Assembly (NCBI GenBank): GCA_002726205.1 | Contig: PBSL01000048.1 | Location: 1-64,000, forward strand | Source of the DNA: Planctomycetaceae bacterium | GTDB lineage: Bacteria > Planctomycetota > Planctomycetia > Planctomycetales > Planctomycetaceae | Reading direction: 5' to 3' | Length of the DNA stretch: 64,000 bases | Part shown: in pieces, positions 1 to 64,000 of the stretch | Layout: every line of letters starts with the position of its first letter | Numbering within the stretch: the stretch's first letter is position 1 | The notes under the pieces: model-generated | The model's database searches: none | What the model saw: the letters and a program-made list of their open reading frames with translations, nothing else | What the model was told of the DNA's origin: nothing | Made by a program: the position numbers and the translations under genes

Positions 1-399
1 CCGCAACACATCATCAGCAAAACAGCATGTCTCACATTCATGATTCCGACCCCTCGCCACAACGGCACCGAAAAATCCAGCGGAGGGTATCAGGTCCAAG
101 GATTCTCGCAAAGACGAAATCCACTTGCGCTGACTTCGGGGACTCCTGTGGGCAGAGCTCCATCGATCATTATGAGGACATTTCACGACAACTGACGTCT
201 TTTCGACAACACTCTACGCCGGTCCTTCTCGACTCGTGACCCACGGTCGGGTCATGGCCCTAGAACCCAACCCCTTGACATAGCCACAGTTATGTCTTTC
301 AATAGTCACTCGTCGAGAATCCTGTCATTACCGGTACGATTTCCGCAACTCTGACCCTTCAGTCTGAAAGAAGTAGGGCCTGTTTTGCGAAAGGACGCG
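1..399. other. 5' edge intergenic stretch
   Basis: No convincing gene. The one short plus-strand ORF (27-239) has no ribosome site and a low-complexity, non-family-like composition. The only signal I can point to is the possible promoter at 275-303 ahead of the Ser/Arg-rich protein gene. The preceding gene, if any, lies outside the window. Confidence 0.5.
275..303 (+). promoter_or_regulatory. candidate sigma-70-type promoter for the Ser/Arg-rich protein gene
   Basis: A perfect TTGACA -35 hexamer (275-280) is followed after 17 nt by TTCAAT (298-303), which matches the -10 consensus at 4 of 6 positions. Transcription would begin near 310 and leave a leader of about 90 nt before the ATG at 400. 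Planctomycete promoters are poorly defined, so this rests on the E. coli-like consensus only. Confidence 0.4.
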
Positions 400-2718
400 A
401 TGATGAACGGATACAACACGACCTCCGGATTCGAGATCCGCAATCCAGGCCGATCAGCATTGCACGGGGCAAGCGTTCGCTCAGAAGAAGGCGGTACTCC
501 TGGACGTCGGCAGATTCTGGCGCTGGCTTGCCTGTGCCTGGGCTTTCTCTTGACCAGCTCGGCAATGGCGGCGAAGCCGCCATCCGGCCGATCCCGATCC
601 ACCTCCTCGGCATCCCGTTCAAGCCGTCCTTCGGCCACACGGAGCACTTCTCGCAGCGCCTCACGTCCTGCCACAACCTCACGCTCGTCGAGTTCGAGAT
701 CTCCCAGTGCACGCTCGTCCAGCTCGAGATCTCCCGTCTCACGATCCGCCAGTTCGAAATCTCCCAGTGCACGCTCGTCCAGCTCGAGATCTCCCGTCTC
801 ACGATCCACCAGTTCGAGATCTCCCAGTGCCCGCTCGTCCAGTTCGCGATCCACCGCTTCACGCGCCTCGACTGCACGGCCCACCATTCCTCGCGCCCCT
901 GTTTCACGCTCGAGCAGTTCACGAACTTCGACGGCGCGCCCCACCATACCCCGTGGCAACGTTTCACGTTCAACGGGTTCCCGCGTGCCCGGTCGCTCCG
1001 CAACCAGCTCTTCCGCCCGGACTTCTTCGTCGTCCCGCGCTACCAGCCGCCCGACAACGGCTCCGCGGCCCATCGCTCGATCGTCGAGCAAGCCTCCTGC
1101 GGGTGTCTCCAGAGGTTCGGCGAAGGCTCCCCGCCTTCCGGGCGCCAGCACCACCTCGCGATCCTCAGCGGCACCTTCCCGTTCATCCAAGCGAGACCTT
1201 CGCAATCAGCGTCCTTCGTCCGGATCACGACCAACAAGCAGCAAGCCCAACAGCCGACCCACCAATTCGAAGCCCTCCAGCGGTTCGTCACCGTCCGCGG
1301 TCGGCAGTCGCGCAAAAGGGTCCTCCTCGCGATCGTCTGACCGAGGGGTTTCGAGAAGTGGCAACATCATTTCCAGGACCCGTTCACGCGGTACCTCCTC
1401 GGGACGCACCGGCAGCTCCAAACGCCCCAGCTCTGCTGGTTCATCGGGCCTGCAGCTTGGCCGGGGCAAGACCGCGGCGGGGAAGCGCCCGCAACGGGTC
1501 GATCGCAACGGAAAGGTCCGCGGAATGGATCCCAAGCGTTCCCTCGCCCTCGGCCGTAACAGGTTCCCCGACCGTCTGAAAAGTGGGCAGTTGCGGGGAC
1601 TCGCAGAAACGCGTGTCGGTCGCAAACTGGGCTTTCGACGCCAGTTCGAGATGTCTCGCCGCGGTGATGTCGCCCGGCGGATGAACCTCTCGCGTTCACT
1701 GGCCCACCACGGTGGCTGGCAGTCGCGTTTGCATCACGGCCACGTCCACAGTTCGTTCGTCAGCATCCACTTCGGAAGCTGGTATGCCGGCCCTGCTTAC
1801 TACCCATCCTACTGCTGGACACCCCACTGGGGACCATGGGTCGCCTGGAGTTGGTGGGACCATTGCCTGCCCGTATGGGATCCTCGGCCAAGGATCTGTC
1901 GACCGTTGATCTACAGTCCTTCCCGCGCCTGGGTCTCCTGGGGCTACCCGGTGTGGACACCGCTTCCCATCGTCAGTTCCGGCACCTGGGTGAATGTCGA
2001 GACCGTCAAGGTCGACAAGGGGATGGACCTGCAACTCCTGGCCGTGCGTTTCGTGGACGCGGGCCACCCCGAGAAACAACTCGGTTCGCGATTCCGTGTC
2101 TGGATCAGGAACAACAGCGACAAGAAGATCCGCAAGGACTTCAACGTCATGCTGCTCGCATCAAACTCACGTGAACCACAGACCAACGTTCCGCAGGCCG
2201 GCGTGGAAGTCGACAAGATCGACGCCGGCGAGATCCAGACACTCGACATTCGTCTGCCATACGAAGCCAACGTGATGGCCCGCGACAGCAAGGACAGGCA
2301 AACCCCATTTTCCTTCCTGCACGTCCTGGTCGATTCCCATCGGGACATTGACGAGGCGTTTGAAGAGAACAATGGAGTGGTTCTTTCCCGCGGCGACGTG
2401 CTGCCTGTCGATCCCGCAACGTTTTCCACCAATGTCACTTCGGCTGCACCAGGGACGACGGTCAATATTGCCGGTGAAGGATTCGGACCCGAGCCCGGCG
2501 AGGTGATCGTCTATGTCAACAAACTGGAGTTGCAGGCCGAGATCCACGGCTGGTATGACCTGGGAATTCAGATCAAGCTCCCGATGCTGCCATTGGCTGC
2601 CGAGGCCAATGCAGAGATCGTTGTCGTGCGGGGCGACGGCGCCGTATCGAATCCGGTGCCCTTCCTGATCGTTCCCCAGGCTCGCCCGGTCACACCGCCG
2701 CCGGCACCGGTCAAGTGA
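400..2718 (+). CDS. secreted Ser/Arg-rich repeat protein with CARDB-like and IPT/TIG-like C-terminal domains
   Basis: I chose the ATG at 400 because AAAGGA lies just upstream; a TTG at 385 is an alternative. The 772-residue protein has a long n-region, a hydrophobic segment (about 38-55) and a cleavage-like AMA site near 57. Next comes a very long Ser/Arg/Thr/Pro tract (about 60-400) that contains 20-residue repeats at 98-157. A Trp/Tyr/His-rich patch follows around 440-520. The C-terminal part looks like a CARDB-type Ig fold (about 530-670, with the phrase VRFVDAGHPEKQLG) and then an IPT/TIG-like domain (about 675-770, with NIAGEGFGPEPGEV). It is probably cell-surface or envelope-associated; the basic tract could bind acidic polymers, which is inference. 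I do not recognise the whole protein as a named family. A strong terminator follows the stop. Confidence 0.8.
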   Translation: MMNGYNTTSGFEIRNPGRSALHGASVRSEEGGTPGRRQILALACLCLGFLLTSSAMAAKPPSGRSRSTSSASRSSRPSATRSTSRSASRPATTSRSSSSRSPSARSSSSRSPVSRSASSKSPSARSSSSRSPVSRSTSSRSPSARSSSSRSTASRASTARPTIPRAPVSRSSSSRTSTARPTIPRGNVSRSTGSRVPGRSATSSSARTSSSSRATSRPTTAPRPIARSSSKPPAGVSRGSAKAPRLPGASTTSRSSAAPSRSSKRDLRNQRPSSGSRPTSSKPNSRPTNSKPSSGSSPSAVGSRAKGSSSRSSDRGVSRSGNIISRTRSRGTSSGRTGSSKRPSSAGSSGLQLGRGKTAAGKRPQRVDRNGKVRGMDPKRSLALGRNRFPDRLKSGQLRGLAETRVGRKLGFRRQFEMSRRGDVARRMNLSRSLAHHGGWQSRLHHGHVHSSFVSIHFGSWYAGPAYYPSYCWTPHWGPWVAWSWWDHCLPVWDPRPRICRPLIYSPSRAWVSWGYPVWTPLPIVSSGTWVNVETVKVDKGMDLQLLAVRFVDAGHPEKQLGSRFRVWIRNNSDKKIRKDFNVMLLASNSREPQTNVPQAGVEVDKIDAGEIQTLDIRLPYEANVMARDSKDRQTPFSFLHVLVDSHRDIDEAFEENNGVVLSRGDVLPVDPATFSTNVTSAAPGTTVNIAGEGFGPEPGEVIVYVNKLELQAEIHGWYDLGIQIKLPMLPLAAEANAEIVVVRGDGAVSNPVPFLIVPQARPVTPPPAPVK
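691..870 (+). repeat. 60-bp in-frame tandem repeat, about three copies
   Basis: Units are 691-750, 751-810 and 811-870. The first two differ at only two bases; the third diverges in its second half. Each encodes a 20-residue Ser/Arg unit with the core SPSARSSSSRSPVSRS. Because the period is a multiple of three, copy-number changes would keep the reading frame. The repeat also holds open long false ORFs in other frames and on the other strand. Confidence 0.9.
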
Positions 2719-2743
2719 CCAATGCCGGTAGCAGCAGCAGGAT

Positions 2744-2782
2744 GGGGGCCGGGACGCAGTGCCCGGCCCCCGTTCTTTTTTT
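2744..2782 (+). terminator. intrinsic (rho-independent) terminator
   Basis: A perfect 10-bp GC-only stem, GGGGGCCGGG (2744-2753) with CCCGGCCCCC (2762-2771), closes an 8-nt loop. It is followed by GTTC and a run of seven T (2776-2782). It begins 25 nt after the stop codon of the Ser/Arg-rich protein gene. It is the clearest intrinsic terminator I see in the window. Confidence 0.9.
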
Positions 2783-2895
2783 CACCCCTTTGCCAGGCTT
2801 GACCTCCGGCTGGCAGAAGCCCATCGTCAGCGGTCCACGTGTGCCCGGGACCAGAAGTTCTCGCGGCCGTAACCAGCCTTGAAGAGACAGACTCT

Positions 2896-3648
2896 ATGAG
2901 TGGCGAATTCGAAGGACGTGTCGCCCTGGTGACCGGGGGTTCGCGGGGTATCGGACGTGCGACGGCGCTTCAACTGGCCGCCGGGGGGTCCGATGTGGCC
3001 ATCAGTTATGGCTCGCGTGTCGGTCCGGCCGAAGAGACCGTCGCTGACATCGAGTCACTCGGCCGGCGTGCTGTTGCCGTACAATGCGACGTCAGCCAAC
3101 CTGCTCAGGTTGATCGCATGGTCGCAACGACCCGCAATGTGCTGGGCCCCATCAGCTTGATGGCCCATTGCGGAGCGATTAGCAACACGGCTGACCACAG
3201 CGAGATGGATTACGATCGGTTCAAGGAAACTATCGATGTCAATCTCAACGGTGCCTTCCTGGCCACGTTTGCCGTCAAGGACGAGATGATTCAGCGAGGC
3301 GACGGGCGCATCGTCCTTGTCTCCTCGATTGCCGCGTTGGCTGCTCGCAAGATGCAGATCCACTACTCGACGGCCAAGGCCGGTGTCATCGCGATGACAC
3401 GTTGCTGCTCCGAGGCCTTTGCGCCCCATGTTCGTGTCAATTGTGTCGCTCCGGGGCTAACCGAGACCGAGATGGCCCACGTGCTAACCGATGAGGTGAT
3501 GCAGCAGTTGATTGACGCCACGCCCCTTGGCCGGATCGGCCAACCCGAGGAACTCGCCGAGGTGATCTGCTTTCTGTTGAGTGATCGGTCCAGTTTCATG
3601 ACAGGCCAGACCGTGGTCGCCTCGGGCGGCCGGATCCTGTTGCCCTGA
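2896..3648 (+). CDS. short-chain dehydrogenase/reductase (FabG-like)
   Basis: A 250-residue classical SDR, presumably an NAD(P)-dependent ketone/alcohol oxidoreductase in the cytoplasm. The start is placed at the ATG that opens MSGEFEGRVALVTGG; the upstream in-frame start at 2839 would add a non-conserved extension. Visible are the nucleotide-binding TGGSRGIG (13-20), Asn116, Ser143/144 and the catalytic Tyr157-x3-Lys161 (YSTAK). The usual NNAG motif is replaced by AHCG (90-93), which is atypical for true FabG. A second, canonical FabG is encoded at 25471, so this copy probably has another substrate. The gene stands alone between a terminator and a convergent neighbour. Confidence 0.88.
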   Translation: MSGEFEGRVALVTGGSRGIGRATALQLAAGGSDVAISYGSRVGPAEETVADIESLGRRAVAVQCDVSQPAQVDRMVATTRNVLGPISLMAHCGAISNTADHSEMDYDRFKETIDVNLNGAFLATFAVKDEMIQRGDGRIVLVSSIAALAARKMQIHYSTAKAGVIAMTRCCSEAFAPHVRVNCVAPGLTETEMAHVLTDEVMQQLIDATPLGRIGQPEELAEVICFLLSDRSSFMTGQTVVASGGRILLP

Positions 3649-3669
3649 GACGCCTTTCAATGGTCGGGA

Positions 3670-4728
3670 TCAGGCCGACGAGACCCTCACCGGTTGTCCC
3701 GCCTCCGTCGCGGCGTCAGCAACCACGACAGTCAAAGCGGCCGACAAGCCTTCCGCCGAGACCGTCACCACGTCGCCTGCCTGGTACTTCCAGTCGCGGG
3801 TGCTGTAACTCAGTTTGCTGGTCCCGAAAAAGTGAAGGTGAACATCGCCGGGCACGCGGTGTTGCGGGTACTTGAAGTGATGGTCTTCGCAGTTCTGCAG
3901 TGAATGACACATGAATTCCTCACCGCTCTTCAGCGGCCCACTCTCGTAGATCGTCTCTCCCCGCCGCTGGACCATACAGTCGAGATTCACCTCTGAAAAC
4001 TCGCAGTCGGTTATCAGTTCTGGCCCCACGGCACATGTGCGAAGTTTCGAAGGGGCCAGGTAAAGATAATTGATCTGCTCGGTTTCATGATCTGACCATT
4101 CGACCCCCAGGGCGAATCCCAACCGGCGCGGCACCGCGTCGCGATCGATGATGTAACAACCGACCAGTTCCGGTTCCTCACCCCCATCGAGCGCGAACGC
4201 CGGCAGATCGACCGTTTCTCCCGACCCCCTCAGCGTGGTCCCATTGCCCTTGTAGAACCACTCGGGCATCGCACCTCTTTGTCCGTCAGTCGGTTTGCCA
4301 TCGGCCAGACCCATCGCGAACATCTTCGCGGAGTCCGTCTGTGGTTCCTCGGTTCGCGAGGCCGTTTCGCTTTCCGCCTGGGTATGCATCTGGTTGCGTG
4401 ATTTCATCCCGCCGGTATGAGTCAAGCCGGTTCCGGAAACGAGTACGTAGTGAGGGTCGGCGTGATCCAGCGGAGGATGCAAGAAAGGCGTTCCCGAATC
4501 CGCTCGTCCTGCCAGCAGTTCTTCGTAGCACAGCGAGGGGGCATCGCCGGAGCCGAGTAGCTCTTCCAGAAACGTCTCGAACGTCAGCCCGGCATCGACC
4601 GCGGCCTCGAACGCCGCGAAGACACGGTCGATCGAACCATTCAACGCCGTCAAATCACGAACCCGTTCCTCCTCGACGACTCCGACACGTCGACCCTGTC
4701 CGGGAATCTCGAATTGCAACACTCTCAT
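3670..4728 (-). CDS. AraD1-type fumarylacetoacetate-hydrolase-family protein
   Basis: A 352-residue protein resembling the AraD1/GguC group of the FAH superfamily, whose members act on sugar-acid intermediates such as 2-keto-3-deoxy acids. The ATG at 4728 follows a GAGAGG ribosome site; longer in-frame starts are not conserved-looking. The FAH-like C-terminal half (about 110-350) contains the acidic and His-rich stretches expected for a divalent-metal site (EDHHFKYPQHRVPGDVHLH). It lies 68 bp downstream of a Gfo/Idh/MocA dehydrogenase on the same strand, so the two are likely co-transcribed for sugar or sugar-acid catabolism. The exact substrate is not readable from sequence. Confidence 0.8.
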   Translation of the reverse strand: MRVLQFEIPGQGRRVGVVEEERVRDLTALNGSIDRVFAAFEAAVDAGLTFETFLEELLGSGDAPSLCYEELLAGRADSGTPFLHPPLDHADPHYVLVSGTGLTHTGGMKSRNQMHTQAESETASRTEEPQTDSAKMFAMGLADGKPTDGQRGAMPEWFYKGNGTTLRGSGETVDLPAFALDGGEEPELVGCYIIDRDAVPRRLGFALGVEWSDHETEQINYLYLAPSKLRTCAVGPELITDCEFSEVNLDCMVQRRGETIYESGPLKSGEEFMCHSLQNCEDHHFKYPQHRVPGDVHLHFFGTSKLSYSTRDWKYQAGDVVTVSAEGLSAALTVVVADAATEAGQPVRVSSA

Positions 4729-4796
4729 TGAAACCCTCTCTACTTTCGAGATGCGGAGGCCGCACCACTGGCGACCAACGCTGTATCTCTTGCGAT

Positions 4797-5969
4797 TCAC
4801 TCCGCGACGGCAGCGGCCACCGCTTCCCAGGTCCGACTTTCCCAAGACCGGGCCATCGCATCCTGGACGGCAGCAACCCGGGCCATCTGGTCAAGCCCGG
4901 GTTCGACACTCCGGTCCTCGACCACACCTCGCAAGAACTCGTGGACCTCAATCGTCATCAGATCTTCGTATCCCAATCCAACCGAGCCGCCGGGATTGAA
5001 ATCTGCGTGGTGCGGGTACTGGGGCCGCGTCTGCAAACGGGCATACCCGGGCTGGTCGGGGTGTGCATCATCGAGGAACAGCTCCAGTTCATTCATCCGT
5101 TCGAAATTCCATCGAGCTGCCCCACGTGTTCCATTCAGTTCAAACGCATGCTCGCAATCGGAACCCGCGATGACGCGACACGCCTCGAGTGTTCCCCGGG
5201 CTCCTCCGGAAAAACGGACCATCGCTCCCACGTAGTCCTCGTTGGAGACCGGGCCGACGGGCCCTCCCGACTGTTCCGAGAAATGCGTGCCCGTCGACGA
5301 TGGCAATGGCCTCTGGGGAGTGAAGGTCTCCTGCTGGGAAACCACCTCCGATATCGGTCCGGCCAGCATCAACGCCATGTCCAGTGTGTGGGACATCAGG
5401 TCACCCAGAACACCAAAGCCGGCATGTTCCTTCTGGAACCTCCAGGAGAGCACGCGGTAAGGATTGTGCCCATAACCACAGAAGAACCGGCCACGGTAAT
5501 GCGTCAAATCTCCCAGGCGACCGTCTTCGATGAGTTTCTTGAGTTCTTGAACCACCGGACTCCACCGGTAACAGAACCCGGTGAACGTGTGGACACCAGA
5601 ATCCCGGGCTGCTGCAGCGATCTCCAGCGTCTCCGCGGGACATCTTCCGACCGGTTTTTCACAGAACACGTGCTTCCCGGCATCGAATGCTGCCAGGCAC
5701 ATTTCCCTGTGCAATCCATTCGGTGCGGTGATGCTGACCACTTCCACGTCGGCGTCGGCCAGAACAGCTCGCCAGTCGCTGGTCGTTCGCTCAAAACCGA
5801 ATCGTTGCACCGCCTCGTCAGTCCTGCTCGGTTCGCTGTCGGCACAAATGACCAAACGCGGCGTCAGATCCGATTGGGGGAAACGGTGAACTATCTGTTG
5901 ATACGCACGGCTGTGGGTCATGCCCATCCAGCCCATGGCAATCACGCCGATACCGACATTGCGTGTCAT
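4797..5969 (-). CDS. Gfo/Idh/MocA-family oxidoreductase
   Basis: A 390-residue NAD(P)-dependent dehydrogenase. The Rossmann N-terminus starts at MTRNVGIGVIAMGWMG, so the ATG at 5969 is preferred over an upstream in-frame start at 6005. The family EKPVG motif is visible (CEKPVGRCPAE), followed by the C-terminal alpha/beta substrate domain with YRGRFFCGYGHNPY and a His-rich loop (QYPHHADFNPG). Members oxidise or reduce sugars, inositols and related polyols. No signal peptide is visible, so it should be cytoplasmic. It is probably co-transcribed with the AraD1-type gene downstream. The substrate is unknown. Confidence 0.87.
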   Translation of the reverse strand: MTRNVGIGVIAMGWMGMTHSRAYQQIVHRFPQSDLTPRLVICADSEPSRTDEAVQRFGFERTTSDWRAVLADADVEVVSITAPNGLHREMCLAAFDAGKHVFCEKPVGRCPAETLEIAAAARDSGVHTFTGFCYRWSPVVQELKKLIEDGRLGDLTHYRGRFFCGYGHNPYRVLSWRFQKEHAGFGVLGDLMSHTLDMALMLAGPISEVVSQQETFTPQRPLPSSTGTHFSEQSGGPVGPVSNEDYVGAMVRFSGGARGTLEACRVIAGSDCEHAFELNGTRGAARWNFERMNELELFLDDAHPDQPGYARLQTRPQYPHHADFNPGGSVGLGYEDLMTIEVHEFLRGVVEDRSVEPGLDQMARVAAVQDAMARSWESRTWEAVAAAVAE

Positions 5970-6136
5970 GATTGAGTGACCAGAAGAAAACGCTCGAGCA
6001 GACACAATGGTGAAGAAGCCATTCGTGATTGGATGTTAGCCCAACCGCATCGGCATTGCACCGCGAACGACTCTGGTCGCGACCGCCGCGCGGAGGACGC
6101 GCCCAGCGACCCGGCGATCGCAACAGCGCCGACTTT

Positions 6137-7171
6137 TCACCGCTTTGCGGTTCGTTCTCCAGGCTGACCCGACGGGCAGCAGCCTATCGGACACACATCG
6201 TCGCCCGGGCCCATTTCACCGCAGGTCAGTCGCTCGGCAGAATCGTTGCACCGTTCCTCGACGAGTTGGCCCAACATCCCAACAAACCCCGGGTGCACGC
6301 CGACGGTCGCCGCACGCCGAAAAGTCATCTGCAACTCCCCGGCCAGTCCAGCGGCTTCCACATCAAGGTCAAATAACACCTCGAGATGATCCGACAGGAA
6401 CCCGATCGGGTGAACGATCACCGCATCTTCACCGGACGCATCCAACGACCTCAAGTGATCCAGGATGTCCGGTCCCAGCCAGGGGTCCTGCGGCCGACCG
6501 CTTCTGCTCTGAAAAACAACCTGCCACCGCTTGGAACCGACTCCGCACGCTTCGGCCACAAGGCGACTCGTCTCATTGATCTGATCCTCATAACAACACC
6601 CGTCTGCCATGACGCGTGGAATGCTGTGCGCCGTGAAAGCAACATGAACTCTTCGACGAGAATCTTCATCCAGAGCATTCAGTTCCTCACGGAGACAATC
6701 CACGTTTGCGCCCACAAAACCTGGATGATTGAAGAACGCCCGTGTCTTGTCGACTTGTGGTGCGTTGCGGCCAACAACACGGCGAGCCTCATCGAGGTTT
6801 TCCAGGTACTGTCGACAACTGGAATAGGAGCTGTAGGCGGACAGGACAATCGCCAACGCCCGCTTCACACCGGCGACTGCCATTTCGGCCATCGTATCCG
6901 CCAGCAGCGGGTGCCAGTTGCGATTTCCCCAGTAGACCGGCAGCGAGATTCCTCGATCTGCAAGATCGTTTTCGAGGCAGGCCTTGACGGCGCGAACCTG
7001 ATCGTTGAGCGGGCTGACTCCACCGAAGCGATAATAATGTTCGGCCACTTCCAGGAGTCGTTCGCGGGGTACCCGGCGACCTCGCGTCACGTTCTCCAGG
7101 AACGGCAGGACATCATCACGGGATTCCGGCCCGCCAAAACCGACCAGCAGGACCGCCTCGTAATCGGGCAT
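6137..7171 (-). CDS. hemH: ferrochelatase (heme biosynthesis), probable Fe-S type
   Basis: A 344-residue class II chelatase that inserts Fe(II) into proto- or coproporphyrin. The start has an AGAGGAGAG ribosome site. Catalytic features are His182 in TAHSIP and Glu264 in GFLSDHLEV. Cys119 in SAYSSYSSCRQY and a C-terminal Cys cluster (Cys317, Cys327, Cys331, Cys332) resemble the [2Fe-2S] ligand pattern of actinobacterial-type ferrochelatases; the exact ligands are inferred. The gene begins 20 bp after an enolase-superfamily gene, so it probably shares that transcript, an unusual setting for a heme gene. Whether the product is protoheme or coproheme cannot be decided here. Confidence 0.92.
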   Translation of the reverse strand: MPDYEAVLLVGFGGPESRDDVLPFLENVTRGRRVPRERLLEVAEHYYRFGGVSPLNDQVRAVKACLENDLADRGISLPVYWGNRNWHPLLADTMAEMAVAGVKRALAIVLSAYSSYSSCRQYLENLDEARRVVGRNAPQVDKTRAFFNHPGFVGANVDCLREELNALDEDSRRRVHVAFTAHSIPRVMADGCCYEDQINETSRLVAEACGVGSKRWQVVFQSRSGRPQDPWLGPDILDHLRSLDASGEDAVIVHPIGFLSDHLEVLFDLDVEAAGLAGELQMTFRRAATVGVHPGFVGMLGQLVEERCNDSAERLTCGEMGPGDDVCPIGCCPSGQPGERTAKR

Positions 7172-7191
7172 CGCAACTCTCTCCTCTCGCC

Positions 7192-8295
7192 CTAGGCGAC
7201 GCGAAAACGTTCCATCAACGCCTCGCTGATCTCCAGCCCCAGACCCGGCGCCTGAGGCGCCAACAAACAGCCGTCCTCCAGTCCGAGCGGTGCGACAAAC
7301 GCGGGTGTCAGCCAGGGCATGTATTCCAGGCCTTCCACGCCGGGAACACCGCAGGCCAGGTGCACGGCGGCCTCCATCATCAGGTGAGGCTCAACCGGGC
7401 GGCGGTACACCTCGCACAACGCGGCAATCCTCAAGAACTCCGTCACCCCACCCACTCGGGTCAAGTCCGGCTGCACGATTTCAACCGCCTCGGCCGCCAG
7501 GAAGTTGTGGATCTCGAATCGCGAACCCAGCGTTTCGCCGAGGGCGATGGGAATGTCCAACCGTTGGCTCAATTTTGCGTGTCCGATCCAATCGTCACAC
7601 AGCATGGGTTCTTCAAACCACGCACAGCCGAGGTCTTCAAACGCCCGCCCCGCGATAGTGGCTCGCGGCAGATCCCATCTCTGGTTTGCATCGACTGCGA
7701 TCCAGGTCTCCGGGCCAAGTGCCTCGCGAACCCGGGTGACACGGTCGATATCCACTCGCGGGTCGTCGTGTCCGACCTTCAACTTGACTCCCCGCATCCC
7801 CTGGTCGAGATATTCTCGAGCCGCTGCGATCATTTCGTCGACCTTCATGTTCAGCCATCCGCCATCTGACCCGTAGGCTGGCGCACGATCACGGATTCCA
7901 CCCAGCAGTCGGCACAATGGCAATTCGGCCCGTTTCCCCTTGAGGTCCCACAGGGCGAGATCAATCGCCGAGATCGCCTGGGGCACGAGGCCGTGACGCC
8001 CCACCCCCTGGGTCTTCCAATACAACTGCCGCAGGATGCTCTCGTGATCGCTTGCCTCCGATCCCACCAGCTCCGGCCCCAACTCCTCGGACAGAAGCTG
8101 CCGCATCGCCCGACCACCGCCGGCCAATGTCCAGGCGTACCCACGCCCCACCAGGCCGCTCTCGGTCACGATCGTCACGATCGGCATCAAGACCGCCGTC
8201 AAGGCCGCCCCGCGGTCACCGCTGGACATGCCCGACACCACCGGCCGCTGCAATGGAATCTCGAGCAACTGGGTTTCAACAGTGCGAATCCGCAT
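7192..8295 (-). CDS. mandelate racemase/muconate lactonizing enzyme-family protein (enolase superfamily)
   Basis: A 367-residue enolase-superfamily enzyme that would abstract the alpha-proton of a carboxylate using Mg2+. The ATG at 8295 has GGAG five bases upstream; a GTG at 8310 lacks a site. Visible residues are the KxK motif Lys171/Lys173 (VKLKVG), metal ligands Asp202 (VDANQRW), Glu228 (FEEP) and Glu254 (GET), and a His304 base (EPHLM). Together these suggest a racemase, dehydratase or cycloisomerase of the mandelate-racemase type. The start overlaps the end of the upstream gene by 20 nt, and the ferrochelatase gene follows 20 bp later, giving a three-gene operon. Sugar-acid dehydration would suit the neighbourhood but is inference. 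Confidence 0.9.
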   Translation of the reverse strand: MRIRTVETQLLEIPLQRPVVSGMSSGDRGAALTAVLMPIVTIVTESGLVGRGYAWTLAGGGRAMRQLLSEELGPELVGSEASDHESILRQLYWKTQGVGRHGLVPQAISAIDLALWDLKGKRAELPLCRLLGGIRDRAPAYGSDGGWLNMKVDEMIAAAREYLDQGMRGVKLKVGHDDPRVDIDRVTRVREALGPETWIAVDANQRWDLPRATIAGRAFEDLGCAWFEEPMLCDDWIGHAKLSQRLDIPIALGETLGSRFEIHNFLAAEAVEIVQPDLTRVGGVTEFLRIAALCEVYRRPVEPHLMMEAAVHLACGVPGVEGLEYMPWLTPAFVAPLGLEDGCLLAPQAPGLGLEISEALMERFRVA

Positions 8296-9103
8296 GACCG
8301 ACTCCGTCACCCTGGTACGTACTGATCTCGTCTCGCGAGATCTTCTTCACACTCCGAGGATTGAACGTCTGGCGTGTCCCCGACCGCAGCGCCACTTCGA
8401 TCCGCCCACCGGCGAGCACGAAGTACTGAATCAGGAATCCCCCGCCCTGCATGGACTCGAACTGAAACTCGGACTCTTCGAGTCCCTCCACCCACCTGGC
8501 CGACAGTTCCGAGAATCGTGAATCATTGATCACGTTCTCGGGTAACGCACAAATCAGTGTCCCGGGTTTCTCACCGATGACTTCGGCCATCCGCGACCGC
8601 GTATCGACCATCGACTCGACGACCAGGCCGGCGTAGACAAGATCGTCGTCAGCTTCGCGCACGGGAGGCACAATCCCCAACGTCACGTGATGAAGACACG
8701 GGTTGCCATAGCCCTGCGAGAGCATTTGTTGCCGCGCAGCCTCGTCAACTGGATGCACAATCGCGACATAGCGAAACCAACCACGGCTGTAGGCCTCGCT
8801 GTCGGTGTCCAGACGCGCAGCGACGTTGATGTAGTCGCAACCGTCAACCGGGGACGGGTAGCATCTGGAATCCCAGCCCAGTTCATATCCGATCGTTTTC
8901 AGTGGGCCCGCCACAAGGTGCGGGGGATCGGTGAAGATCGCGGCATGATCGGGTACGGGTAACAAGGCCACCCCCAGGTCGCCCGACTTCTCGGCCACCG
9001 CCATCGCCTCGTCAAGCCGCTCGGCGGCGTTCTCGATCGCCAGTACATCCCGAAAGTCGTCGGGCAGGCGAAATCCGGACGGCAATTGGAACTTTCGGGA
9101 CAT
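8276..9103 (-). CDS. conserved-looking protein of unknown function
   Basis: I do not recognise this 275-residue protein. The ATG at 9103 is chosen because GGAGAGGAG stands just upstream; the open frame continues to 9262 but without a site. It is soluble-looking, without signal peptide or membrane segment. It has a notable central stretch around CLHHVTLGIVPP and a C-terminal FLIQYFVLAGGRIEVALRSG strand-rich segment, which could suit a beta-barrel or vicinal-oxygen-chelate-like fold, but that is only an impression. It is the first gene of the operon with the enolase-superfamily enzyme, whose start lies inside its 3' end, so a role on the same metabolite is likely. Confidence 0.75.
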   Translation of the reverse strand: MSRKFQLPSGFRLPDDFRDVLAIENAAERLDEAMAVAEKSGDLGVALLPVPDHAAIFTDPPHLVAGPLKTIGYELGWDSRCYPSPVDGCDYINVAARLDTDSEAYSRGWFRYVAIVHPVDEAARQQMLSQGYGNPCLHHVTLGIVPPVREADDDLVYAGLVVESMVDTRSRMAEVIGEKPGTLICALPENVINDSRFSELSARWVEGLEESEFQFESMQGGGFLIQYFVLAGGRIEVALRSGTRQTFNPRSVKKISRDEISTYQGDGVGHADSHC

Positions 9104-9360
9104 GGTCTCCTCTCCAGAGGATAAGTGGACCGGAACCGAGATCATCCTATCGGGTGCCGTGGAGACGAACAATCCGTCCGGAAAGCGGCTACGTCTCATG
9201 CCGGTCGGCGTCATGTGAGACTCGTCTGGCAGATCCCCGAGTCGCACACAAAAAGCGAACACCGACCGTTATCCAAGATCCATTCACTGCAACGCGACGG
9301 TGTCGTGAAGCTCGTTGCGCCGCGGCTCAAGCCGTTGTCCGCCCGCACGACTCGAGGATG

Positions 9361-9780
9361 TTAGCGGCGACCGAGCCCGTCGCCCTCTTCGAGATCGTGT
9401 GCCACGTCAACGTGGTCGGCCCCGGCAGCTCGTGCGGCGTCGAGCACACGGACAAATGTCCCGTGCGTTGATCCGGCATCACCACGGTATGTCACGACTT
9501 TCCGCTTTGACCGACTCAATAGTGGCCCGAGCCGCTCACGAAGCGACTGCAGAGAAACCTCACTTCCGTTGAGCAGGCATCGCTGTTGCCGGGTAATCGT
9601 CACGACAATTTCGGGAGCAACCACCGCACCACTCGACCCAGCTTCCGGCAATTTCAGGTCAATCGCCGGCGCCAACAAGGTCGAGCTGAGCATGAAGAAG
9701 ATCAGCAGCAAGAACACACAGTCGATCAGTGGGCTCAGCTCGATGTTCAATGACACCTGCCGGCGGCGGGGCACCTGCAT
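9361..9780 (-). CDS. exbD: ExbD/TolR-family energy-transducing protein
   Basis: A 139-residue inner-membrane protein of the ExbB-ExbD motor that couples proton-motive force to TonB. The short cytoplasmic N-terminus (MQVPRRRQVSLNIELSPLID) leads into a single membrane helix (about 17-38), which contains the characteristic Asp in SPLIDCVFLLLIFF. The periplasmic ExbD domain follows. The start could be the ATG at 9780 or the GTG at 9783; GGAGGAG lies upstream of both. It begins 7 bp after the exbB stop, so the two are co-transcribed. Confidence 0.9.
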   Translation of the reverse strand: MQVPRRRQVSLNIELSPLIDCVFLLLIFFMLSSTLLAPAIDLKLPEAGSSGAVVAPEIVVTITRQQRCLLNGSEVSLQSLRERLGPLLSRSKRKVVTYRGDAGSTHGTFVRVLDAARAAGADHVDVAHDLEEGDGLGRR

Positions 9781-9787
9781 CACGACA

Positions 9788-10471
9788 CTACTCCTCCGGT
9801 CCCGGAGTGACTGAGTCATCGTGTCGCCGCAAAGTCTCGCCCGCTGGCGATTCGATCGCCTCCACCCATTCCTCAAGTTGTGACGCTGCCCACTGCATCT
9901 GCAACGCCGCTCGTCCGACCACAGCCTGCAAGAGGTGATAGGCCGTCAGGCAGGGCAGGGCGATCGTCAAGCCGCACACGGTCGTCAACAACGCCGACCA
10001 GATCCCGCTGGCCAGGTCACCCGGCTGGACCTGGCCGCCTTTCAACTCGATCTGATGAAAAGCACCCACCAGCCCCGCCACGGTACCCAGCAACCCCAAC
10101 AAGGGGGCGGCATGTGTAATGATCCCCAACCAGTTCAGTCGTCGGTCATACCGGGCGACTTGTTCGGATGCCTCGCGCAATACTGATTGCTCGCGCAATC
10201 GCTTTTCACTGTCCCGGTGCCCCAGATACACCGACACAACACGATGCAGTGGTCGCCGACTCGATTGCACAGAGCGTTCGAACTCGTCGAGGGAATCTCT
10301 CTCGGCCGCGGTGCGAATTTCAGCGAGCAACCCAGCGTAAGACACCCTCATGCGCCAGAAGACGAACATGCGTTCGGCGATGATCGCCACGGCCAGGATC
10401 GAACATCCCAGCAACGGCCACATGACCGGACCACCGCGTTCAAACAATTCCTGTGCGCTCTGACCCCACAT
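9788..10471 (-). CDS. exbB: ExbB/TolQ/MotA-family proton channel protein
   Basis: A 227-residue polytopic membrane protein. It has an N-terminal helix (MWPLLGCSILAVAIIAERMF), a cytoplasmic loop with charged helices, then two C-terminal helices in the family pattern (THAAPLLGLLGTVAGLVGAF and SALLTTVCGLTIALPCL). These form the channel around ExbD. The ATG at 10471 is the first Met before the membrane domain; the ribosome site is weak, and the open frame runs on to 10588. The gene is divergent from tonB across a 186-bp spacer that should hold both promoters. Confidence 0.9.
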   Translation of the reverse strand: MWGQSAQELFERGGPVMWPLLGCSILAVAIIAERMFVFWRMRVSYAGLLAEIRTAAERDSLDEFERSVQSSRRPLHRVVSVYLGHRDSEKRLREQSVLREASEQVARYDRRLNWLGIITHAAPLLGLLGTVAGLVGAFHQIELKGGQVQPGDLASGIWSALLTTVCGLTIALPCLTAYHLLQAVVGRAALQMQWAASQLEEWVEAIESPAGETLRRHDDSVTPGPEE

Positions 10472-10657
10472 GCCTTGTCGTATCGTCTCTCTATCGGTTA
10501 CCGGAAACAGACAATTCGGTGCATCCGCGGAGCTCCGTCGGCCGCGAATTGACACCTTTCCATCGCACGGCGTATTCTGGCTCTCCACGGTGCGAGGCTG
10601 CTATTCTGAACCGCCGAATCGGTAATTGTCCACCCGCTGACCGGTATCCAATCCACT

Positions 10658-11647
10658 GTGTTATTTCTTCGCGACCCACTGCTGTTGACGCTGCTGGTCA
10701 GTTCACTGGCCCACGGCCTGATGCTGTCTGTTTCTGCACGCCCGACCATTGCCCCTGCCGCAGACGTCCGCGCCGGGCGAACTTCGGTCCGCCTCCAGCC
10801 TTCCTCGCCCTCCGCCCCGACACCAGCCCTTTCGTCACAGCTACTCGACATGCTTCCGGTGGTTTCGGTCCGTCCTGTCAGAACGCCGGCCTCCACATCC
10901 CAGCCCCAACCAGACCGTGCTCCCGAACGACAAACTCTCATCGTTGCCCAGAAACGTGGTTCTCTCCCCGATCTCGACCCGCTGCCGCACCAGCCAGCCA
11001 CTCTTCAACCTACCTCCCCGGCCAATCCGGCTTCCCTTCCGGCCACGACCCGCGATCTCAACGGACAATTCGCCGTCACATCCCCGACGCCACTCCCCGC
11101 AGCTCGTGTTCAAACGAGACGCCAACGGCTGGCGCATTCCCCGCGAGGCCCGCATCACGAAGACCTTACTGAACGGCAAGCCTCCGAGCCTAACACCTCA
11201 CATCGTCCCCGGATGACTGAAGTCTCCCAGGCCCCAGCCTTTCCTTCCGAGCCCTTCAGCGCCCGCGTCACCCATCGTCGCCAGCACTCCTCCCTCACCG
11301 CGTCTCGCCGGATCGCTCCAGCCTCCGAATTGGCACAACCAGCCTCCGAACAATCGGCGGGTGGCCCGCGGCAACTGCCGGTCGCCTTGCCCGACAACCC
11401 TTCACCTCGCTATCCGCGACGTGCGATCAGCCAGAGGCGGCAAGGGGTCGTCATTCTCGCTCTTCGGGTCGACCGCGACGGGCGCGTCTCCTCGGCAACC
11501 GTCAACAAAAGTAGTGGCCATTCCGATCTTGATCAGGCAGCTCTGGTCGCGGCCCGTGCCTGGAAATTTCGGCCGGCCCGCCGAGGTGAGATGGCCGTCG
11601 AAATCACTGTCCTTAAGCCCTTTCGGTTTATCGGCCGCTCTCGCTAG
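10658..11647 (+). CDS. tonB: TonB-family protein
   Basis: A 329-residue TonB-like protein starting at GTG. A single N-terminal signal anchor (about 7-26) contains Ser15-x3-His19, the S-x3-H motif by which TonB engages ExbB/ExbD. A long Pro/Ser/Arg-rich periplasmic linker (about 30-235) spans the periplasm. The C-terminal TonB domain (about 245-326) carries PRYPRRAISQRRQGVVILAL and WKFRPARRGEMAV. It would transmit energy to the BtuB-like receptor encoded next to it. The stop codon overlaps that of the receptor gene on the opposite strand within a shared CTAG. Confidence 0.9.
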   Translation: MLFLRDPLLLTLLVSSLAHGLMLSVSARPTIAPAADVRAGRTSVRLQPSSPSAPTPALSSQLLDMLPVVSVRPVRTPASTSQPQPDRAPERQTLIVAQKRGSLPDLDPLPHQPATLQPTSPANPASLPATTRDLNGQFAVTSPTPLPAARVQTRRQRLAHSPRGPHHEDLTERQASEPNTSHRPRMTEVSQAPAFPSEPFSARVTHRRQHSSLTASRRIAPASELAQPASEQSAGGPRQLPVALPDNPSPRYPRRAISQRRQGVVILALRVDRDGRVSSATVNKSSGHSDLDQAALVAARAWKFRPARRGEMAVEITVLKPFRFIGRSR

Positions 11648-13599
11648 TCGTCGCCTCCCAGCAGAATCGTGGCCCCGGCATAAATCCCGAACCTCGCTGA
11701 TGCAAAACCCCAGACTTCCTCGTATTTTTCATCGGTGATGTTGTCGAGCCTCGCAAACAACTGCACCCGGTCACTGTAGTCGTAGGACACAGTCGCATTC
11801 AGTAGCGAGTACTCGTCGAGCGTGGTGATCGCCCCGCTGATGTCGAAATCATCGCGTCGGTCCACCCACTGATAATTCAACGACACATCGACTCCCCGCT
11901 CTTCGAAGCGGTGATCCATGCCGACACGAAACTTGTTGGCTGGACGACGGACCAAGCGACTGTCCGTGGTCCGATTTCTCGCCTCTGTGTAGGTGTAGCC
12001 GAATTTCGCGTTCGTGAATTTCCCGACGCGGTAGGTTGTGCTCAGCTCGACGCCAGTCGTCAGTGCGCTTTCGACGTTGTACAGATGTCCAAAGAACGGT
12101 CCCGAACCATCGAAGACGAAGACGATCAGGTCATCGAGGTCGTTGCGAAAATACGTCACATCGGCGACAAGATCGCCTTCTCCCAGATTCTGTTCGAGAC
12201 CGATCTCCCAGCCAAAACTTTTCTCTGGACGGAGATCCCCATTCCCAATACTCGGGTCAAACAACTCGTTGATCGCCGGCGCCCGAAATCCCGTGCCGAG
12301 GCTGGCGTGGAGGGCGGTCCCGTTGTCCTCGAAGCTGTAACGACTGGTCACGCGATAGGTCTTGGCCGCCCCGGCCCGGCTGTACCGGTCCCAGCGGGCC
12401 CCGACAACGCTTGACCAGTTGCCATTGAGCACAACTTGCTCCTGCACGAAAACACCTGTCCCGTACATTGATTCCCTGGGAGAACCCGTCGATGCGCCCT
12501 CCTCGTCGAGGTGGTCGACACCGGTGGTCAGCACGTTCCGGATCCGCTCCGACTCGTAGAGCAAGAGGTTGGCCTGCCAGTCGAATTTGATTGTTTGGCC
12601 ATCAAACGCAGGAGTCCCAAAGAGGCCGGGGCTTGTATCCCGCCGGTTGAAATTGCTGAAACTGAATCCCACCTTTTGCTCGATGGCCCCGTCCAGCATT
12701 TCCCTTCGCAACTGCGTCCGCATCGCGAACGTCTCGTTCTTCAACTTTCTGGCCAGGTCATCCACCGTACCGATGGGAAACAGAAAACCATCGATCTGCG
12801 ATTCTGCATCGGTGTAGCGAAACACGACATCGATGTCATTCTGTTTATCGAGTAGCCAGCCAAATCGCCCAGAGAGGTTCCCGTTGCGAACCCCGTCATT
12901 CTCGGTATTGCCAAACCGCGGCGCAGCGGTCGTAAAGCCATCGCTTTCCAGATACGAGCCACCCAGCGAGTAATACGTGCGATCGGTACTGCCGGAAACG
13001 CTGGCCGATTGCTGGAATGTCCCATATCGTCCGCCAAGAGTTCGAAAACGGTATCTCGGCGCTCCCTGCCCTCGACGGGTCACGATATTGACGACGCCCC
13101 CGATGGCATCAGAACCGTACAGAGTGCTTTGCGGTCCGCGGAGAATCTCGACTCGCTCGATGTTCTCAACCGCGAGATTGGAGAAATCGAAGGCCCGACT
13201 CGGACTGCTGGGATCATTCAGGGGAATCCCATCAAGCAGGACCTTCGTGTGCCGTGACTCTGTCCCGCGGATGAAGATCGAGGTCTGCTGGCCTGGTCCG
13301 CCGGCCCGGACAACGTCCAGTCCGGGAACACCTCGCAGTGCTTCATGCAGCAATGCCTTTCCCGAACGCCGCAAGGCCTTACCGCTGATGACGGTCACCG
13401 AACTTCCGTTGCGTTCGCGAAGGATCTCGGTCCTGGTCGAAGAGAGAACCGCCCGACCGCTCAGAGGATGCCGTGGAAAAGGGGCAATCACGTCGGTGGG
13501 GTCTAGCACCGGTGGCCGAGTTGCGTCGTCCTGAGTCCACGCCGTCCCATACGGCCACAGCAAGGCCAGCAGAATTGCAATCCTTGCAGTACGCGCCAT
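11644..13599 (-). CDS. btuB: TonB-dependent outer-membrane receptor, BtuB-like
   Basis: A 651-residue outer-membrane receptor. The ATG at 13599 follows AAGGGA; a GTG lies immediately upstream. After a signal peptide (about 1-22) there is a plug domain (about 50-165) with the phrases QQTSIFIRGTESRH and YGSDAIGGVVNIVTRRG. These closely resemble E. coli BtuB as I remember it. A beta-barrel of alternating aromatic strands follows, ending in GIYAGATILLGGDD. Corrinoid uptake is the best guess, but related receptors take other ligands. ExbB, ExbD and TonB are encoded next door, making a self-contained uptake unit. The 212-bp leader holds a strong hairpin. Confidence 0.88.
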   Translation of the reverse strand: MARTARIAILLALLWPYGTAWTQDDATRPPVLDPTDVIAPFPRHPLSGRAVLSSTRTEILRERNGSSVTVISGKALRRSGKALLHEALRGVPGLDVVRAGGPGQQTSIFIRGTESRHTKVLLDGIPLNDPSSPSRAFDFSNLAVENIERVEILRGPQSTLYGSDAIGGVVNIVTRRGQGAPRYRFRTLGGRYGTFQQSASVSGSTDRTYYSLGGSYLESDGFTTAAPRFGNTENDGVRNGNLSGRFGWLLDKQNDIDVVFRYTDAESQIDGFLFPIGTVDDLARKLKNETFAMRTQLRREMLDGAIEQKVGFSFSNFNRRDTSPGLFGTPAFDGQTIKFDWQANLLLYESERIRNVLTTGVDHLDEEGASTGSPRESMYGTGVFVQEQVVLNGNWSSVVGARWDRYSRAGAAKTYRVTSRYSFEDNGTALHASLGTGFRAPAINELFDPSIGNGDLRPEKSFGWEIGLEQNLGEGDLVADVTYFRNDLDDLIVFVFDGSGPFFGHLYNVESALTTGVELSTTYRVGKFTNAKFGYTYTEARNRTTDSRLVRRPANKFRVGMDHRFEERGVDVSLNYQWVDRRDDFDISGAITTLDEYSLLNATVSYDYSDRVQLFARLDNITDEKYEEVWGFASARFGIYAGATILLGGDD

Positions 13600-13811
13600 C
13601 ACCGGTGTCCCTTGAGGGCAGTCAAGGATCCGGTAGCGGTTGGAACCGGGTCCCTGGCTCCAACGGAAATCGAGAACTGCCCGTATTGCAACAGATCGGA
13701 TTGGATCAACCGCGGGAATTACACGGCTTTGCCGCAGTAATCAGCAACAGCAACGCCAATCGACGCTGCCGGCACATTCCTCACAATCGTTACAGTCGGG
13801 CATGCAACCGG
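13600..13811 (-). promoter_or_regulatory. structured leader of the BtuB-like receptor gene; possible, unproven B12-responsive element
   Basis: This non-coding stretch precedes the receptor gene on the minus strand. It contains an inverted repeat, GTTGGAACC (13639-13647) with GGCTCCAAC (13656-13664), about 40 nt before the start codon. On the transcribed strand the right-hand part reads AGCCAGGGACCCGG, which resembles a B12 box with one base missing. I do not find the conserved GGGAA...GGTG core of the classic cobalamin riboswitch, so the riboswitch assignment is weak. Confidence 0.3.
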
Positions 13812-15059
13812 CTACCGAATCGCGCCCCGAGCTGCCCGATTCGCTCGATCGAGCAGGCGATAACCCTGTTGTCGCACGGCGGCTTTCGACTCGGCAAAGT
13901 CCCCGCGATGCAGTATCAGTCGGTTCCGCAATACAACCGCTTGTCCCCGCCGCAGTGGCACCGCGACGCGTCCAGGCCAGGCAACGTTCTGCATGCCGTA
14001 ATGTCGCAGCAACCATCGTGGCGGCGATTCGGGATAGCTGGGATGGCAGAGAATACTCAGCCCTGTCATTGCGTCACTCTTGCCAAACCGGCCACTGATA
14101 TCGGCCCAGTGACTTGCCGTCTGTACCCGATCACCACCCAGGCGCCCTCCGGCATCGTGAATCACCATCCCGGCAGGCGGCCGCATCCGCACCGTGAATC
14201 CCGAGTAGCCCTTCACGTTCTCGGAACCACCGATCCGAACCCCCTTCAACACCGCCTTGAGTTCCAGTCGAAAATCAATGTGCCGTGTGCCGGCCGTGGT
14301 TCGAAACACGCGAATCGTCGCCTGTTCTTCGACGATCGGCTTCGATCGCTTATCAGGCCCCACGATCAACGGCGACGTCCAATCGACTTCGGTCTTCAGC
14401 TCGGCAAACACCGGCCCGCGTTCCACGATCCGCGCCTCGCGAACCACCGGCAGGAAGTCCTTGTTGATCCATGGATCGCCGGCCCTCGTCGTCCCGACCC
14501 ACAGTTGATGCCATGCCCAGAAGATGCCGTGATGATGCTTGTGATCGTCAGGAAAATCCTGTGTCAGCACCGTTTGGTCCAGCCCGTAAAGCGGGTGGAT
14601 GTAATTGGCCGCCACGTGCTTGCCGCCGTCCAGCGAGTGCGGTTCACGACGGTAAAACAAGATCGGCTTCTCGCCCTCTCGGCATTCCAGTCCCCCGGTG
14701 CGAGAAACGAACGTCACACCGGGACCGCCGGCACTGGCATCAACCACAATCGCCTCGACAGTCACACGTCGCGACTTCTGGCTTCCGTCCCGAATTGCAG
14801 CCAGTACCCAGGCCGACCGACCCTCCGCAAGGCACTGCACCACCACCGGTCGGGCCCCAAACATCGCATGCTGAAACCTGAGCACCGCCCCCTTTTGCGG
14901 CGCCCCCACGACACGACACGACAAAGGAAACACGATCTTGCCGGGCAGACCCGCGGGCAGATCAAACACCAGCGAAACCGGGGCCGCCGCCTTTGTCGGT
15001 GAACTGGCCGCCACCAGCAAGGCCAGGGTGGTCGTGACGCAAGCTATCACCTGTTTCAT
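13812..15059 (-). CDS. secreted PmoA-family (DUF6807) protein
   Basis: A 415-residue exported protein with a signal peptide (about 1-24, ending TKA) and GGAG seven bases before the ATG. The body matches the DUF6807/PmoA-like family that is frequent in planctomycetes. Recognisable pieces are YIHPLYGLDQTVLTQDFPDD followed by HKHHHGIFWAWHQ, a His cluster that could bind metal or substrate. The biochemical role of the family is unsettled; members often sit near sugar-catabolic genes. The gene lies downstream-to-upstream of the btuB leader and is divergent from the glycosyltransferase at 15128. Confidence 0.82.
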   Translation of the reverse strand: MKQVIACVTTTLALLVAASSPTKAAAPVSLVFDLPAGLPGKIVFPLSCRVVGAPQKGAVLRFQHAMFGARPVVVQCLAEGRSAWVLAAIRDGSQKSRRVTVEAIVVDASAGGPGVTFVSRTGGLECREGEKPILFYRREPHSLDGGKHVAANYIHPLYGLDQTVLTQDFPDDHKHHHGIFWAWHQLWVGTTRAGDPWINKDFLPVVREARIVERGPVFAELKTEVDWTSPLIVGPDKRSKPIVEEQATIRVFRTTAGTRHIDFRLELKAVLKGVRIGGSENVKGYSGFTVRMRPPAGMVIHDAGGRLGGDRVQTASHWADISGRFGKSDAMTGLSILCHPSYPESPPRWLLRHYGMQNVAWPGRVAVPLRRGQAVVLRNRLILHRGDFAESKAAVRQQGYRLLDRANRAARGAIR

Positions 15060-15113
15060 CGGAAGACTCCGTTACCGCCGGGCCATGGTCGCCCCAGTAT
15101 AGCCCCGGTCGGC

Positions 15114-15119
15114 TACAAT
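15114..15119 (+). promoter_or_regulatory. candidate -10 element for the membrane glycosyltransferase gene
   Basis: TACAAT (5 of 6 to consensus) ends 8 nt before the ATG at 15128. If it is a genuine -10 box, transcription would start at or next to the start codon, giving a leaderless or nearly leaderless mRNA. No good -35 hexamer is visible 16-18 nt upstream, which lowers confidence. Confidence 0.35.
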
Positions 15120-15127
15120 CCCCCAGT

Positions 15128-16288
15128 ATGGACAAGGTACTGCTGGTCTCTGGCTGGATCCTCTGCGGAATGTGGCTGCTCGGTGTTGGGCTGCCGCTGG
15201 TCGTTCAGTGGCGCCGCCGTCTGCCGCGATTGGCGCCGGCGATTGTTGAACCTGACCACTGGCCGAGCGTCTCGGTTGTCGTCACGGCCAAGGACGAGGG
15301 TCCGCAAATCGCCGACTGCCTCTCGTCGTTGCTTGCCTCGGACTACCCTGACCTGGAACTGATCGCGATCAACGATCGATCGTCGGATGAAACCGGACCG
15401 GCCATAGATTCCCTCGCCACTACCGATCCGCGAATTCGCCCGTTGCACATCACGGAATTGCCGTCGGATTGGCTCGGCAAGAACCACGCGATGTGGTGTG
15501 GAGCACAGGCTGCCCGGGGATCGTGGATCCTGTTCACCGACGGTGACATCATCTATCGACCCGAGACGATCCGGGTGGCTGTCTCGTTTGCTCTTTCCCA
15601 CAGACTCGACCACCTGACATTGGCTCCCTCGATGCTTACCGGCAGTTACGCCGAAAGTTCGCTGGTTTCGTTTTTCGCACTGATTTTCGCCGCGGCCACT
15701 CAATCGTGGCTGACACGATTACCGACGCGGCACATTTATGTCGGCGTCGGAGCCTTCAACCTCGTGAGGCGCAAAACCTACGAGAGTGCCGGGGGACATC
15801 TCCCGCTGCGTTATGAGGTGGCGGATGACCTGAGACTGGGCCAACTGTTGAAACGGCACGGCTGCCGCGCGGACATGTTGCTGGCCGGCAGCTACCTGAA
15901 AGTCAAATGGCAGGAGTCGGCCTGGTCGACGATCACCGGACTGGAAAAAAACGGTTTCGCCGGCTTTGGCTACTCGGTATCGCGTGCGTTGCTGGCACTC
16001 TCCAGCGCCGCTCTCTTCCTCTATGCCCCTCTGGGTGTTCTCGTGTTGGTTTCCGGCCCCTCGACCTGGGGCTTCGCGGCCGCCCTGGCCGCATCTCACC
16101 TCTGTTATGCCGGTGGCGCGGTGCTCTTCGGCGCCAGCGTCCGGGTGGCGCCGTGCCTGGTTCCTGCCTCCGCGGGAATCTTCTTCGCCTTCATTCGGTC
16201 GATGGTTATCACTCTCCGACAAGGAGGTGTCCGCTGGCGCGACACCTTCTACCCGCTCTCGGAACTGCGCCGTCGGCTCTATCGCTGA
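15128..16288 (+). CDS. membrane-bound family 2 glycosyltransferase
   Basis: A 386-residue GT-A glycosyltransferase. One membrane helix (about 5-27) precedes the catalytic domain, which begins WPSVSVVVTAKDEG (about 45). The nucleotide-sugar site includes DRSSDETG, and the acidic metal motif is in WILFTDGDI (about 132-140). Further downstream are YEVADDLRLG and a QESAW-type acceptor region (KVKWQESAW). Three or four helices lie in the C-terminal 110 residues. The layout resembles the HpnB or carotenoid/ceramide-type lipid glycosyltransferases. The acceptor is probably a membrane lipid, which is inference. No ribosome site is seen. Confidence 0.87.
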   Translation: MDKVLLVSGWILCGMWLLGVGLPLVVQWRRRLPRLAPAIVEPDHWPSVSVVVTAKDEGPQIADCLSSLLASDYPDLELIAINDRSSDETGPAIDSLATTDPRIRPLHITELPSDWLGKNHAMWCGAQAARGSWILFTDGDIIYRPETIRVAVSFALSHRLDHLTLAPSMLTGSYAESSLVSFFALIFAAATQSWLTRLPTRHIYVGVGAFNLVRRKTYESAGGHLPLRYEVADDLRLGQLLKRHGCRADMLLAGSYLKVKWQESAWSTITGLEKNGFAGFGYSVSRALLALSSAALFLYAPLGVLVLVSGPSTWGFAAALAASHLCYAGGAVLFGASVRVAPCLVPASAGIFFAFIRSMVITLRQGGVRWRDTFYPLSELRRRLYR

Positions 16289-16401
16289 CTGGATCGGGCG
16301 TCATGCCTGCTGCGGCGTCCCCTCGTTGACGTTTGCTGCATGACCACGCGGCAGCCGGAACGCGCTGACGCCGCGACGGACCTCCGCGTGCAAAGCTGAG
16401 G

Positions 16402-16430
16402 TTTGCACACTTCCCGCTCCGGACTATAGT
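16402..16430 (+). promoter_or_regulatory. candidate promoter for the MscS-like channel gene
   Basis: TTTGCA (16402-16407, 4 of 6) and TATAGT (16425-16430, 5 of 6) are separated by exactly 17 nt. The start of transcription would fall near 16437, giving a leader of about 63 nt before the ATG at 16500. Confidence 0.5.
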
Positions 16431-16499
16431 CGCCGCCCTTGATCCACGCGTCCTGCCGGCGATTCCACTGATCCAACTCACGCGACGGGAGATCGATCC

Positions 16500-17135
16500 A
16501 TGTTGCTGGATGCCGACACACCGGTCACCGCGACGCCGGTGCCCGCTACCGCAGAGGTCACAGGGCTCTGGAACCAGATCCAGGAAATGGCCGTTTCGTT
16601 TGCCCCAAAGCTCGGGGCCGCCATCGCCGTTCTGTTCCTTTTCTGGCTGGGTGGCAAGATCCTGATGCGAATCACCCAGCGGATTGGCAACAGCAATCAT
16701 GTCGATGCCGAATTGACCAATTTCATGGGCCGCAGCATCAAGGTCGGCATGATGCTCTTCGGGATTGTCACCGCACTGGGGACCCTTGGAATTGATATTG
16801 GCGCGCTGGTCGCCGGCCTGGGATTGACCGGTTTTGCCCTCGGTTTCGCGTTGAAGGACACCATCTCCAATCTGCTGTCGGGAATCATGGTCATCATCTA
16901 CAAACCTTTCGATCAAGACGACATCATCACGGTCGGGAAGTTCGAGGGAGTCGTCAAGTCCGTCGACCTGCGTTACACGGTACTCGAGGTCGACGGCCGG
17001 ACGGTATTCGTGCCCAACGCCAAGTTGTTCGTCGATGCGATCATGGTGGATGACGACGGACGCGCCGCGGCAGCAGAAGCGGCCGCCGAAGCCGCTCAAG
17101 CCGACGAAGGTCCGGCACCATTGCCGGCGACCTGA
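16500..17135 (+). CDS. small mechanosensitive channel of the MscS family
   Basis: A 211-residue inner-membrane channel that would release solutes on hypo-osmotic shock. GGGAG precedes the ATG. Helices lie at about 35-55, 78-98 and 102-128. The pore helix is Gly/Ala-rich (GALVAGLGLTGFALGFALKD), and the family signature DTISNLLSGIMVIIYKPF follows. The beta domain (about 132-170, DDIITVGKFEGVVKSVD) is present, but the usual C-terminal alpha/beta cage domain is missing. It is replaced by an Ala/Glu-rich tail of about 30 residues. E. coli MscS is about 286 residues, so this is a short form and presumably lacks the cytoplasmic vestibule. Confidence 0.92.
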   Translation: MLLDADTPVTATPVPATAEVTGLWNQIQEMAVSFAPKLGAAIAVLFLFWLGGKILMRITQRIGNSNHVDAELTNFMGRSIKVGMMLFGIVTALGTLGIDIGALVAGLGLTGFALGFALKDTISNLLSGIMVIIYKPFDQDDIITVGKFEGVVKSVDLRYTVLEVDGRTVFVPNAKLFVDAIMVDDDGRAAAAEAAAEAAQADEGPAPLPAT

Positions 17136-17222
17136 GGCTTGCATTCGGCCCACCCGCGACCTAGATTCGGGGCTTCCTGAGGCGGTTTAACGCCGCCGGC
17201 GAATGTGTTGCGGAGAGAGTGA

Positions 17223-17831
17223 ATGGGTCGGTATACCGGACCAAAAGCGCGGAAGAACCGCCGCCTGGGTGCAATGGTGTTTGAGAGTGCCGGGGCCATC
17301 CGCGCTGCCGACCGGCGTGACTACCCACCGGGCGCGTCGCAGCGGCGACGCAAACCCTCCAACTACGCGATCGCGCTTCGAGAAAAGCAGAAGATCAAGT
17401 ACTACTATGGTCTCCGCGAACGGCAACTGCGCAAGTTGTTCGCGACCGCCAAACGGATGAAGGGCAACACCGGCGAACAGTTGCTGATGCTCTGTGAACG
17501 CCGTCTCGACAACATCATCCGCCGCGCCGGGTTGGCTCTGACACGCCCGCAGGCCCGCCAGGGCGCCGCTCACGCCCATTTCCAGATCAACGGCACGACC
17601 GTGACAGTGCCCTCGATTCGCATCAACGCCGGCGACGTGGTCACAGTTCGTAATCGCCCCAATCTCAAGGTGTTCTACAAGACGCTGATCGATTCAGGGG
17701 CCGCCAACAACGCCGACTGGATCGAATTCGACGCCGACTCGCTGACCGCCACGGTCACCTCGTTGCCGACCTACGAGGACGTCAGCCTGCCGGTCGATGT
17801 CGGAAAAGTCGTTGCCTTCTTGTCTCGCTGA
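17223..17831 (+). CDS. rpsD: 30S ribosomal protein S4
   Basis: A 202-residue primary 16S rRNA-binding protein. The N-terminus MGRYTGPKARKNRRLG, the S4 core and the S4 RNA-binding domain (about 92-155, CERRLDNIIRRAGLALTRPQAR) are all clear. GGAGAG lies just before the ATG. Unlike the alpha-operon arrangement of many bacteria, rpsD stands here between an mscS-like gene and adk, with no other ribosomal gene in the window. Translational autoregulation by S4 is known in other bacteria; nothing here demonstrates it. Confidence 0.97.
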   Translation: MGRYTGPKARKNRRLGAMVFESAGAIRAADRRDYPPGASQRRRKPSNYAIALREKQKIKYYYGLRERQLRKLFATAKRMKGNTGEQLLMLCERRLDNIIRRAGLALTRPQARQGAAHAHFQINGTTVTVPSIRINAGDVVTVRNRPNLKVFYKTLIDSGAANNADWIEFDADSLTATVTSLPTYEDVSLPVDVGKVVAFLSR

Positions 17832-17895
17832 GGGACCTTGACGACCCGTCGTCCGTATCAGGACGGGGCCGCCGATCTCCAGGCCTGGTTTGAAC

Positions 17896-18510
17896 ATGTC
17901 CGACCAACGACACGCTGCGATTCTGCTTTTTGGTGCCCCGGGCACGGGCAAAGGAACCCAGGGAAAGGTCCTGGGCGAGCTGCCGGGGTTTTTCCACCTC
18001 TCCAGCGGTGACATCTTTCGCAGCCTCGATCCCGACTCGGAACAGGGTCGCGCGGTCGACGAACACACGTCGCAGGGCAACCTTGTACCCGATGACCTGA
18101 CCGTGACTCTCTGGCACAACTGGCTGACACAACGAATTGCTGCCGGTGAATTCGATCCTGCCGGCGAATTGCTGCTGCTCGACGGCATCCCGCGCAACGT
18201 GGCCCAGTGCCAACTGATCGAAGACCACGTCGATGTTCAACTCGTACTACACCTCTCCAGCGACGACATCGAACCGCTCGTGCAGAGAATTCTCAATCGC
18301 GCCCGACTCGAAGGACGGGCCGATGACGGTGACGAATCGATTGTTCGACACCGCTTTGATGTCTACCGCGCCGAATCGGCGCCCGTTCTGGACTTTTATC
18401 CCGGGGAACGGCGCGCCGACATCGATCCCGACGGGACACCCGCGCAGGTCCTCGCCCGCGTGCTCGAACGCGTGGTCCCGCTCCAGGAACAGTTCCTGGC
18501 CAGCGACTGA
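17896..18510 (+). CDS. adk: adenylate kinase
   Basis: A 204-residue kinase that interconverts ATP + AMP and 2 ADP. The P-loop GAPGTGKGTQ lies near the N-terminus, followed by the AMP-binding HLSSGDIFRS and the LLLDGIPRNVAQC segment that corresponds to the usual DGFPRT. The LID is short, without zinc Cys. The IVRHRFDVYRAESAPVLDFY stretch is the standard C-terminal Arg motif. An in-frame TTG six bases upstream is an alternative start. The gene follows rpsD by 64 bp and converges with mutS. Confidence 0.93.
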   Translation: MSDQRHAAILLFGAPGTGKGTQGKVLGELPGFFHLSSGDIFRSLDPDSEQGRAVDEHTSQGNLVPDDLTVTLWHNWLTQRIAAGEFDPAGELLLLDGIPRNVAQCQLIEDHVDVQLVLHLSSDDIEPLVQRILNRARLEGRADDGDESIVRHRFDVYRAESAPVLDFYPGERRADIDPDGTPAQVLARVLERVVPLQEQFLASD

Positions 18511-18529
18511 CCGTCGACCCCGGGCTCGA

Positions 18530-21175
18530 CTACTCGATCAGCGACCGCCGGATGCGGTTGAGTTCTTCCAGTGCGGCCAACGGTGTCATCGCGTCGATAT
18601 CGAGACCGCGGATCTCGTCAAGCACAGGATGAGGCGGCGTCTCAAACAGTGACAACTGGCGAGTGGATGTCGGTCCGGTGGGACGGGAGGGCACCCTGGG
18701 GTGGCCCTGGTCATCGAGATGGTCGGCTTCGAGTGTCTTCAGGATCACGCGGGCGCGGGCGATGACATCACCGGGTACTCCTGCCAAGCGCGCGACGTGA
18801 ATACCGTAACTCTTGTCAGCGGATCCATCGACGATCTTGTGCAGGAACACCACATCGTCGTCGTGTTCGTGAACGGCGACATTGAGATTGACAGCCCCGG
18901 AGAGTGTCGACGTGAGTTCGGTCAACTCGTGATAGTGGGTGGCAAACAGTGTCCGGCATTCGACGCGATCGTGAAGATGCTCGGTGATCGCCCACGCCAG
19001 GGAAATCCCATCGTAGGTGCTCGTGCCGCGCCCAATCTCGTCGAGAACAACGAGGCTGTGCCGGGTCGCCGCGTTGAGAATCCGGGCCGTCTCGGTCATC
19101 TCGACCATGAAGGTACTCTGCCCCTTGCTCAGTTCATCACTGGCCCCGACTCGGGCAAACACCCGGTCGGCAACACCGATGCGGGCTTCGCTGGCAGGAA
19201 CAAAGGATCCCATCTGGGCAAGAATCGTCAACAACGCTGCCTGACGAATGTAGGTGCTTTTCCCGGCCATATTGGGACCGGTAATGATCTGCACCTGTCC
19301 AACACCACCTCCCATCCGAACGTCGTTGGGCACGAATTCTCCACTGGGTTGCAGACGATCCAGTACCGGATGCCGGCTTTCACGGAGATCCAGGATCGGT
19401 TCGGCCGTCAGTTCTGGGCGGCAGTAGCCGCGTGACGCGGCCAAGGTGGCCAGACCCACCAAGACGTCAAGCCGAGCCAGCACCGAAGCGCTGGCCTGCA
19501 ACCGCAGGCACTCATCGGCAATGCAACTGCGGAGGCCGGCAAACAGCTGCTGCTCGAGAGCAAAAGCCTGCTCCTCGGCCCGCAACACTTTTTCCTCGTG
19601 CTCCTTCAGTTCCGGTGTCACGAACCGTTCCTGGTTCTTCAACGTCTGCTTGCGAATGTACTCTTCGGGCACCTTGGCCAAGTGCGTGACGGTCACTTCC
19701 AGGTAGTAGCCGAACACCTTGTTGAAACCGACCTTAAGACTGGGAATCCCGGTCCGCTTGCTTTCGCTGGCCTGGTAGGCCGCGATCCACTCCTTGCCTC
19801 CCCTGGCAAGATCTCGCAGCTGATCCAGTTCTTTGTGGTAGCCATCGCGGATCAGGCCGCCTTCGGTCACCGACACCGGTGGCTCGTCGACAAGCATTCC
19901 CGAGATCTGCTCGCTAACGTCGCCGCAGACATCCAGCTGCCGGTGGAGTTCTTCCAGCAACCCGGCCCCGAGACCACTCAGTTGCTCCTTGAATTCCGGC
20001 AATCGTGTCAACGTGCTCGCCAAACACCCGACATCGCGAGGGCTCGCCCGGCCCGTGGCCACTCGTGATGTCAGGCGTTCCAGGTCGTAAACCGACCGGA
20101 GTTGCTCCTGGAACTGACGACACAGCGTTGGCTGACCCTGCAACTCCTCGACGGCGTCCAGCCTGCACACAATCGCCGCGGTTTCGGTCAATGGGTTCGA
20201 CAGCCATTCCCCCAACAGCCTTGCCCCCATCGAGGAGACCGTCTCGTCGATCACAGACAACAGGCTGCCCGCCCGTTGCCCCTCCTTGAGTGTCCGCACC
20301 AACTCGAGGCTACGGCGGGTCGCCTCGTCGATCACAAGGTGATCGCTGCCGGTGTAAGACTCGAGTCGCGAGATATGCGGCAAAGCGCTCAGGTGTGTTT
20401 CGCCGACATACGCCAACAGGGCTCCGGCAGCGGTCACCGCCGCGGTGTCCTCGTCGTCGAAATCAAACCCTTCCAACGTCTGAGTGCCGAAATGTTCGAG
20501 CAAAGTCCGACGACACGTTTCGGCAGCGAATTGCCAGGGCGCACGTCGCCCCAGGCTCACCCCCGTCTGTCCGGCCAACCGTTCCAACCCCAGCGACTCG
20601 CTGCTGTCCTCGGATACGAGGCACTCGGCCGGCCCCAGACGAGCCAGTTCATCGGCGATTCCGGCCGGCGTGACCGTGGTCGCGGAAAACCGCCCGGTCG
20701 ACAATTCCAGCCAGGCAAGTCCGACCCCATCGCTGGTATCGGCGACCGACGCGATGTAGTTGTAGCTGCGGGGATCCAACAGTGCTGGATCGGTCAGCGT
20801 GCCGGGCGTGACCGTTTGAGTCACCTCGCGGCGGACCAGGCCCTTGGCCTGCCTGGCATCTTCCACCTGATCACAGATCGCCACCCGGAATCCACCGCGA
20901 ATCAGCTTCTGCAGGTAGCCGTCCAACGCGTGGTAGGGGAACCCGGCCATCGGAACGGGGTTGTCGGAGTTCTTGTCACGACTGGTCAGGGTCAGGCCCA
21001 GCGCCGGTGCCGCCTGCTGCGCATCCTCGAAGAACAACTCGTAGAAGTCTCCCATCCGAAACAGCAGCAGGGCCTCGGGGTTTTGCCCTTTGACCTCCTG
21101 GTAGCGCTGCATCATCGGGGTCAATCGTGATCCCGATGATTTCTTGCCGGAATCCGCCATGATGCCGGTCGCCAT
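18530..21175 (-). CDS. mutS: DNA mismatch repair protein MutS
   Basis: An 881-residue MutS1 that recognises mismatches and signals to MutL. The mismatch-contacting motif is in [16 protein letters not shown] (about 38-53), and the connector, lever and clamp domains follow in the usual order. The ATPase carries Walker [10 protein letters not shown] and Walker [14 protein letters not shown]. Length is close to E. coli MutS. Two in-frame ATGs (21175, 21160) lack a clear ribosome site. It starts 24 bp after the prs stop, so the two may be co-transcribed. No mutL is visible in the window. Confidence 0.97.
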
Positions 21176-21199
21176 GAATTCGAAGGATAGCCGAGGAAA

Positions 21200-22225
21200 C
21201 TAATCGTGGGCTTCGGGAAACAGTTGGCTGATGCTGGTGCGTTCGTGAATCGAACGGATTGCGGTGGCAAACAGCGGGGCCACGCTGACAACCTGCACAT
21301 TGTCGGGCAGAGGGTCAAACGGTGTTTCGATGGTGTCTGTAATGAACATCTGACGGATCAGACTCTCGCCAATCCTCGCCCCAGCTCCTTTAGAGAACAC
21401 GCCGTGGCTGACGGCGGCGTAGATGTCCTTGGCACCTCGTTGCTTGAGTGCCTCGGCCATGCTGATCAGTGACCGACCGGTGATCGTGAAGTCGTCCACC
21501 AGGAAGACGTTCTTGTCGACAACATCCCCGATCACCTCGAGCACCTCCACCTGTTCACTGTGATCGGTTCGCTGCTTATTCCCGAACACCACCGGTGTGC
21601 CCAACAGATTGGCATAGTCGACGGCCTCCTTGGCAAATCCCGTGTCGGGGCTGCAAACGACAAGATCCGGGATTTTCAACGAGCGGAGATGGTCACAGAT
21701 CACGTGACGGGCATAGAGGTGATCGACGGGAATCCCGAAGAAACCCTGGATCTGCGGGCTGTGCAGATCCATCGTCAACACCCGGTCGGCGCCGGCTGCT
21801 TCAATGGCATCGGCACACACCCGGGCCCGGATCGACACTCGCGGTTCGTCCTTCTTGTCGCCCTTGGCGTAACTGAAAAACGGGATCACCGCGGTCACGT
21901 ACTGCGCACTGGCGCGTTTCAGTGCGTCGATCCAGAACAGTAGTTCCATGAAGTTGTCGTTGACCGGGTAATGCACCCCCTGGACAACATACACGTCTCG
22001 TCCACGGACATTTTCCTTGATCCGAACAAAGACGTTTCCCTCGCTGAACACATGGGCGCGGCAGGGCACCAGCGGAACATCCAGACAGCCGGCGATCGCC
22101 TGTGCAAAGACCGGGTTCCCCGACCCGGGCAGGATCGCCAGGTCGCCCTGGGGTGCCTGAAACGGTGCGGCACGTGGCCCAGATCGTGATGGCGGCGTTT
22201 CGGAAGAAGCGTTCATTGGACGCAT
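21200..22225 (-). CDS. prs: ribose-phosphate pyrophosphokinase (divergent type)
   Basis: A 341-residue PRPP synthetase that makes PRPP from ribose 5-phosphate and ATP for nucleotide, His and Trp synthesis. The AGGA site precedes the ATG. Conserved parts are LPGSGNPVFAQAIA (N-terminus), MDLHSPQIQGFFGIPVDHL, and the PRPP-binding loop VDDFTITGRSL. The catalytic flexible loop reads FFSYAKGDKKDEPRVSIRARV, whereas the common bacterial form is close to YYGYARQDRK...PITAK. This is therefore a variant form. A roughly 25-residue N-terminal extension precedes the fold. It is divergent from serC. Confidence 0.9.
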   Translation of the reverse strand: MRPMNASSETPPSRSGPRAAPFQAPQGDLAILPGSGNPVFAQAIAGCLDVPLVPCRAHVFSEGNVFVRIKENVRGRDVYVVQGVHYPVNDNFMELLFWIDALKRASAQYVTAVIPFFSYAKGDKKDEPRVSIRARVCADAIEAAGADRVLTMDLHSPQIQGFFGIPVDHLYARHVICDHLRSLKIPDLVVCSPDTGFAKEAVDYANLLGTPVVFGNKQRTDHSEQVEVLEVIGDVVDKNVFLVDDFTITGRSLISMAEALKQRGAKDIYAAVSHGVFSKGAGARIGESLIRQMFITDTIETPFDPLPDNVQVVSVAPLFATAIRSIHERTSISQLFPEAHD

Positions 22226-22330
22226 GATATCCTAGGGGCTCTCAGCCCGAAAGTCGGTGCCCGATACCCGCCATCGACAGCCGGCCAAAAGGAAACCTCT
22301 TCCACCCCGGACTGATCGGTTCGACCAGGA

Positions 22331-22359
22331 TTGACGACCCGTCGCCTTCACCCTATCAC
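22331..22359 (+). promoter_or_regulatory. candidate promoter for serC
   Basis: TTGACG (22331-22336, 5 of 6) and TATCAC (22354-22359, 4 of 6) are 17 nt apart. Transcription would start near 22366, about 33 nt before the GTG start of serC. The spacer is shared with the divergent prs gene. Confidence 0.45.
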
Positions 22360-22398
22360 GAAGCTCAGACCCGTCTCTTCCCGGAACTTTTCTGCCCC

Positions 22399-23481
22399 GT
22401 GAACCGCTTGTTCAACTTCTCCGCCGGTCCGGCTGTTCTTCCCGAGGAGGTGCTCGCCGAGGCCAGTGACAACCTGTTGTCACTGGGAGACTCCGGAATC
22501 GGCATCCTGGAACACTCTCACCGAGGTGATGAATTCGCTGCCATTCTTGCCGAGGCCCAACGCCTTTGCCGCGAACTGGCCGATCTGCCCGAGGACATCC
22601 ACGTGCTCTTTCTGCAGGGAGGGGCCTCGCTGCAGTTCGCGATGGTTCCGGCCAACCTCAGGGCAGCCGGCGCCACCGCGGATTACCTGATCAGCGGACA
22701 CTGGTCGCAAAAAGCTCTCCAGACCGCGGCGACTACCGGACTCGTTCACGTGGCCGGATCGTCACCGAGTGACGGATCAAGCCAATTGCCCGGTCCGCCG
22801 GCATGTTCCCGGAATCCGGCCTACCTGCACTACACCTCAAACAACACGATCCTCGGAACCCAATTCCCGGAACCCCCGCAACGCCCCGTGGAAGTTCCCC
22901 TGGTCTGCGATGCCAGCAGCGACATTTTTTCGCGGCCGCTTAACCTGGTCACCCATGACCTCGTCTACGCCGGTGCCCAAAAAAACCTCGGTCCGGCAGG
23001 GCTGACCCTGGTCCTGGTCCGCGAGTCACTGCTGGATCGCGCGCCGGACACGCTTCCGGCGATCCAGCAATACCTCACGCACGCGAGGTCGGGTTCCTTG
23101 TACCACACCCCACCGGTCTTCTCGATTTATGTCACCGGATTGGTCCTGAAATGGCTGCAGCGGCGGGGGGGGCTTGAAGCAATCGGCAGACACAACCAGG
23201 AACAAGCCGGGCGGTTGTATGCACGCCTGGACCAGGACAGTCGCTTCCGGGGCCTGGCGGACCCGATGGCCCGATCACTGATGAATGTCACGTTCACCAG
23301 TGGCGACAGCGACTCCGACCAGCGATTTCTTGCGACCTGCCGACGCGCCGGCCTTGTCGGACTCGCCGGACACCGCAGCGTGGGAGGTCTCCGCGCCAGT
23401 CTGTACAATGCGCTTCCAGACGAGGCAGTCGACAGGCTGCTGGAAGCGATCGACGACTTTGAAACGGATTCTGCGGAGTGA
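22399..23481 (+). CDS. serC: phosphoserine aminotransferase
   Basis: A 360-residue PLP enzyme converting 3-phosphohydroxypyruvate and glutamate to phosphoserine, and acting on a similar intermediate in B6 synthesis. The N-terminus (MNRLFNFSAGPAVLPEEVL), the HSHRGDEF loop, LQGGASLQF and the PLP-lysine region YAGAQKNLGPAG are all diagnostic. The start is GTG. The TGA stop overlaps the GTG start of the next gene (GTGA), so translation is probably coupled. Confidence 0.96.
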   Translation: MNRLFNFSAGPAVLPEEVLAEASDNLLSLGDSGIGILEHSHRGDEFAAILAEAQRLCRELADLPEDIHVLFLQGGASLQFAMVPANLRAAGATADYLISGHWSQKALQTAATTGLVHVAGSSPSDGSSQLPGPPACSRNPAYLHYTSNNTILGTQFPEPPQRPVEVPLVCDASSDIFSRPLNLVTHDLVYAGAQKNLGPAGLTLVLVRESLLDRAPDTLPAIQQYLTHARSGSLYHTPPVFSIYVTGLVLKWLQRRGGLEAIGRHNQEQAGRLYARLDQDSRFRGLADPMARSLMNVTFTSGDSDSDQRFLATCRRAGLVGLAGHRSVGGLRASLYNALPDEAVDRLLEAIDDFETDSAE

Positions 23482-24284
23482 ATGACGGGACACCCAGTGG
23501 CGGAGCCTCCGCCCCGACGGATTCGAGCCAACCAGACGACAAGGCCCACGCCGACATTGGCCTGGTCGCCGCGTTGAATATCGAGGTCGCGCCGTTCCTG
23601 CAACGCTGCCTCGGTCCACGAAAGTACGTCGGTGGTGACTTCATCTTTCGTGGTGGACGCTACCAGGAGGCCCGCGTGGCACTGGTGGAATCCGGTCCCG
23701 GTTTTGCCCGGGCCCGCCGAGCCACGCTGGCACTCATCGATGCCCATACACCCCGGTTTGTCATCTCCTGCGGTTTTTCCGGTGCCCTGCAATCCGATCT
23801 TGCTGTCGGCCACATCGTGATGGCCAACGAGATCACAGACACGCATGGGCACCAGTTTCCGCTGGCCCTGGAGATCCCCGGCCAGTTGCCCGGGCGCGTC
23901 CATGTCGGAAAACTGGTCGTCACTGACGAACTGGTTACTTCGGTCGAAGAAAAACTGGCACTGGGCCAATCGCACGACGCGTTGGCAGTCGACATGGAAA
24001 GTCTGGCCGTCGGCCAGGTTTGCCGCGAGGCCGGGATCGGGTTCATGGCGATCCGCGTGATCAGCGACGACCTCTCCGATGATCTGCCCCCCGAAATCCA
24101 GTCGGTACTCGCCCCCACTTCAGGCCGCCGGTTCGGAGCAGCACTGGGCGCACTCTGGAAGCGACCGGGTTCTTACAAGGATCTCTGGAAACTCCGCGAA
24201 CAGGCCCACTACGCAGCCGATCAACTCGCGACATTTCTCGACGGCGTCGTCGAGCAACTCTATGACTCGATCGACCCCGAGTAG
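23478..24284 (+). CDS. MTA/SAH nucleosidase-like protein (nucleoside phosphorylase superfamily)
   Basis: A 268-residue PNP/UDP-type protein. Residues matching the catalytic set of E. coli MTA/SAH nucleosidase are present: Glu36 (AALNIEVAP), Glu174 in VDMES and Asp197 in VISDD, along with SCGFSGAL. It would cleave methylthioadenosine, S-adenosylhomocysteine or a related nucleoside. Hopanoid-associated HpnG proteins have the same fold, so that alternative is open. A disordered acidic N-terminus (about 1-24) is unusual, and no internal Met offers a later start. The GTG start overlaps the serC stop, giving a two-gene coupled unit. Confidence 0.85.
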   Translation: MNDGTPSGGASAPTDSSQPDDKAHADIGLVAALNIEVAPFLQRCLGPRKYVGGDFIFRGGRYQEARVALVESGPGFARARRATLALIDAHTPRFVISCGFSGALQSDLAVGHIVMANEITDTHGHQFPLALEIPGQLPGRVHVGKLVVTDELVTSVEEKLALGQSHDALAVDMESLAVGQVCREAGIGFMAIRVISDDLSDDLPPEIQSVLAPTSGRRFGAALGALWKRPGSYKDLWKLREQAHYAADQLATFLDGVVEQLYDSIDPE

Positions 24285-24400
24285 CCGCATCTTCAACTCA
24301 AAGAGTCAATCTGGAGCGAAGGATTTCCCACCACCCAGGTTGCTGGTCCGTCTTACTGTGCCGCCGATTCTGAACCCGTCGATTTGCAGGAGTGCCGGTC

Positions 24401-25468
24401 ATGACTGACTTCCCACGCCTGGCCGCTCTCGCCCTGCTGCCGGCCCTTGCGGTCACCAATCCACTTCCCCCACTGGCGGCCGCCGATCCGCTGCCGGCAT
24501 TTACCAGCCGAGGTGCCTCTGGCCCTGATTTCTCGGTCCAGGGCGAGTACACCGGTTTGGTCGGCGGCCAGTACCGGATCGGTGTTCAAATCGTGGCACT
24601 CGGAGCAGGGCGTTTCGAGGGGATCCTGTTCGGAGGCGGGCTGCCCGGCGCCGGCTGGGATGGAAAAACCCGTTTTTACCTTCGCGGGCAGCGAGAGAAA
24701 CATATCACTCACCTTGAAGGGATGCACGGAGAACGCTTGAAGTTCGTCAACCGGAACTTCCAGGCGACGATTCGCGACGGACAATTGGAGGGAACCGCGA
24801 TGATGTTCCTGAATCGAGTCAGGGATCCCGCCGTTTCCTGCCGCCGGATACTGCGAACCTCCCCGACCCTGGGCGCCGCGGCTCCTCCCAAGGCCCGCGT
24901 GCTCTTTGCAGGCGACTCGACCGACGAGTGGCGTGGCGGTCGGCTTGTCGAGAAGCGACTGCTCGCCGAGGGGACCCGCAGCCGACGCTCTTTCCTGAAC
25001 TACCGCCTCCACCTGGAATTCCGCACGCCGTTCATGCCAACCGCCCGTGGCATGCAGCGAGGAAACAGTGGGGTCTATCTGCAGGAACTCTGGGAGCTGC
25101 AGGTCATTGATTCCTTCGGCTGGACAACCGAAAACCGCAAGTACGAACGGCTCTCCCATGTCGGGCGTTGTGGGGGGCTCCACGAGTTGCTCAGCCCCGA
25201 GGTCCACATGTGTCTGCCGCCGTTATCCTGGCAGACCTATGACATCGACCACACGGCCGCCACCGTCGACAGCAACGGTCGCCCCGCGACCCCGGCGCTG
25301 CTCTCGGTCCGGCACAACGGGGTGTTGATCCACGACCGGGTCGTACTGCCACCCACGCCCGCCTCGTCACGTGACCTACCGCACCGCAATCATCTGCCCG
25401 GCCGCCTGCACCTGCAACAACACGGCAACCCCGTCCGGTACCGAAACATCTGGATCGTGGAACGATAA
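24401..25468 (+). CDS. secreted DUF1080 (3-keto-disaccharide hydrolase-like) protein
   Basis: A 355-residue exported protein. The ATG at 24401 has GCAGGAG eight bases upstream. A signal peptide (about 1-28) is followed by a small beta-rich domain (about 45-140), then a DUF1080 jelly-roll fold (about 160-355). The latter has the typical phrases LHLEFRTPFMPTARGMQRGNSGVYLQ and YEVQVIDSFG-like WELQVIDSFG. Family members bind or cleave glycans outside the cytoplasm and are abundant in planctomycetes. The fabG gene follows 2 bp after the stop. Confidence 0.85.
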   Translation: MTDFPRLAALALLPALAVTNPLPPLAAADPLPAFTSRGASGPDFSVQGEYTGLVGGQYRIGVQIVALGAGRFEGILFGGGLPGAGWDGKTRFYLRGQREKHITHLEGMHGERLKFVNRNFQATIRDGQLEGTAMMFLNRVRDPAVSCRRILRTSPTLGAAAPPKARVLFAGDSTDEWRGGRLVEKRLLAEGTRSRRSFLNYRLHLEFRTPFMPTARGMQRGNSGVYLQELWELQVIDSFGWTTENRKYERLSHVGRCGGLHELLSPEVHMCLPPLSWQTYDIDHTAATVDSNGRPATPALLSVRHNGVLIHDRVVLPPTPASSRDLPHRNHLPGRLHLQQHGNPVRYRNIWIVER

Positions 25469-25470
25469 AC

Positions 25471-26244
25471 ATGGCTGACCCATCCAAGCAATTCACCGAT
25501 CGCGTCGTCGTCGTCACTGGCGCCTCGCGAGGAATTGGCGCGGCGACCGCCCTGGCATTTGCCCGTGCCGGTGCCACCGTCGTCGCCGGCTGCCCGGCAC
25601 TGGACGCCGACGACCACCGCCAGGCGGTCCTGAGTTGGCGCGAGGGCGCCGGACTGGCCCCCGAACAGGTCGCCCCGGTCGTGGCCGACGTCTCCCGCGT
25701 CGAGGAGGTCGAGGCGTTCTATGAGGTGGTCGAGAATCACTTTGGTCGAGTCGACGTGCTGGTCAACAATGCCGGCATCAACCGGGACCACACCCTGGCA
25801 AAGATGACCGACGAGGAATGGCGGGCCGTGCTGGCCGTCAACCTCGACGGCACGTTCTACAACTGCCGGGCCGTCCTGCGATTGATTTCTGATGGTGGCC
25901 GCATCATCAATATCTCTTCGATGGTTGCCCAGACCGGCAACTTCGGCGTCGCCAACTACGCCGCCAGCAAGGCCGGAATTCTCGGATTGACCAAGAGCCT
26001 GGCCCTGGAACTGGCTCCGCGACAGATTACCGTCAACGCCGTCTGCCCGGGTTTCATCGACACCGAGATGACGCGCGGCATGCCCGCTGACGTTCTCAAC
26101 GGCTACGTCGACCGCATTCCCGTGGGCCGCGCCGGAACACCCGACGACATTGCGGCGACCGTGCTGTTTCTGGCTTCACCGGGCGCGGCCTACATCACCG
26201 GCCAGAGCCTGGGTGTCAACGGCGGGCTCTACACCGGCGACTGA
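25471..26244 (+). CDS. fabG: 3-oxoacyl-[acyl-carrier-protein] reductase
   Basis: A 257-residue SDR with every expected motif: TGASRGIG (16-23), NNAG (99-102), Asn124, Ser149/150 and Tyr163-x3-Lys167 (YAASK). It reduces 3-oxoacyl-ACP in fatty-acid synthesis or a similar beta-keto substrate. It starts 2 bp after the DUF1080 gene, so it is probably on the same mRNA, an odd pairing that leaves its in vivo role open. It converges with hom, with one base between the two stops. Confidence 0.88.
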   Translation: MADPSKQFTDRVVVVTGASRGIGAATALAFARAGATVVAGCPALDADDHRQAVLSWREGAGLAPEQVAPVVADVSRVEEVEAFYEVVENHFGRVDVLVNNAGINRDHTLAKMTDEEWRAVLAVNLDGTFYNCRAVLRLISDGGRIINISSMVAQTGNFGVANYAASKAGILGLTKSLALELAPRQITVNAVCPGFIDTEMTRGMPADVLNGYVDRIPVGRAGTPDDIAATVLFLASPGAAYITGQSLGVNGGLYTGD

Positions 26245-26245
26245 T

Positions 26246-27286
26246 TCAGCCCGCCCTGTGAATCGCCAACAGGTCGCTCAGCAGCGCCATCCCTGTTGCT
26301 TCCCGGCCCGCCCCAGCCCCCACGATCGTCACCGGCCCCACCAGATCGGTCTCCAGCGTGACCGCATTCGTCACACCGGTGACCGAAGCCAGCGGGTCCT
26401 CCAGCGGCAGGGCCACCGGACCGACCGACGCCGTGACACGCTCACCGATCCGCTCGACCTGGCCGATCAATTTCCAGCGATGGCCGGCCGCCGGAGCTGC
26501 GGCGACTTCCGATGCATCCAACCCGGCGATTCCGGTCCGCGACACTTCCCCAACGCCAAGGGAGGCGCCCATCACGACATTGGCCAGGATCACCACCTTT
26601 GCCAGCACGTCAAACCCCTCCACATCCGCCGTCGGATCTGCCTCGGCATAGCCCAGCTCCTGGGCGGTTGCCAGGGATTCGCCATAACCGCGGCCCTGTT
26701 CCATTTCCGAGAGAATGTAATTGGTCGTGCCGTTGAGAATGCCACGGATCCGGGCGAATTCGCATCCGGCCAACGCTTCGGCAGCGGTCGACAGCACCGG
26801 AGTCCCACTCATCACCGTCCCTTCGAAACGAAACTGAACCCCGCGACTGGCCGCCAGGTCCGCCAGTTCTCTCCACACCAGCGCGACCGGCCCCTTGTTT
26901 GTCGTCACCACGTGGATTCCCTCCTGGAGGGCAGCCCGGCAATGCGACACCGCCGGTTCGCCGGTCTCGATGTTGGTCAAGGTCACCTCGACCATCGCCT
27001 CGGCACCGGATTCGCGTATCGTCTCCATGCTGTCCCAGCCGGCCTGCCCACCCGGACAACTTGTCAATGCCCCGGGTCGGCCACCGTCACGGGCGATCGC
27101 GTCCAGCAGCTGGTCCAAATCGAGACCGTTGGCGTCGTAACAACTTCCGTGATGAAGATCGGCCACGGCCACCACCTGCGGCCGGTAGGCGTGACGTTCC
27201 TGCAACAGGTCCTTCTTGCGGCTGAGGATTTCCACAAGGCCTTGGCCAACCGTCCCGAAGCCGATCAGTGCCAGTTTCTGTGCCAC
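26246..27286 (-). CDS. hom: homoserine dehydrogenase
   Basis: A 346-residue NAD(P)-dependent enzyme reducing aspartate semialdehyde to homoserine on the way to Thr and Met. The GTG start has AGGAG seven bases upstream. Motifs are the Rossmann GFGTVGQGL, VTTNKGPVALVW, and the catalytic region GILNGTTNYILSEM with EADPTADVEGFD. The C-terminal ACT regulatory domain found in many bacterial forms (about 430 residues) is missing, so feedback control by threonine through that domain is not expected. Confidence 0.94.
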   Translation of the reverse strand: MAQKLALIGFGTVGQGLVEILSRKKDLLQERHAYRPQVVAVADLHHGSCYDANGLDLDQLLDAIARDGGRPGALTSCPGGQAGWDSMETIRESGAEAMVEVTLTNIETGEPAVSHCRAALQEGIHVVTTNKGPVALVWRELADLAASRGVQFRFEGTVMSGTPVLSTAAEALAGCEFARIRGILNGTTNYILSEMEQGRGYGESLATAQELGYAEADPTADVEGFDVLAKVVILANVVMGASLGVGEVSRTGIAGLDASEVAAAPAAGHRWKLIGQVERIGERVTASVGPVALPLEDPLASVTGVTNAVTLETDLVGPVTIVGAGAGREATGMALLSDLLAIHRAG

Positions 27287-27410
27287 GTTGTTTCTCCTGC
27301 TGAGAGATCGCGACCGAGAGAATACTCGATCGGTTCACGAGAGGGCAGGGTACAGGTCTTCTGTGGCACCGCAGCTGACAATGCGGTTACATAGGAGTGT
27401 GGGAGTTCTC

Positions 27411-29885
27411 ATGCAAGTGTTGCACAAGACCGCTGTTTTCCTGGTCCTGGCCGGTTCATTGGTCTCCGGGGCCGAAAAAGACGAAACGCAACCCGCGGCG
27501 GCATCTTCGCTGTGGTCGCTGCAACCGATCCTGCGTCCGCCGACCCCCTCGCTTGGCACCGGTTGGTCCCGAAATCCGATTGACGCCTTTATCGGACTTC
27601 GATTGCACCAGGCCGGACTCGCCCCGTCGCCAGAGGCCGATTCCCGGACGTTGATCAGGCGGGCGACGTTTGACCTACTGGGCCTGCCTCCGGAAACAGG
27701 GATCACCCTTGATCGGCCCGGGAACTGGGAACGATATGTTGATCGCCTGCTGGCCAGCCCTCACTACGGGGAACGCTGGGGGCGGCACTGGCTGGATGTG
27801 GCCCGCTATGCAGACAACAAGGGCTACGTCTTTTTTGAAGACAAGACATTCCCCTGGGCCTGGACGTATCGCGACTACGTCATCGAATCGTTCAACCACG
27901 ACCTGCCTTACGACCAGTTCGTACTCGAGCAACTCGCCGCCGACCAACTCGACCTGCGGTCGCGCCCCGCCGCACGGGCCGCGATGGGGTTTCTCACGCT
28001 CGGCGGTCGATTCATGAACAACCTGCACGACATGCTCGACGATCAGATCGATGTCGTGACCCGCGGCCTGCTTGGCCTCACACTGACCTGCGCTCGCTGT
28101 CATGACCACAAGTACGACCCGATCACCCAGTCCGATTACTATTCGCTCTACGGTGTCTTCCGCAGTTCCAGCGAGCCACTGGTTCCTCCACAGATCTTGC
28201 CCGTTCCCGACACGGCCGAATACCGGAAGTTTGCCTCCGAACTGGAAAGCCGCAACACCAAGCTCCGCGACTTCATCATCACGACGCACACGGCACTCGT
28301 CGCCGCGGCAAAGTCGCGGGTGGCCGAGTACATGCTCGAGGCCCAGCGAGCCCTCGACCAGCCTCCGACGGATGACTTCATGCTGCTGACCGAGGCCGGG
28401 GGTCTGAACCCGACGGTTGTTCTCCGCTGGCGTGTCTACCTGGAACGGCTCGAGTCCCGGGCCGTGGTCGAAGCGATCCACGACCCGGTCTGGGCTCCCT
28501 GGCAGGCCCTGGCAGCTCTCGACGCCAGCACATTTGCGGCCAGGTCGGCCGGCACACTTCGGCGACTCGTCCAGGAATGTGCAGGAGACACGCCCCTGAA
28601 TCCTCGGCTGCTGGCCACTCTGCAGAAAGGCCCGCTACGATCCCTCGACGAGACGGCGACCATCTACGGCAGGGTCTTCAACGCGATCGAACGGGAATGG
28701 CAGGCACTCCGTGCGACCGCGATCAAAGCAAGAAAGCCACTGCCGTCGGGATTTCCCGACCCCACTCGCGAGCAACTGCGACAGGTCTTTCACTCCGAAC
28801 AGGCGCCGTCGAACATCCCACGCGTCTTTGGCTGGGGCGCGCTGGCCCTGCTACCGGATCGGCCGGCCCAGGCGACCTACAAGACGCTCCGCAAGGCCCT
28901 GGCCAAGTGGCTCGTGGAAGGAAAGGGGGCTCCGGCACGGGCGATGATTCTCAAGGAAAACACCGTCCCCTATCAGCCGCGGATCTTCGACCGGGGCAAT
29001 GCGCATCGCCCCGGTCAATTCGTCTCCCGCCAGTTACCACGACTTCTGGCCGGACCCGATCACCAGCCGTTCCGCCTCCGTACCGGCCGGCTCGAGTTGG
29101 CCCGCGCGATCGCCTCGGCCGACACCCCGCTGACTCCTCGCGTGCTGGTCAACCGGGTTTGGATGCACCATTTCGGCCAGGGCCTGGTGCGAACGCCCAG
29201 TGACTTTGGGACACGTGGCCAACCCCCGACTCACCCGCTCCTGCTCGACTACCTGGCCGACTGGTTCGTTCACGACGCTGCCTGGTCGATCAAGTCGCTG
29301 CACCGGTTGATCATGACGTCGGCGACATACCGACAACAAAGCCAGCACCGTGAACAGGCCTTTGCCCGGGATCCAGGCAACCGCCTGTTGTGGCGGATGC
29401 CACGCCGCAGACTGGGTTTCGAGGCCATGCGGGACTCCCAGCTTGTTTTCGCCGGCAACATTGATCGCCGGATGGGTGGTCAGCCGGTAAAGATTTTCAA
29501 GACCGACACGCTTCAGCCTCGTCGCTCGGTCTATGGCTTCATCGACCGCATGAACCCGCCTCCGTTGCTGCGAACCTTCGATGTTCCCAATCCGCTGACC
29601 AGTTGCGGCCGCCGCGACGAGACGACGATTGCGCCCCAGGCCCTGCATCTGATGAACAGCACGACCGTGCAGGAATGCGCCGGCCGCCTGGCGGCGCGCA
29701 CCACCGGCGTGTTCCCTCAGCGACTGACCCACCTTTACCAGCTCGTCTATACCCGTTCCCCTTCCAACGATGAACTCAAGGTGGCTGCACGTTTCATGGA
29801 GCGTTTTGGCGACGATTCCGCCGGTGCGTGGACCGCGTTGGCTCACACGCTCCTGATCTCCAACGAGGCTCAGTTCATCGACTGA
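27411..29885 (+). CDS. DUF1549/DUF1553 (PSCyt2/PSD1) protein
   Basis: An 824-residue exported protein typical of planctomycetes. The ATG at 27411 follows GGGAG; an open frame from 27216 has no site. After a signal peptide (about 1-21) come DUF1549 (about 50-250) and DUF1553 (about 530-800). The former includes YGERWGRHWLDVARYADNKG and the heme-c-like CARCH motif at about 227-231, in CARCHDHKYDPIT. The latter includes RVLVNRVWMHHFGQGLVRTP and DETTIAPQALHLMNS. No separate PSCyt1 cytochrome domain is present. The family function is not established. A DUF1501 gene follows 35 bp later, the standard pairing. Confidence 0.92.
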   Translation: MQVLHKTAVFLVLAGSLVSGAEKDETQPAAASSLWSLQPILRPPTPSLGTGWSRNPIDAFIGLRLHQAGLAPSPEADSRTLIRRATFDLLGLPPETGITLDRPGNWERYVDRLLASPHYGERWGRHWLDVARYADNKGYVFFEDKTFPWAWTYRDYVIESFNHDLPYDQFVLEQLAADQLDLRSRPAARAAMGFLTLGGRFMNNLHDMLDDQIDVVTRGLLGLTLTCARCHDHKYDPITQSDYYSLYGVFRSSSEPLVPPQILPVPDTAEYRKFASELESRNTKLRDFIITTHTALVAAAKSRVAEYMLEAQRALDQPPTDDFMLLTEAGGLNPTVVLRWRVYLERLESRAVVEAIHDPVWAPWQALAALDASTFAARSAGTLRRLVQECAGDTPLNPRLLATLQKGPLRSLDETATIYGRVFNAIEREWQALRATAIKARKPLPSGFPDPTREQLRQVFHSEQAPSNIPRVFGWGALALLPDRPAQATYKTLRKALAKWLVEGKGAPARAMILKENTVPYQPRIFDRGNAHRPGQFVSRQLPRLLAGPDHQPFRLRTGRLELARAIASADTPLTPRVLVNRVWMHHFGQGLVRTPSDFGTRGQPPTHPLLLDYLADWFVHDAAWSIKSLHRLIMTSATYRQQSQHREQAFARDPGNRLLWRMPRRRLGFEAMRDSQLVFAGNIDRRMGGQPVKIFKTDTLQPRRSVYGFIDRMNPPPLLRTFDVPNPLTSCGRRDETTIAPQALHLMNSTTVQECAGRLAARTTGVFPQRLTHLYQLVYTRSPSNDELKVAARFMERFGDDSAGAWTALAHTLLISNEAQFID

Positions 29886-29920
29886 CCCACTGCGGCAAAC
29901 CGTAGTCGACAGGAACCACG

Positions 29921-31324
29921 ATGTACCTTTCACGACGTGACATGCTCCAACGCGGCGGAACCGGCCTGGGAATGCTTGGCCTGGCCAGCGTGCTGCAACA
30001 GTCCGGCGAACTCGTCGCAGCCACCCCGGCTTCTCGAGCCACGAGTCCACAGCAACCCCGCGCGCCCCATTTTCACCCGCGGGCCCAGCGGGTGGTGCAC
30101 CTGTTCATGAACGGCGGCCCCTCCCAGGTCGACACATTTGACCCCAAGCCCGAACTCACACGGCTTCACGGCAAGCCGCTGCCCGGCCGCAACCTTCGCA
30201 CCGAACGCAAGACCGGTGCCGCGATGGGCTCGCCGTTTCGTTTTCGCCGGCGGGGTGATTCCGGCTTGCCCGTCAGCGAGCTGTTCGAACAGACCGGTCG
30301 GCACATCGACGACATCTGCGTGATCCGTTCGATGCAGGCCGACGTCCCGAACCATGAGCCGTCGCTGATGCTGATGAACTGCGGTGACGCCAGGCTTCCT
30401 CGCCCAAGTTTCGGCTCCTGGGTCACCTACGGCCTGGGTTCAGAGAACCAGGACCTGCCCGGGTTCATCGTCATGTGCCCCGGCGGATACCCGATCTTCG
30501 AGACCCGCAACTGGCGCAGTGCCTTCCTGCCGGGTGCCTACCAGGGCACGCACATCGACACCAAGCAGACCGATGTCCGCAAGCTGATCACCAACATCTC
30601 CAACAGCCGGATGCCCCTCGCCCGACAGCGACTGCAGATTGACCTGCTGGGCGAACTCAACCGGCGACACAAGACTCGGCGCCCCGGCGACGATCGTCTC
30701 GAGGCTCGGATCCAGAGTTTCGAACTGGCCTTTCGCATGCAGACCGAAGCAACCGACGCCTTCGACATCAGCAAGGAACCCCGACACACCCAGCAGGCCT
30801 ACGGGGACACGCTGCATGGGCGGCAACTGTTGATGACCCGGCGACTGCTGGAACGCGGCGTCAGGTTCGTGCAGGTCTGGACCGGAGCCGGTCAGCCCTG
30901 GGACAACCACAACAACCTCGAAAAGGAACACCGGCGATTGGCCGGGAGCTGGGACGGGCCGATTGCAGCCTTCCTCTCCGACCTCAAACAACGCGGATTG
31001 TTCGATTCGACACTCGTGTTATGGGGAGGTGAGTTCGGCCGCACACCAGTGGCTGAACTGCCCGCGTTGAATGGACGCGACCACAACCACTACGGCTTCA
31101 ACTGCTGGTTGGCCGGGGGCGGGGTGAAGGGTGGCCATGCTCATGGCGCAACCGACGATTTTGGTTTCCGCACCGTCAAGGACCCGGTCCACGTGCACGA
31201 CCTGCACGCCACGATGCTTCACTTGCTGGGTTTCGATCACGAACAGTTGACCTACCGATTCGCCGGCCGGGATTTTCGCCTGACCGACGTTCACGGAACG
31301 GTCGTCCACGAACTGATCGGTTAG
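29921..31324 (+). CDS. DUF1501 Tat-exported protein
   Basis: A 467-residue protein of the alkaline-phosphatase-like/sulfatase-related DUF1501 family. AGGA lies six bases before the ATG. The N-terminus MYLSRRDMLQRGG is a Tat-like signal. Family blocks are FMNGGPSQVDTFDPKPEL, GSWVTYGLGSEN, LLERGVRFVQVWTG and LVLWGGEFGRTPVAE, with NGRDHNHYGFNCWLAGGGVKG near the end. It is paired with the DUF1549/1553 gene just upstream; the partnership is near-universal in planctomycetes but its biochemical role is not settled. Confidence 0.92.
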   Translation: MYLSRRDMLQRGGTGLGMLGLASVLQQSGELVAATPASRATSPQQPRAPHFHPRAQRVVHLFMNGGPSQVDTFDPKPELTRLHGKPLPGRNLRTERKTGAAMGSPFRFRRRGDSGLPVSELFEQTGRHIDDICVIRSMQADVPNHEPSLMLMNCGDARLPRPSFGSWVTYGLGSENQDLPGFIVMCPGGYPIFETRNWRSAFLPGAYQGTHIDTKQTDVRKLITNISNSRMPLARQRLQIDLLGELNRRHKTRRPGDDRLEARIQSFELAFRMQTEATDAFDISKEPRHTQQAYGDTLHGRQLLMTRRLLERGVRFVQVWTGAGQPWDNHNNLEKEHRRLAGSWDGPIAAFLSDLKQRGLFDSTLVLWGGEFGRTPVAELPALNGRDHNHYGFNCWLAGGGVKGGHAHGATDDFGFRTVKDPVHVHDLHATMLHLLGFDHEQLTYRFAGRDFRLTDVHGTVVHELIG

Positions 31325-31367
31325 CCCACACAACCGGCCCGGAAACCCGCGCCTGGTTTGTCGACAA

Positions 31368-32288
31368 TCACACGTCGCACAAGGCCACCGCCTGCTTCAG
31401 ACCCGTCAGCGGGTCACCAGTCGGAATAAATTCCTGGCCGACGAAACCGCGATAGCCAATCTCGAGCAACGCCCGCATGATCGGCGGATAGTTGATTTCC
31501 TGCCGATCATCGAGTTCCGCCCGTCCCGGGTTTCCCGCGGTGTGGACATGAGCAATCGACTCCTTCAACTGACGGATCCGACGGATGCAGTCTCCGTCCA
31601 TGATCTGCACGTGGTAGATGTCAAACAGCAGTTTCAACCGTGGTGAACCGACGCGATTGATGATCTCCATCACGTAGTCGACGTGATCCCCCTGGTAGCC
31701 GGGGTGCCCCTTCATCGGGTGAGACGTGTCACGGGTGTTGAGCATCTCGAGTGCCAGCGTGACTTGCTTCTTCTCCGCATAACCGACGATCTTCTTGTAC
31801 CCGGCGATGCAGTGTCGCAGGCCATCCTCCCGGGTCAGGTGCGGGCTGTTCTTATCATCGGGATCGATGGCCGTGTAACCGGTGAAACTGATCACGCACG
31901 GCGCCCCGAATTCGGCCGCCGCATCGATTGCCTCGCGGGTCGCCTTCAGGACGCGGTCGTGAAAACGCGGGTTGTTGAACCCTTTGACAAACGGCGGATC
32001 CGGTTGCATGTCGATTCCGGCAATCGCGCAGGTCAGTCCATGTTTCTTCAGTGTCGGCCACTCCGACGGCGGGCACAGTTCAACGCTTGAACAGCCCAAC
32101 TGTTTGGCGACCCGGCAGATCTGTTCGGTTGACCAGTACGGTTTGAAACACCAGTGAACAATCGACTGACGAATCCGTCCCTTCTTCACGGCATTCGCTT
32201 CTGCCGAAGTCAATGCGGCCGACGCCGCGGCAGTTGCTCCGGCAACCCTGAGCACCTCGCGTCGGTTCACTTTGCGATCATCACTCAT
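31368..32288 (-). CDS. Tat-exported TIM-barrel sugar isomerase/epimerase-like protein (hydroxypyruvate isomerase-like)
   Basis: A 306-residue AP-endonuclease-2-like TIM barrel. The ATG at 32288 has AAAGGAG seven bases upstream. The N-terminus has a Tat-like signal (NRREVLRVAGATAAAS), suggesting export. The barrel carries the metal-site pattern of hydroxypyruvate isomerase-like enzymes: LALEMLNTRD, LLFDIYHVQIM, HVHTAGNPGRAELDDRQEIN and FVGQEFIP. It probably isomerises a keto-sugar or keto-acid. It runs in the same direction as the M20 peptidase and sulfatase upstream of it. Confidence 0.88.
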   Translation of the reverse strand: MSDDRKVNRREVLRVAGATAAASAALTSAEANAVKKGRIRQSIVHWCFKPYWSTEQICRVAKQLGCSSVELCPPSEWPTLKKHGLTCAIAGIDMQPDPPFVKGFNNPRFHDRVLKATREAIDAAAEFGAPCVISFTGYTAIDPDDKNSPHLTREDGLRHCIAGYKKIVGYAEKKQVTLALEMLNTRDTSHPMKGHPGYQGDHVDYVMEIINRVGSPRLKLLFDIYHVQIMDGDCIRRIRQLKESIAHVHTAGNPGRAELDDRQEINYPPIMRALLEIGYRGFVGQEFIPTGDPLTGLKQAVALCDV

Positions 32289-32320
32289 CGGCATTCTCCT
32301 TTGTTCCCGTCCTGTTCACT

Positions 32321-33508
32321 TCAGCCGGCAGCGTCGTCGCAGAATGCGACGGCCGTCAACGCGTAGACTGCAGCCACGCGAACCAACTCCGCCACCGGGC
32401 ATTCCTCGTTGACCGTGTGAGCTCCCAGGGCTCTTGGCCCGTGAGTGATCGCAGGCACGCCTGCCAGTGCCACGAACGCGTTGCCGTCATCAACAAACGG
32501 TTTCGCACCAACCGGCAGTTCCTCGCCGCCGACTCCACCGACGGCGGCCTGAAACGACCGAAAAAGTGCGTGTTCCTGGTCGATTTCGTAGGCGTCTCTG
32601 GAAATCCTGAAATCCGCCTCAATCGAGGTTCCCGTCTCCCCGGCCACTGTTGCCAGGACCGTCTCGAATTGTTCCTGGACCGACGCGATCCCGGTCCCAG
32701 GCAACCACCGCCTGGTGCCCTCGATGGTCAGCAGCACCGGAGACTGGTTGAAGATCTCTCCCGAGTGCACCTGCCCGACAAACAGGCTCTCGCGACCGGC
32801 CAGCGGATGCGTCCTCGCTTTCAACTCCTCGTCGATCTCCGCGAACCGCTCCAGCAGCCTGGCCCCGGCCCCGATCACACTGGGCTGTTCGATCCCCCCG
32901 AGCACCTCGTGTACCGGTTCTCCCTCTCGCGACACCCTGACCTGGAACATCGCCTGCCCACGCCCGACAACCGGCACGTTGTGGCAGTGGTACTCGGGCA
33001 ACAACACCCCGTCACCGACGTAGCCCTCGGCTATCAGCGCATTGACCTGAGTGCCGTCGCCCCAGGGAACCTCGTGAAGATCGTGAGCGGTCAGCATCAC
33101 GCCACCGGCGGTCAGCAGCCCGGTATCCCTGAGCACCCGCATTGCCTCCACGGCGGCGGCAATTCCGCCCTTCATATCGGAAATACCGCTGCCATACATC
33201 ACGCCCTGCTCGACTCGCGGTGCCACGAACGGGAGGTGTACGGTGTCGAGATGACCGTTGAACTGGAGTGTGCGGCCCGGTCGACCGGTCTCGAATCGCC
33301 CGACAACCGCGGGTGATTCCGGCCAGCCCGCCTGAGGCCGTTCGACGGAAAACCCGTCCGACTGCAGCAGCTCGGCCAGGCAGTCGGCAACCTCACCGGC
33401 TGATCGGGTTGGGCTGGGCGTGCCGACCAGTTGCGTGGCCGTCGCCAGCAATCGCGGTTCGTCCACCGCGTCTTGCACCTGCCGAAGTATCTCGTCAGCC
33501 AATGCCAT
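32321..33508 (-). CDS. M20-family metallopeptidase/deacylase (ArgE/DapE-like)
   Basis: A 395-residue di-zinc hydrolase, probably removing an acyl or aminoacyl group from an amino acid or peptide in the cytoplasm. The ATG at 33508 has GAGG five bases upstream; a GTG at 33514 is an alternative. Metal-site motifs are FNGHLDTVHLP, SGISDMKGGIAAAVEAM and LTAHDLHEVPWGDG, with a C-terminal His in AITHGPRALGAHTVNEECP. The lid/dimerisation domain lies between about 180 and 290. The start is 2 bp from the sulfatase stop, so the two are surely co-transcribed. Confidence 0.88.
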   Translation of the reverse strand: MALADEILRQVQDAVDEPRLLATATQLVGTPSPTRSAGEVADCLAELLQSDGFSVERPQAGWPESPAVVGRFETGRPGRTLQFNGHLDTVHLPFVAPRVEQGVMYGSGISDMKGGIAAAVEAMRVLRDTGLLTAGGVMLTAHDLHEVPWGDGTQVNALIAEGYVGDGVLLPEYHCHNVPVVGRGQAMFQVRVSREGEPVHEVLGGIEQPSVIGAGARLLERFAEIDEELKARTHPLAGRESLFVGQVHSGEIFNQSPVLLTIEGTRRWLPGTGIASVQEQFETVLATVAGETGTSIEADFRISRDAYEIDQEHALFRSFQAAVGGVGGEELPVGAKPFVDDGNAFVALAGVPAITHGPRALGAHTVNEECPVAELVRVAAVYALTAVAFCDDAAG

Positions 33509-33510
33509 GT

Positions 33511-34971
33511 TCACCTCGTGCTTCTCGTTTGCTTCTTGGGCTTCCCAGCCGGTTGTCGCGACAGTGCCGGGTCCTTGATGGCTCGCATCCGGGCAACCAA
33601 CTTATCCGACAAGCGATCCCGGATCATCTGCACAGCCGGGGTCGACTTTTTCAGGAGATTGCTGGTTTCTCCCGGATCTTTCCGCAGGTCGAACATCTCA
33701 TCACGGCCGGGATTCAGGAAATCTCGTACCAGTTTCCATCGACGGGTACGGTACATTCTCATCGACGTCCGGCTCTGGTGCTTGGTGTCATACTGGGCAA
33801 AAAGATCGTTTTGCCACTCCATCTGCTCTCCCTTCAGCAATGGCAAGAAACTGCGACCACGCTGTTGTGTTCCTGGCGGCAGGCTGACTCCGGCGATCGC
33901 CAGGATCGTAGGAAAGAAGTCGAGGTTGGAGATTGTCTGATCGAGCGTCAGGCCGGACCGCACGACTCCCGGCCAGCGAATCGCCGTCGGAACCCGCAGC
34001 GAGTGGTCATACATGTTCGGCCGTTGGCCCCGCGGAATATTGGGGACAGCCGGCGGCGGGTTCTTCAGGACCCAGTGCCCGTTGCCTTTGTGGAAGATCC
34101 CGTTGTGGCCCATGTTGTAGCCGTGATCGCTGCTGTAGATCACCACGGTCTCGCGTTCCAGACCGTGACTCCGTAGTGCCGCAAGCAAACGTCCGACGTT
34201 GCGATCGACACTCTTCATGCTCGCCAGGTATTCCCGCGTCATCCGTTTGACCCGTCGCGTGTCCAGGTCGGGGTAGTCCGGATGAGGCAGAGTCGGGTCA
34301 AGTCCGGCAAAAGGCTCCCAATCCTCTTCGGCGACCGGTAACCAGGGCGAATGCGGCGCGCGATAGTGCAACGACAGCAGAAACGGTCGTGGATCCTCGC
34401 GAGAAATCCAGCGAATCGCCTCGCTGGTCAGAACATCAGGAAGCAAGCCTGGCACCTTGACCGTCGTGCCGTCCACCTCGAGCACCGCGTCCTTGGGGCG
34501 TGTTCCTCCCCCGCGAAACCCATAGAAGTGCCCATAGCCAAACCGGGTCGGATGCTGGGCATCGGTCAACCCCAGGTGCCACTTGCCGACCAGCGCGGTC
34601 CGGTACCCGGCCTGCTGGAGCAACCGGGGCCAGGTCGGTGTCCCGGCAGCCAATCCATGTTTGGGTTCACGACGGGGATGTAACCAGTCGGTGATTCCCA
34701 CCTCGGTCCCGTACCGACCGGTCATCAATGCTGCCCGGGAGGGACTGCACACCGGTGTCGTCGTGAAACAACTTTTCAACCAGGCTCCTTCACGAAACAG
34801 ACGGTCCAGCACGGGTGTCCGCGCGTGGGGATGACCGCTGATCCCAAGTGCCCAGGGCGCCTGGTCGTCGGTGAACACGAAGAGGATGTTTGGGCGGTCG
34901 GCTGCGGCAAGCGAGGCCGCCAGCCCCAGCCACGCCACCACCGCGGCCCCGGCCCACCTGCATCGTGGCAT
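33511..34971 (-). CDS. secreted type I sulfatase
   Basis: A 486-residue arylsulfatase-type enzyme that hydrolyses sulfate esters, most likely of polysaccharides. The ATG at 34971 has AGGAGG eight bases upstream; the longer open frame to 35268 is not supported. A signal peptide (about 1-23) precedes the metal-binding DD at 35-36 (FVFTDDQAP). The sulfatase signature CSPSRAALMTG starts at Cys75, the residue converted to formylglycine. VGKWHLGL and an SSDHGYNMGHNGIFHKGNGH block follow. An anaerobic or FGE-type maturase is required but is not in this window. It heads an operon with the M20 peptidase and perhaps the TIM-barrel gene. Confidence 0.94.
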   Translation of the reverse strand: MPRCRWAGAAVVAWLGLAASLAAADRPNILFVFTDDQAPWALGISGHPHARTPVLDRLFREGAWLKSCFTTTPVCSPSRAALMTGRYGTEVGITDWLHPRREPKHGLAAGTPTWPRLLQQAGYRTALVGKWHLGLTDAQHPTRFGYGHFYGFRGGGTRPKDAVLEVDGTTVKVPGLLPDVLTSEAIRWISREDPRPFLLSLHYRAPHSPWLPVAEEDWEPFAGLDPTLPHPDYPDLDTRRVKRMTREYLASMKSVDRNVGRLLAALRSHGLERETVVIYSSDHGYNMGHNGIFHKGNGHWVLKNPPPAVPNIPRGQRPNMYDHSLRVPTAIRWPGVVRSGLTLDQTISNLDFFPTILAIAGVSLPPGTQQRGRSFLPLLKGEQMEWQNDLFAQYDTKHQSRTSMRMYRTRRWKLVRDFLNPGRDEMFDLRKDPGETSNLLKKSTPAVQMIRDRLSDKLVARMRAIKDPALSRQPAGKPKKQTRSTR

Positions 34972-35156
34972 CGTTTTCCTCCTCGCGACATCCGTTGCGC
35001 GGCTGTTGACGCAATCCCCGCGATTATGCAGACCGTTCCGCTCGGCTCGCAACCCGCCGGTGACGCTCTCGATGATACGACGGCTGCAATTGGGGCGACA
35101 ACGTGTCAGGATACACGGCTTGTCGCTACCGCGTTCCGGCTTCTCGAGATCCGCCC

Positions 35157-36083
35157 GTGAGTGATCTGTACATCGGCCTGGCCCTGATCGGACTGCTGTC
35201 CGTCGCCACTTTTGCCGTCTCGATGCGGCTGGCCAATGGACATCGCTGGGTTGGCAACGGACTGGCAATCGCCGGCGTGTTGTTGACGCTCTTTTATGTC
35301 CGCTTCGTCTGGGACGACATCCGACTGGCCCGGTTTCTGCCTGTCTCGAACCTGATCATCGTCGGCAACGCACTCCCCCTGGCTGCCGGTTTTCTTGCCG
35401 GTGTGCTCTGGAAACGGATCGACCACTGGCGGCGGATTTTCGGTGTCGCCGCGTTGGCCGTTGTCGGTGGCTATGCGGCCGTGTTTCCGCTACTGGGAAT
35501 CGCGCCCTCCTGCCGGAAGACCTGGACTAACAACGGGATCTGCCTGCAGACGACACCGGCGACGTGTACCCCCGCCTGCGCCGCCACCCTGCTGAAATTC
35601 CACGGAATCGATGTCACCGAGGCGGAAATGGCCGACCTGTGCCTGACCCGCGCACGAGGAACCAACTGGGCAGGACTCTATCACGCCCTGAAACGAAAAA
35701 CCGAGGGCACCTCGCTGGATGTCAAGGTCGTATTCGGCTCAGCGGCAAGACTCCTCGACCAATTGCCCGGCCCGGTAATTCTCTCGGTCGGACTCCCCCA
35801 TGACGCAGCGGCCGATTCCTACTACCGCACCAAGTGGATCTGGAATCCTGGAGAGGAGCATTCGATCCTGCTGCAGGGCTACAACGACAAGGGGATGCTC
35901 CAGATCATCGATCCCAACCCGCGGATCGTTTACGAGTTGTGGCGGCCTCGTGATCTCTCGGTTCTCTGGCGAGGGCAGGGGATGGCACTGGTGCCCCGTC
36001 GCAGCAAACCCAGCCTGTCGGGTTGGCTCCAGGGTTCTGTCCCTGACCAGACGGGCGATGACAGTGCGGCAGCCTTGCGATAG
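35157..36083 (+). CDS. membrane protein with C-terminal C39-like cysteine peptidase domain
   Basis: A 308-residue protein. The GTG at 35157 places the first helix at the N-terminus; an in-frame GTG at 35103 is an alternative. Four membrane helices fill about 1-130. The C-terminal domain (about 137-290) resembles the papain-like C39 fold, with the Gln/Cys part in CLQTTPATCTPACAATLL and the His/Asp part in GEEHSILLQGY followed by LQIIDPNP. True C39 peptidases trim double-glycine leaders during export, but no ABC transporter or leader peptide gene is adjacent, so the substrate is unknown. The next gene, a protease fusion, starts 40 bp downstream. Confidence 0.75.
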   Translation: MSDLYIGLALIGLLSVATFAVSMRLANGHRWVGNGLAIAGVLLTLFYVRFVWDDIRLARFLPVSNLIIVGNALPLAAGFLAGVLWKRIDHWRRIFGVAALAVVGGYAAVFPLLGIAPSCRKTWTNNGICLQTTPATCTPACAATLLKFHGIDVTEAEMADLCLTRARGTNWAGLYHALKRKTEGTSLDVKVVFGSAARLLDQLPGPVILSVGLPHDAAADSYYRTKWIWNPGEEHSILLQGYNDKGMLQIIDPNPRIVYELWRPRDLSVLWRGQGMALVPRRSKPSLSGWLQGSVPDQTGDDSAAALR

Positions 36084-36123
36084 GATTGTGCCGCTCTTGT
36101 GGAATCTGACCCGGAGACCGCCG

Positions 36124-38412
36124 ATGCGCCCCACCTGCCACTCGTTGTCGACACTGCTGGTGTGCAGCCTCGTGTTGCACTGTCTCTCGTCCCACGGCGG
36201 GGCTCTGCCGCCCGACAAGAAGCCTCCGGCCAAGCCCGACGCGACCAAGACAGCACTGTCCGTCGAGGACCTCACCGAACAGGCGATGAAATCGATCGCG
36301 GTCGTTCAGTTCTCCGGTCGTGACGGGCGACGCGTCGGCCTGGGCACCGGTTTCGTGATCGATCCCAATGGGCTGATTGCCACCAACCTGCACGTGATCG
36401 GCGAAGCACGCCCGATCACCGTGACCATGGCCGACGGCAAGAAGTACGACGTCGAGGCGATTCATGCGACCGAGAAGGCCATGGACCTGGCAATCCTGAA
36501 AATCGATGCCAAAGGATTGCCGTCGCTGCCGCTGGGCAACTCGGATCGGCTGCGGCCGGGGCAACAGATTCTCGCACTGGGAAACCCGCTCGGCTTGAAG
36601 TTGAGCGTGGTACGCGGTGTCGTCTCCGGCCAACGGGAAATCGAAGGCAAGCCGATGATCCAGTTGGCCGTTCCGATCGAAGAAGGCAACAGCGGCGGAC
36701 CGGCGATCGACCGGCAGGGGCGGGTGATCGGCATCCTGACGATGAAACATCGCTTCACTGACAACCTCGGATTTGCCGTCGCGATCAACGCGCTGAAACC
36801 GTTGATCGCCAAGCCCAACCCGATCCCGATCAACCGCTGGCTGACGATCGGCGCTCTGGACGACCGGGACTGGAAGACTCACCACGGCGGTCGTTGGCGT
36901 CAACGCGCCGGCCGAATCCACGTCGAGGGCTCCGGCTCTGGTTTTGGTGGCCGCGCCCTGTGCTTTTCTCAACACGATGCCCCCACACTTCCCTACGAAG
37001 TGCAGGTGCACGTCAAGCTCCACGACAACGATGGGGCGGCTGGCCTGGTCGTCTGTGGCGACGGGAGCGACCGTCACTATGGGTTCTACCCGACCAGTGG
37101 CCAGATGCGATTGACCCGCTTCGACGGCCCGACGGTTACCAGCTGGTCGATCCTGAAGACACTTCCCTCTACCGATTACCGGCCCGGGGAATGGAATACG
37201 CTGAAGGTCAGGGTCAGCAAGGACAAACTGTCGTGTTACCTCAATGACAAGCTGGTGATAGAAACCCAGGACACCGCCTATCGCACGGCCCGCGTCGGCC
37301 TGGCCAAGTTCCGCCATACCGAAGCCGAATTTCGCGGGTTTCGCGTCGCTGCAACCATCCCTCCTTTCGGGCCGACCCAGAAGCTGATCACGCTGATCAA
37401 CAAGCTGGTAACCGACATCTCGCCTCAGGGCGATTTCAGCGACACACTGCTGACAAAACTCACACCGACGGGCGGCCCCGGCACTCAGGTGCTGCGGAAC
37501 CGCGCCCGACTGCTCGAACAGCAGGCCAGCCAACTGCGAGAACTGGCCCGGGTCGTTCATCATCGCCGCGTGGTCGCCGAACTGCAGAAGACTCGCAAAC
37601 AACCCGACGCCAGGATCGACTTGTTGCATGCCGCCCTGCTGATCGCCTGGCTCGACAACGACGAACTCGATGTCGAAGCCTACCGTCGACAATTTGACAG
37701 AATGGCCGCCGACCTGGCGAACAAACTGGCCAAGCAGGCCACCACTGCTGAAAAGCTCTCGGCACTGCGAAAGCACTTCTTCAACGAACTCGGCTTTCAC
37801 GGCAGTCGCATAGACTACTACAACCGCTCCAACAGCTATCTCAACGAAGTACTCGACGACCGCGAGGGGCTGCCGATCTCGCTGTCACTGCTCTACATCG
37901 AGCTCGGCCGACGTATCGGCCTGAAGATCGAGGGCATCGGACTGCCCGGACATTTTGTTGTCCGTCCCGCCTCCACCAAGACCCCCGCGCTGCTGGTTGA
38001 CGTTTTCGACGGGGGCCGCACAATGCCTCGCGAGAAAGCCGAACGGCTGATCGTCGAGGCTCATCAACCACGCCCGACCGGAGACGCCCGCAAGCGGATC
38101 ATTGCCGAATTCCTGGCCCCCGAGACACGACGAGCGATCCTGGTCCGCATGGCCAGCAATCTCAGCAACATCGCACAGCGTCGATCCGACGAAAAGGCCA
38201 TCAGCCGCTACGCCGACGTGATCCTGGCCGTCGATCCGAACAACCTCAGACACCGCGGCATCCGGATTCAGATTGCCATGCGACGGGGGCATTTCGACAA
38301 GGCCCTGGCCGACATTGACTGGCTGCTCGAACATCCCGACGATCAGATCGACGCGCGGCAACTGCAACTTCTCAGGAAGGACGTTGCACAGAAAAAAGCC
38401 GCCCCCCGCTAG
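36124..38412 (+). CDS. secreted trypsin-like (S1C) protease fused to jelly-roll and SirB1-type transglutaminase-like domains
   Basis: A 762-residue protein with an N-terminal signal peptide (about 1-27). Residues 45-230 form an HtrA-like serine protease domain with a full triad: His90 (TNLHVIG), Asp121 (KAMDLAIL) and Ser180 (EGNSGGPA). No PDZ domain follows. Residues about 240-420 look like a DUF1080/LamG-type jelly roll (GEWNTLKVRVSKDKLSCYLN). Residues about 535-690 match the SirB1 transglutaminase-like fold (YYNRSNSYLNEVLDDREGLP and GIGLPGHFVVRP), where the catalytic Cys position does not appear to hold Cys. A TPR-like tail ends the protein. The combination is unusual. It probably processes or senses envelope proteins or glycans. 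Confidence 0.85.
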   Translation: MRPTCHSLSTLLVCSLVLHCLSSHGGALPPDKKPPAKPDATKTALSVEDLTEQAMKSIAVVQFSGRDGRRVGLGTGFVIDPNGLIATNLHVIGEARPITVTMADGKKYDVEAIHATEKAMDLAILKIDAKGLPSLPLGNSDRLRPGQQILALGNPLGLKLSVVRGVVSGQREIEGKPMIQLAVPIEEGNSGGPAIDRQGRVIGILTMKHRFTDNLGFAVAINALKPLIAKPNPIPINRWLTIGALDDRDWKTHHGGRWRQRAGRIHVEGSGSGFGGRALCFSQHDAPTLPYEVQVHVKLHDNDGAAGLVVCGDGSDRHYGFYPTSGQMRLTRFDGPTVTSWSILKTLPSTDYRPGEWNTLKVRVSKDKLSCYLNDKLVIETQDTAYRTARVGLAKFRHTEAEFRGFRVAATIPPFGPTQKLITLINKLVTDISPQGDFSDTLLTKLTPTGGPGTQVLRNRARLLEQQASQLRELARVVHHRRVVAELQKTRKQPDARIDLLHAALLIAWLDNDELDVEAYRRQFDRMAADLANKLAKQATTAEKLSALRKHFFNELGFHGSRIDYYNRSNSYLNEVLDDREGLPISLSLLYIELGRRIGLKIEGIGLPGHFVVRPASTKTPALLVDVFDGGRTMPREKAERLIVEAHQPRPTGDARKRIIAEFLAPETRRAILVRMASNLSNIAQRRSDEKAISRYADVILAVDPNNLRHRGIRIQIAMRRGHFDKALADIDWLLEHPDDQIDARQLQLLRKDVAQKKAAPR

Positions 38413-38414
38413 GG

Positions 38415-40412
38415 CTAACGGCTCAGGGCCATCCGCGTCACCCGCCCCAGGCGTCCTGCCCCCCCCTCGGGAGCCACGCTCCCGATAACGACCGGCAACC
38501 ACATCGGCCGATTCATCCGTTCCTCGGGCAAACGATCGATCATCGGCAGTTCACCGGGTGCCGTCTCGGGACGAAGATGTTCGACCGGTGCCGGTTGCAG
38601 GAACAGCTTTCGGGCCGAGACGAGTTTCACCAGGGTGGTGGCCAGTTCCGCGGGGATCCCGGACCACAACACCACGTTGGGGTCACTACGAAGGGCCAGG
38701 CCCTGCTCGCCACTGGTTTCCACAAATGGCCCGAAATCCCTGACCAGCTCGGCAAACGTCACTTCATCGCAGGATCGCACATACTCGACCAGTGCCGCCG
38801 GCACCTGCCCGTGCTCGGCCAATGCCAACCACTCCTGACCGGTCTCTTCCTCGGCATCCAGATCCGCGTCAAACTTCAGATCTTCTCCTTCCCCGTGCTC
38901 CTCCTCGAGCATCTGGATCACCCGGCTGTCGGGCGTCGCCGCTCGGCAGCGATCCCGCGCCCATTCACGCAGTTCGAAGATCTTCTCCTCCATCGTCACC
39001 GAGAGCGGGACCGTTTCGTCGCGCGCATACTCGAGATCCTTTTGTGTCAGCACCCGCCCCTGGTTGAAACACTCGACCATCGCAGTCACGACAATCTGCT
39101 CGATCTCTGCCCCGCTGTAGCCTTCGGTTTGTCGCGCCAGTTCCTGCAGGTCGTACTTCTCCGGTTTCCAGCCACGTTTCTTCAAATGGATATCGAAGAT
39201 CGGTTTTCGCTCGTGGAAATTCGGCAAGTTGACGAAGAACAACTCGTCGAACCGACCGCGGCGGAGCATCTCGGGGGGTAACCTGTGAATCGAGTTGGCC
39301 GTGGCCACCACGAAGACGTGGGACCTGTGCTCCTGCATCCAGGTCAGAAACCGGCCGAGCAACCGGGTCATGGTGGTTTCCTGGGCCGCCTCCCCTGACC
39401 CCGAAAACCCCTTGTCGATTTCATCGATCCAGAGAACAGCCGGAGCGATTGTTTCGATGAGGTTGAGCACGTAGCGCATATTCTGTTCGGACTGCCCCTG
39501 GTCGGCTGCCAGCAGGTTCGACACGTCCAGTCGTACCAAAGGAAAGCTCAGCAACCGCGCGATGGCCCGGGAAATCAACGACTTGCCACAGCCCTGCACG
39601 CCGAGAAGAAACACGCCCTTGGGAGTCGGGATCCCCTGCTCCTGGGCACGACTGCTGAACGCCTCGGCCCGCTGGCGAACCCAGTCCTTGAGACCGTCCA
39701 GACCACCCACATCGGCTAAGCCCTCGTCCAGATCGTGGAACTCGAGCAGCTCCGACCCCTGGACCAGATGCTTCTTCTCGGACACCAACTGCAGAAAGAC
39801 CTCGTCGTCGATCTCATCCCGCCCCAGCAGGGCACGCGCCAGTGCCTTGTGCCCCTCGCGGGCAGTCAGTCCCAGCACGGCCTTCAACAGCCGTTCCTCG
39901 GCCGCCGCCTCGATCGCCAAGTCTGCCTGGCCGGCCCTCCGCCGCTCGGCCAGTACGATCTCCAATCGCTCCCGCATTTCCTCCAGACCGGGTAACGGCA
40001 GATCCATCTTGACCGCCTCGGTCTGCAACTCGATAGGAACCTCGCACACCGGACCCAGGAACAGCAGCGTCTTGTTTTCCGCGGTCAGCACCGGAACGAG
40101 GTCGCGCAGTCGTCGCACGACGGCGGGATCGTCGAGGTACGGATGAAAGTCCTTCAGGAGAAACAGGTGGTCCGGCGGATAGGACACCACGTCGGCAAGG
40201 AACGTCCCGATGTCAGAGACATCCGGGTCGTCACCGATCGGAGGTTGCGGACCGGTCGTCGCCGACCAGGCCACCAGCCCCCGCTCGATCTCCAGTGACA
40301 TTTCCGAGAGTTCACTCTCCCAGCGTTCCTCTTCCCATGTCCTCAGGAAAAGCATCGTGTACCGCGACAACACCCGCGATCTCAGGACTTCGAGTGCTTC
40401 GGCCGTGCTCAT
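38415..40412 (-). CDS. AAA+ ATPase, Ycf46-like
   Basis: A 665-residue protein. The N-terminal region (about 1-215) resembles the degenerate AAA-like domain of Ycf46 proteins (YPPDHLFLLKDFHPYLDDP). The AAA+ module has Walker A GVQGCGKS (271-278), Walker B VLWIDEID (326-333) and the second region of homology RRGRFDELFFV, so it should hydrolyse ATP. The C-terminal about 150 residues are acidic and unassigned. No membrane helix or protease motif is present, so this is not FtsH. The ATG overlaps the stop of the pentapeptide/TIR-like gene (ATGA), implying coupled translation and a shared task. Confidence 0.88.
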   Translation of the reverse strand: MSTAEALEVLRSRVLSRYTMLFLRTWEEERWESELSEMSLEIERGLVAWSATTGPQPPIGDDPDVSDIGTFLADVVSYPPDHLFLLKDFHPYLDDPAVVRRLRDLVPVLTAENKTLLFLGPVCEVPIELQTEAVKMDLPLPGLEEMRERLEIVLAERRRAGQADLAIEAAAEERLLKAVLGLTAREGHKALARALLGRDEIDDEVFLQLVSEKKHLVQGSELLEFHDLDEGLADVGGLDGLKDWVRQRAEAFSSRAQEQGIPTPKGVFLLGVQGCGKSLISRAIARLLSFPLVRLDVSNLLAADQGQSEQNMRYVLNLIETIAPAVLWIDEIDKGFSGSGEAAQETTMTRLLGRFLTWMQEHRSHVFVVATANSIHRLPPEMLRRGRFDELFFVNLPNFHERKPIFDIHLKKRGWKPEKYDLQELARQTEGYSGAEIEQIVVTAMVECFNQGRVLTQKDLEYARDETVPLSVTMEEKIFELREWARDRCRAATPDSRVIQMLEEEHGEGEDLKFDADLDAEEETGQEWLALAEHGQVPAALVEYVRSCDEVTFAELVRDFGPFVETSGEQGLALRSDPNVVLWSGIPAELATTLVKLVSARKLFLQPAPVEHLRPETAPGELPMIDRLPEERMNRPMWLPVVIGSVAPEGGAGRLGRVTRMALSR

Positions 40413-41584
40413 GATGTGTTTCCGGTTCGTCGAGCCGCTCGTCCCCCGGACTCCTGCTGCAGGCGTTCGATCAATTTCTTCAGTTCGGAGTGGAACTTCG
40501 TCTTGTTTCGTCGCCAGCCGGTAAAATCGGCCAGCAGGCGGCCGGCCACTTCGGGTGCCGCGTCATGTTTCCAGCCACCGCCCAAAAGGAAACCGTCAAG
40601 ATTCAACGGCCACATCAGCAGGACCGAATCCCCGGTTTGCTGCTTGATGGCTTCCTCACGACGATACACCGATTCGATCAGAGGCCCCATCCAGTCGGCC
40701 GACAACGTTGCCCGCGTGGCACACACGAGCACCCTGTCCCAGACGCGAATTCCTCGCGCCGGAACAAGCCCGGTCACTCCCGCATCATCGGCATCGCGGC
40801 GGGAGTCCAGCCAACAGCGGACGCCGTGCTTCTGCAACGTGTTGTGCAATTTTGACGCGAACGGCTCGTCTTCCTCGCCGTGAACGATGAAATAGACATC
40901 CGAGGCCGCCACCGGTTCGTCGACCGCCAGATAGTTTTCAATCCATTCCTGACTGACCCCGTTGCCTTGCAGAAACGCCTGCGGGATCCGGGCCCCGCTT
41001 CGTTCGAGTGTATCGAGACCAATCGAACCCGGCCCGAGATGCGTCAGACTCTCGAGTCCGATCGTGCGTGACAGATCCACGTTGTTCCAGGTCAACCAGC
41101 CACAGCGAACCCGATCGAGAGTGGTCCGATCGAGATCGGCGTGCGAGAAATCCACTTCGACCAACGCCGCTCCGGAGAGATCACTCTCACGCAGGTCCGC
41201 GTCGACCAGGCTCGACGCACTGAGGACGGCATCGGTGAGGTCGGCTCCCTGGAGATTGCAGCGCGAGAGATCGACGTTGGTACCGCGGACCTCTCGCAGC
41301 GTCGCACGAAACAGGCTGGCCCCGGCGAGGTTCGCCCGGCTGAGTTTCGCTCCGGTCAGATTGGCACGAGTGAGATCGGCTTCGAAGAGGTTGGCCTCGT
41401 TCAGACGTGCGCCGCTGAGATCCGCGCCGACGAGCTGACTGTGGCGAAAATTCACCCCGGCCAGATCCGCACCGCTCAGGTCGACGTCAACCAGGTCCAG
41501 TACGGCATCCGGGTTGTCACGACGCCAGCGGGCCACAGCCCGCCGCCCCTCCCGGACAATCTCGACCAGTTCTTCGCGTGCCAT
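40409..41584 (-). CDS. pentapeptide-repeat protein with C-terminal TIR-like domain
   Basis: A 391-residue cytoplasmic protein. The ATG at 41584 is preferred over a GTG at 41599. Residues about 31-155 are A(D/N)LxxA-type pentapeptide repeats (ADLTRANLTGAKLSRANLAG), expected to form a right-handed quadrilateral helix. After a linker with FLQGNGVSQEWIENYL, a TIR-like domain spans about 229-360 (DVYFIVHGEEDE, HGVRCWLDSR, WPLNLDGFLL, DFTGW). In the TIR family I recall, Glu follows the alpha-C Trp as WxxxE-I; here the segment is W298-MGPLI, so the catalytic Glu looks replaced by Leu302. A signalling or binding role is therefore more likely than NADase activity. It is first in the operon with the AAA ATPase. 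Confidence 0.87.
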   Translation of the reverse strand: MAREELVEIVREGRRAVARWRRDNPDAVLDLVDVDLSGADLAGVNFRHSQLVGADLSGARLNEANLFEADLTRANLTGAKLSRANLAGASLFRATLREVRGTNVDLSRCNLQGADLTDAVLSASSLVDADLRESDLSGAALVEVDFSHADLDRTTLDRVRCGWLTWNNVDLSRTIGLESLTHLGPGSIGLDTLERSGARIPQAFLQGNGVSQEWIENYLAVDEPVAASDVYFIVHGEEDEPFASKLHNTLQKHGVRCWLDSRRDADDAGVTGLVPARGIRVWDRVLVCATRATLSADWMGPLIESVYRREEAIKQQTGDSVLLMWPLNLDGFLLGGGWKHDAAPEVAGRLLADFTGWRRNKTKFHSELKKLIERLQQESGGRAARRTGNTS

Positions 41585-41691
41585 CACTCTCGTCCCCACT
41601 CTCCCGGGATCTCATCTTCCCTGCCAGCCCGAACTCTATCAAGCCGCGGCCTCCCTCCCGGCCCGAAAACGCATCTGCAGCGGAGAGCGAT

Positions 41692-41721
41692 TTGGTGACG
41701 GCAACGCGCGTCTGTTAGAAT
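41692..41721 (+). promoter_or_regulatory. candidate promoter giving a leaderless DUF1553 transcript
   Basis: TTGGTG (41692-41697) and TAGAAT (41716-41721, 5 of 6) are separated by 18 nt. The -10 element ends only 6 nt before the ATG at 41728, so transcription would begin at or beside the start codon. No ribosome site is visible before that ATG, consistent with leaderless translation. Confidence 0.4.
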
Positions 41722-41727
41722 CGGGCC

Positions 41728-44430
41728 ATGCCGACTGGGATGCCTATTGTTCGTGTCGTGATTCGCAGCCTCCTGGTGGCGGCACTGGCTGTCGTCCTCA
41801 CACCGCGACCGCCGCAGTCAGTTGCTGCCGACAATTCGTGGTGGTCGCTGCGGCCACTGACCTCTCCACGCGTCCCCCGCCCCGCCGACCCGGGCTGGCT
41901 GCGTACGCCCGTCGATGCGTTCATCGCCCGGACACTGCAACGGCATCGGCTCACGGCCTCCGGCGCCGCCTCCCGTGGCACGTTGATACGTCGCGTCACG
42001 ATCGACCTGACCGGACTTCCTCCTGACCCGGCTGCGGTGAAGCGATTCCTTGCCGACCGCTCTGCAGATGCCTACGAACGACTTGTCGAAGAATTGCTCC
42101 ACAGTCCCCGCTACGGCGAACGCTGGGCCCGACATTGGCTGGACCTGGTCCACTACGGCGACACGCACGGATACGACAAGGACAAGCCGCGTCCCAACGC
42201 CTGGCCCTACCGAGACTACGTGGTCAGGGCGTTCAACAAGGACACACCCTTCCGACGATTTGTCGAGGAACAGATTGCCGGAGACGTGCTTTACCCGGAC
42301 ACCACCGAAGGCATCGTCGCCACGGGATTCCTGGCCGCTGGCCCCTGGGACTTCATCGGCCATGCCGAGGTTCCCGAAACCAAGCTCGACGGACAGGTCG
42401 CTCGTAATCTCGACCGCGACGACATGGTCCGAACGGTGATGAACACCTTCATCAGCCTGACGGTGGAGTGTGCTCGTTGTCATGACCACAAGTTCGACGA
42501 CATCACCCAGGAAGACTACTACAGCCTGCAGGCTGTCTTCGGCGCGATCGACCGCGCCGACCGGACCTACGATCCCGATCCGACCGCCGCCGCGCGGCGC
42601 CGGCAACTCGACCAGGAACTCGGCCATCTCCAAGAGCAACGGCAACAGTTGGACCGGGAGCTCAACGCCCGGGGCGGAAAACAACTCGCCGAGATCCGCA
42701 AACAGCTACAAGGCCTCGGTCGAACCGACGACGCCAAGCCGCGGGCCCCTTTCGGATATCACAGCCGGATCATGCCGGCCGACGACAGCGTCAAGTGGGT
42801 GCAGGTCGATCTGGGTTCCAGCCGAAAACTTGCCCATGTCGTGATCGTCGGCTGCCACGACGATTTCAACAACATCGGTGACGGCTTCGGTTTCCCACCG
42901 CGTTTTCGAATTGACATCTCCGACGATCGTGAATTCCGGTCCGGAGTCACCTGCCTGTGGGATCAAACCGGGGCAAGCTTCCCCAACCCTGGCATCCGAC
43001 CGCTGAGTGTGCCGGCCGACAATCGTTCGGCCCGCTTCATCCGAGTCACAGCCACCCGGCTTGCCGCACGCTCCAACGACTACATCTTCGCCCTCGCCGA
43101 ACTCGCCGCTCTTGACCCGCAAGGCAACAACCTCGCCGCCGGTCGAACCGTCACCTCGCTGGATTCGATCGAAGCACCTCCGAGATGGCGACGAGCCAAC
43201 CTCGTCGACGGTTACTACGACCGCGTGCGGGCCGTCCCGCGGATCCTGTCCCGCATTGTCGCGTTGAACGCCAAGTGGTCACGGCTCCGCAAAACGCTAC
43301 TGACGCCTGAATGGCTCCGCAAACAATCGACTCTGCAGCGACAGCTGCGCCAGGTCCGGGCCGCCCTGGCGGCGATTCCCGCCCCCGCGTTGGTCTACGC
43401 CGGCACGATCCACACCGGATCAGGTGCCTTCCGGGGTACCGGCCACGACAACGGGCGTCCACGACCAATCCACGTCCTCACCCGTGGTGACATCCGCCAC
43501 AAGGGAGCGAAAGTCGGCCCGGGCACGATTGCTGTTACCGACAGCTTGCCGTCGCGGTTTCGCCTCGCCGCCGACCACAACGAGGGCGAACGCCGAAAGG
43601 CATTGGCCGGATGGATTGTGGATCGACGAAATCCACTGACCTGGCGGTCCATCGTCAATCGGATCTGGCAATTCCACATCGGCAGGCCACTGGTCGCATC
43701 CCCTAACGATTTCGGTCGCATGGGCGAGGAACCCACTCATCCGGAGTTGCTGGACTGGCTCGCTGCCCGCCTTCGCGATGGCAATGGATCACTCAAGGAT
43801 CTCCACCGCCAAATCCTGCTCAGCGCCACCTATCGCCAGGTTTCCAGAACCCGCCGGGAAGCAGCCCGAATCGATGGCGACAATCGCTTTCTCTGGAGAA
43901 TGAACCGTCGGCGGGTCGAGGCAGAGGTTGTTCGCGACTCGGTTCTGGCGATTTCCGGAAAACTCAACGGCCGCATGTACGGCCGCGGCTTCCAGGACTT
44001 CGTGGTCGAGAAGCCACAGCATTCACCGCATTACCAGTACCACAAGCACGACCCCAACGATGCAAGAACTCATCGCCGCAGCATTTACCGTTTCCTGGTG
44101 CGGTCGCAACAACAGCCGTTTATGACCACCCTGGATTGCGCCGATCCCTCGCGACTGGTGGCCCGTCGTGACGAGACAATCTCGCCATTGCAGGCACTGG
44201 CGATGCTCAACAATCGATTCATGACGACCATGGCCGGCCATTTTGCGGCGCGGCTCGTCAACGAACAGCCCCGGGTCGAGGGCCGGGTCCGCCGTGCCGT
44301 GGAACTGGCGTTTTCCCGTCCGGCCACGACCGAGGAGGTGGTCTTGCTGTCCGCTTACACCGATCGCCACGGCCTGGCCAACACCTGTCGTCTGATCCTG
44401 AATCTCAACGAGTTTGTTTTCGTCAATTGA
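41728..44430 (+). CDS. DUF1549/DUF1553 protein with inserted discoidin-like domain
   Basis: A 900-residue exported protein with a signal peptide (about 1-35). DUF1549 (about 50-260) holds the heme-like CARCH at about 248-252 in ARCHDHKFDDIT. A charged coiled-coil-like stretch (about 280-335, rich in Gln/Leu/Arg) leads to a discoidin/F5-8C-like beta domain (about 345-475, KWVQVDLGSSRKLAHVVIVG). DUF1553 (about 610-890) ends with LILNLNEFVFVN. The insert suggests carbohydrate or surface binding, which is inference. It is the first gene of a four-gene array with DUF1501, PSCyt1/DUF1553 and DUF1501. Confidence 0.9.
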   Translation: MPTGMPIVRVVIRSLLVAALAVVLTPRPPQSVAADNSWWSLRPLTSPRVPRPADPGWLRTPVDAFIARTLQRHRLTASGAASRGTLIRRVTIDLTGLPPDPAAVKRFLADRSADAYERLVEELLHSPRYGERWARHWLDLVHYGDTHGYDKDKPRPNAWPYRDYVVRAFNKDTPFRRFVEEQIAGDVLYPDTTEGIVATGFLAAGPWDFIGHAEVPETKLDGQVARNLDRDDMVRTVMNTFISLTVECARCHDHKFDDITQEDYYSLQAVFGAIDRADRTYDPDPTAAARRRQLDQELGHLQEQRQQLDRELNARGGKQLAEIRKQLQGLGRTDDAKPRAPFGYHSRIMPADDSVKWVQVDLGSSRKLAHVVIVGCHDDFNNIGDGFGFPPRFRIDISDDREFRSGVTCLWDQTGASFPNPGIRPLSVPADNRSARFIRVTATRLAARSNDYIFALAELAALDPQGNNLAAGRTVTSLDSIEAPPRWRRANLVDGYYDRVRAVPRILSRIVALNAKWSRLRKTLLTPEWLRKQSTLQRQLRQVRAALAAIPAPALVYAGTIHTGSGAFRGTGHDNGRPRPIHVLTRGDIRHKGAKVGPGTIAVTDSLPSRFRLAADHNEGERRKALAGWIVDRRNPLTWRSIVNRIWQFHIGRPLVASPNDFGRMGEEPTHPELLDWLAARLRDGNGSLKDLHRQILLSATYRQVSRTRREAARIDGDNRFLWRMNRRRVEAEVVRDSVLAISGKLNGRMYGRGFQDFVVEKPQHSPHYQYHKHDPNDARTHRRSIYRFLVRSQQQPFMTTLDCADPSRLVARRDETISPLQALAMLNNRFMTTMAGHFAARLVNEQPRVEGRVRRAVELAFSRPATTEEVVLLSAYTDRHGLANTCRLILNLNEFVFVN

Positions 44431-44498
44431 AGAAAGGCACGTCAGGCACCCCCGCCAGCGGCAGTTTCACTGTGGCCTGGCGAACTTGACCGGCAACC

Positions 44499-46001
44499 AT
44501 GCCTACAGAGTCTGTCCCAATCACCGGCACCAACAGGCAATCGCCCCGGACCCGCCGCGACTTCCTCGCGGATTCCACGGGGGGCCTGGCAGGAATCGGC
44601 CTGGCGCAATTGCTGCGGACCGACCGGGCAATCGCTGGAACCGAAAAGGGTGTGCTGACCGATCGACTCCATCACGCTCCCCGGGCGACGCGTGTGATCC
44701 AGTTGTTCATGGCCGGCGCGGCCAGCCACATTGACCTGTTCGACTACAAGCCGGCCCTGGTAAAGCACCATGGACAGCCCTCGGATTTCGGGGAAGCCGT
44801 CGAGGCCTTCCAGAACGGGCTGGGTCCGTGGATGCGACCGGCCTTCGCCTTCCGACCCTACGGTGACTGTGCCAAACCGCTAAGCGATCCCGTCAGGGCG
44901 TTGGGGACTTGCGTCGATGACATGGCCTTCATCCACTCGATGGTCGGCAAGACCGGCGTCCACAGCCAGTCGACCCTGCTGCAGGCCACCGGGTTTCAAC
45001 GGCCCGGCTTCCCCGGCATGGGAGCCTGGATCAGCTATGCCCTGGGCTCGGGCAACGACAACATGCCAACCTTCGTCGTGCTTCCCGATCACCGCGGATT
45101 CGCTTCCAACGGCCAGAAGAACTGGGATTCGGCCTTCCTGCCGGCAAAACACCAGGGCACGATCATCCGCCCCGGGGCTCGCAACCCGATCGCCGACCTG
45201 ACCGCCAGCCCAGACAGCTTCGTCACCCGCGACGGCGACCGGGACGGCCTGGCACTTCTCGAAACGCTCAACCGCCGCCACCTGGAATCCTCCGCGAGCG
45301 ATTCCAGGCTCGAGGCACGCATCCGCAGCTACGAGTTGGCCGCGCAAATGCAACTGGCCGCCCCCGAAGCACTCGATCTCACCACCGAACCCCGCCACGT
45401 GCTGAAACTCTACGGACTCGACCACGACCGGACATCGTTCCCCAAGACGATCAATGTTCCCGAGGAAATCACCCACTTCGGCCGCAAGTGTTTGGTGGCA
45501 CGGCGACTGCTGGAACGTGGGGTGCGTTTCATCCAGATCTGGTCCGGATGCGACAATGGATTCCCTCGCCGCAACTGGGATTCACACGAGAACATCGCCC
45601 GGGACCATGGACCATTGGCCGAGGGCATGGCGGTCGCCACCGCCGGGTTGATCCGGGACCTCAAGCAACGGGGCCTGCTCGACGACACGATCATCCTCTG
45701 GACAACCGAGTTCGGCCGAATGCCCTCCAGCCAGGGTGCCAAGGGCCGAGACCACAATCCTTATGTCTTTACCAACTGGCTGGCCGGCGGCGGGATCAAG
45801 GGGGGAACCACCCACGGCCCCAGTGACCAGTGGGGGTACAAGCCCGCCGACCGCAATGCACCGACATACGTCTACGACGTCCACGCGACAATTCTGCACC
45901 TGCTGGGAATCGATCACGAACAACTCACCGTGCGTCACGACGGCGTCGATCGTCGCCTGACTGATGTCCATGGTCACGTGATCCACGACATCATTGCCTG
46001 A
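44499..46001 (+). CDS. DUF1501 Tat-exported protein (array, second gene)
   Basis: A 500-residue DUF1501 protein. The N-terminus has a Tat-like signal (RTRRDFLADSTGGLAGIGLA). Blocks are FMAGAASHIDLFDYKPALVK, GSGNDNMPTFVVLPDHRG, LLERGVRFIQIWSGC and ILWTTEFGRMPSSQ, with RDHNPYVFTNWLAGGGIKGG. It follows the DUF1549/1553 gene by 68 bp. Compared with the DUF1501 protein at 29921, the N-terminal metal-ligand region reads AGAASHIDLFD rather than NGGPSQVDTFD. Confidence 0.9.
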   Translation: MPTESVPITGTNRQSPRTRRDFLADSTGGLAGIGLAQLLRTDRAIAGTEKGVLTDRLHHAPRATRVIQLFMAGAASHIDLFDYKPALVKHHGQPSDFGEAVEAFQNGLGPWMRPAFAFRPYGDCAKPLSDPVRALGTCVDDMAFIHSMVGKTGVHSQSTLLQATGFQRPGFPGMGAWISYALGSGNDNMPTFVVLPDHRGFASNGQKNWDSAFLPAKHQGTIIRPGARNPIADLTASPDSFVTRDGDRDGLALLETLNRRHLESSASDSRLEARIRSYELAAQMQLAAPEALDLTTEPRHVLKLYGLDHDRTSFPKTINVPEEITHFGRKCLVARRLLERGVRFIQIWSGCDNGFPRRNWDSHENIARDHGPLAEGMAVATAGLIRDLKQRGLLDDTIILWTTEFGRMPSSQGAKGRDHNPYVFTNWLAGGGIKGGTTHGPSDQWGYKPADRNAPTYVYDVHATILHLLGIDHEQLTVRHDGVDRRLTDVHGHVIHDIIA

Positions 46002-46034
46002 CCCCCTCCCGACACGTTCACGGTCCCTCACCCC

Positions 46035-48890
46035 ATGACACGCCCACATCACCTTGTCCCGCCACACACGCCCTGGCTGACCCTGCTGGGATCCCTGGTC
46101 CTGGGCTCATGCCTGGCCGCCGCCGATCCAGTCGTCGATTTCAATCGGGACGTCCGCGCGATTCTCTCTGTGCACTGCCTGAAGTGCCATGGTTCTGACG
46201 TCGGACAGCGAGAGGCCGGCTTGCGACTGGACCGTCGGGATTCGAGTCTCTCCAGACTCGAGAGCAACCACGCGGCGATCGTGCCCGGACAACCGCAGAA
46301 AAGCGAACTCGTCGCCAGGATCCGTAGCGACGATCCCGACCTGCGGATGCCGCCGGCCGGCGAAAGCAAGCCGCTGTCACCAGCGCAGATCACGACACTG
46401 ATCCGTTGGATCCAACAGGGCGCCCCTTTTGCTCGTCACTGGTCATTCGTACCCCCTGTTCGCCACCAACCGCCACGAACTCCCACCGACTGGATCACAC
46501 TCAACGCGATCGACAATTTCGTCCAGGACCGGTTGCGACGAAACGGTTTGGTTCCGACACCGCGAGCGGACCGCGAGTCACTGATCCGTCGACTGAGTCT
46601 GGATCTGCGAGGACTGCCCCCGTCGCTGGCCGAGATCGATCGTTTCCTGGCCGACTCCTCACCGGGGGCCTGGCCACAACTTGTCGAGCGTTTCCTGGCC
46701 GACCCGGCCTTCGGCGAACGGTGGGCGAGAAACTGGCTGGACATTGCCCGGTACGCCGACTCGCGAGGTTACGGGTCCGACCCCTTGCGACCCAATGCCT
46801 GGCGCTTCCGGACGTGGGTCATCGATGCCTACAACGCCAACAAGCCCTTCGATCGTTTCACGACCGAACAACTTGCCGGTGATCTTCTTCCCAGGGCCAC
46901 TCTCGAACAACGTGTTGCCACCGCCTTTCATCGCAACACGATGACCAACACCGAGGGAGGCACCGACGACGAGGAATTCCGCGTGGCGGCCGTCAAGGAT
47001 CGCGTCGACACGACACTGCAGGTCTGGATGGGGCTCACGATGGGCTGTGCAAAGTGTCACGACCACAAGTACGACCCGATCACCCAGTTGGAGTACTACC
47101 GCTTCTACGACATGTTCAACCAGTCGGCCGATACTGACCGCGGCGACGAGGCACCGGTGATCGAAGCGCCCACCCCGCAGATGCAGCGCGACGTCGCCGG
47201 ACTCGATGCCCGCATCGCCTCGCTCGAAACTCACCGCAAGGCACTCGCTCCGCGTATCACCGCCGAGAACAAGAACGCCCCTGCACGGCCCGTCACCGGC
47301 CGCTTCGTCCGGCTCGCATTAACCGGCAAGGCACGATACCTCTCGCTGGCCGAGGTACAGGTCTTTTCGCCGACCGCCAAGAGCACCGACAAACCGGTCA
47401 ACATCGCAATCAAGAAACCCACCCGGCAATCCAGTACCGCCTTCGACGGCCCGGCTCGCCTGGCCGTCGACGGCAACACCAACGGTCACTACTTCGAGGC
47501 CAAATCGACCACGCACACCGCCGCCGAAGACAACCCGTGGTGGGAAGTCGACCTTGGCTCCGAACTGCCCGTGGCGATGATCCATGTCCATAACCGCACC
47601 GACGGCGGCACGTCCTCGCGGCAGACCGGATTATTGCTCCGGCTGCTCGACGCCAAGAGAACAACCGTCTGGGAAACGACGCTCCAGGGCAAACCGACGG
47701 CCAATCACCAGTTTCGCACCAGCCGACCAGGACCGGCGGCCGAGGAGGCGGCTCGTCTGGCCGACCGCATCGCAGCACTCAGAAAGAATCGGCCCAAGTT
47801 TCCGACTCTGCCTGTGATGCAGGACCTGCCCGACGGCAAACGACGCGAGACCTTCGTGATGATCCGTGGCAGTTTTCTGCAAAAAGGTCAGAAGGTCACG
47901 TCCGAATTTCCCACCGGATTCCACCCGGCCGGAAAACACCTGCCGCGAACGCGGCTGGGCGTGGCCAACTGGATCACCGACGGCCAGAACCCCCTGACGG
48001 CTCGGGTCGCAGCCAACCGTTTCTGGAGTCATCTCTTCGGTCGCGGGTTGGTGGCGACCGAGGAGGACTTCGGAACACAGGGCGAGCCCCCCAGCCACCC
48101 GTGGCTGCTCGATTGGCTGGCGACCGAGTTCACCCGGACCAGTTGGGACACCAAGAGTCTGTTGCGGACCATCGTTTCTTCCCACACCTACCAGCAATCG
48201 GCCCGAGTCACACCGCGGGGACTGGCCAGCGACCCGACCAACGTGTGGTTGGGACGAGGGCCGAGATTCCGGCTCGCGGCCGAAACGATCCGCGACCAGG
48301 CACTGGCCATTGCCGGCTTGCTCGATCGCCGCATGGGCGGCCCCAGCGTCTACCCCTACCAGCCGCCGGGACTCTGGCAGGCGGCCTTCAACGGGCAGCG
48401 GAAGTGGCCCACCAGCGCGGGCTCGCAGAAGTACCGACGGGGACTGTATACCTTCTGGCGCCGCACCGTACCTTACCCGTCGATGGCGACATTTGACGCC
48501 CCCAGTCGTGAGATCTGCACACCGCGCCGGATTCGCACCAACACGCCCTTGCAGGCCTTCGTGACCCTAAACGATCCCGTCTACGTCGAGATCTCACAGT
48601 CGCTGGCCCGTCGCATCGTGTCGCAGGGCGGCCCGACCACAGCCCAACGTGCCGCCTTCGGACTGCGTCTGGCGACCGGTCGAAAAGCGACGCCACGGCA
48701 GATCTCGATCCTGTCGGCACTCTTCGCCTCCGAACTGGCTCACTACAAAACACGCCCTCAGGCCGCGACCGAAGTGGCCACACAGCCACGAGGCCCTCTA
48801 CCTCCCATGGCCGACCCGGCCACGATGGCCGCCTGGACCGTCGTGGCCAACGTGCTGCTGAACCTCGACCAAGTACTGACCAAGGGATAA
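46035..48890 (+). CDS. PSCyt1-DUF1549-DUF1553 protein
   Basis: A 951-residue exported protein and the only one of the three with a full PSCyt1 cytochrome domain: heme motif CLKCH at 48-52, and MPPAGESKPLSPAQI as the distal Met region. DUF1549 follows with a second heme-like CAKCH near 338-342 (CAKCHDHKYDPITQ). A discoidin-like insert spans about 405-560 (NPWWEVDLGSELPVAMIHVH). DUF1553 is at about 630-920. Predicted to be a periplasmic multi-heme or metal protein. It starts 33 bp after the preceding DUF1501 gene and is followed by another at 48909. Confidence 0.92.
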   Translation: MTRPHHLVPPHTPWLTLLGSLVLGSCLAAADPVVDFNRDVRAILSVHCLKCHGSDVGQREAGLRLDRRDSSLSRLESNHAAIVPGQPQKSELVARIRSDDPDLRMPPAGESKPLSPAQITTLIRWIQQGAPFARHWSFVPPVRHQPPRTPTDWITLNAIDNFVQDRLRRNGLVPTPRADRESLIRRLSLDLRGLPPSLAEIDRFLADSSPGAWPQLVERFLADPAFGERWARNWLDIARYADSRGYGSDPLRPNAWRFRTWVIDAYNANKPFDRFTTEQLAGDLLPRATLEQRVATAFHRNTMTNTEGGTDDEEFRVAAVKDRVDTTLQVWMGLTMGCAKCHDHKYDPITQLEYYRFYDMFNQSADTDRGDEAPVIEAPTPQMQRDVAGLDARIASLETHRKALAPRITAENKNAPARPVTGRFVRLALTGKARYLSLAEVQVFSPTAKSTDKPVNIAIKKPTRQSSTAFDGPARLAVDGNTNGHYFEAKSTTHTAAEDNPWWEVDLGSELPVAMIHVHNRTDGGTSSRQTGLLLRLLDAKRTTVWETTLQGKPTANHQFRTSRPGPAAEEAARLADRIAALRKNRPKFPTLPVMQDLPDGKRRETFVMIRGSFLQKGQKVTSEFPTGFHPAGKHLPRTRLGVANWITDGQNPLTARVAANRFWSHLFGRGLVATEEDFGTQGEPPSHPWLLDWLATEFTRTSWDTKSLLRTIVSSHTYQQSARVTPRGLASDPTNVWLGRGPRFRLAAETIRDQALAIAGLLDRRMGGPSVYPYQPPGLWQAAFNGQRKWPTSAGSQKYRRGLYTFWRRTVPYPSMATFDAPSREICTPRRIRTNTPLQAFVTLNDPVYVEISQSLARRIVSQGGPTTAQRAAFGLRLATGRKATPRQISILSALFASELAHYKTRPQAATEVATQPRGPLPPMADPATMAAWTVVANVLLNLDQVLTKG

Positions 48891-48908
48891 TCCCGGGAAA
48901 CCATCCTC

Positions 48909-50375
48909 ATGGATGCTCAACGACAATTTCTCCAGACGATCACCCGTCGCCACTTCCTGCGTGATTCACAGGTTGGGTTGGGTACGCTGGCGATGGCCGG
49001 TCTCACCGGAACACCAACACCTCGAGCCCGGGCCGACGGACCAGGCGCGGCACACAGCCCCCCGACCCGTGGGCGTGCCAAACACGTGATCTACCTGCAC
49101 ATGGCCGGGTCGCCACCCCAGCACGAGTTGTTTGACTACAAGCCGGCCCTGATCCGGCACAACATGAAACAGTGCCCGGATGACCTGCTTGCCATCCTTC
49201 AGAAAGAGCGACTGCCATTTATCGACCTCAAGGCCCGCCGCCCGAAGCTCCTCGGCACGCCCTATCGCTTTCAGCCTCACGGGGACAGTGGCACACTGAT
49301 CAGCGAACTTTTGCCGCACCTGTCGAAACATGCCGACAAGTTGGCGGTCATTCGCTCGATGCACACCGACCAGTTCAACCACGCTCCGGCCCAGTTGTTG
49401 CTCTACACCGGCGCCGCGCAGTTCGGCGGCGCATCGATGGGTTCCTGGATCACCTGGGGACTTGGTTCCGAGAACGCCAATCTGCCGGCTTTTGTTGTCC
49501 TGATCAGTGGCGGGACTGACCCCAGTGGCGGCAAGAGTCTCTGGGGCAGCGGTTTCCTGCCGTCGATACACCAGGGCGTGCAGTGTCGCAGTTCCGGCGA
49601 TCCGATCCTCTACGTATCCAATCCCCGGGGCCTGGACCGGACCGTCCGTCGCCGCAGTCTCGACGCCCTGCGAACACTCAACGAACTGGAACTCAAACGA
49701 ATCGGCGATCCGGAAACCCGGACCCGCATCAGCCAGTACGAGTTGGCCTTCCGGATGCAGATGTCGGTTCCTGAAGTCATGGATGTCACCAGGGAACCCA
49801 AGCACGTCCAGGAATCCTACGGGGCCACGCCCGGCAAGGCCTCCTTCGCCAACAACTGCCTGCTCGCCCGTCGCCTTGTCGAGCAGGGCGTGCGTTACGT
49901 CCAGTTGTTCGACTGGGGCTGGGACATGCACGGCACCGCGGCGAGCAACGACCTGATGACCGCCATGCCCAAGAAATGTGGAGAAGTTGACAAGCCGATC
50001 GCCGCGTTGCTCGGCGACCTCAAACAACGCGGTCTCCTCGACGAAACGCTCGTGATCTGGAGCGGCGAGTTCGGACGCACATCGCTCAACGAGGAACGAA
50101 ACGGATCGAAATTCCTTGGTCGCGATCATCATCCCCACTGTTACTCGATGTGGATGGCCGGTGGCGGCATCCGTGGCGGTGTCACTCACGGTGAAACCGA
50201 CGAGCTGGGTTACTTTGTCGGCCGCGACAAGGTCGGTATCCACGACTTGCAGGCCACGATCCTGCACCTGCTGGGTTTTGATCCACGGCAACTGACCTAC
50301 CGTTACCAGGGGCTCAACCAACGACTGATCGGCCCGACCGAAGACGGTTCGGTGATCCGGCCCCTCGTCGCCTGA
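48909..50375 (+). CDS. DUF1501 Tat-exported protein (array, fourth gene)
   Basis: A 488-residue DUF1501 protein with a Tat-like signal (ITRRHFLRDSQVGLGTLAMA). Family blocks are HMAGSPPQHELFDYKPALIR, GSWITWGLGSENANLPAFVV, LVEQGVRYVQLFDWGWDMHG and LVIWSGEFGRTSLNEE, with GRDHHPHCYSMWMAGGGIRG. Here the usual Asp of the DxFDPKP motif is Glu (HELFDYKP). It is 18 bp downstream of the PSCyt1 gene, closing the array. The gene converges with a glycosyltransferase. Confidence 0.9.
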   Translation: MDAQRQFLQTITRRHFLRDSQVGLGTLAMAGLTGTPTPRARADGPGAAHSPPTRGRAKHVIYLHMAGSPPQHELFDYKPALIRHNMKQCPDDLLAILQKERLPFIDLKARRPKLLGTPYRFQPHGDSGTLISELLPHLSKHADKLAVIRSMHTDQFNHAPAQLLLYTGAAQFGGASMGSWITWGLGSENANLPAFVVLISGGTDPSGGKSLWGSGFLPSIHQGVQCRSSGDPILYVSNPRGLDRTVRRRSLDALRTLNELELKRIGDPETRTRISQYELAFRMQMSVPEVMDVTREPKHVQESYGATPGKASFANNCLLARRLVEQGVRYVQLFDWGWDMHGTAASNDLMTAMPKKCGEVDKPIAALLGDLKQRGLLDETLVIWSGEFGRTSLNEERNGSKFLGRDHHPHCYSMWMAGGGIRGGVTHGETDELGYFVGRDKVGIHDLQATILHLLGFDPRQLTYRYQGLNQRLIGPTEDGSVIRPLVA

Positions 50376-50381
50376 GCCTCG

Positions 50382-50408
50382 GCCCCGGGGCCTGTCCGCT
50401 CGCGGACT
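50382..50408. repeat. paired inverted repeats at a convergent gene junction
   Basis: GGCCCCGGGGCC (50382-50393) is a perfect 12-bp palindrome, and GTCCGC/GCGGAC (50395-50400 and 50403-50408) forms a second hairpin right behind it. They lie between the DUF1501 stop and the stop of the minus-strand glycosyltransferase. No T-run follows on either strand, so a role in ending transcription is possible but not shown. Confidence 0.5.
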
Positions 50409-51102
50409 AGTCGACCGACCTCTCGACATCGTGCCGCCGGTAGAAGCGAGCCAGTCGCTCCGGTGAGACTCCCACGCGTCTTGCCAACAACAGCGACCAG
50501 TTCCGCAGCGTCTGCCGAACGACCCCGTGCTGCTGCCAACGGCGGGCATCTGTGACCAGCGGACCCGGCAACACGGCCAACCGGCCGATCCGTCGCAAGC
50601 GCTGAACCAGCAGCAAGTCTTCCATCAAAGCCACCTTGGGGAATCCCCCCACGGCCTCGAACTCTCTGCGTCTAACGAACAGCCCCTGGTCACCATACGG
50701 CTGCTGCAGCCAGCGCGCCCGCCAGGCGTTGCCGCACTCCAGCAATCGGTAAGCGTAACCGGTGGCGTCGATCCGCTGCCGGAAGGCCCCGCCAACGACA
50801 CGCGAATCTCGCAGCGCGCGGTCCACCTGTTCGAGGGCATCCGGTGGCAAACGACAATCGGCGTGCAGAAACAGTAACACGTCGCCGCTCGAGGCCGACG
50901 CGGCCCGGTTTTGCTGGATCGCACGTCCGGGTGGACAGGCGACGACAACCGCTCCGGCGCCGATCGCCGCCTCGACTGTCCCGTCCTCACTGCCACCGTC
51001 ACAGACGATCACCTCCCGACCACCGGTCAACCGTGCCGCGGTCACGGTGTCTTCGATCCGCCGCGCCTCGTTCAACGCCGGGATCAGGATCGAAACCTCC
51101 AT
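50407..51102 (-). CDS. TIGR04283-like family 2 glycosyltransferase
   Basis: A 231-residue soluble GT-A glycosyltransferase. The ATG at 51102 has GGAG nearby; the open frame to 51294 has none. The family signature is visible: SILIPALNEARRIEDT at the N-terminus, VIVCDGGSEDGTVE, and the metal motif LLFLHADCRLP. Then come GGAFRQRIDATG and LLECGNAWRARWLQQPYGDQ with the typical GDQGLFVRR. Proteins of this type often accompany rSAM/selenosugar-like or lipid pathways; the substrate here is unknown. It is divergent from the PQQ-propeller gene. Confidence 0.88.
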   Translation of the reverse strand: MEVSILIPALNEARRIEDTVTAARLTGGREVIVCDGGSEDGTVEAAIGAGAVVVACPPGRAIQQNRAASASSGDVLLFLHADCRLPPDALEQVDRALRDSRVVGGAFRQRIDATGYAYRLLECGNAWRARWLQQPYGDQGLFVRRREFEAVGGFPKVALMEDLLLVQRLRRIGRLAVLPGPLVTDARRWQQHGVVRQTLRNWSLLLARRVGVSPERLARFYRRHDVERSVD

Positions 51103-51186
51103 CGTTTCTCCACCACTCGCACTGGTGCCCCGCGTGTCGATGGCGGTACCATAACGCGACCAGCAACCGGAATCACGTGCGTTGCC

Positions 51187-54100
51187 ATGACCGCCAGACG
51201 CTTTCTTTCCCTCCTGGTCGTGCTCCTCTTCGCTGGAGTCGCCTCGGCCGAAACTCCCGGATTGCTGGCCCGTTGGCAATTTGATCGCCAACACCTGGCC
51301 GGCCGCAAGGTGTCACCGCTGGCGGGCTCGCTGCCGGCGATTTTGTCGGGCCCCATCACCTTCGACGCGTCGGGCCCCAACGCGATCAAGACCATCCTGC
51401 AGCTGACCGGAAAGTCCCAGCCCAGGAACCGCTTTCGTGTCACCGAGGACATCAACCAGGCCCGCAAGATCCTGCCCGTCAAGTCGCTGACCGTCGAAGC
51501 CTGGCTCCGGCTTGACTCGGCCGGTGAATGGACCGGTTTTGTCAGTGCAATCCAGGACAACGGTTCCTACGAGAAGGGCTGGTTACTCGGACAACACAAC
51601 TCCCGCTTTGCCTTTTCCGTGTGTTCCACGAGCACCGAGCGCCTGACCTACCTGGAATCCCCACGCCTGTTCGAGCTCGGACACTGGTACCAGGTCGTCG
51701 GCACCTATGATGGGCGGATCCAGAGACTCTTCATCGACGGCCAACTGCAAGCGGAAGCCAAGACGCAATCCGGGCCGATTTCCTATCCACCCAAGGGGGT
51801 CTTCACCCTGGGTGCCTACGAAGACGACAACGAGTTCTATCCGCTCAACGGTGCCCTCGAGCAGGTCAGCCTCTGGAACCGGGCACTGACCCCCACCGAG
51901 ATTCGAGCCCGGTTTCATCTGCGCGAATCCCGGTTTCCCGGAATTCGCGCCGTCGCACCCACGGTGGTTGACTGGCCGACATGGAACCGTGACAACCAGC
52001 GAACGGCAATCACCGAGCAGCGGTTGGCCTTGCCGTTACAACGGCAGTGGACTCACCGGGTTCCCGTTCCGGCTCCTGCCTGGCCGGACCCCGCCGGGCA
52101 GGACTTCTGGCATCGCAAACACAACCTGCGAGCACGAGTCACCTACGACCGGGCCCCGCATGTGGTCGCCGCCGCCGGTCGGGTCCTGCTAGGCCATTCC
52201 GCCGATGACACGGTCCGCTGTCTGGACCTGGCCAGCGGATCGCTGCTGTGGTCGGTCACCGTCGACGGTCCCGTCCGGCTGGCCCCGACGATTTCCGGCG
52301 ACCGCGTTGTGTTCGGTTCCGACGACGGCCATGTCTACTGTCTGGCGCTCGCCGACGGGCGCCGCCACTGGAGACAGCGAGCGGCTCCCGACAATCGCTG
52401 GATTGTCGGCAACGAACGCCTGACCAGCGCCTGGCCAATCCGGACCGGTGTACTTGTCGAACAAGGTGTCGCCTTCTGCTGTGCCGGCCTGTTTCCCGCC
52501 CAGGGCGTCCACCAGGTCGCCTTCAACCTTGCTGACGGACGTCGCCTGGCGGCCAACAAGGTCAACGTCTCCGCCCAGGGCTATCTGTCCCGACGATCGG
52601 GAAAACTGTTTGTTGCCACAGGCCGCGACCCGGCCGGCGCCTTCGTGGCCGAGTTGAAACGTCGAGGCAAGGGCGTCGGTCGTGAACTTTCCACGCTGCC
52701 CGAGGCTTTCCGCTACGCGTTCATCGGAGCCGCCGAGCTGCGACTGGGTGGCGGTGATGGCCGCGTGGCCGCCTTCGACCGCCGCACCGGGCGACAGGCC
52801 TGGTCGGCGACCGTCGATGGCCGCGCGTGGTCACTGGCAATAGCCGGTGGCCATTTACTCGTCAGCACCGACCGTGGCCAGATCACCGCCTTTGGTTCCC
52901 GCTCGATCGAAAAACCAGCCGTTCACGATTCACGCCCGCGTCCTGTCCCCCTCGGGAAGCCTCCCCTCGCACTGGCGCGGGCACTCGAAGCGATCCCTCA
53001 CCGCCGCGGCTACGCCATTCTCCTGGGCAGTCCCTCGCTTCAGCCGGCGTTGCAACTGGCCCGTCACAGCCGCTTGCAGGTGCATGTCGTGTTTGACGAC
53101 GAGGCCAAGGCCGCCGCGGCCCGGACCAAGGCACTCCAAGCCGGCCTGGCCGGCCGGGTCACGGCAATCCATCATCCCGCGGATGCCCCTCTTCCGTACG
53201 TCGACACCCTGTTCAACCTGGCACTGGTCACCGGGCAAGCCGCTGCCCGACCACTGTCATCGCTGCAACGACTGGTCCGACCGTGGGGCGGTGTTGTCGT
53301 GAGAGCCGATGACGGAGAACTCCTCGCCCGTCGTGGACCACTCGAAGGGGCCGGTGAGTGGTCCCACATGTATGCCGACGCGGCCAACACCGTCTGCAGT
53401 GATGACCGTCACGTGTCCGGACCACTGGAGCTGCAGTGGTTCGGCCGTCCCGGTCCCCAGCAGATGATCGATCGCCATCACCGCACGGTCGCCCCGCTGT
53501 TCAAAGCCGGTCGCCTGTTCGTTCCCGGTGACAATCGGGTGATTGCCGCGGATGCCTACAACGGCACGCAGCTGTGGAATCTGGCAATCCCAGGCTCCCG
53601 GCGAATCGGCGCGTTCCGGGACTGCAGTTACCTGGCCGCGACCGACGACTCGCTTTACGTTGCCGCCAACGACGCCTGCCTGAGACTCGATGGTGACACC
53701 GGCAAGACACTGCGAACGTTCCGCGTCCCCAAGGCCGCCGATGGCCGGCCCCGCGACTGGGGCTACCTGGCCGTCGTCGGCAACACGCTTGTGGGCTCGG
53801 CCGTCCATCCCGGTGGTTCGCGACGAAATGTCTCACGGAAGGCGATCGAGGAGGGCACCTACTACGACAGCCGGCCGCTTGTCTCCAGTGAATACCTGTT
53901 TGCCTTTGATCGACGTACCGGCCGCCACCTCTGGAGTTACCACACCGGCGGCGGGTTGTTGCCGAACCCGGCAATCGCGATTCACGACGGAGCCGTTTCA
54001 CTGATCGAGAGTGACAACCAGGCAACCCGAAAGGCCGGCACCGGACGGGCCACACCCCGGGAGTTGTTCTCCAAGGGCGCGAGGCTGGTTTCCCTGGACC

Positions 54101-54684
54101 TGGAGACCGGCAGTGTACGTTTCAGCAGGCCGCACGACTTTTCCGCAATCCAGCACAGCGTCTACCTGGCTGCAACCGGAAACCGCCTGGTCGTCGTCGG
54201 CTCACGCAACAACGGCCAGGACCCGAAAACATCTCGTGTCTGTTACGACATTCAAGTCTTCGATGCGAGCGAGGGCGATCAGGTCTGGAAAGGATCCCAG
54301 ACGCAATCAACTTCCATCGGGGGCTCCCATGGCGAGCAGGATCATCACCCGGTGATCGTCGGAACGACACTCTACTGCGAACCATTTGCCTGGAACCTGG
54401 CAACGGGAAAACGGGTGCCCGGCTTCCAGTGGAAAGACCGGCATCGCCGCGGCTGCGGAACGTTGACCGCGTCGGCCTCGACGGTCTTCTTTCGAGACGG
54501 CAACGCCAGCATGTTCGACCTGGAATCCAACGCCTACCAACGGTTGACGACCTCGACTCGCCCCGGCTGCTGGATCAACATGATTCCGGCCGGGGGCCTG
54601 TTGCTGGTGCCGGAGGCCAGTTCCGGCTGCACATGCAACTACGCGATCCAGACCTCGCTGGCTTTTCGTCAGCGGAGGAAGTGA
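51187..54684 (+). CDS. secreted LamG plus PQQ-type beta-propeller protein with an internal methyltransferase-like segment
   Basis: A 1165-residue exported protein; the ATG at 51187 begins a clean signal peptide (MTARRFLSLLVVLLFAGVASA). A LamG/concanavalin-like domain lies at about 25-240 (LTVEAWLRLDSAGEWTGFV). A first PQQ-type propeller stretch follows (about 310-580, DDTVRCLDLASGSLLWSVTV). Residues about 590-720 look like a Rossmann methyltransferase-like module (GYAILLGSPSLQPALQLARH and DTLFNLALVTG). A second propeller stretch (about 730-1150) closes the molecule. The order suggests one propeller split by, or two propellers linked through, the insert. A catalytic role is not established. 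No clear ribosome site is seen. Confidence 0.85.
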   Translation: MTARRFLSLLVVLLFAGVASAETPGLLARWQFDRQHLAGRKVSPLAGSLPAILSGPITFDASGPNAIKTILQLTGKSQPRNRFRVTEDINQARKILPVKSLTVEAWLRLDSAGEWTGFVSAIQDNGSYEKGWLLGQHNSRFAFSVCSTSTERLTYLESPRLFELGHWYQVVGTYDGRIQRLFIDGQLQAEAKTQSGPISYPPKGVFTLGAYEDDNEFYPLNGALEQVSLWNRALTPTEIRARFHLRESRFPGIRAVAPTVVDWPTWNRDNQRTAITEQRLALPLQRQWTHRVPVPAPAWPDPAGQDFWHRKHNLRARVTYDRAPHVVAAAGRVLLGHSADDTVRCLDLASGSLLWSVTVDGPVRLAPTISGDRVVFGSDDGHVYCLALADGRRHWRQRAAPDNRWIVGNERLTSAWPIRTGVLVEQGVAFCCAGLFPAQGVHQVAFNLADGRRLAANKVNVSAQGYLSRRSGKLFVATGRDPAGAFVAELKRRGKGVGRELSTLPEAFRYAFIGAAELRLGGGDGRVAAFDRRTGRQAWSATVDGRAWSLAIAGGHLLVSTDRGQITAFGSRSIEKPAVHDSRPRPVPLGKPPLALARALEAIPHRRGYAILLGSPSLQPALQLARHSRLQVHVVFDDEAKAAAARTKALQAGLAGRVTAIHHPADAPLPYVDTLFNLALVTGQAAARPLSSLQRLVRPWGGVVVRADDGELLARRGPLEGAGEWSHMYADAANTVCSDDRHVSGPLELQWFGRPGPQQMIDRHHRTVAPLFKAGRLFVPGDNRVIAADAYNGTQLWNLAIPGSRRIGAFRDCSYLAATDDSLYVAANDACLRLDGDTGKTLRTFRVPKAADGRPRDWGYLAVVGNTLVGSAVHPGGSRRNVSRKAIEEGTYYDSRPLVSSEYLFAFDRRTGRHLWSYHTGGGLLPNPAIAIHDGAVSLIESDNQATRKAGTGRATPRELFSKGARLVSLDLETGSVRFSRPHDFSAIQHSVYLAATGNRLVVVGSRNNGQDPKTSRVCYDIQVFDASEGDQVWKGSQTQSTSIGGSHGEQDHHPVIVGTTLYCEPFAWNLATGKRVPGFQWKDRHRRGCGTLTASASTVFFRDGNASMFDLESNAYQRLTTSTRPGCWINMIPAGGLLLVPEASSGCTCNYAIQTSLAFRQRRK

Positions 54685-54728
54685 TCGGCGGCGCGATGCC
54701 GGCAACCTTCGCCTCGCCAACGAAACCG

Positions 54729-54926
54729 TCAGTCAGCTGCGGTTTCCTGAGGCTCCATCGCCTGCTCGCGGCGTATCGCCTCGTAGACTTCACTGCGATG
54801 AACAGTGATGTCACTGGGGGCATCGATCCCCAACCGCACCTTGTCACCACGAATTTCGACGACCATCAGCGAGATGTTGTCGCCGATGATAATCCGTTCA
54901 TCTTTCTTTCGACTGAGCACGAGCAT
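54729..54926 (-). CDS. csrA: carbon storage regulator CsrA
   Basis: A 65-residue RNA-binding global regulator that binds GGA motifs in mRNA leaders. The ATG at 54926 has GGGAGG six bases upstream. The sequence MLVLSRKKDERIIIGDNISL and VRLGIDAPSDITVHRSEVYE is canonical, including the RNA-contacting Leu4/Arg6 region and the late Arg in VHRSEVY. The longer open frame upstream is not part of the protein. It is monocistronic-looking, 141 bp below the LOG-family gene, with no flagellar genes nearby. Confidence 0.96.
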   Translation of the reverse strand: MLVLSRKKDERIIIGDNISLMVVEIRGDKVRLGIDAPSDITVHRSEVYEAIRREQAMEPQETAAD

Positions 54927-55067
54927 ATCGGACCTCCCGTGTTGTTGCCCCAGGCAAACATCCACGGCAAGCCTAGCTCGAGATCGTGTGCCAGGATGCC
55001 AACGGGACACGAAACCCGGCTCCCCCACCGGCCCGTTTACAACGATCATAAGGGTCGGGAGCTCATT

Positions 55068-55604
55068 TCAGGCCATCAACTCGTCGAGCAACATCGCCGG
55101 GTCATCGCTGACCACAAACAGTTCACGGTTGCGACGATTGAGAAAACCGTCCTCCACGGCTCGCTCGATCGTCTCCAGAAACGGCTGGAAATAGCCGCGG
55201 GTGTCGAGGAGACCGATCGGCTTGTTATGGATCCGCAATTGGCGCCAGGCCAACACCTCGAACAGTTCTTCGTAGGTCCCCACGCCTCCAGGCAATGCAA
55301 GGTAGGCGTCCGAGAGGTCATGCATCAGCGCCTTCCGGCGATGCATGTCCGACACGACACGCATGTCGGCCACTCCCTGGTGCATCACCTCGTCAATCGC
55401 CAGCCCTTCGGGAATCACCCCGATCACATCGCCGCCGGCCTCGAGTACCGCATCGCTGAGCACGCCCATCAGCCCGATCCCACCACCCCCATAGACCAGG
55501 CCAACCTGCCGGGAAACCAATTCCCGGCCGATTGTCTCGGCACCGTCGATGAATTCAGCATGCGATCCGGTTTTCGAGCCGCAAAAGACACACAGGCGTA
55601 CCAC
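55068..55604 (-). CDS. LOG-family protein (TIGR00730; cytokinin riboside 5'-monophosphate phosphoribohydrolase-like)
   Basis: A 179-residue Rossmann-fold protein. The GTG at 55604 is chosen because GGGAGG lies about 10 nt upstream and the family normally starts at RLCVFCGS. The signature PGGVGTYEELFE and the preceding MHRRKALM are the nucleotide/ribose-phosphate motifs. Family members hydrolyse nucleoside 5'-monophosphates to base and ribose 5-phosphate. The open frame extends to 55724 but lacks conservation. The gene is divergent from the Tat-exported cupin-like gene. Confidence 0.9.
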   Translation of the reverse strand: MVRLCVFCGSKTGSHAEFIDGAETIGRELVSRQVGLVYGGGGIGLMGVLSDAVLEAGGDVIGVIPEGLAIDEVMHQGVADMRVVSDMHRRKALMHDLSDAYLALPGGVGTYEELFEVLAWRQLRIHNKPIGLLDTRGYFQPFLETIERAVEDGFLNRRNRELFVVSDDPAMLLDELMA

Positions 55605-55678
55605 GATGCGGGTTTCCTCCCAGGCAATCGGCTTTGGCGTGGACGACAGGTTAGCGACCTGCCGGTGCCGACAACAAG

Positions 55679-55708
55679 TTTGCAGCGACTGATACGGGGG
55701 GCTAGGAT
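55679..55708 (+). promoter_or_regulatory. candidate promoter for the cupin-like Tat protein gene
   Basis: TTTGCA (55679-55684) and TAGGAT (55703-55708) are 18 nt apart, each matching the consensus at 4 of 6. Transcription would start near 55715, 30 nt before the ATG at 55746. The same TTTGCA -35 is used by the candidate mscS promoter. Confidence 0.35.
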
Positions 55709-55745
55709 GAGTCCTGATCGTCACCGGCCAGCAGGAGAGTCGAGC

Positions 55746-56504
55746 ATGGCAGAGACATTAACCCGTCGCAGTTTTTCCCGCGACGCCCTGAGCACGTTGT
55801 TGACCTACTCGCTGCTTGACACCCTGGGCAACAACGACCTGTTCGCCGACAAGATCAAGCCGGTCACCCGCAAGTGGTTGACGCAGGTCAACGATCTCGG
55901 CCTGGCCGTCAAGAAGCAGAAACTCAAGCAGGTCGTTTGGCAGAAGCAGGTCGAGGAATTGTTCGGCAAGGTCGAACTGTCCGACCTTCTCAAGATGCTC
56001 GACTTCGATCGCTTGACCAAAGGGCTCAAGTACGTCGACAACGGTGCCCTGAGCATTCGCTTCAAGTTTCCCCGCATCGAAGGTCTGCCGACCGAATACG
56101 TCTTCGGCAAACAGGTCTTCGCCCTGAAACGCAAGCGGTCGGTTGTTCCCCATGGCCACAACAACATGGCCACTGCCTTCCTGATTCTCGAGGGGAAACT
56201 TCGCGGGCGGCACTACGACCGTCTCGAGGACCGCAAAGACGAGTTCCTGATTCGTCCAACGATCGACCGCAAGTTCCGCCGGGGCGAACACTCATCGATC
56301 AGTGACTACAAGGACAATATTCACTGGTTCGAAGCCCAGAGCGACCGGGCCTTCATCTTCAACATCCACGTGCTTGACGTCACCCCCGGTTCGAAGAAGC
56401 CCACCGGCCGAGTTTACCTGGACCCCAACGGCAAGAAACAAAAAGGCGGGCTCATTCTCGCGCGGAAGGTCGGATACAAGGAAGTCCACAAGCTCTACGG
56501 TTAG
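55746..56504 (+). CDS. Tat-exported cupin-like protein of unknown function
   Basis: A 252-residue protein. GGAGAG precedes the ATG at 55746; the open frame from 54429 is spurious. The N-terminus (TLTRRSFSRDALST) is a Tat-like signal. A helical Lys-rich segment (about 45-110) is followed by a beta-rich domain with VPHGHNNMATAFLILEGKLR and RGRHYDRLED. This pattern of spaced His and Gly suggests a cupin barrel with a metal site. I do not recognise the family. A CoA-transferase gene follows 40 bp later. Confidence 0.75.
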   Translation: MAETLTRRSFSRDALSTLLTYSLLDTLGNNDLFADKIKPVTRKWLTQVNDLGLAVKKQKLKQVVWQKQVEELFGKVELSDLLKMLDFDRLTKGLKYVDNGALSIRFKFPRIEGLPTEYVFGKQVFALKRKRSVVPHGHNNMATAFLILEGKLRGRHYDRLEDRKDEFLIRPTIDRKFRRGEHSSISDYKDNIHWFEAQSDRAFIFNIHVLDVTPGSKKPTGRVYLDPNGKKQKGGLILARKVGYKEVHKLYG

Positions 56505-56544
56505 GCAACCGACCCGACAAAGCGACATGGAGGAGAGGCAAGCG

Positions 56545-57705
56545 GTGCACCCTCGACCACTTTCCGGACTCCGTGTCCTGGACCTGACCCGGGTACTGGC
56601 CGGACCGTATTGCACCCTGTTGCTGGCGGACCTGGGCGCCGAGGTGGTCAAGATCGAACGGCCCGGTCACGGGGACGACGCGAGATCTTTTGGTCCGTTC
56701 CTGGACAGTGGGCAAAGCGCCTATTTTGCGAGTATCAACCGGGGCAAGAAAAGCATCGCGTTGGATCTCAAGGATGACGCCGACAGGCAGACGTTCCTCG
56801 AGATGGTCTCGCAAACCGACGTGCTGGTCGAGAACTACCGGGCCGGAGCAATGCAACGCCTCGGACTGGACAACGACACCCTTTGTGGCAAACACCCACG
56901 GCTGATCTATGCTTCGCTTACGGGTTTTGGCCACCAGGGAACCGATACCGACCGTGCCGCCTACGACGTCGTGATCCAGGCGCTGAGCGGCTTGATGAGC
57001 ATCACGGGCTCCGGACCCGGCAACTCGGTCCGCGTGGGAACCTCGATCAGTGATATCCTGACCGGAATTTTCGGCGCCGTGGCGATCCTGGCTGCGGTTC
57101 GAGGCCGTGACCAGACAGGCAAGGGCACATTCATCGACCTGGCGATGCTCGACTGCACCGTGGCGGCACTGGAGAATGCGGTCAGCCGATTTGCCACAAG
57201 CGGTCTGTCGCCTCTGCCCCTGGGAACACGGCATCCGTCGATCACGCCTTTCCAGGCATTTTCGACCGCCGACGAGCCACTCGTCGTCGCAGCCGGCAAC
57301 GATGCACTGTGGGCTGCCCTGTGCGATTGTCTGGAGCGAACCGACCTCGTGGCTGACAACAGGTTCGCCACCAACGAGGATCGCACCAGGAACCAGCAGG
57401 CTCTGGAGACCGAACTCTCGACCACCTTTGCGACACGAACCGCGTCTGACTGGCTCGAAACACTCTCGGCGGCCGGAATCCCCTCGGCTCCAATCCGTTC
57501 GATCGAACAGGTCGTGGCAGACCCGCACCTCGAGAGCCGGCAGATGTGGCACATGATGAACGACGGCTCCGCCGGGTCCTTTCTGACCGCCGGTTCCCCG
57601 TTTCACATGGATGGCTTTCCACCACCGCTCTCGGACACGATTCCCGGACTTGACCAGCACCGAGAGGAGATCCTGAGCCAATGGCTGGGGACCGACTCAT
57701 CCTGA
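56545..57705 (+). CDS. CaiB/BaiF-family CoA-transferase (family III)
   Basis: A 386-residue enzyme that moves CoA between carboxylic acids. I prefer the GTG at 56545, which has AGGAGAGG close upstream, over the ATG at 56527, which has no site. The N-terminus (PLSGLRVLDLTRVLAGPYCT) and KIERPGHGDD are standard, as is the CoA-binding region ending in the catalytic Asp of DLAMLDCTVAAL. The C-terminal half has GVPSAPI-like AAGIPSAPIRSIEQV. It overlaps the downstream GNAT gene by 25 nt. Confidence 0.9.
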   Translation: MHPRPLSGLRVLDLTRVLAGPYCTLLLADLGAEVVKIERPGHGDDARSFGPFLDSGQSAYFASINRGKKSIALDLKDDADRQTFLEMVSQTDVLVENYRAGAMQRLGLDNDTLCGKHPRLIYASLTGFGHQGTDTDRAAYDVVIQALSGLMSITGSGPGNSVRVGTSISDILTGIFGAVAILAAVRGRDQTGKGTFIDLAMLDCTVAALENAVSRFATSGLSPLPLGTRHPSITPFQAFSTADEPLVVAAGNDALWAALCDCLERTDLVADNRFATNEDRTRNQQALETELSTTFATRTASDWLETLSAAGIPSAPIRSIEQVVADPHLESRQMWHMMNDGSAGSFLTAGSPFHMDGFPPPLSDTIPGLDQHREEILSQWLGTDSS

Positions 57706-58319
57706 GAGTCGCTTCGCTTGGCGAGGCCGATGAGCTCGCACAACTGGAAGCGGCCTGCTGGCCCGCTGGCCTGGCGGCCACGGCCGAGCAGATCGCCGCC
57801 AGGATCACCGCCTATGCCGACGGCCAATGGGTGGCTTCTGATCGCGACCGCCCCGTCGGCTACAGTTCCGCTCAACGAATCACTTTCGCCCCGCTGGACC
57901 AGCGTCCGTTGCGCTACGACGCTCTGACCGACGCCGACCGATTCACACGGACGCACGTCCCAACCGGACCGGTCTACCAACTCGTCGGCGTGTCGGTGCA
58001 TCCCGAGGCACGTGGACAGCGAATCGGTCGTCAATTGATCGACCACCAGGTCACCCGCGCCTGGAGCCTTCCCGGAGTTCAGCGCGTTCTCGGCTTCACT
58101 CGCCCGACAGGCAGGCAGGCCGCTCCCGAGTTGCCGTTGGACGACTACGTCCGAACTCAGGGCGACCGATTACCCACCGACGCGGTTCTGGAGTTTCACC
58201 TGGCCGCCGGAGCCGTCATCGTATCGATGCACGAGGAGTTTCGCGAGATCGACGAAGAGTGCCTGGGGGCAGGGGTCCTGATCGAATATCTTCCCGACTC
58301 TTCCGATCCGAAGTCCTGA
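57681..58319 (+). CDS. GNAT-family N-acetyltransferase
   Basis: A 212-residue acyltransferase of the GCN5 type. The acetyl-CoA-binding segment is VYQLVGVSVHPEARGQRIGRQLI, with the R/Q-x-x-G-x-G/A motif in RGQRIG (about 111-116). A longer than usual C-terminal part (about 140-212) is unassigned and ends in an acidic tail. The start ATG lies inside the end of the CoA-transferase gene, so expression should be coupled. The acceptor is unknown. Confidence 0.85.
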   Translation: MAGDRLILRVASLGEADELAQLEAACWPAGLAATAEQIAARITAYADGQWVASDRDRPVGYSSAQRITFAPLDQRPLRYDALTDADRFTRTHVPTGPVYQLVGVSVHPEARGQRIGRQLIDHQVTRAWSLPGVQRVLGFTRPTGRQAAPELPLDDYVRTQGDRLPTDAVLEFHLAAGAVIVSMHEEFREIDEECLGAGVLIEYLPDSSDPKS

Positions 58320-58377
58320 CGATAAGATACAGCCTCGTCAGATTGACCGGGGTCACAACTCAATCCGGAGCACACGG

Positions 58378-58671
58378 ATGTCCGCCAACGAGCACAAGCC
58401 CGATGATGCTGCCATCGAACAGGCGGTCCACAAAGTCGCAGAAGCGTTGGAGTGTGGCCGCCCACGATCGTCGGTCGCACTGGACCTGGTCGCTGAAGGA
58501 TGGGGAGAAGCCGAGGCAATGACTTTCGTCACGGACGTCGATTCTCAACTCAAGGAACAACCCGCCGCCAGCAGCGGCAGCGGTGCCATGGGATGGATTG
58601 TCTGGATCGGCATCCTCGGGTTGATCAATTTCCTGAGCTGGGCCTTCGACTGGCCGTTCTGGCTCTACTAG
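58378..58671 (+). CDS. small membrane-anchored protein of unknown function
   Basis: A 97-residue protein with GGAG seven bases before the ATG. An acidic helical N-terminal region (about 1-60) and a Ser/Gly linker lead to one C-terminal membrane helix (MGWIVWIGILGLINFLSWAF), giving a tail-anchored layout. I do not recognise a family. It sits between the GNAT gene and the ICMT-like gene, all co-directional. Confidence 0.72.
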   Translation: MSANEHKPDDAAIEQAVHKVAEALECGRPRSSVALDLVAEGWGEAEAMTFVTDVDSQLKEQPAASSGSGAMGWIVWIGILGLINFLSWAFDWPFWLY

Positions 58672-58715
58672 CCCAAAGCGGTTCTCGAGTCGCCCACCCC
58701 AGTCCGTGTGTTGGC

Positions 58716-59303
58716 ATGCCACCTCCCCCACGTTTCCTAGAGATTCTCGCCGGGCTTTCCGTGTTGGCGTCCGCCCTGTTTTCTCTCGACGAGTGGACTC
58801 CCCAGCGAGGCCTTGTCGCCGCTGTCCAGATTGCCGTGGGCGGCCTGTTGCTGTTACGCCGCCCGCTTCGCCAGGCGGCCACACCTCGCCAGATCCTGGC
58901 CTGCCTTCCGGCACTCCTTGTCGGTGCCACCGGCCTGGCCCTGGCGGGACCGCCTGGCGAGTGGGGCTTCCCGGAAACCGTCCTGTTCGGCGTTGGCACG
59001 ACAATCACGTTGACCTCATTTCTTGTCCTGGGACGCAGTTTCGGTGTTCTCCCGGCTGCACGCAATCCGGTAACCAGCGGCCCTTACCGGTGTGTCCGTC
59101 ACCCGGCCTACGTCGGGCAGTTGCTGATGCTCACCGCCTGTGGATTCAGCGGCTCGATGTTGGTCGGGCTTGCCGTGCCAACGTTCGTGATTCCCCTGCT
59201 TGTCCTGCGAATCCGGGCCGAAGAACAACTGCTGAACAATTGGGCCGATTATCGCGACTACACGCGACGGGTACGCTGGCGGATTTGCCCTTTAGTCTGG
59301 TAG
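58716..59303 (+). CDS. isoprenylcysteine carboxyl methyltransferase (ICMT)-family membrane protein
   Basis: A 195-residue polytopic membrane protein. The ATG at 58716 starts just before the first helix; an open frame from 58500 lies inside the preceding gene in another frame. Four or five helices are visible. The C-terminal SAM-binding signature is RNPVTSGPYRCVRHPAYVGQ followed by EEQLLNNWADYRDYTRRV. Bacterial members methylate small or lipid-linked substrates rather than prenylated proteins. The substrate is unknown. Confidence 0.85.
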   Translation: MPPPPRFLEILAGLSVLASALFSLDEWTPQRGLVAAVQIAVGGLLLLRRPLRQAATPRQILACLPALLVGATGLALAGPPGEWGFPETVLFGVGTTITLTSFLVLGRSFGVLPAARNPVTSGPYRCVRHPAYVGQLLMLTACGFSGSMLVGLAVPTFVIPLLVLRIRAEEQLLNNWADYRDYTRRVRWRICPLVW

Positions 59304-59327
59304 AGGCCGTTGGCAACTGAACCGCAG

Positions 59328-59356
59328 TTGTCCAGTGTCACGCCCCGAACTAGACT
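59328..59356 (+). promoter_or_regulatory. candidate promoter for the VWA gene pair
   Basis: TTGTCC (59328-59333) and TAGACT (59351-59356) are 17 nt apart, each 4 of 6 to consensus. Start of transcription would fall near 59363, leaving a leader of about 95 nt before the GTG at 59458. Confidence 0.4.
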
Positions 59357-59457
59357 ATAGGGAAGGGTGCTGCCGATTCGCGTGCACCGAATGTGGTCCC
59401 GAGCTGACCGGAAACAGCCCGGGCCACGGCATTGGGCCAACATCAAGGAACCCGACC

Positions 59458-61398
59458 GTGAGTAACGCTCGCAAGGCTTCACAAGCCGAGGCCGTGTTGC
59501 AGGAAGCAGACGGCGGTGCCGGACTTGTCACTCCCCGAGAACGACCGGCCTGGGTGATGAGCCTGGCGGTGCATGTCGGTGGCCTGCTCCTGCTGGCCAG
59601 CCTGACACATGTCACGCTCTCCAGCCAGGATTTCGACCCGGTCGACAGTGTGTTCCAGGAGTTCGACCCGGACGACTACAGTTTTGACACGGTCGTCGTC
59701 GAGACGCTGGGCAACCAGAGCGACATCGACGATCCCAGCCCGTCCCAGGCCGCCTCAACCACGCTCAGCAAGACACCCCAGCAGGAGTTCCAAGAGCGAT
59801 TGGACGAGAAAGTCCTGACCGTCAAGCAGACCCCGACGGCCGAGATTCCACTGCCACCGGAAAATGAATTCGCCGACGTGGTCGATGTCCAGGGCCAGAC
59901 CGAGAACCCGGGAGGGATCGACGGTGCCGTTGACCGCATGGCCGTTGAAATCGACCGCTCGCTCCAGGCCAAGAAAACGCTCGTGATCTGGCTGTTCGAT
60001 GAATCCGGATCAATGGCTCCACTCCGGAATGCGATCGCAGATCGTGTCGAGGCGATCTACAAACAACTGGGAGCCCTCAAGGACAACGACAGCGACAGCG
60101 ACCGGCGACCACTGAAGACAGCCGTCGTCGGCTACAGTGACAAGACAACCATCTACACCCCCAAGCCCATCGATGATGCCGGTACGATCGTGAAGACGAT
60201 CAGAGCCATCAAGTCGGCCAAGTCGCCCGACGAGAACGTCTTCACCGCCGTTGCACAGGTGAGCAACAAGTGGCTGAGCTACCGTCGACGAATGGGTTAC
60301 AACGTGATGGTCGTGGTCGTCACTGATGAGCGGGGCACCGATTATGGTGCCGACGGCTCGGCGCTGGAAAAAGTGATCCGCCAGGTCCGCACCAACGGAA
60401 TCCGCGTCTACTGCATCGGCAACGCGGCGGTGTTCGGACGTGAACACGGATACGTCAGCTACACGTTTGCCGACGGCTTTACCGACGAGTTCCCCGTCGA
60501 CCAGGGACCCGAATCGGTCATGATGGAACGCATGGCACTGCCGTTCTGGGGAACTCGAGGGTTCGGCCGCTACCAGATGTCGTCGGGATACGGGCCCTAT
60601 GCTCTGAACCGGTTGTGCTCGGAGAGCAAGGGCATCTACCTGATCGCCAACGAGGGCAAGGGGGCCAAGTTCAACCAGGCAGTGATGAGAGGCTATCGTC
60701 CCGACTACCGCCCGATCCGAATGTATGTCAAGGACCTGGAAAAGAACCTGGCCAAACGCAGCCTGGTCCGCGCCGCGACGCTCACCCGGGAAAAACGGAT
60801 CCCGGTCCTCGGTCTGACCTTCAATGCCGAGAATGACAACGTCCTGCGGCGGGTGGTCACCGAGGCCCAAAAACCCGTCGCCGAACTCGATTTTCGTCTC
60901 AAGCAACTCCAGTTTGAACTCGAAGCCGGTGAAGCCGAACGCGGCAAGTTGACCCAACCGCGATGGCAGGCCGGTTTTGATCTCGCCCTGGGCCGCGTGT
61001 TGGCAATGAGAGTCCGGGCGTTTGGCTACAATGTGGTCCTGGCCCAGATGAAGAGCCAGCCGAAGGTATTCCAGAAGAAGGACAGCAACATCTGGCGACT
61101 GAAAGCCGACCGTGAAATCACCAGCGGCGGTGCCGTCAAGAAACTGCACAAGAAGGCCCGCGAATACCTCAATCGTGTTGTCGATCAGCACGCCGGCACG
61201 CCCTGGGCGCTGCTGGCCGAACGCGAACTCAGCACCCCGATGGGGTGGGTCTGGGTCGAAGGAAACCGCCCGGCCACCTCCAGTGGCAATCGCAAAGCCG
61301 CCAACGACCCCAACCGTGTCTTGTTTGTCGTTGATCCCAAGACGGGCAAGAAGAAGCGGGTCATGCCGAACAAGCCACGACCGCGCCCGCCGCTGTAG
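59458..61398 (+). CDS. VWA-domain protein with TonB-like N-terminal membrane anchor (paralog 1)
   Basis: A 646-residue protein. The GTG at 59458 follows AAGGA. One membrane helix (about 33-52) carries Ser35-x3-His39 (MSLAVHVGG), the TonB-type S-x3-H motif. An acidic, low-complexity linker (about 55-165) leads to a von Willebrand A domain (about 175-400). Its MIDAS metal site is DESGS in VIWLFDESGSM, completed by the Thr in ENVFTAVAQVS and Asp in VVVTDERGTDYG. A large helical C-terminal region (about 430-646) follows. The protein is probably anchored in the inner membrane with the VWA domain in the periplasm. Its paralog starts 34 bp downstream. Confidence 0.85.
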   Translation: MSNARKASQAEAVLQEADGGAGLVTPRERPAWVMSLAVHVGGLLLLASLTHVTLSSQDFDPVDSVFQEFDPDDYSFDTVVVETLGNQSDIDDPSPSQAASTTLSKTPQQEFQERLDEKVLTVKQTPTAEIPLPPENEFADVVDVQGQTENPGGIDGAVDRMAVEIDRSLQAKKTLVIWLFDESGSMAPLRNAIADRVEAIYKQLGALKDNDSDSDRRPLKTAVVGYSDKTTIYTPKPIDDAGTIVKTIRAIKSAKSPDENVFTAVAQVSNKWLSYRRRMGYNVMVVVVTDERGTDYGADGSALEKVIRQVRTNGIRVYCIGNAAVFGREHGYVSYTFADGFTDEFPVDQGPESVMMERMALPFWGTRGFGRYQMSSGYGPYALNRLCSESKGIYLIANEGKGAKFNQAVMRGYRPDYRPIRMYVKDLEKNLAKRSLVRAATLTREKRIPVLGLTFNAENDNVLRRVVTEAQKPVAELDFRLKQLQFELEAGEAERGKLTQPRWQAGFDLALGRVLAMRVRAFGYNVVLAQMKSQPKVFQKKDSNIWRLKADREITSGGAVKKLHKKAREYLNRVVDQHAGTPWALLAERELSTPMGWVWVEGNRPATSSGNRKAANDPNRVLFVVDPKTGKKKRVMPNKPRPRPPL

Positions 61399-61432
61399 AC
61401 CCCTCACTCACCGCTCAGTCAACGGCAATCTC

Positions 61433-63361
61433 ATGCAATCGGCCACCCGCAGCCTTCCGGCGTTTTCGACATCAATTGTCGTTCATGGCGTCGTGCTTCT
61501 CGCCCTCGCGGTGCTCAAGTACGACCTGCTTCCCAACGTCCCCGACGTGATTGTCGAAACACTTTTCAGCGAAGAACGGGACCAGGAGCACTTCGCCAAG
61601 GAGCTCGAAGAACAAACCGAGATCTCGGAAACGCAGAACTTCAATGCCGGGGGAGTCGTCTCGACGACCATCGGCGGTGCTGGTTCGATCCAGGTGGCCA
61701 AGACAAACATCGAGGCATCCGAGAGCCTGCAGGAACCGGAAGTCGAGGTCAACATCAGTGACGTCAACCTCCCGGGCCAGGAATTCCTCGGCGAGGATCT
61801 CGGTGTCGGAGAAGTCAACGGTGAGGTCGGCGCCGTCGTCGAGGGTTACGGGGCGGCACTGAGCCGAATTACCCAGGAACTGATTCGCCTGATGCGAGAT
61901 CAGAAGGTCCTGGTCGTCTGGCTGTTCGACGAATCCGAGAGCATGAAGGATGACCAGAAGGAAATCGCCACCGAATTCCACAAGGTCTACGAGGAACTGG
62001 GGATCCAGCAGTCGAGCGACGAGGGTCTCAAGAAGAAGGGCGAAGTCCTGACGACATCGATCCTCGGATTCGGCAACACGATCCACGTGCTCACACCGCA
62101 ACCGACCGGCGACGTCAAGAAGATCCAGCAAGCGATTCACCGCATCGGCATCGACCGCTCCGGCAACGAGAACATGTGCCAATCGATCGCCGCCGCACTC
62201 GACCAGTTCACACCACTGGCCCGCAAACAGAAGCGTCAGCTCATCCTCGTGGTCGTCAGCGACGAATCCCCCACCGACAACGCACAAATCGAACAGGCGA
62301 TCGTACGAGTGAAGAAGGCCGCCGCACCAATCTACATCCTCGGACGCGAGGCGATCTTCGGGTATCCCTTCGCGCGGCTGAGATGGAAGGATCCTGTTTA
62401 CGGACTCAATCACTGGGTCCGAATCGACCGCGGCCCCGAAACGGCCTATCCCGAGTGCTTGCAGTACGACGGAATGCATGCCCGCTGGGATTCCTTCTCC
62501 AGTGGTTTTGGCCCCTACGCCCATGTCCGACTGGCCAAGCACAGCGGCGGGATCTTCTTCATGCTTCCGGGAGAAGAAGAGGCGTTGGATGGTCCGGGAG
62601 CTCACGAGGACCGACGCTTTGCCGCTTTGGCGATGAAGGAGTACGAGCCATTGCTCCTGGCCCGTCGCGAATACGCTCAGCAGGTATTGAGCAGTCCCTT
62701 TCGCACGGTGATTTCCAACATCATCGCCAGACTCAATCCCAACAAGTATCCCCAGATCCCAAGAAATGACCCCAAGCTGAACATCCAGCGACACCACTAC
62801 TCGATCGAACCTGCCAAGTTCCGTGGCCAGGCCCGCGAGGCAGGGCAGCGAACCGTCCGGGCGATGGCACTACTCAGCGAGGCGATCGCCTTGCTCGACA
62901 AGAATGACCCCCTCCGCGCCGGCGAGGACTCGCAACGCTGGCGGGCCAACTTCGACCTGATCCGGGCACAGTGCTACGCCTACCGTGTCCGCCTGTTCCA
63001 GTTCCTGTTGGTTCTCGACCAACACGCCGTCGACTTCCCGAAGCCAAAGGGTGCCAAGACCAACCGGTGGCATTTCAATCGTTCCCGGCAGATGCGGACT
63101 CCCAACGAGGCGCAGTACAAGCGTGTCCAGGCACAGTTCAAGACCAAGAAAAAACGGGACGTCTTCCTCGAGGCACTCAAGGCACAACAGACCAGAGCCA
63201 CGCAGCTCTACGAGCTGGTCGTCTCCGAACACCCCGGAACGCCCTGGGCCCGTCGTGCCAACTGGGAACTCAAGGCCGGTTATGGAATGAGCGTCCACGA
63301 GGGTTTTCATGACCCGCGTTACCGCGATGTCGGCACCCGCATCAAGGTGCCGAAGTTCTAG
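61433..63361 (+). CDS. VWA-domain protein with TonB-like N-terminal membrane anchor (paralog 2)
   Basis: A 642-residue paralog of the preceding gene with the same layout. The N-terminal helix (about 10-30) contains Ser14-x3-His18 (STSIVVHGVVLLAL). The acidic linker (about 35-150) precedes a VWA domain whose MIDAS reads DESES in VVWLFDESESM, with ENMCQSIAAALDQF (no Thr at the second site) and VVVSDESPTDN. The region GREAIFGYPFARLRWKDPVY mirrors GNAAVFGREHGYVSY in paralog 1, and both C-termini share a GTPWA...EL phrase. The stop shares a CTAG with the convergent symporter-like gene. Confidence 0.85.
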   Translation: MQSATRSLPAFSTSIVVHGVVLLALAVLKYDLLPNVPDVIVETLFSEERDQEHFAKELEEQTEISETQNFNAGGVVSTTIGGAGSIQVAKTNIEASESLQEPEVEVNISDVNLPGQEFLGEDLGVGEVNGEVGAVVEGYGAALSRITQELIRLMRDQKVLVVWLFDESESMKDDQKEIATEFHKVYEELGIQQSSDEGLKKKGEVLTTSILGFGNTIHVLTPQPTGDVKKIQQAIHRIGIDRSGNENMCQSIAAALDQFTPLARKQKRQLILVVVSDESPTDNAQIEQAIVRVKKAAAPIYILGREAIFGYPFARLRWKDPVYGLNHWVRIDRGPETAYPECLQYDGMHARWDSFSSGFGPYAHVRLAKHSGGIFFMLPGEEEALDGPGAHEDRRFAALAMKEYEPLLLARREYAQQVLSSPFRTVISNIIARLNPNKYPQIPRNDPKLNIQRHHYSIEPAKFRGQAREAGQRTVRAMALLSEAIALLDKNDPLRAGEDSQRWRANFDLIRAQCYAYRVRLFQFLLVLDQHAVDFPKPKGAKTNRWHFNRSRQMRTPNEAQYKRVQAQFKTKKKRDVFLEALKAQQTRATQLYELVVSEHPGTPWARRANWELKAGYGMSVHEGFHDPRYRDVGTRIKVPKF

Positions 63362-64000
63362 CCGCCTGTCGCGTCGACACGGTCGGTGGGCTGATCATCG
63401 GTTTCCGGACCCGAACACTCTTCACCGGGTGCACTCGCGGCGATGCGATCGGCGATGATCGTGTCGACAAACAGCTGGGTGGCGTGAAACATCAGCATCG
63501 GAAACACGGCAAACGGAAATCTGCCGCCTCCGAACATCTCGGGGCTCGTCGCCAGGTAAACACCGATCGGCAAGGTCTTCTGGCTGCTGCCGAACAGGAC
63601 CGCGATCCGGTCCTCCCGCGAAAGACCCAGGACACTGGCCCCGACAGCCCCCGCGGCCATGGCGGCCAGGTGCAGGCCCAGGCAGCAGGCCCAGACCACT
63701 GCAATCGCCCCGGCACCGATCCCACCGGCCCCCAGTTGTGGCCCGGCCTTCAGGGCTGCTGCGGTGAAGACGAGTATCAAGATCAACCCTTGTGCGGCCA
63801 TCCCAATCCGCGGCTTCTGGGCAACCGCGAACTCCCGAGCCGTCGGGATCATCCGACAGGCTTGTCCGAGTATCGTCGGCACGAGGACCACGCCCAGGAG
63901 TCGAGTCACCATCGAACTGACTCCGAGTTCGACATCGCCGGCATTTTCGGCACCTCGAAGTGCCAGGTTCAACCAGAACGGTGTCACCACAAAGCAAAGC
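63358..64000 (-). CDS. bile acid:sodium symporter-family protein, truncated by the window edge
   Basis: The 3' part of a polytopic membrane transporter (at least 210 residues). The frame stays open to the last base, and an in-frame Met-equivalent at 63990 is inside a membrane helix, so the true start lies beyond the window. Helices such as LGVVLVPTILGQACR, AAQGLILILVFTAAALK and RIAVLFGSSQKTLPIGVYLA match the SBF fold, where SSQKTLPIG corresponds to the crossing-helix motif. Substrates range from bile acids to organic anions. Confidence 0.82.
   Translation of the reverse strand, partial: LCFVVTPFWLNLALRGAENAGDVELGVSSMVTRLLGVVLVPTILGQACRMIPTAREFAVAQKPRIGMAAQGLILILVFTAAALKAGPQLGAGGIGAGAIAVVWACCLGLHLAAMAAGAVGASVLGLSREDRIAVLFGSSQKTLPIGVYLATSPEMFGGGRFPFAVFPMLMFHATQLFVDTIIADRIAASAPGEECSGPETDDQPTDRVDATGG

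Follow-up and report, generated by a model that had tools for sequence, protein, structure and literature searches.

The gene pair and its products

The window, by which we mean the whole stretch of 64,000 nucleotides analysed here, belongs to contig 49 of 76 in a planctomycete assembly of 4.86 Mb. As listed in Table 1, it carries on its minus strand a gene for a pentapeptide-repeat/TIR protein (P0001), whose stop overlaps the start of a gene for a long-form AAA+ ATPase of the Ycf46 family (P0002). An earlier note, made from the letters of this DNA alone, had described two such genes sharing an ATGA at this place, and both ORFs, their coordinates and their Pfam domains agree with that description. 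It had also stated that nothing else shares the unit. We found the genes on both flanks of the pair on the plus strand, and the pair is therefore a two-gene unit. One close copy of each gene is present in the genome. A promoter scan of the locus found none, and the hairpin behind the ATPase gene is rated weak because three such sites were counted against 2.4 expected in shuffled sequence. Convergent with the ATPase gene, at 35800-38412 of the window, lies a gene, also kept there in the sister genus g309, whose product joins a trypsin-like peptidase with two further domains, one sugar-hydrolase-like and one transglutaminase-like.

Table 1. Features of the pentapeptide-TIR/ATPase locus (window coordinates)
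Feature	Position	Strand	Basis
Pentapeptide-repeat/TIR protein (P0001), 391 aa	40409..41584	-	ATG start, TGA stop; ORF, Pfam, AlphaFold2 model, full-length orthologs
Pentapeptide-repeat right-handed beta-helix, residues 30-163	41096..41497	-	PF00805 1.4e-31; VIA Z 22-27
Conserved linker after solenoid, residues 164-225, mostly helical	40910..41095	-	Invariant alignment columns; model helices 190-220
TIR domain, residues 228-377	40454..40903	-	TIR_2 4.4e-8; VIA Z 13.5; family profile to AbTIR 4.9e-9
W298 of WxxxE, kept	40691-40693	-	Family alignment
Leu302 codon (CTG) at WxxxE catalytic-type Glu position	40679..40681	-	Family alignment; column aligned with AbTIR
ATGA overlap, TIR-gene stop/ATPase start	40409..40412	-	Gene coordinates; same in L039, L040, L041
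Long-form Ycf46-family AAA+ ATPase (P0002), 665 aa	38415..40412	-	ORF, Pfam, AlphaFold2 model
Degenerate first AAA domain, residues 1-212, conserved TWEEERW motif, no P-loop	39777..40412	-	p97 alignment Z 27.6; motif inspection
Active-looking AAA domain, residues 225-470	39003..39740	-	PF00004 2.3e-25; Z 26.5 to p97 D2; kept motifs
Walker A GVQGCGKS of second AAA domain	39579-39602	-	Motif
C-terminal extension, residues 496-665	38418..38927	-	Only in long form of lineage; absent in short forms checked
Terminator-like hairpin and T-run directly 3' of ATPase stop (weak)	38401..38415	-	3 sites vs 2.4 expected in shuffles

The AlphaFold2 model of P0001 has a mean pLDDT of 86, with high confidence over most of the protein, and full-length orthologs were found in the genera g309, g274 and g298 as well as among solitary relatives. 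Its solenoid, which Pfam recognised as pentapeptide repeats, matched those of HetL, MfpA and Qnr, among others, in a VIA structure comparison, and four residues of the linker (H182, S196, F204 and G209) are invariant in the alignment of the pentapeptide-TIR family. The C-terminal domain is a TIR domain both by Pfam, where TIR_2 exceeded the cut-off, and by fold, the best structural match being the SPARTA TIR (Z 13.5, rmsd 2.4 over 128 aa). Searched against solved structures, the single sequence of this domain gave only weak phmmer matches, and a profile of the family TIR reached AbTIR (4.9e-9) and other TIR NADases. The model shows poor order in the loop that follows the second TIR strand.

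For P0002, Pfam reported AAA_lid_3 in addition to the AAA domain, and the AlphaFold2 model (mean pLDDT 90) matched p97/Cdc48 across both of its AAA domains with residues 2-489. The tandem layout is thus that of this unfoldase, and the second domain carries all ATPase motifs: beside Walker A, a Walker B (VLWIDEID), a sensor (ATAN) and an arginine motif (LRRGRFD). Every paired member and almost every other one retains these motifs, two X in L041 being ambiguous bases. P0002 differs from p97/Cdc48 in that no Walker A is present in residues 1-212, no p97 N domain precedes them, and an additional C-terminal part of about 170 aa, to which Pfam returned no match, follows. The matches listed in the structure comparison of P0002 fell on its AAA domains.

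The Ycf46-like character that the earlier note had given the ATPase is borne out, and P0002 placed in the Ycf46 family, by a match of 39.5% identity (E 1e-103) over most of the length of a 509-aa Geminocystis AAA protein, presumably Ycf46 itself, which is encoded near DUF1257 and DUF2997. The two share the two-domain layout; the window protein differs from its cyanobacterial relative in the C-terminal extension and in its pentapeptide-TIR partner gene. The genome of the window contains no DUF1257, whereas short-form ATPases of other bacteria (loci L031, L073 and L074) lie near DUF1257 as in cyanobacteria, which makes the long form a branch that has diverged. Loci L073 and L074 each hold two short-form Ycf46-like ATPases a few kb apart.

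Distribution and genomic context

In order to place the pair, 170 genomes of the family were surveyed. The long-form ATPase was present in about 96 of them (rows counted by hand), and pentapeptide-TIR relatives with an E-value of 1e-20 or better were found in 49. The two genes are adjacent in six genomes belonging to four genera: the window genome (g1), three genomes of g309 (L039/L197, L040/L198 and L041/L199), G420 of the distant genus g274 (L187) and G461 of the equally distant g298 (L188, on the contig of L065). The adjacency, which the earlier note had suggested following across genomes, is hence not the property of one genus. By gene coordinates, the four nearest genomes, from g1 and g309, retain the ATGA overlap at a protein identity of 65-81% between the two genera. 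The flanking genes of the window (trypsin/transglutaminase, C39 peptidase and DUF1549/DUF1553) recur at the g309 loci, so the entire region is conserved there. In g274 and g298 the pair retains its order and strand with gaps of 89 nt and 51 nt, respectively, and the flanks differ from those of the window; the pair itself is therefore the conserved element. With at least three genomic contexts, and with order, strand and close spacing recurring in g309, g274 and g298, the arrangement is beyond chance. The trees of the two genes agree in dividing the paired members between two clades, a grouping that would fit either a single origin followed by loss or two separate joinings. From these comparisons of gene order and sequence, the pair is a real, lineage-restricted two-gene operon. 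On the opposite strand 3' of the pair in G461 (L188:5181-5840), we noticed two small genes of 97 and 117 aa, judged by eye to be of the DUF433/DUF5615 toxin-antitoxin-like type.

Most pentapeptide-TIR genes of the family lie away from the ATPase, and since the two genes are unlinked in most genomes having both, their partnership is not general. Solitary copies of either gene have varied metabolic or cell-maintenance neighbours, including PdxA, an inositol monophosphatase-like protein, RbsD/FucU, a redoxin and a protein kinase, and no neighbour of the long ATPase at its other loci is conserved generally across the family. The earlier note had named uniform pairing of the ATPase with unrelated housekeeping genes as an outcome that would speak against a module, and its homologues, like those of the pentapeptide-TIR protein, come close to that picture in mostly standing alone next to unrelated genes (e.g. 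pdxA, RbsD/FucU, redoxin and inositol phosphatase). Outside the family, pentapeptide-TIR relatives are rare (six genomes in the phylum sample), and wherever both genes were listed in these six, they were on different contigs. Within the family the genes co-occur more often than expected (28/34 versus 68/136, Fisher p 8e-4, by hand count), a statistic to which we give no weight because kinship confounds it. In the genus g295, a solitary pentapeptide-TIR gene that keeps the Glu discussed below overlaps pdxA, a gene of vitamin B6 synthesis, by 4 nt (L165:7956-10210, L202:3434-5733); this TIR family has thus also been coupled to a quite different gene.

A TIR domain without its catalytic-type glutamate

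Most bacterial TIR NADases need the Glu of the WxxxE motif in order to be active (PMC11374754). The family profile aligned this motif with the AbTIR helix DWTNYE, and the Glu is kept in 33 of the 37 pentapeptide-TIR family members. It is absent from the window TIR, where Leu302 takes its place, and from the three g309 orthologs. The region reads WMGPL in the window and WMDPL, WMDPL and WMSSL in g309, so that all four ATGA-coupled proteins have exchanged Glu for Leu. The paired proteins of L187 and L188 retain the Glu. Its loss is accordingly placed on the branch leading to g1 and g309, and pairing does not entail loss of catalysis, given that two distant paired genera keep the residue. The window lineage has preserved W298, D260 and the helix that bears an acidic residue at W+6; this acidic residue, two positions past Leu302 (E, E, E and D in the four proteins), could in principle stand in for the lost Glu.

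Substitution rates were obtained by a simple counting method for L039 versus L040, the only pair unsaturated at silent sites. For the TIR part, dN was 0.023 and dS 0.635, with dN below that of the pentapeptide part (dN 0.083, dS 0.737); the ATPase gave a dN of 0.038 and a dS of 0.527. Rates of this kind indicate that the TIR domain lacking Glu is not decaying and is under strong purifying selection.

The defence question

Bacterial TIR domains are usually taken as NAD-cutting immune effectors. A location of the pair in a defence island was considered and rejected: PADLOC, run on the 43 proteins of the window, returned nothing beyond generic matches to AAA (IetA) and to protease (RT-Protease_XI), and neither PADLOC nor Pfam recognised a defence gene around the pair within the window. 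By Pfam, the genes of the window are metabolic or typical of planctomycetes, for example MutS, ferrochelatase, homoserine dehydrogenase and a sulfatase. P0001 gave no TIR-specific PADLOC match of note. The match of P0002 to IetA (6.9e-21) covers the AAA part only; in IetAS the ATPase is joined by a subtilisin-like protease, whereas the window operon has a pentapeptide-TIR partner, and PADLOC found no IetS-like protein among the 43. The weak RT-Protease match may stem from the peptidase part of the gene at 35800-38412.

The TIR domain resembles those of AbTIR, SPARTA TIR-APAZ and Cat1 in fold (Z 12-13.5) and in the retained W of WxxxE, but it differs from them in the Leu at the catalytic-type position, the poorly ordered loop of the model and the fusion to a pentapeptide solenoid. 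Planctomycete pentapeptide-TIR proteins encoded by solitary genes (e.g. L163-L186) have the same full-length architecture at 30-41% identity, but they keep the Glu and do not lie beside the ATPase. Collectively, NADase-based anti-phage defence by the window pair is not supported here. The earlier note had regarded the pair as the window's best candidate for an undescribed two-gene signalling or defence module; the unit is indeed conserved, and the literature that we searched yielded no description of such a pentapeptide-TIR/AAA ATPase pair, but the part of the proposal concerning defence and NAD found no support, in view of the Glu-to-Leu exchange and the housekeeping neighbours.

Interpretation

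In appearance the pair is closer to an adaptor with its motor than to a phage-triggered, NAD-cutting defence. Our preferred reading, to which we assign a probability of roughly 0.45, is an operon whose two products are made by coupled translation: a pentapeptide-TIR protein that acts as scaffold or adaptor, its TIR domain being catalytically dead, and a remodeling ATPase of the p97-like AAA+ type. The ATPase would form a hexamer driven by its second AAA domain. The pentapeptide-TIR protein may bind it through the TIR domain or the linker and would present or recruit a client or a site, the TIR domain serving for protein-protein contact instead of NAD cleavage. That the two proteins are partners at all is suggested by gene order. 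The ATPase occurs widely in the family without the TIR gene and therefore probably has its main role in cellular maintenance, with the TIR protein as a lineage-specific accessory.

The main rival, which has an appreciable though lesser chance of being correct, holds that a rearrangement brought together two unrelated, solitary genes, which now share a transcript but no functional partnership. The solitary state of both genes in most genomes, amid varied housekeeping neighbours, and the presence of the pair in only six of the 170 family genomes are in line with it, and the 4-nt overlap with pdxA in L165 and L202 means that tight packing with unrelated genes does occur. However, mere co-transcription would have to accommodate an order and strand that recur in two lineages whose flanks differ, an ATGA overlap that survived 20-35% protein divergence, and the position of the paired members in the same two clades of both trees, which allows one old origin.

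Two further readings retain a link to immunity. TIR domains lacking NADase activity serve assembly in animal receptors, and by this analogy a dead TIR domain might assemble or bind a signal during infection or stress, to be disassembled or reset by the AAA+ motor. Such a sensor would suit a dead TIR kept under selection next to an intact AAA motor; with no link to defence genes in the window and no recognised ligand for the pentapeptide protein, we consider it improbable. Very unlikely, in our judgement, is an active anti-phage module in which infection makes the TIR domain cleave NAD or produce a cyclic ADP-ribose signal and the ATPase acts as sensor, effector or regulator. Closeness of the TIR fold to that of SPARTA, retention of W298, D260 and the acidic W+6 helix, the Glu that the paired g274 and g298 proteins still have, and the weak IetA-like match all point towards it. 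They are set against the Leu in the window lineage itself, the housekeeping surroundings, a PADLOC scan without a TIR-specific match of note, and an ATPase that is common in a large part of the family, where a defence gene would be patchy.

We would tentatively go further, to a proposal we think more likely to be wrong than right: that a TIR pseudoenzyme, carried on a pentapeptide solenoid within one protein, became the dedicated adaptor of a bacterial p97-like AAA+ motor, the switch from NAD cutter to client-recruiting partner having taken place within one family. Relatives with and without the catalytic Glu, both paired and unpaired, occur in this family and offer a natural series for a TIR domain becoming a pure binding module. 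The case also urges caution, as adjacency alone is insufficient to call pairs of TIR proteins and ATPases defence systems. Finally, the same series may help in asking on what the poorly understood Ycf46-type AAA proteins act. A search around short forms of this ATPase with the family TIR profile gave a single TIR-domain ORF, at a distance of about 6 kb on an Aminicenantes contig (L096, 15845-17260).

Follow-up and report, generated by a model that had tools for sequence, protein, structure and literature searches.

The question raised by this locus is why two adjacent genes encode VWA proteins whose N-terminal membrane helices both carry a Ser-x3-His motif like that of TonB, and whether a proton-driven motor of the ExbB/ExbD type could act on them. 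The window, that is, the whole stretch of 64,000 nucleotides analysed, contains the two genes, VWA-A and VWA-B (A and B below), with the following parts.

59458..61398, + strand: VWA-A gene, 646 aa, GTG start; Ser-x3-His anchor, then disordered linker, VWA domain and helical C-terminus
59548..59622, + strand: membrane helix of A, residues 31-55 (AlphaFold2); Ser35 at 59560-59562, His39 at 59572-59574
59629..59907, + strand: linker of A, approximately residues 58-150, pLDDT <50 over most of it
59683-59712, + strand: conserved linker box of A, F-D-x-T-V-x-D-x-[IV]-G, residues 76-85
59986..60423, + strand: VWA domain of A, residues 177-322 (Pfam, Foldseek); DxSxS at D181-S185, Glu259, D290
60835..61233, + strand: helical C-terminal region of A, residues 460-592, with conserved HPGTPWAxxAxxEL (AlphaFold2 and alignment)
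61433..63361, + strand: VWA-B gene, 642 aa, ATG start; architecture as for A
61454..61513, + strand: membrane helix of B, residues 8-27 (AlphaFold2); Ser14 at 61472-61474, His18 at 61484-61486
61523..61822, + strand: disordered linker of B, residues 31-130, pLDDT <50
from 61547, + strand: conserved linker box of B, V-x-V-E-T-x-F-x-E-E-R, from residue 39
61913..62344, + strand: VWA domain of B, residues 161-304 (Pfam); DxSxS at D166-S170, Glu246, D277

The two genes lie in tandem, head to tail on the same strand, with a gap of 34 bp. The gene 5' of the pair reads, from its translation, as isoprenylcysteine-methyltransferase-like, and the gene 3' of the pair is on the opposite strand.

The N-terminal helices are PAWVMSLAVHVGGLLLLASL in A and PAFSTSIVVHGVVLLALAVL in B, and the anchor of the TonB encoded at 10658 is LLVSSLAHGLMLSV, with S15/H19; on re-reading, the coordinates of Ser35/His39, Ser14/His18 and TonB Ser15/His19 given in the earlier note were all right. 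In the AlphaFold2 models of both proteins (mean pLDDT of 79 for A), the membrane helix and the VWA core are predicted with confidence, most of the linker has low confidence, and the C-terminal region is helical. Pfam identifies a VWA domain in both A and B, and the best Foldseek matches are VWA domains, the LapA vWFA domain among them; a PDB sequence search with the broad A/B alignment (A1) gave no match. With a single N-terminal helix of the form Ser-x3-His-x6-Leu, a periplasmic linker and a globular end, A and B resemble TonB and TolA. Unlike them, their globular end is composed of the VWA domain and helices, and Pfam finds in neither protein the TonB_C or TolA C-terminal domain that is present in the protein at 10658.

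Conservation of the pair of residues was examined in relatives and in 80 named planctomycete loci. Across 120 clusters of A/B homologues less than 80% identical, which span 20-80% identity, the anchor is Ser-x3-His in 115, Ser-x3-Asn in 3 and Ala-x3-His in 1, and in the member of the 1 further cluster a lipoprotein signal has been swapped in for the helix. The rows of L018 and L055 were assigned by eye in this tally. Ser and His have an information content of 4.1-4.3 bits, the top of the anchor columns listed, next to 3.3-3.5 bits for the Leu at +11 from Ser and ∼3 bits for that at +8. The Leu at +11, which is the Leu of SHLS, is kept in most of the 120 clusters; the last Ser of that motif is missing from most. 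Both Ser and His are invariant in B (alignment A4), whereas in A (alignment A3) Ser is invariant and His is kept in at least 90%. Distant members from other families of the phylum retain Ser-x3-His, as do A proteins without an adjacent B at several loci (L171, L176, and L183), and the helix columns of the A/B anchors are without Asp or Glu in the alignment of homologues. The earlier note would have been refuted by a pair not conserved among orthologues; in both orthologue sets we found the pair to be near-invariant. In a phylum-wide draw (n = 199), A/B are present in 10 of 10 genomes of the window's own family, its own genome counted, and are sporadic in the phylum outside that family.

No motor gene adjoins A/B in the window, and the motor genes that it contains lie beside the TonB gene.

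10658..11647, + strand: TonB, the comparison protein, S15/H19; TonB_C E = 2.2e-21
9788..10588, - strand: ExbB (MotA_ExbB), longest ORF; start uncertain, perhaps 10471
9361..9876, - strand: ExbD, longest ORF; start uncertain

This ExbB is best taken as the partner of the adjacent TonB and not specifically of A/B. The earlier note had named this ExbB/ExbD for complex prediction with the anchors of A/B, but nothing specific ties the two genes, at 9361-10588, to the pair, and their own TonB adjoins.

The genome as a whole contains seven MotA/ExbB-family genes. An operon on C61 has the order VWA(Ser-x3-His)-TPR-ExbB-ExbD-ExbD, with a VWA protein of 324 aa, and a cluster on C30, TPR-TPR-ExbB-ExbD-ExbD, is without a transducer of its own. 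A 26-position profile of the Ser-x3-His anchor matched 8 places in the whole 4.86 Mb genome (E up to 10), seven of which are own-genome anchors used in building it. The eighth, a blind match, is an internal helix, GSIAFHLLVLTVLFLW, of a 1286-aa gene directly 3' of ExbB-ExbD on C21. The profile gave 43 matches in 15 relatives; for four of them an ExbB gene is at most 5 kb away, versus 0.46 expected, with a Poisson P of ∼0.001 that in part reflects profile members already motor-linked. Each of these four, from four of the 15 relatives, is homologous to the C61 VWA protein and lies upstream of ExbB; TPR and ExbD genes can be identified there wherever the genes were called successfully. Since the C61 anchor is itself in the profile, these matches are not fully independent.

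Around A/B itself, three (L163, L187, and L235) of ∼80 loci have a gene of ExbB type or of a motor cluster at a distance of up to ∼10 kb, with a C30-type cluster close to the pair in L187 and L235. In the Schlesneria group (L192, L194, L202, L203, L204, and L208) B is followed on its own strand by a gene for an alpha-toroid protein with Ser-x3-His; two other genomes have a gene of this type directly after ExbD, at 5-7 kb from A/B. No ExbB paralogue strictly co-occurring with A/B was found among the relatives: one genome (G033) has a C30-type ExbB and no A/B, and another (G008) has A/B and no close C30-type ExbB. Nearly all orthologues of the C30-type ExbB, that of G033 among them, retain the helix-1 Ser corresponding to Ser34 of E. 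coli ExbB. In the cryo-EM structure, TonB Ser16/His20 contact ExbB Ser34/Trp38 (PMC12215075); a Trp at the Trp38 equivalent is absent from the ExbBs of this genome, the TonB-adjacent one included.

Where the His is replaced in the anchors, it is by Asn only. This is the case for A in G004, G014, and Thalassoglobus neptunius, with further cases in G133, G151, G182, and G237, and where the B of an Asn-bearing genome could be seen it retains His. Asn has been reported to be a full substitute for His20 in E. coli TonB, and replacement by Asn only is the pattern predicted by a TonB-like docking role. In G004 and G014, helix 1 of the C30-type ExbB has no matching change. The recurrent natural change from His to Asn is an evolutionary parallel to a classic TonB mutant and offers a sharp test of docking.

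From this anatomy, its conservation and the occurrence of the same type of anchor in ExbB/ExbD operons, we infer that A and B are probably motor-coupled periplasmic envelope proteins. They would be inner-membrane-anchored periplasmic proteins of TonB/TolA-like build, in which the SHLS-type helix (Ser-x3-His-x6-Leu) packs against membrane helix 1 of an ExbB/TolQ-family pentamer and is followed by a flexible linker of ∼90-100 residues. The VWA domain and the helical region would replace the TonB/TolA C-terminal domain and presumably bind a partner in the cell wall or the outer membrane, and the VWA end would draw energy from the proton-driven motor or be positioned by it. Since A/B are not beside motor genes, the motor would be used in trans; the C30 cluster is our first guess, with the C61, C21, or TonB motors as alternatives. 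Taken as a whole, we consider this explanation fairly likely.

Docking may also have no force attached to it. A and B could have a TonB-type anchor by descent and be static VWA receptors parked at the motor, a reading that shares the docking step with the explanation above, differs from it on force, and appears to us somewhat unlikely. Loll et al. suggested for TonB itself that the contact between ExbB and the helix may merely localise the protein, with force acting via the D-box (PMC10907165), and localisation would agree with a linker predicted to be disordered and with box segments and a last SHLS Ser that are not close to those of TonB/TolA. Against it, both families have beta-prone conserved segments after the helix at roughly the D-box/R-box spacing (counted from Ser, +25 to +31 in B and +26 to +30 and +41 to +50 in A). 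These are near the positions of the TonB D-box and TolA R-box, with a mismatch to the strict hydrophobic/hydrophilic D-box pattern, and the conserved box of A is possibly an ExbD/TolR-binding box. The strong conservation of the VWA and C-terminal regions also argues against mere localisation.

It is also conceivable, if unlikely, that the helix docks or packs on a partner other than a motor, such as another membrane protein or, in an A-B heterodimer, its neighbor, the likeness to TonB being convergence. Ser and His one helical turn apart, as they are here, are able to make inter-helix hydrogen bonds. A and B are usually adjacent and could pair via their similar helices, and their operon is without a motor gene. 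However, the same anchor is present in TonB, in the VWA protein of the C61 ExbB operon, and in the blind-found C21 gene after ExbB-ExbD; the His gives way to Asn only, as TonB tolerates; and A still has the motif at the loci where B is not adjacent.

That so short a motif is a chance or compositional trait of planctomycete N-terminal anchors is extremely improbable, being refuted by the near-invariance of the pair at 20-50% overall identity; against it also is that 6 of 201 N-terminal membrane helices match, most of them from these families. These counts, which come from called genes with an N-terminal hydrophobic helix in ∼828 kb of the same genome, are approximate, since gene calling overlooked some genes or put them in the wrong frame, as with the C26 paralogue. 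The six are A, B, the motor-linked C61 VWA protein, an alpha-toroid protein on C8, and two incidental matches.

The reading of A and B as motor-coupled proteins has a close precedent. Williams-Jones et al. proposed in 2025 vWA force transducers in which an SHLS helix is joined to a vWA end by a disordered linker that includes a motor box (PMC12204202). These occur in the PVC group, with Planctomycetes among the hosts, often beside TPR-tolQ-tolR-tolR, and AF3 models put their His at the TonB/TolA site (PMC12204202). In our open-access literature search this was the only paper found to join SHLS-type anchors, VWA ends, and proton-driven motors. The earlier note knew of no description of such a system, a statement that this proposal overtakes. 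A and B agree with those transducers in the SHLS-type helix with its conserved His, the ∼100-residue disordered linker, the VWA end, the planctomycete host, and the proposed drive by the proton-motive force, and differ from them in being longer and tandem, in the extra helical C-terminal region, and in motor genes that are not adjacent. The layout of the C61 operon, present alongside A/B in the same genome, places it in the published class. Another class of the same study, TPH-vWA with tolQ, also has membrane-tethered VWA proteins and is often found in heterologous pairs; there, the helix bears an ExbD-like Asp and is without SHLS, whereas A and B have the SHLS-type helix without that Asp and have no adjacent tolQ (PMC12204202). 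The tandem, unlinked A/B family is thus a separate variant, and the general idea of SHLS vWA transducers is not new. A class so far known from genome-mining proposals alone is extended here to a widely conserved pair, one that neighbourhood searches would miss because it lies away from motor genes.

A broader reading, which we advance tentatively and hold with some doubt, is that the Ser-x3-His helix of Planctomycetota is a plug-in docking module, through which a few shared ExbB/ExbD motors might drive varied periplasmic ends in trans. A and B would then work as a pair, a VWA device for adhesion or sensing that is driven by the proton-motive force and is common throughout the family of the window's genome. 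The end domains might comprise TonB, two VWA families (the motor-linked one and the A/B pair), an alpha-toroid (squalene-cyclase/TED-like), and a PD40-toroid fusion. Since alpha-toroid proteins share this anchor, planctomycete proton-driven motors may power envelope functions beyond transport and outer-membrane stability.

One further point concerns the metal site of the VWA domains. DxSxS and the Asp are kept in both A and B, and the canonical MIDAS Thr is found in neither. Where sequence alignment would place the second MIDAS Thr, there is an invariant Glu, E259 in A and E246 in B. The earlier note had described one paralog as lacking that Thr, and since the Glu is invariant in both proteins the contrast between the paralogs is unsupported. 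In comparison with canonical VWA/MIDAS domains (integrin I domain, vWF A3, and LapA vWFA), A and B share the VWA fold by Foldseek and the DxSxS motif, and they depart from them in the conserved Glu at the likely Thr position and in the long helical C-terminal addition.

The source genome (G000) contains both the VWA-A/VWA-B pair and, on contig C61, a motor-linked VWA gene, and the gene order at the latter locus is the motor-linked vWA transducer layout of Williams-Jones et al. (2025; PMC12204202). The motor clusters and the alpha-toroid (SQHop/TED-like) genes with a Ser-x3-His helix are as follows:

G000:C61:9854-13651, minus strand (locus L088): VWA (Ser-x3-His anchor), then TPR, ExbB, ExbD, ExbD
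G000:C21:193926-199978, minus strand (L082): TPR, ExbB, ExbD, then the gene for a 1286-aa protein
G000:C30:10496-17380 (L084): TPR-TPR-ExbB-ExbD-ExbD
G000:C8:4195-5688 (L090): alpha-toroid
L268:13410-16080: alpha-toroid
L191:19297-21895: alpha-toroid
3' of VWA-B in L192, L194, L202, L203, L204 and L208: alpha-toroid

The 1286-aa protein, possibly a further transducer type, carries PD40 repeats and an internal Ser-x3-His helix, together with a long linker and an alpha-toroid end resembling squalene cyclase. The C30 cluster has no adjoining transducer gene, and its ExbB is kept in most relatives searched.

In two genomes the gene immediately before the anchored alpha-toroid gene encodes ExbD, and in the Schlesneria group it is VWA-B. 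Searching the text of PMC12204202 for toroid and squalene did not reveal alpha-toroid proteins.

Anchor-profile matches in three genomes (loci L285, L290, L291 and L292) are short Ser-x3-His-anchored proteins with open frames of 305-405 aa and no convincing Pfam domain. In the VWA homologues at L037 (G037:C16), L305 (G028:C10) and L310 (G156), a lipoprotein signal appears to replace the Ser-x3-His helix.
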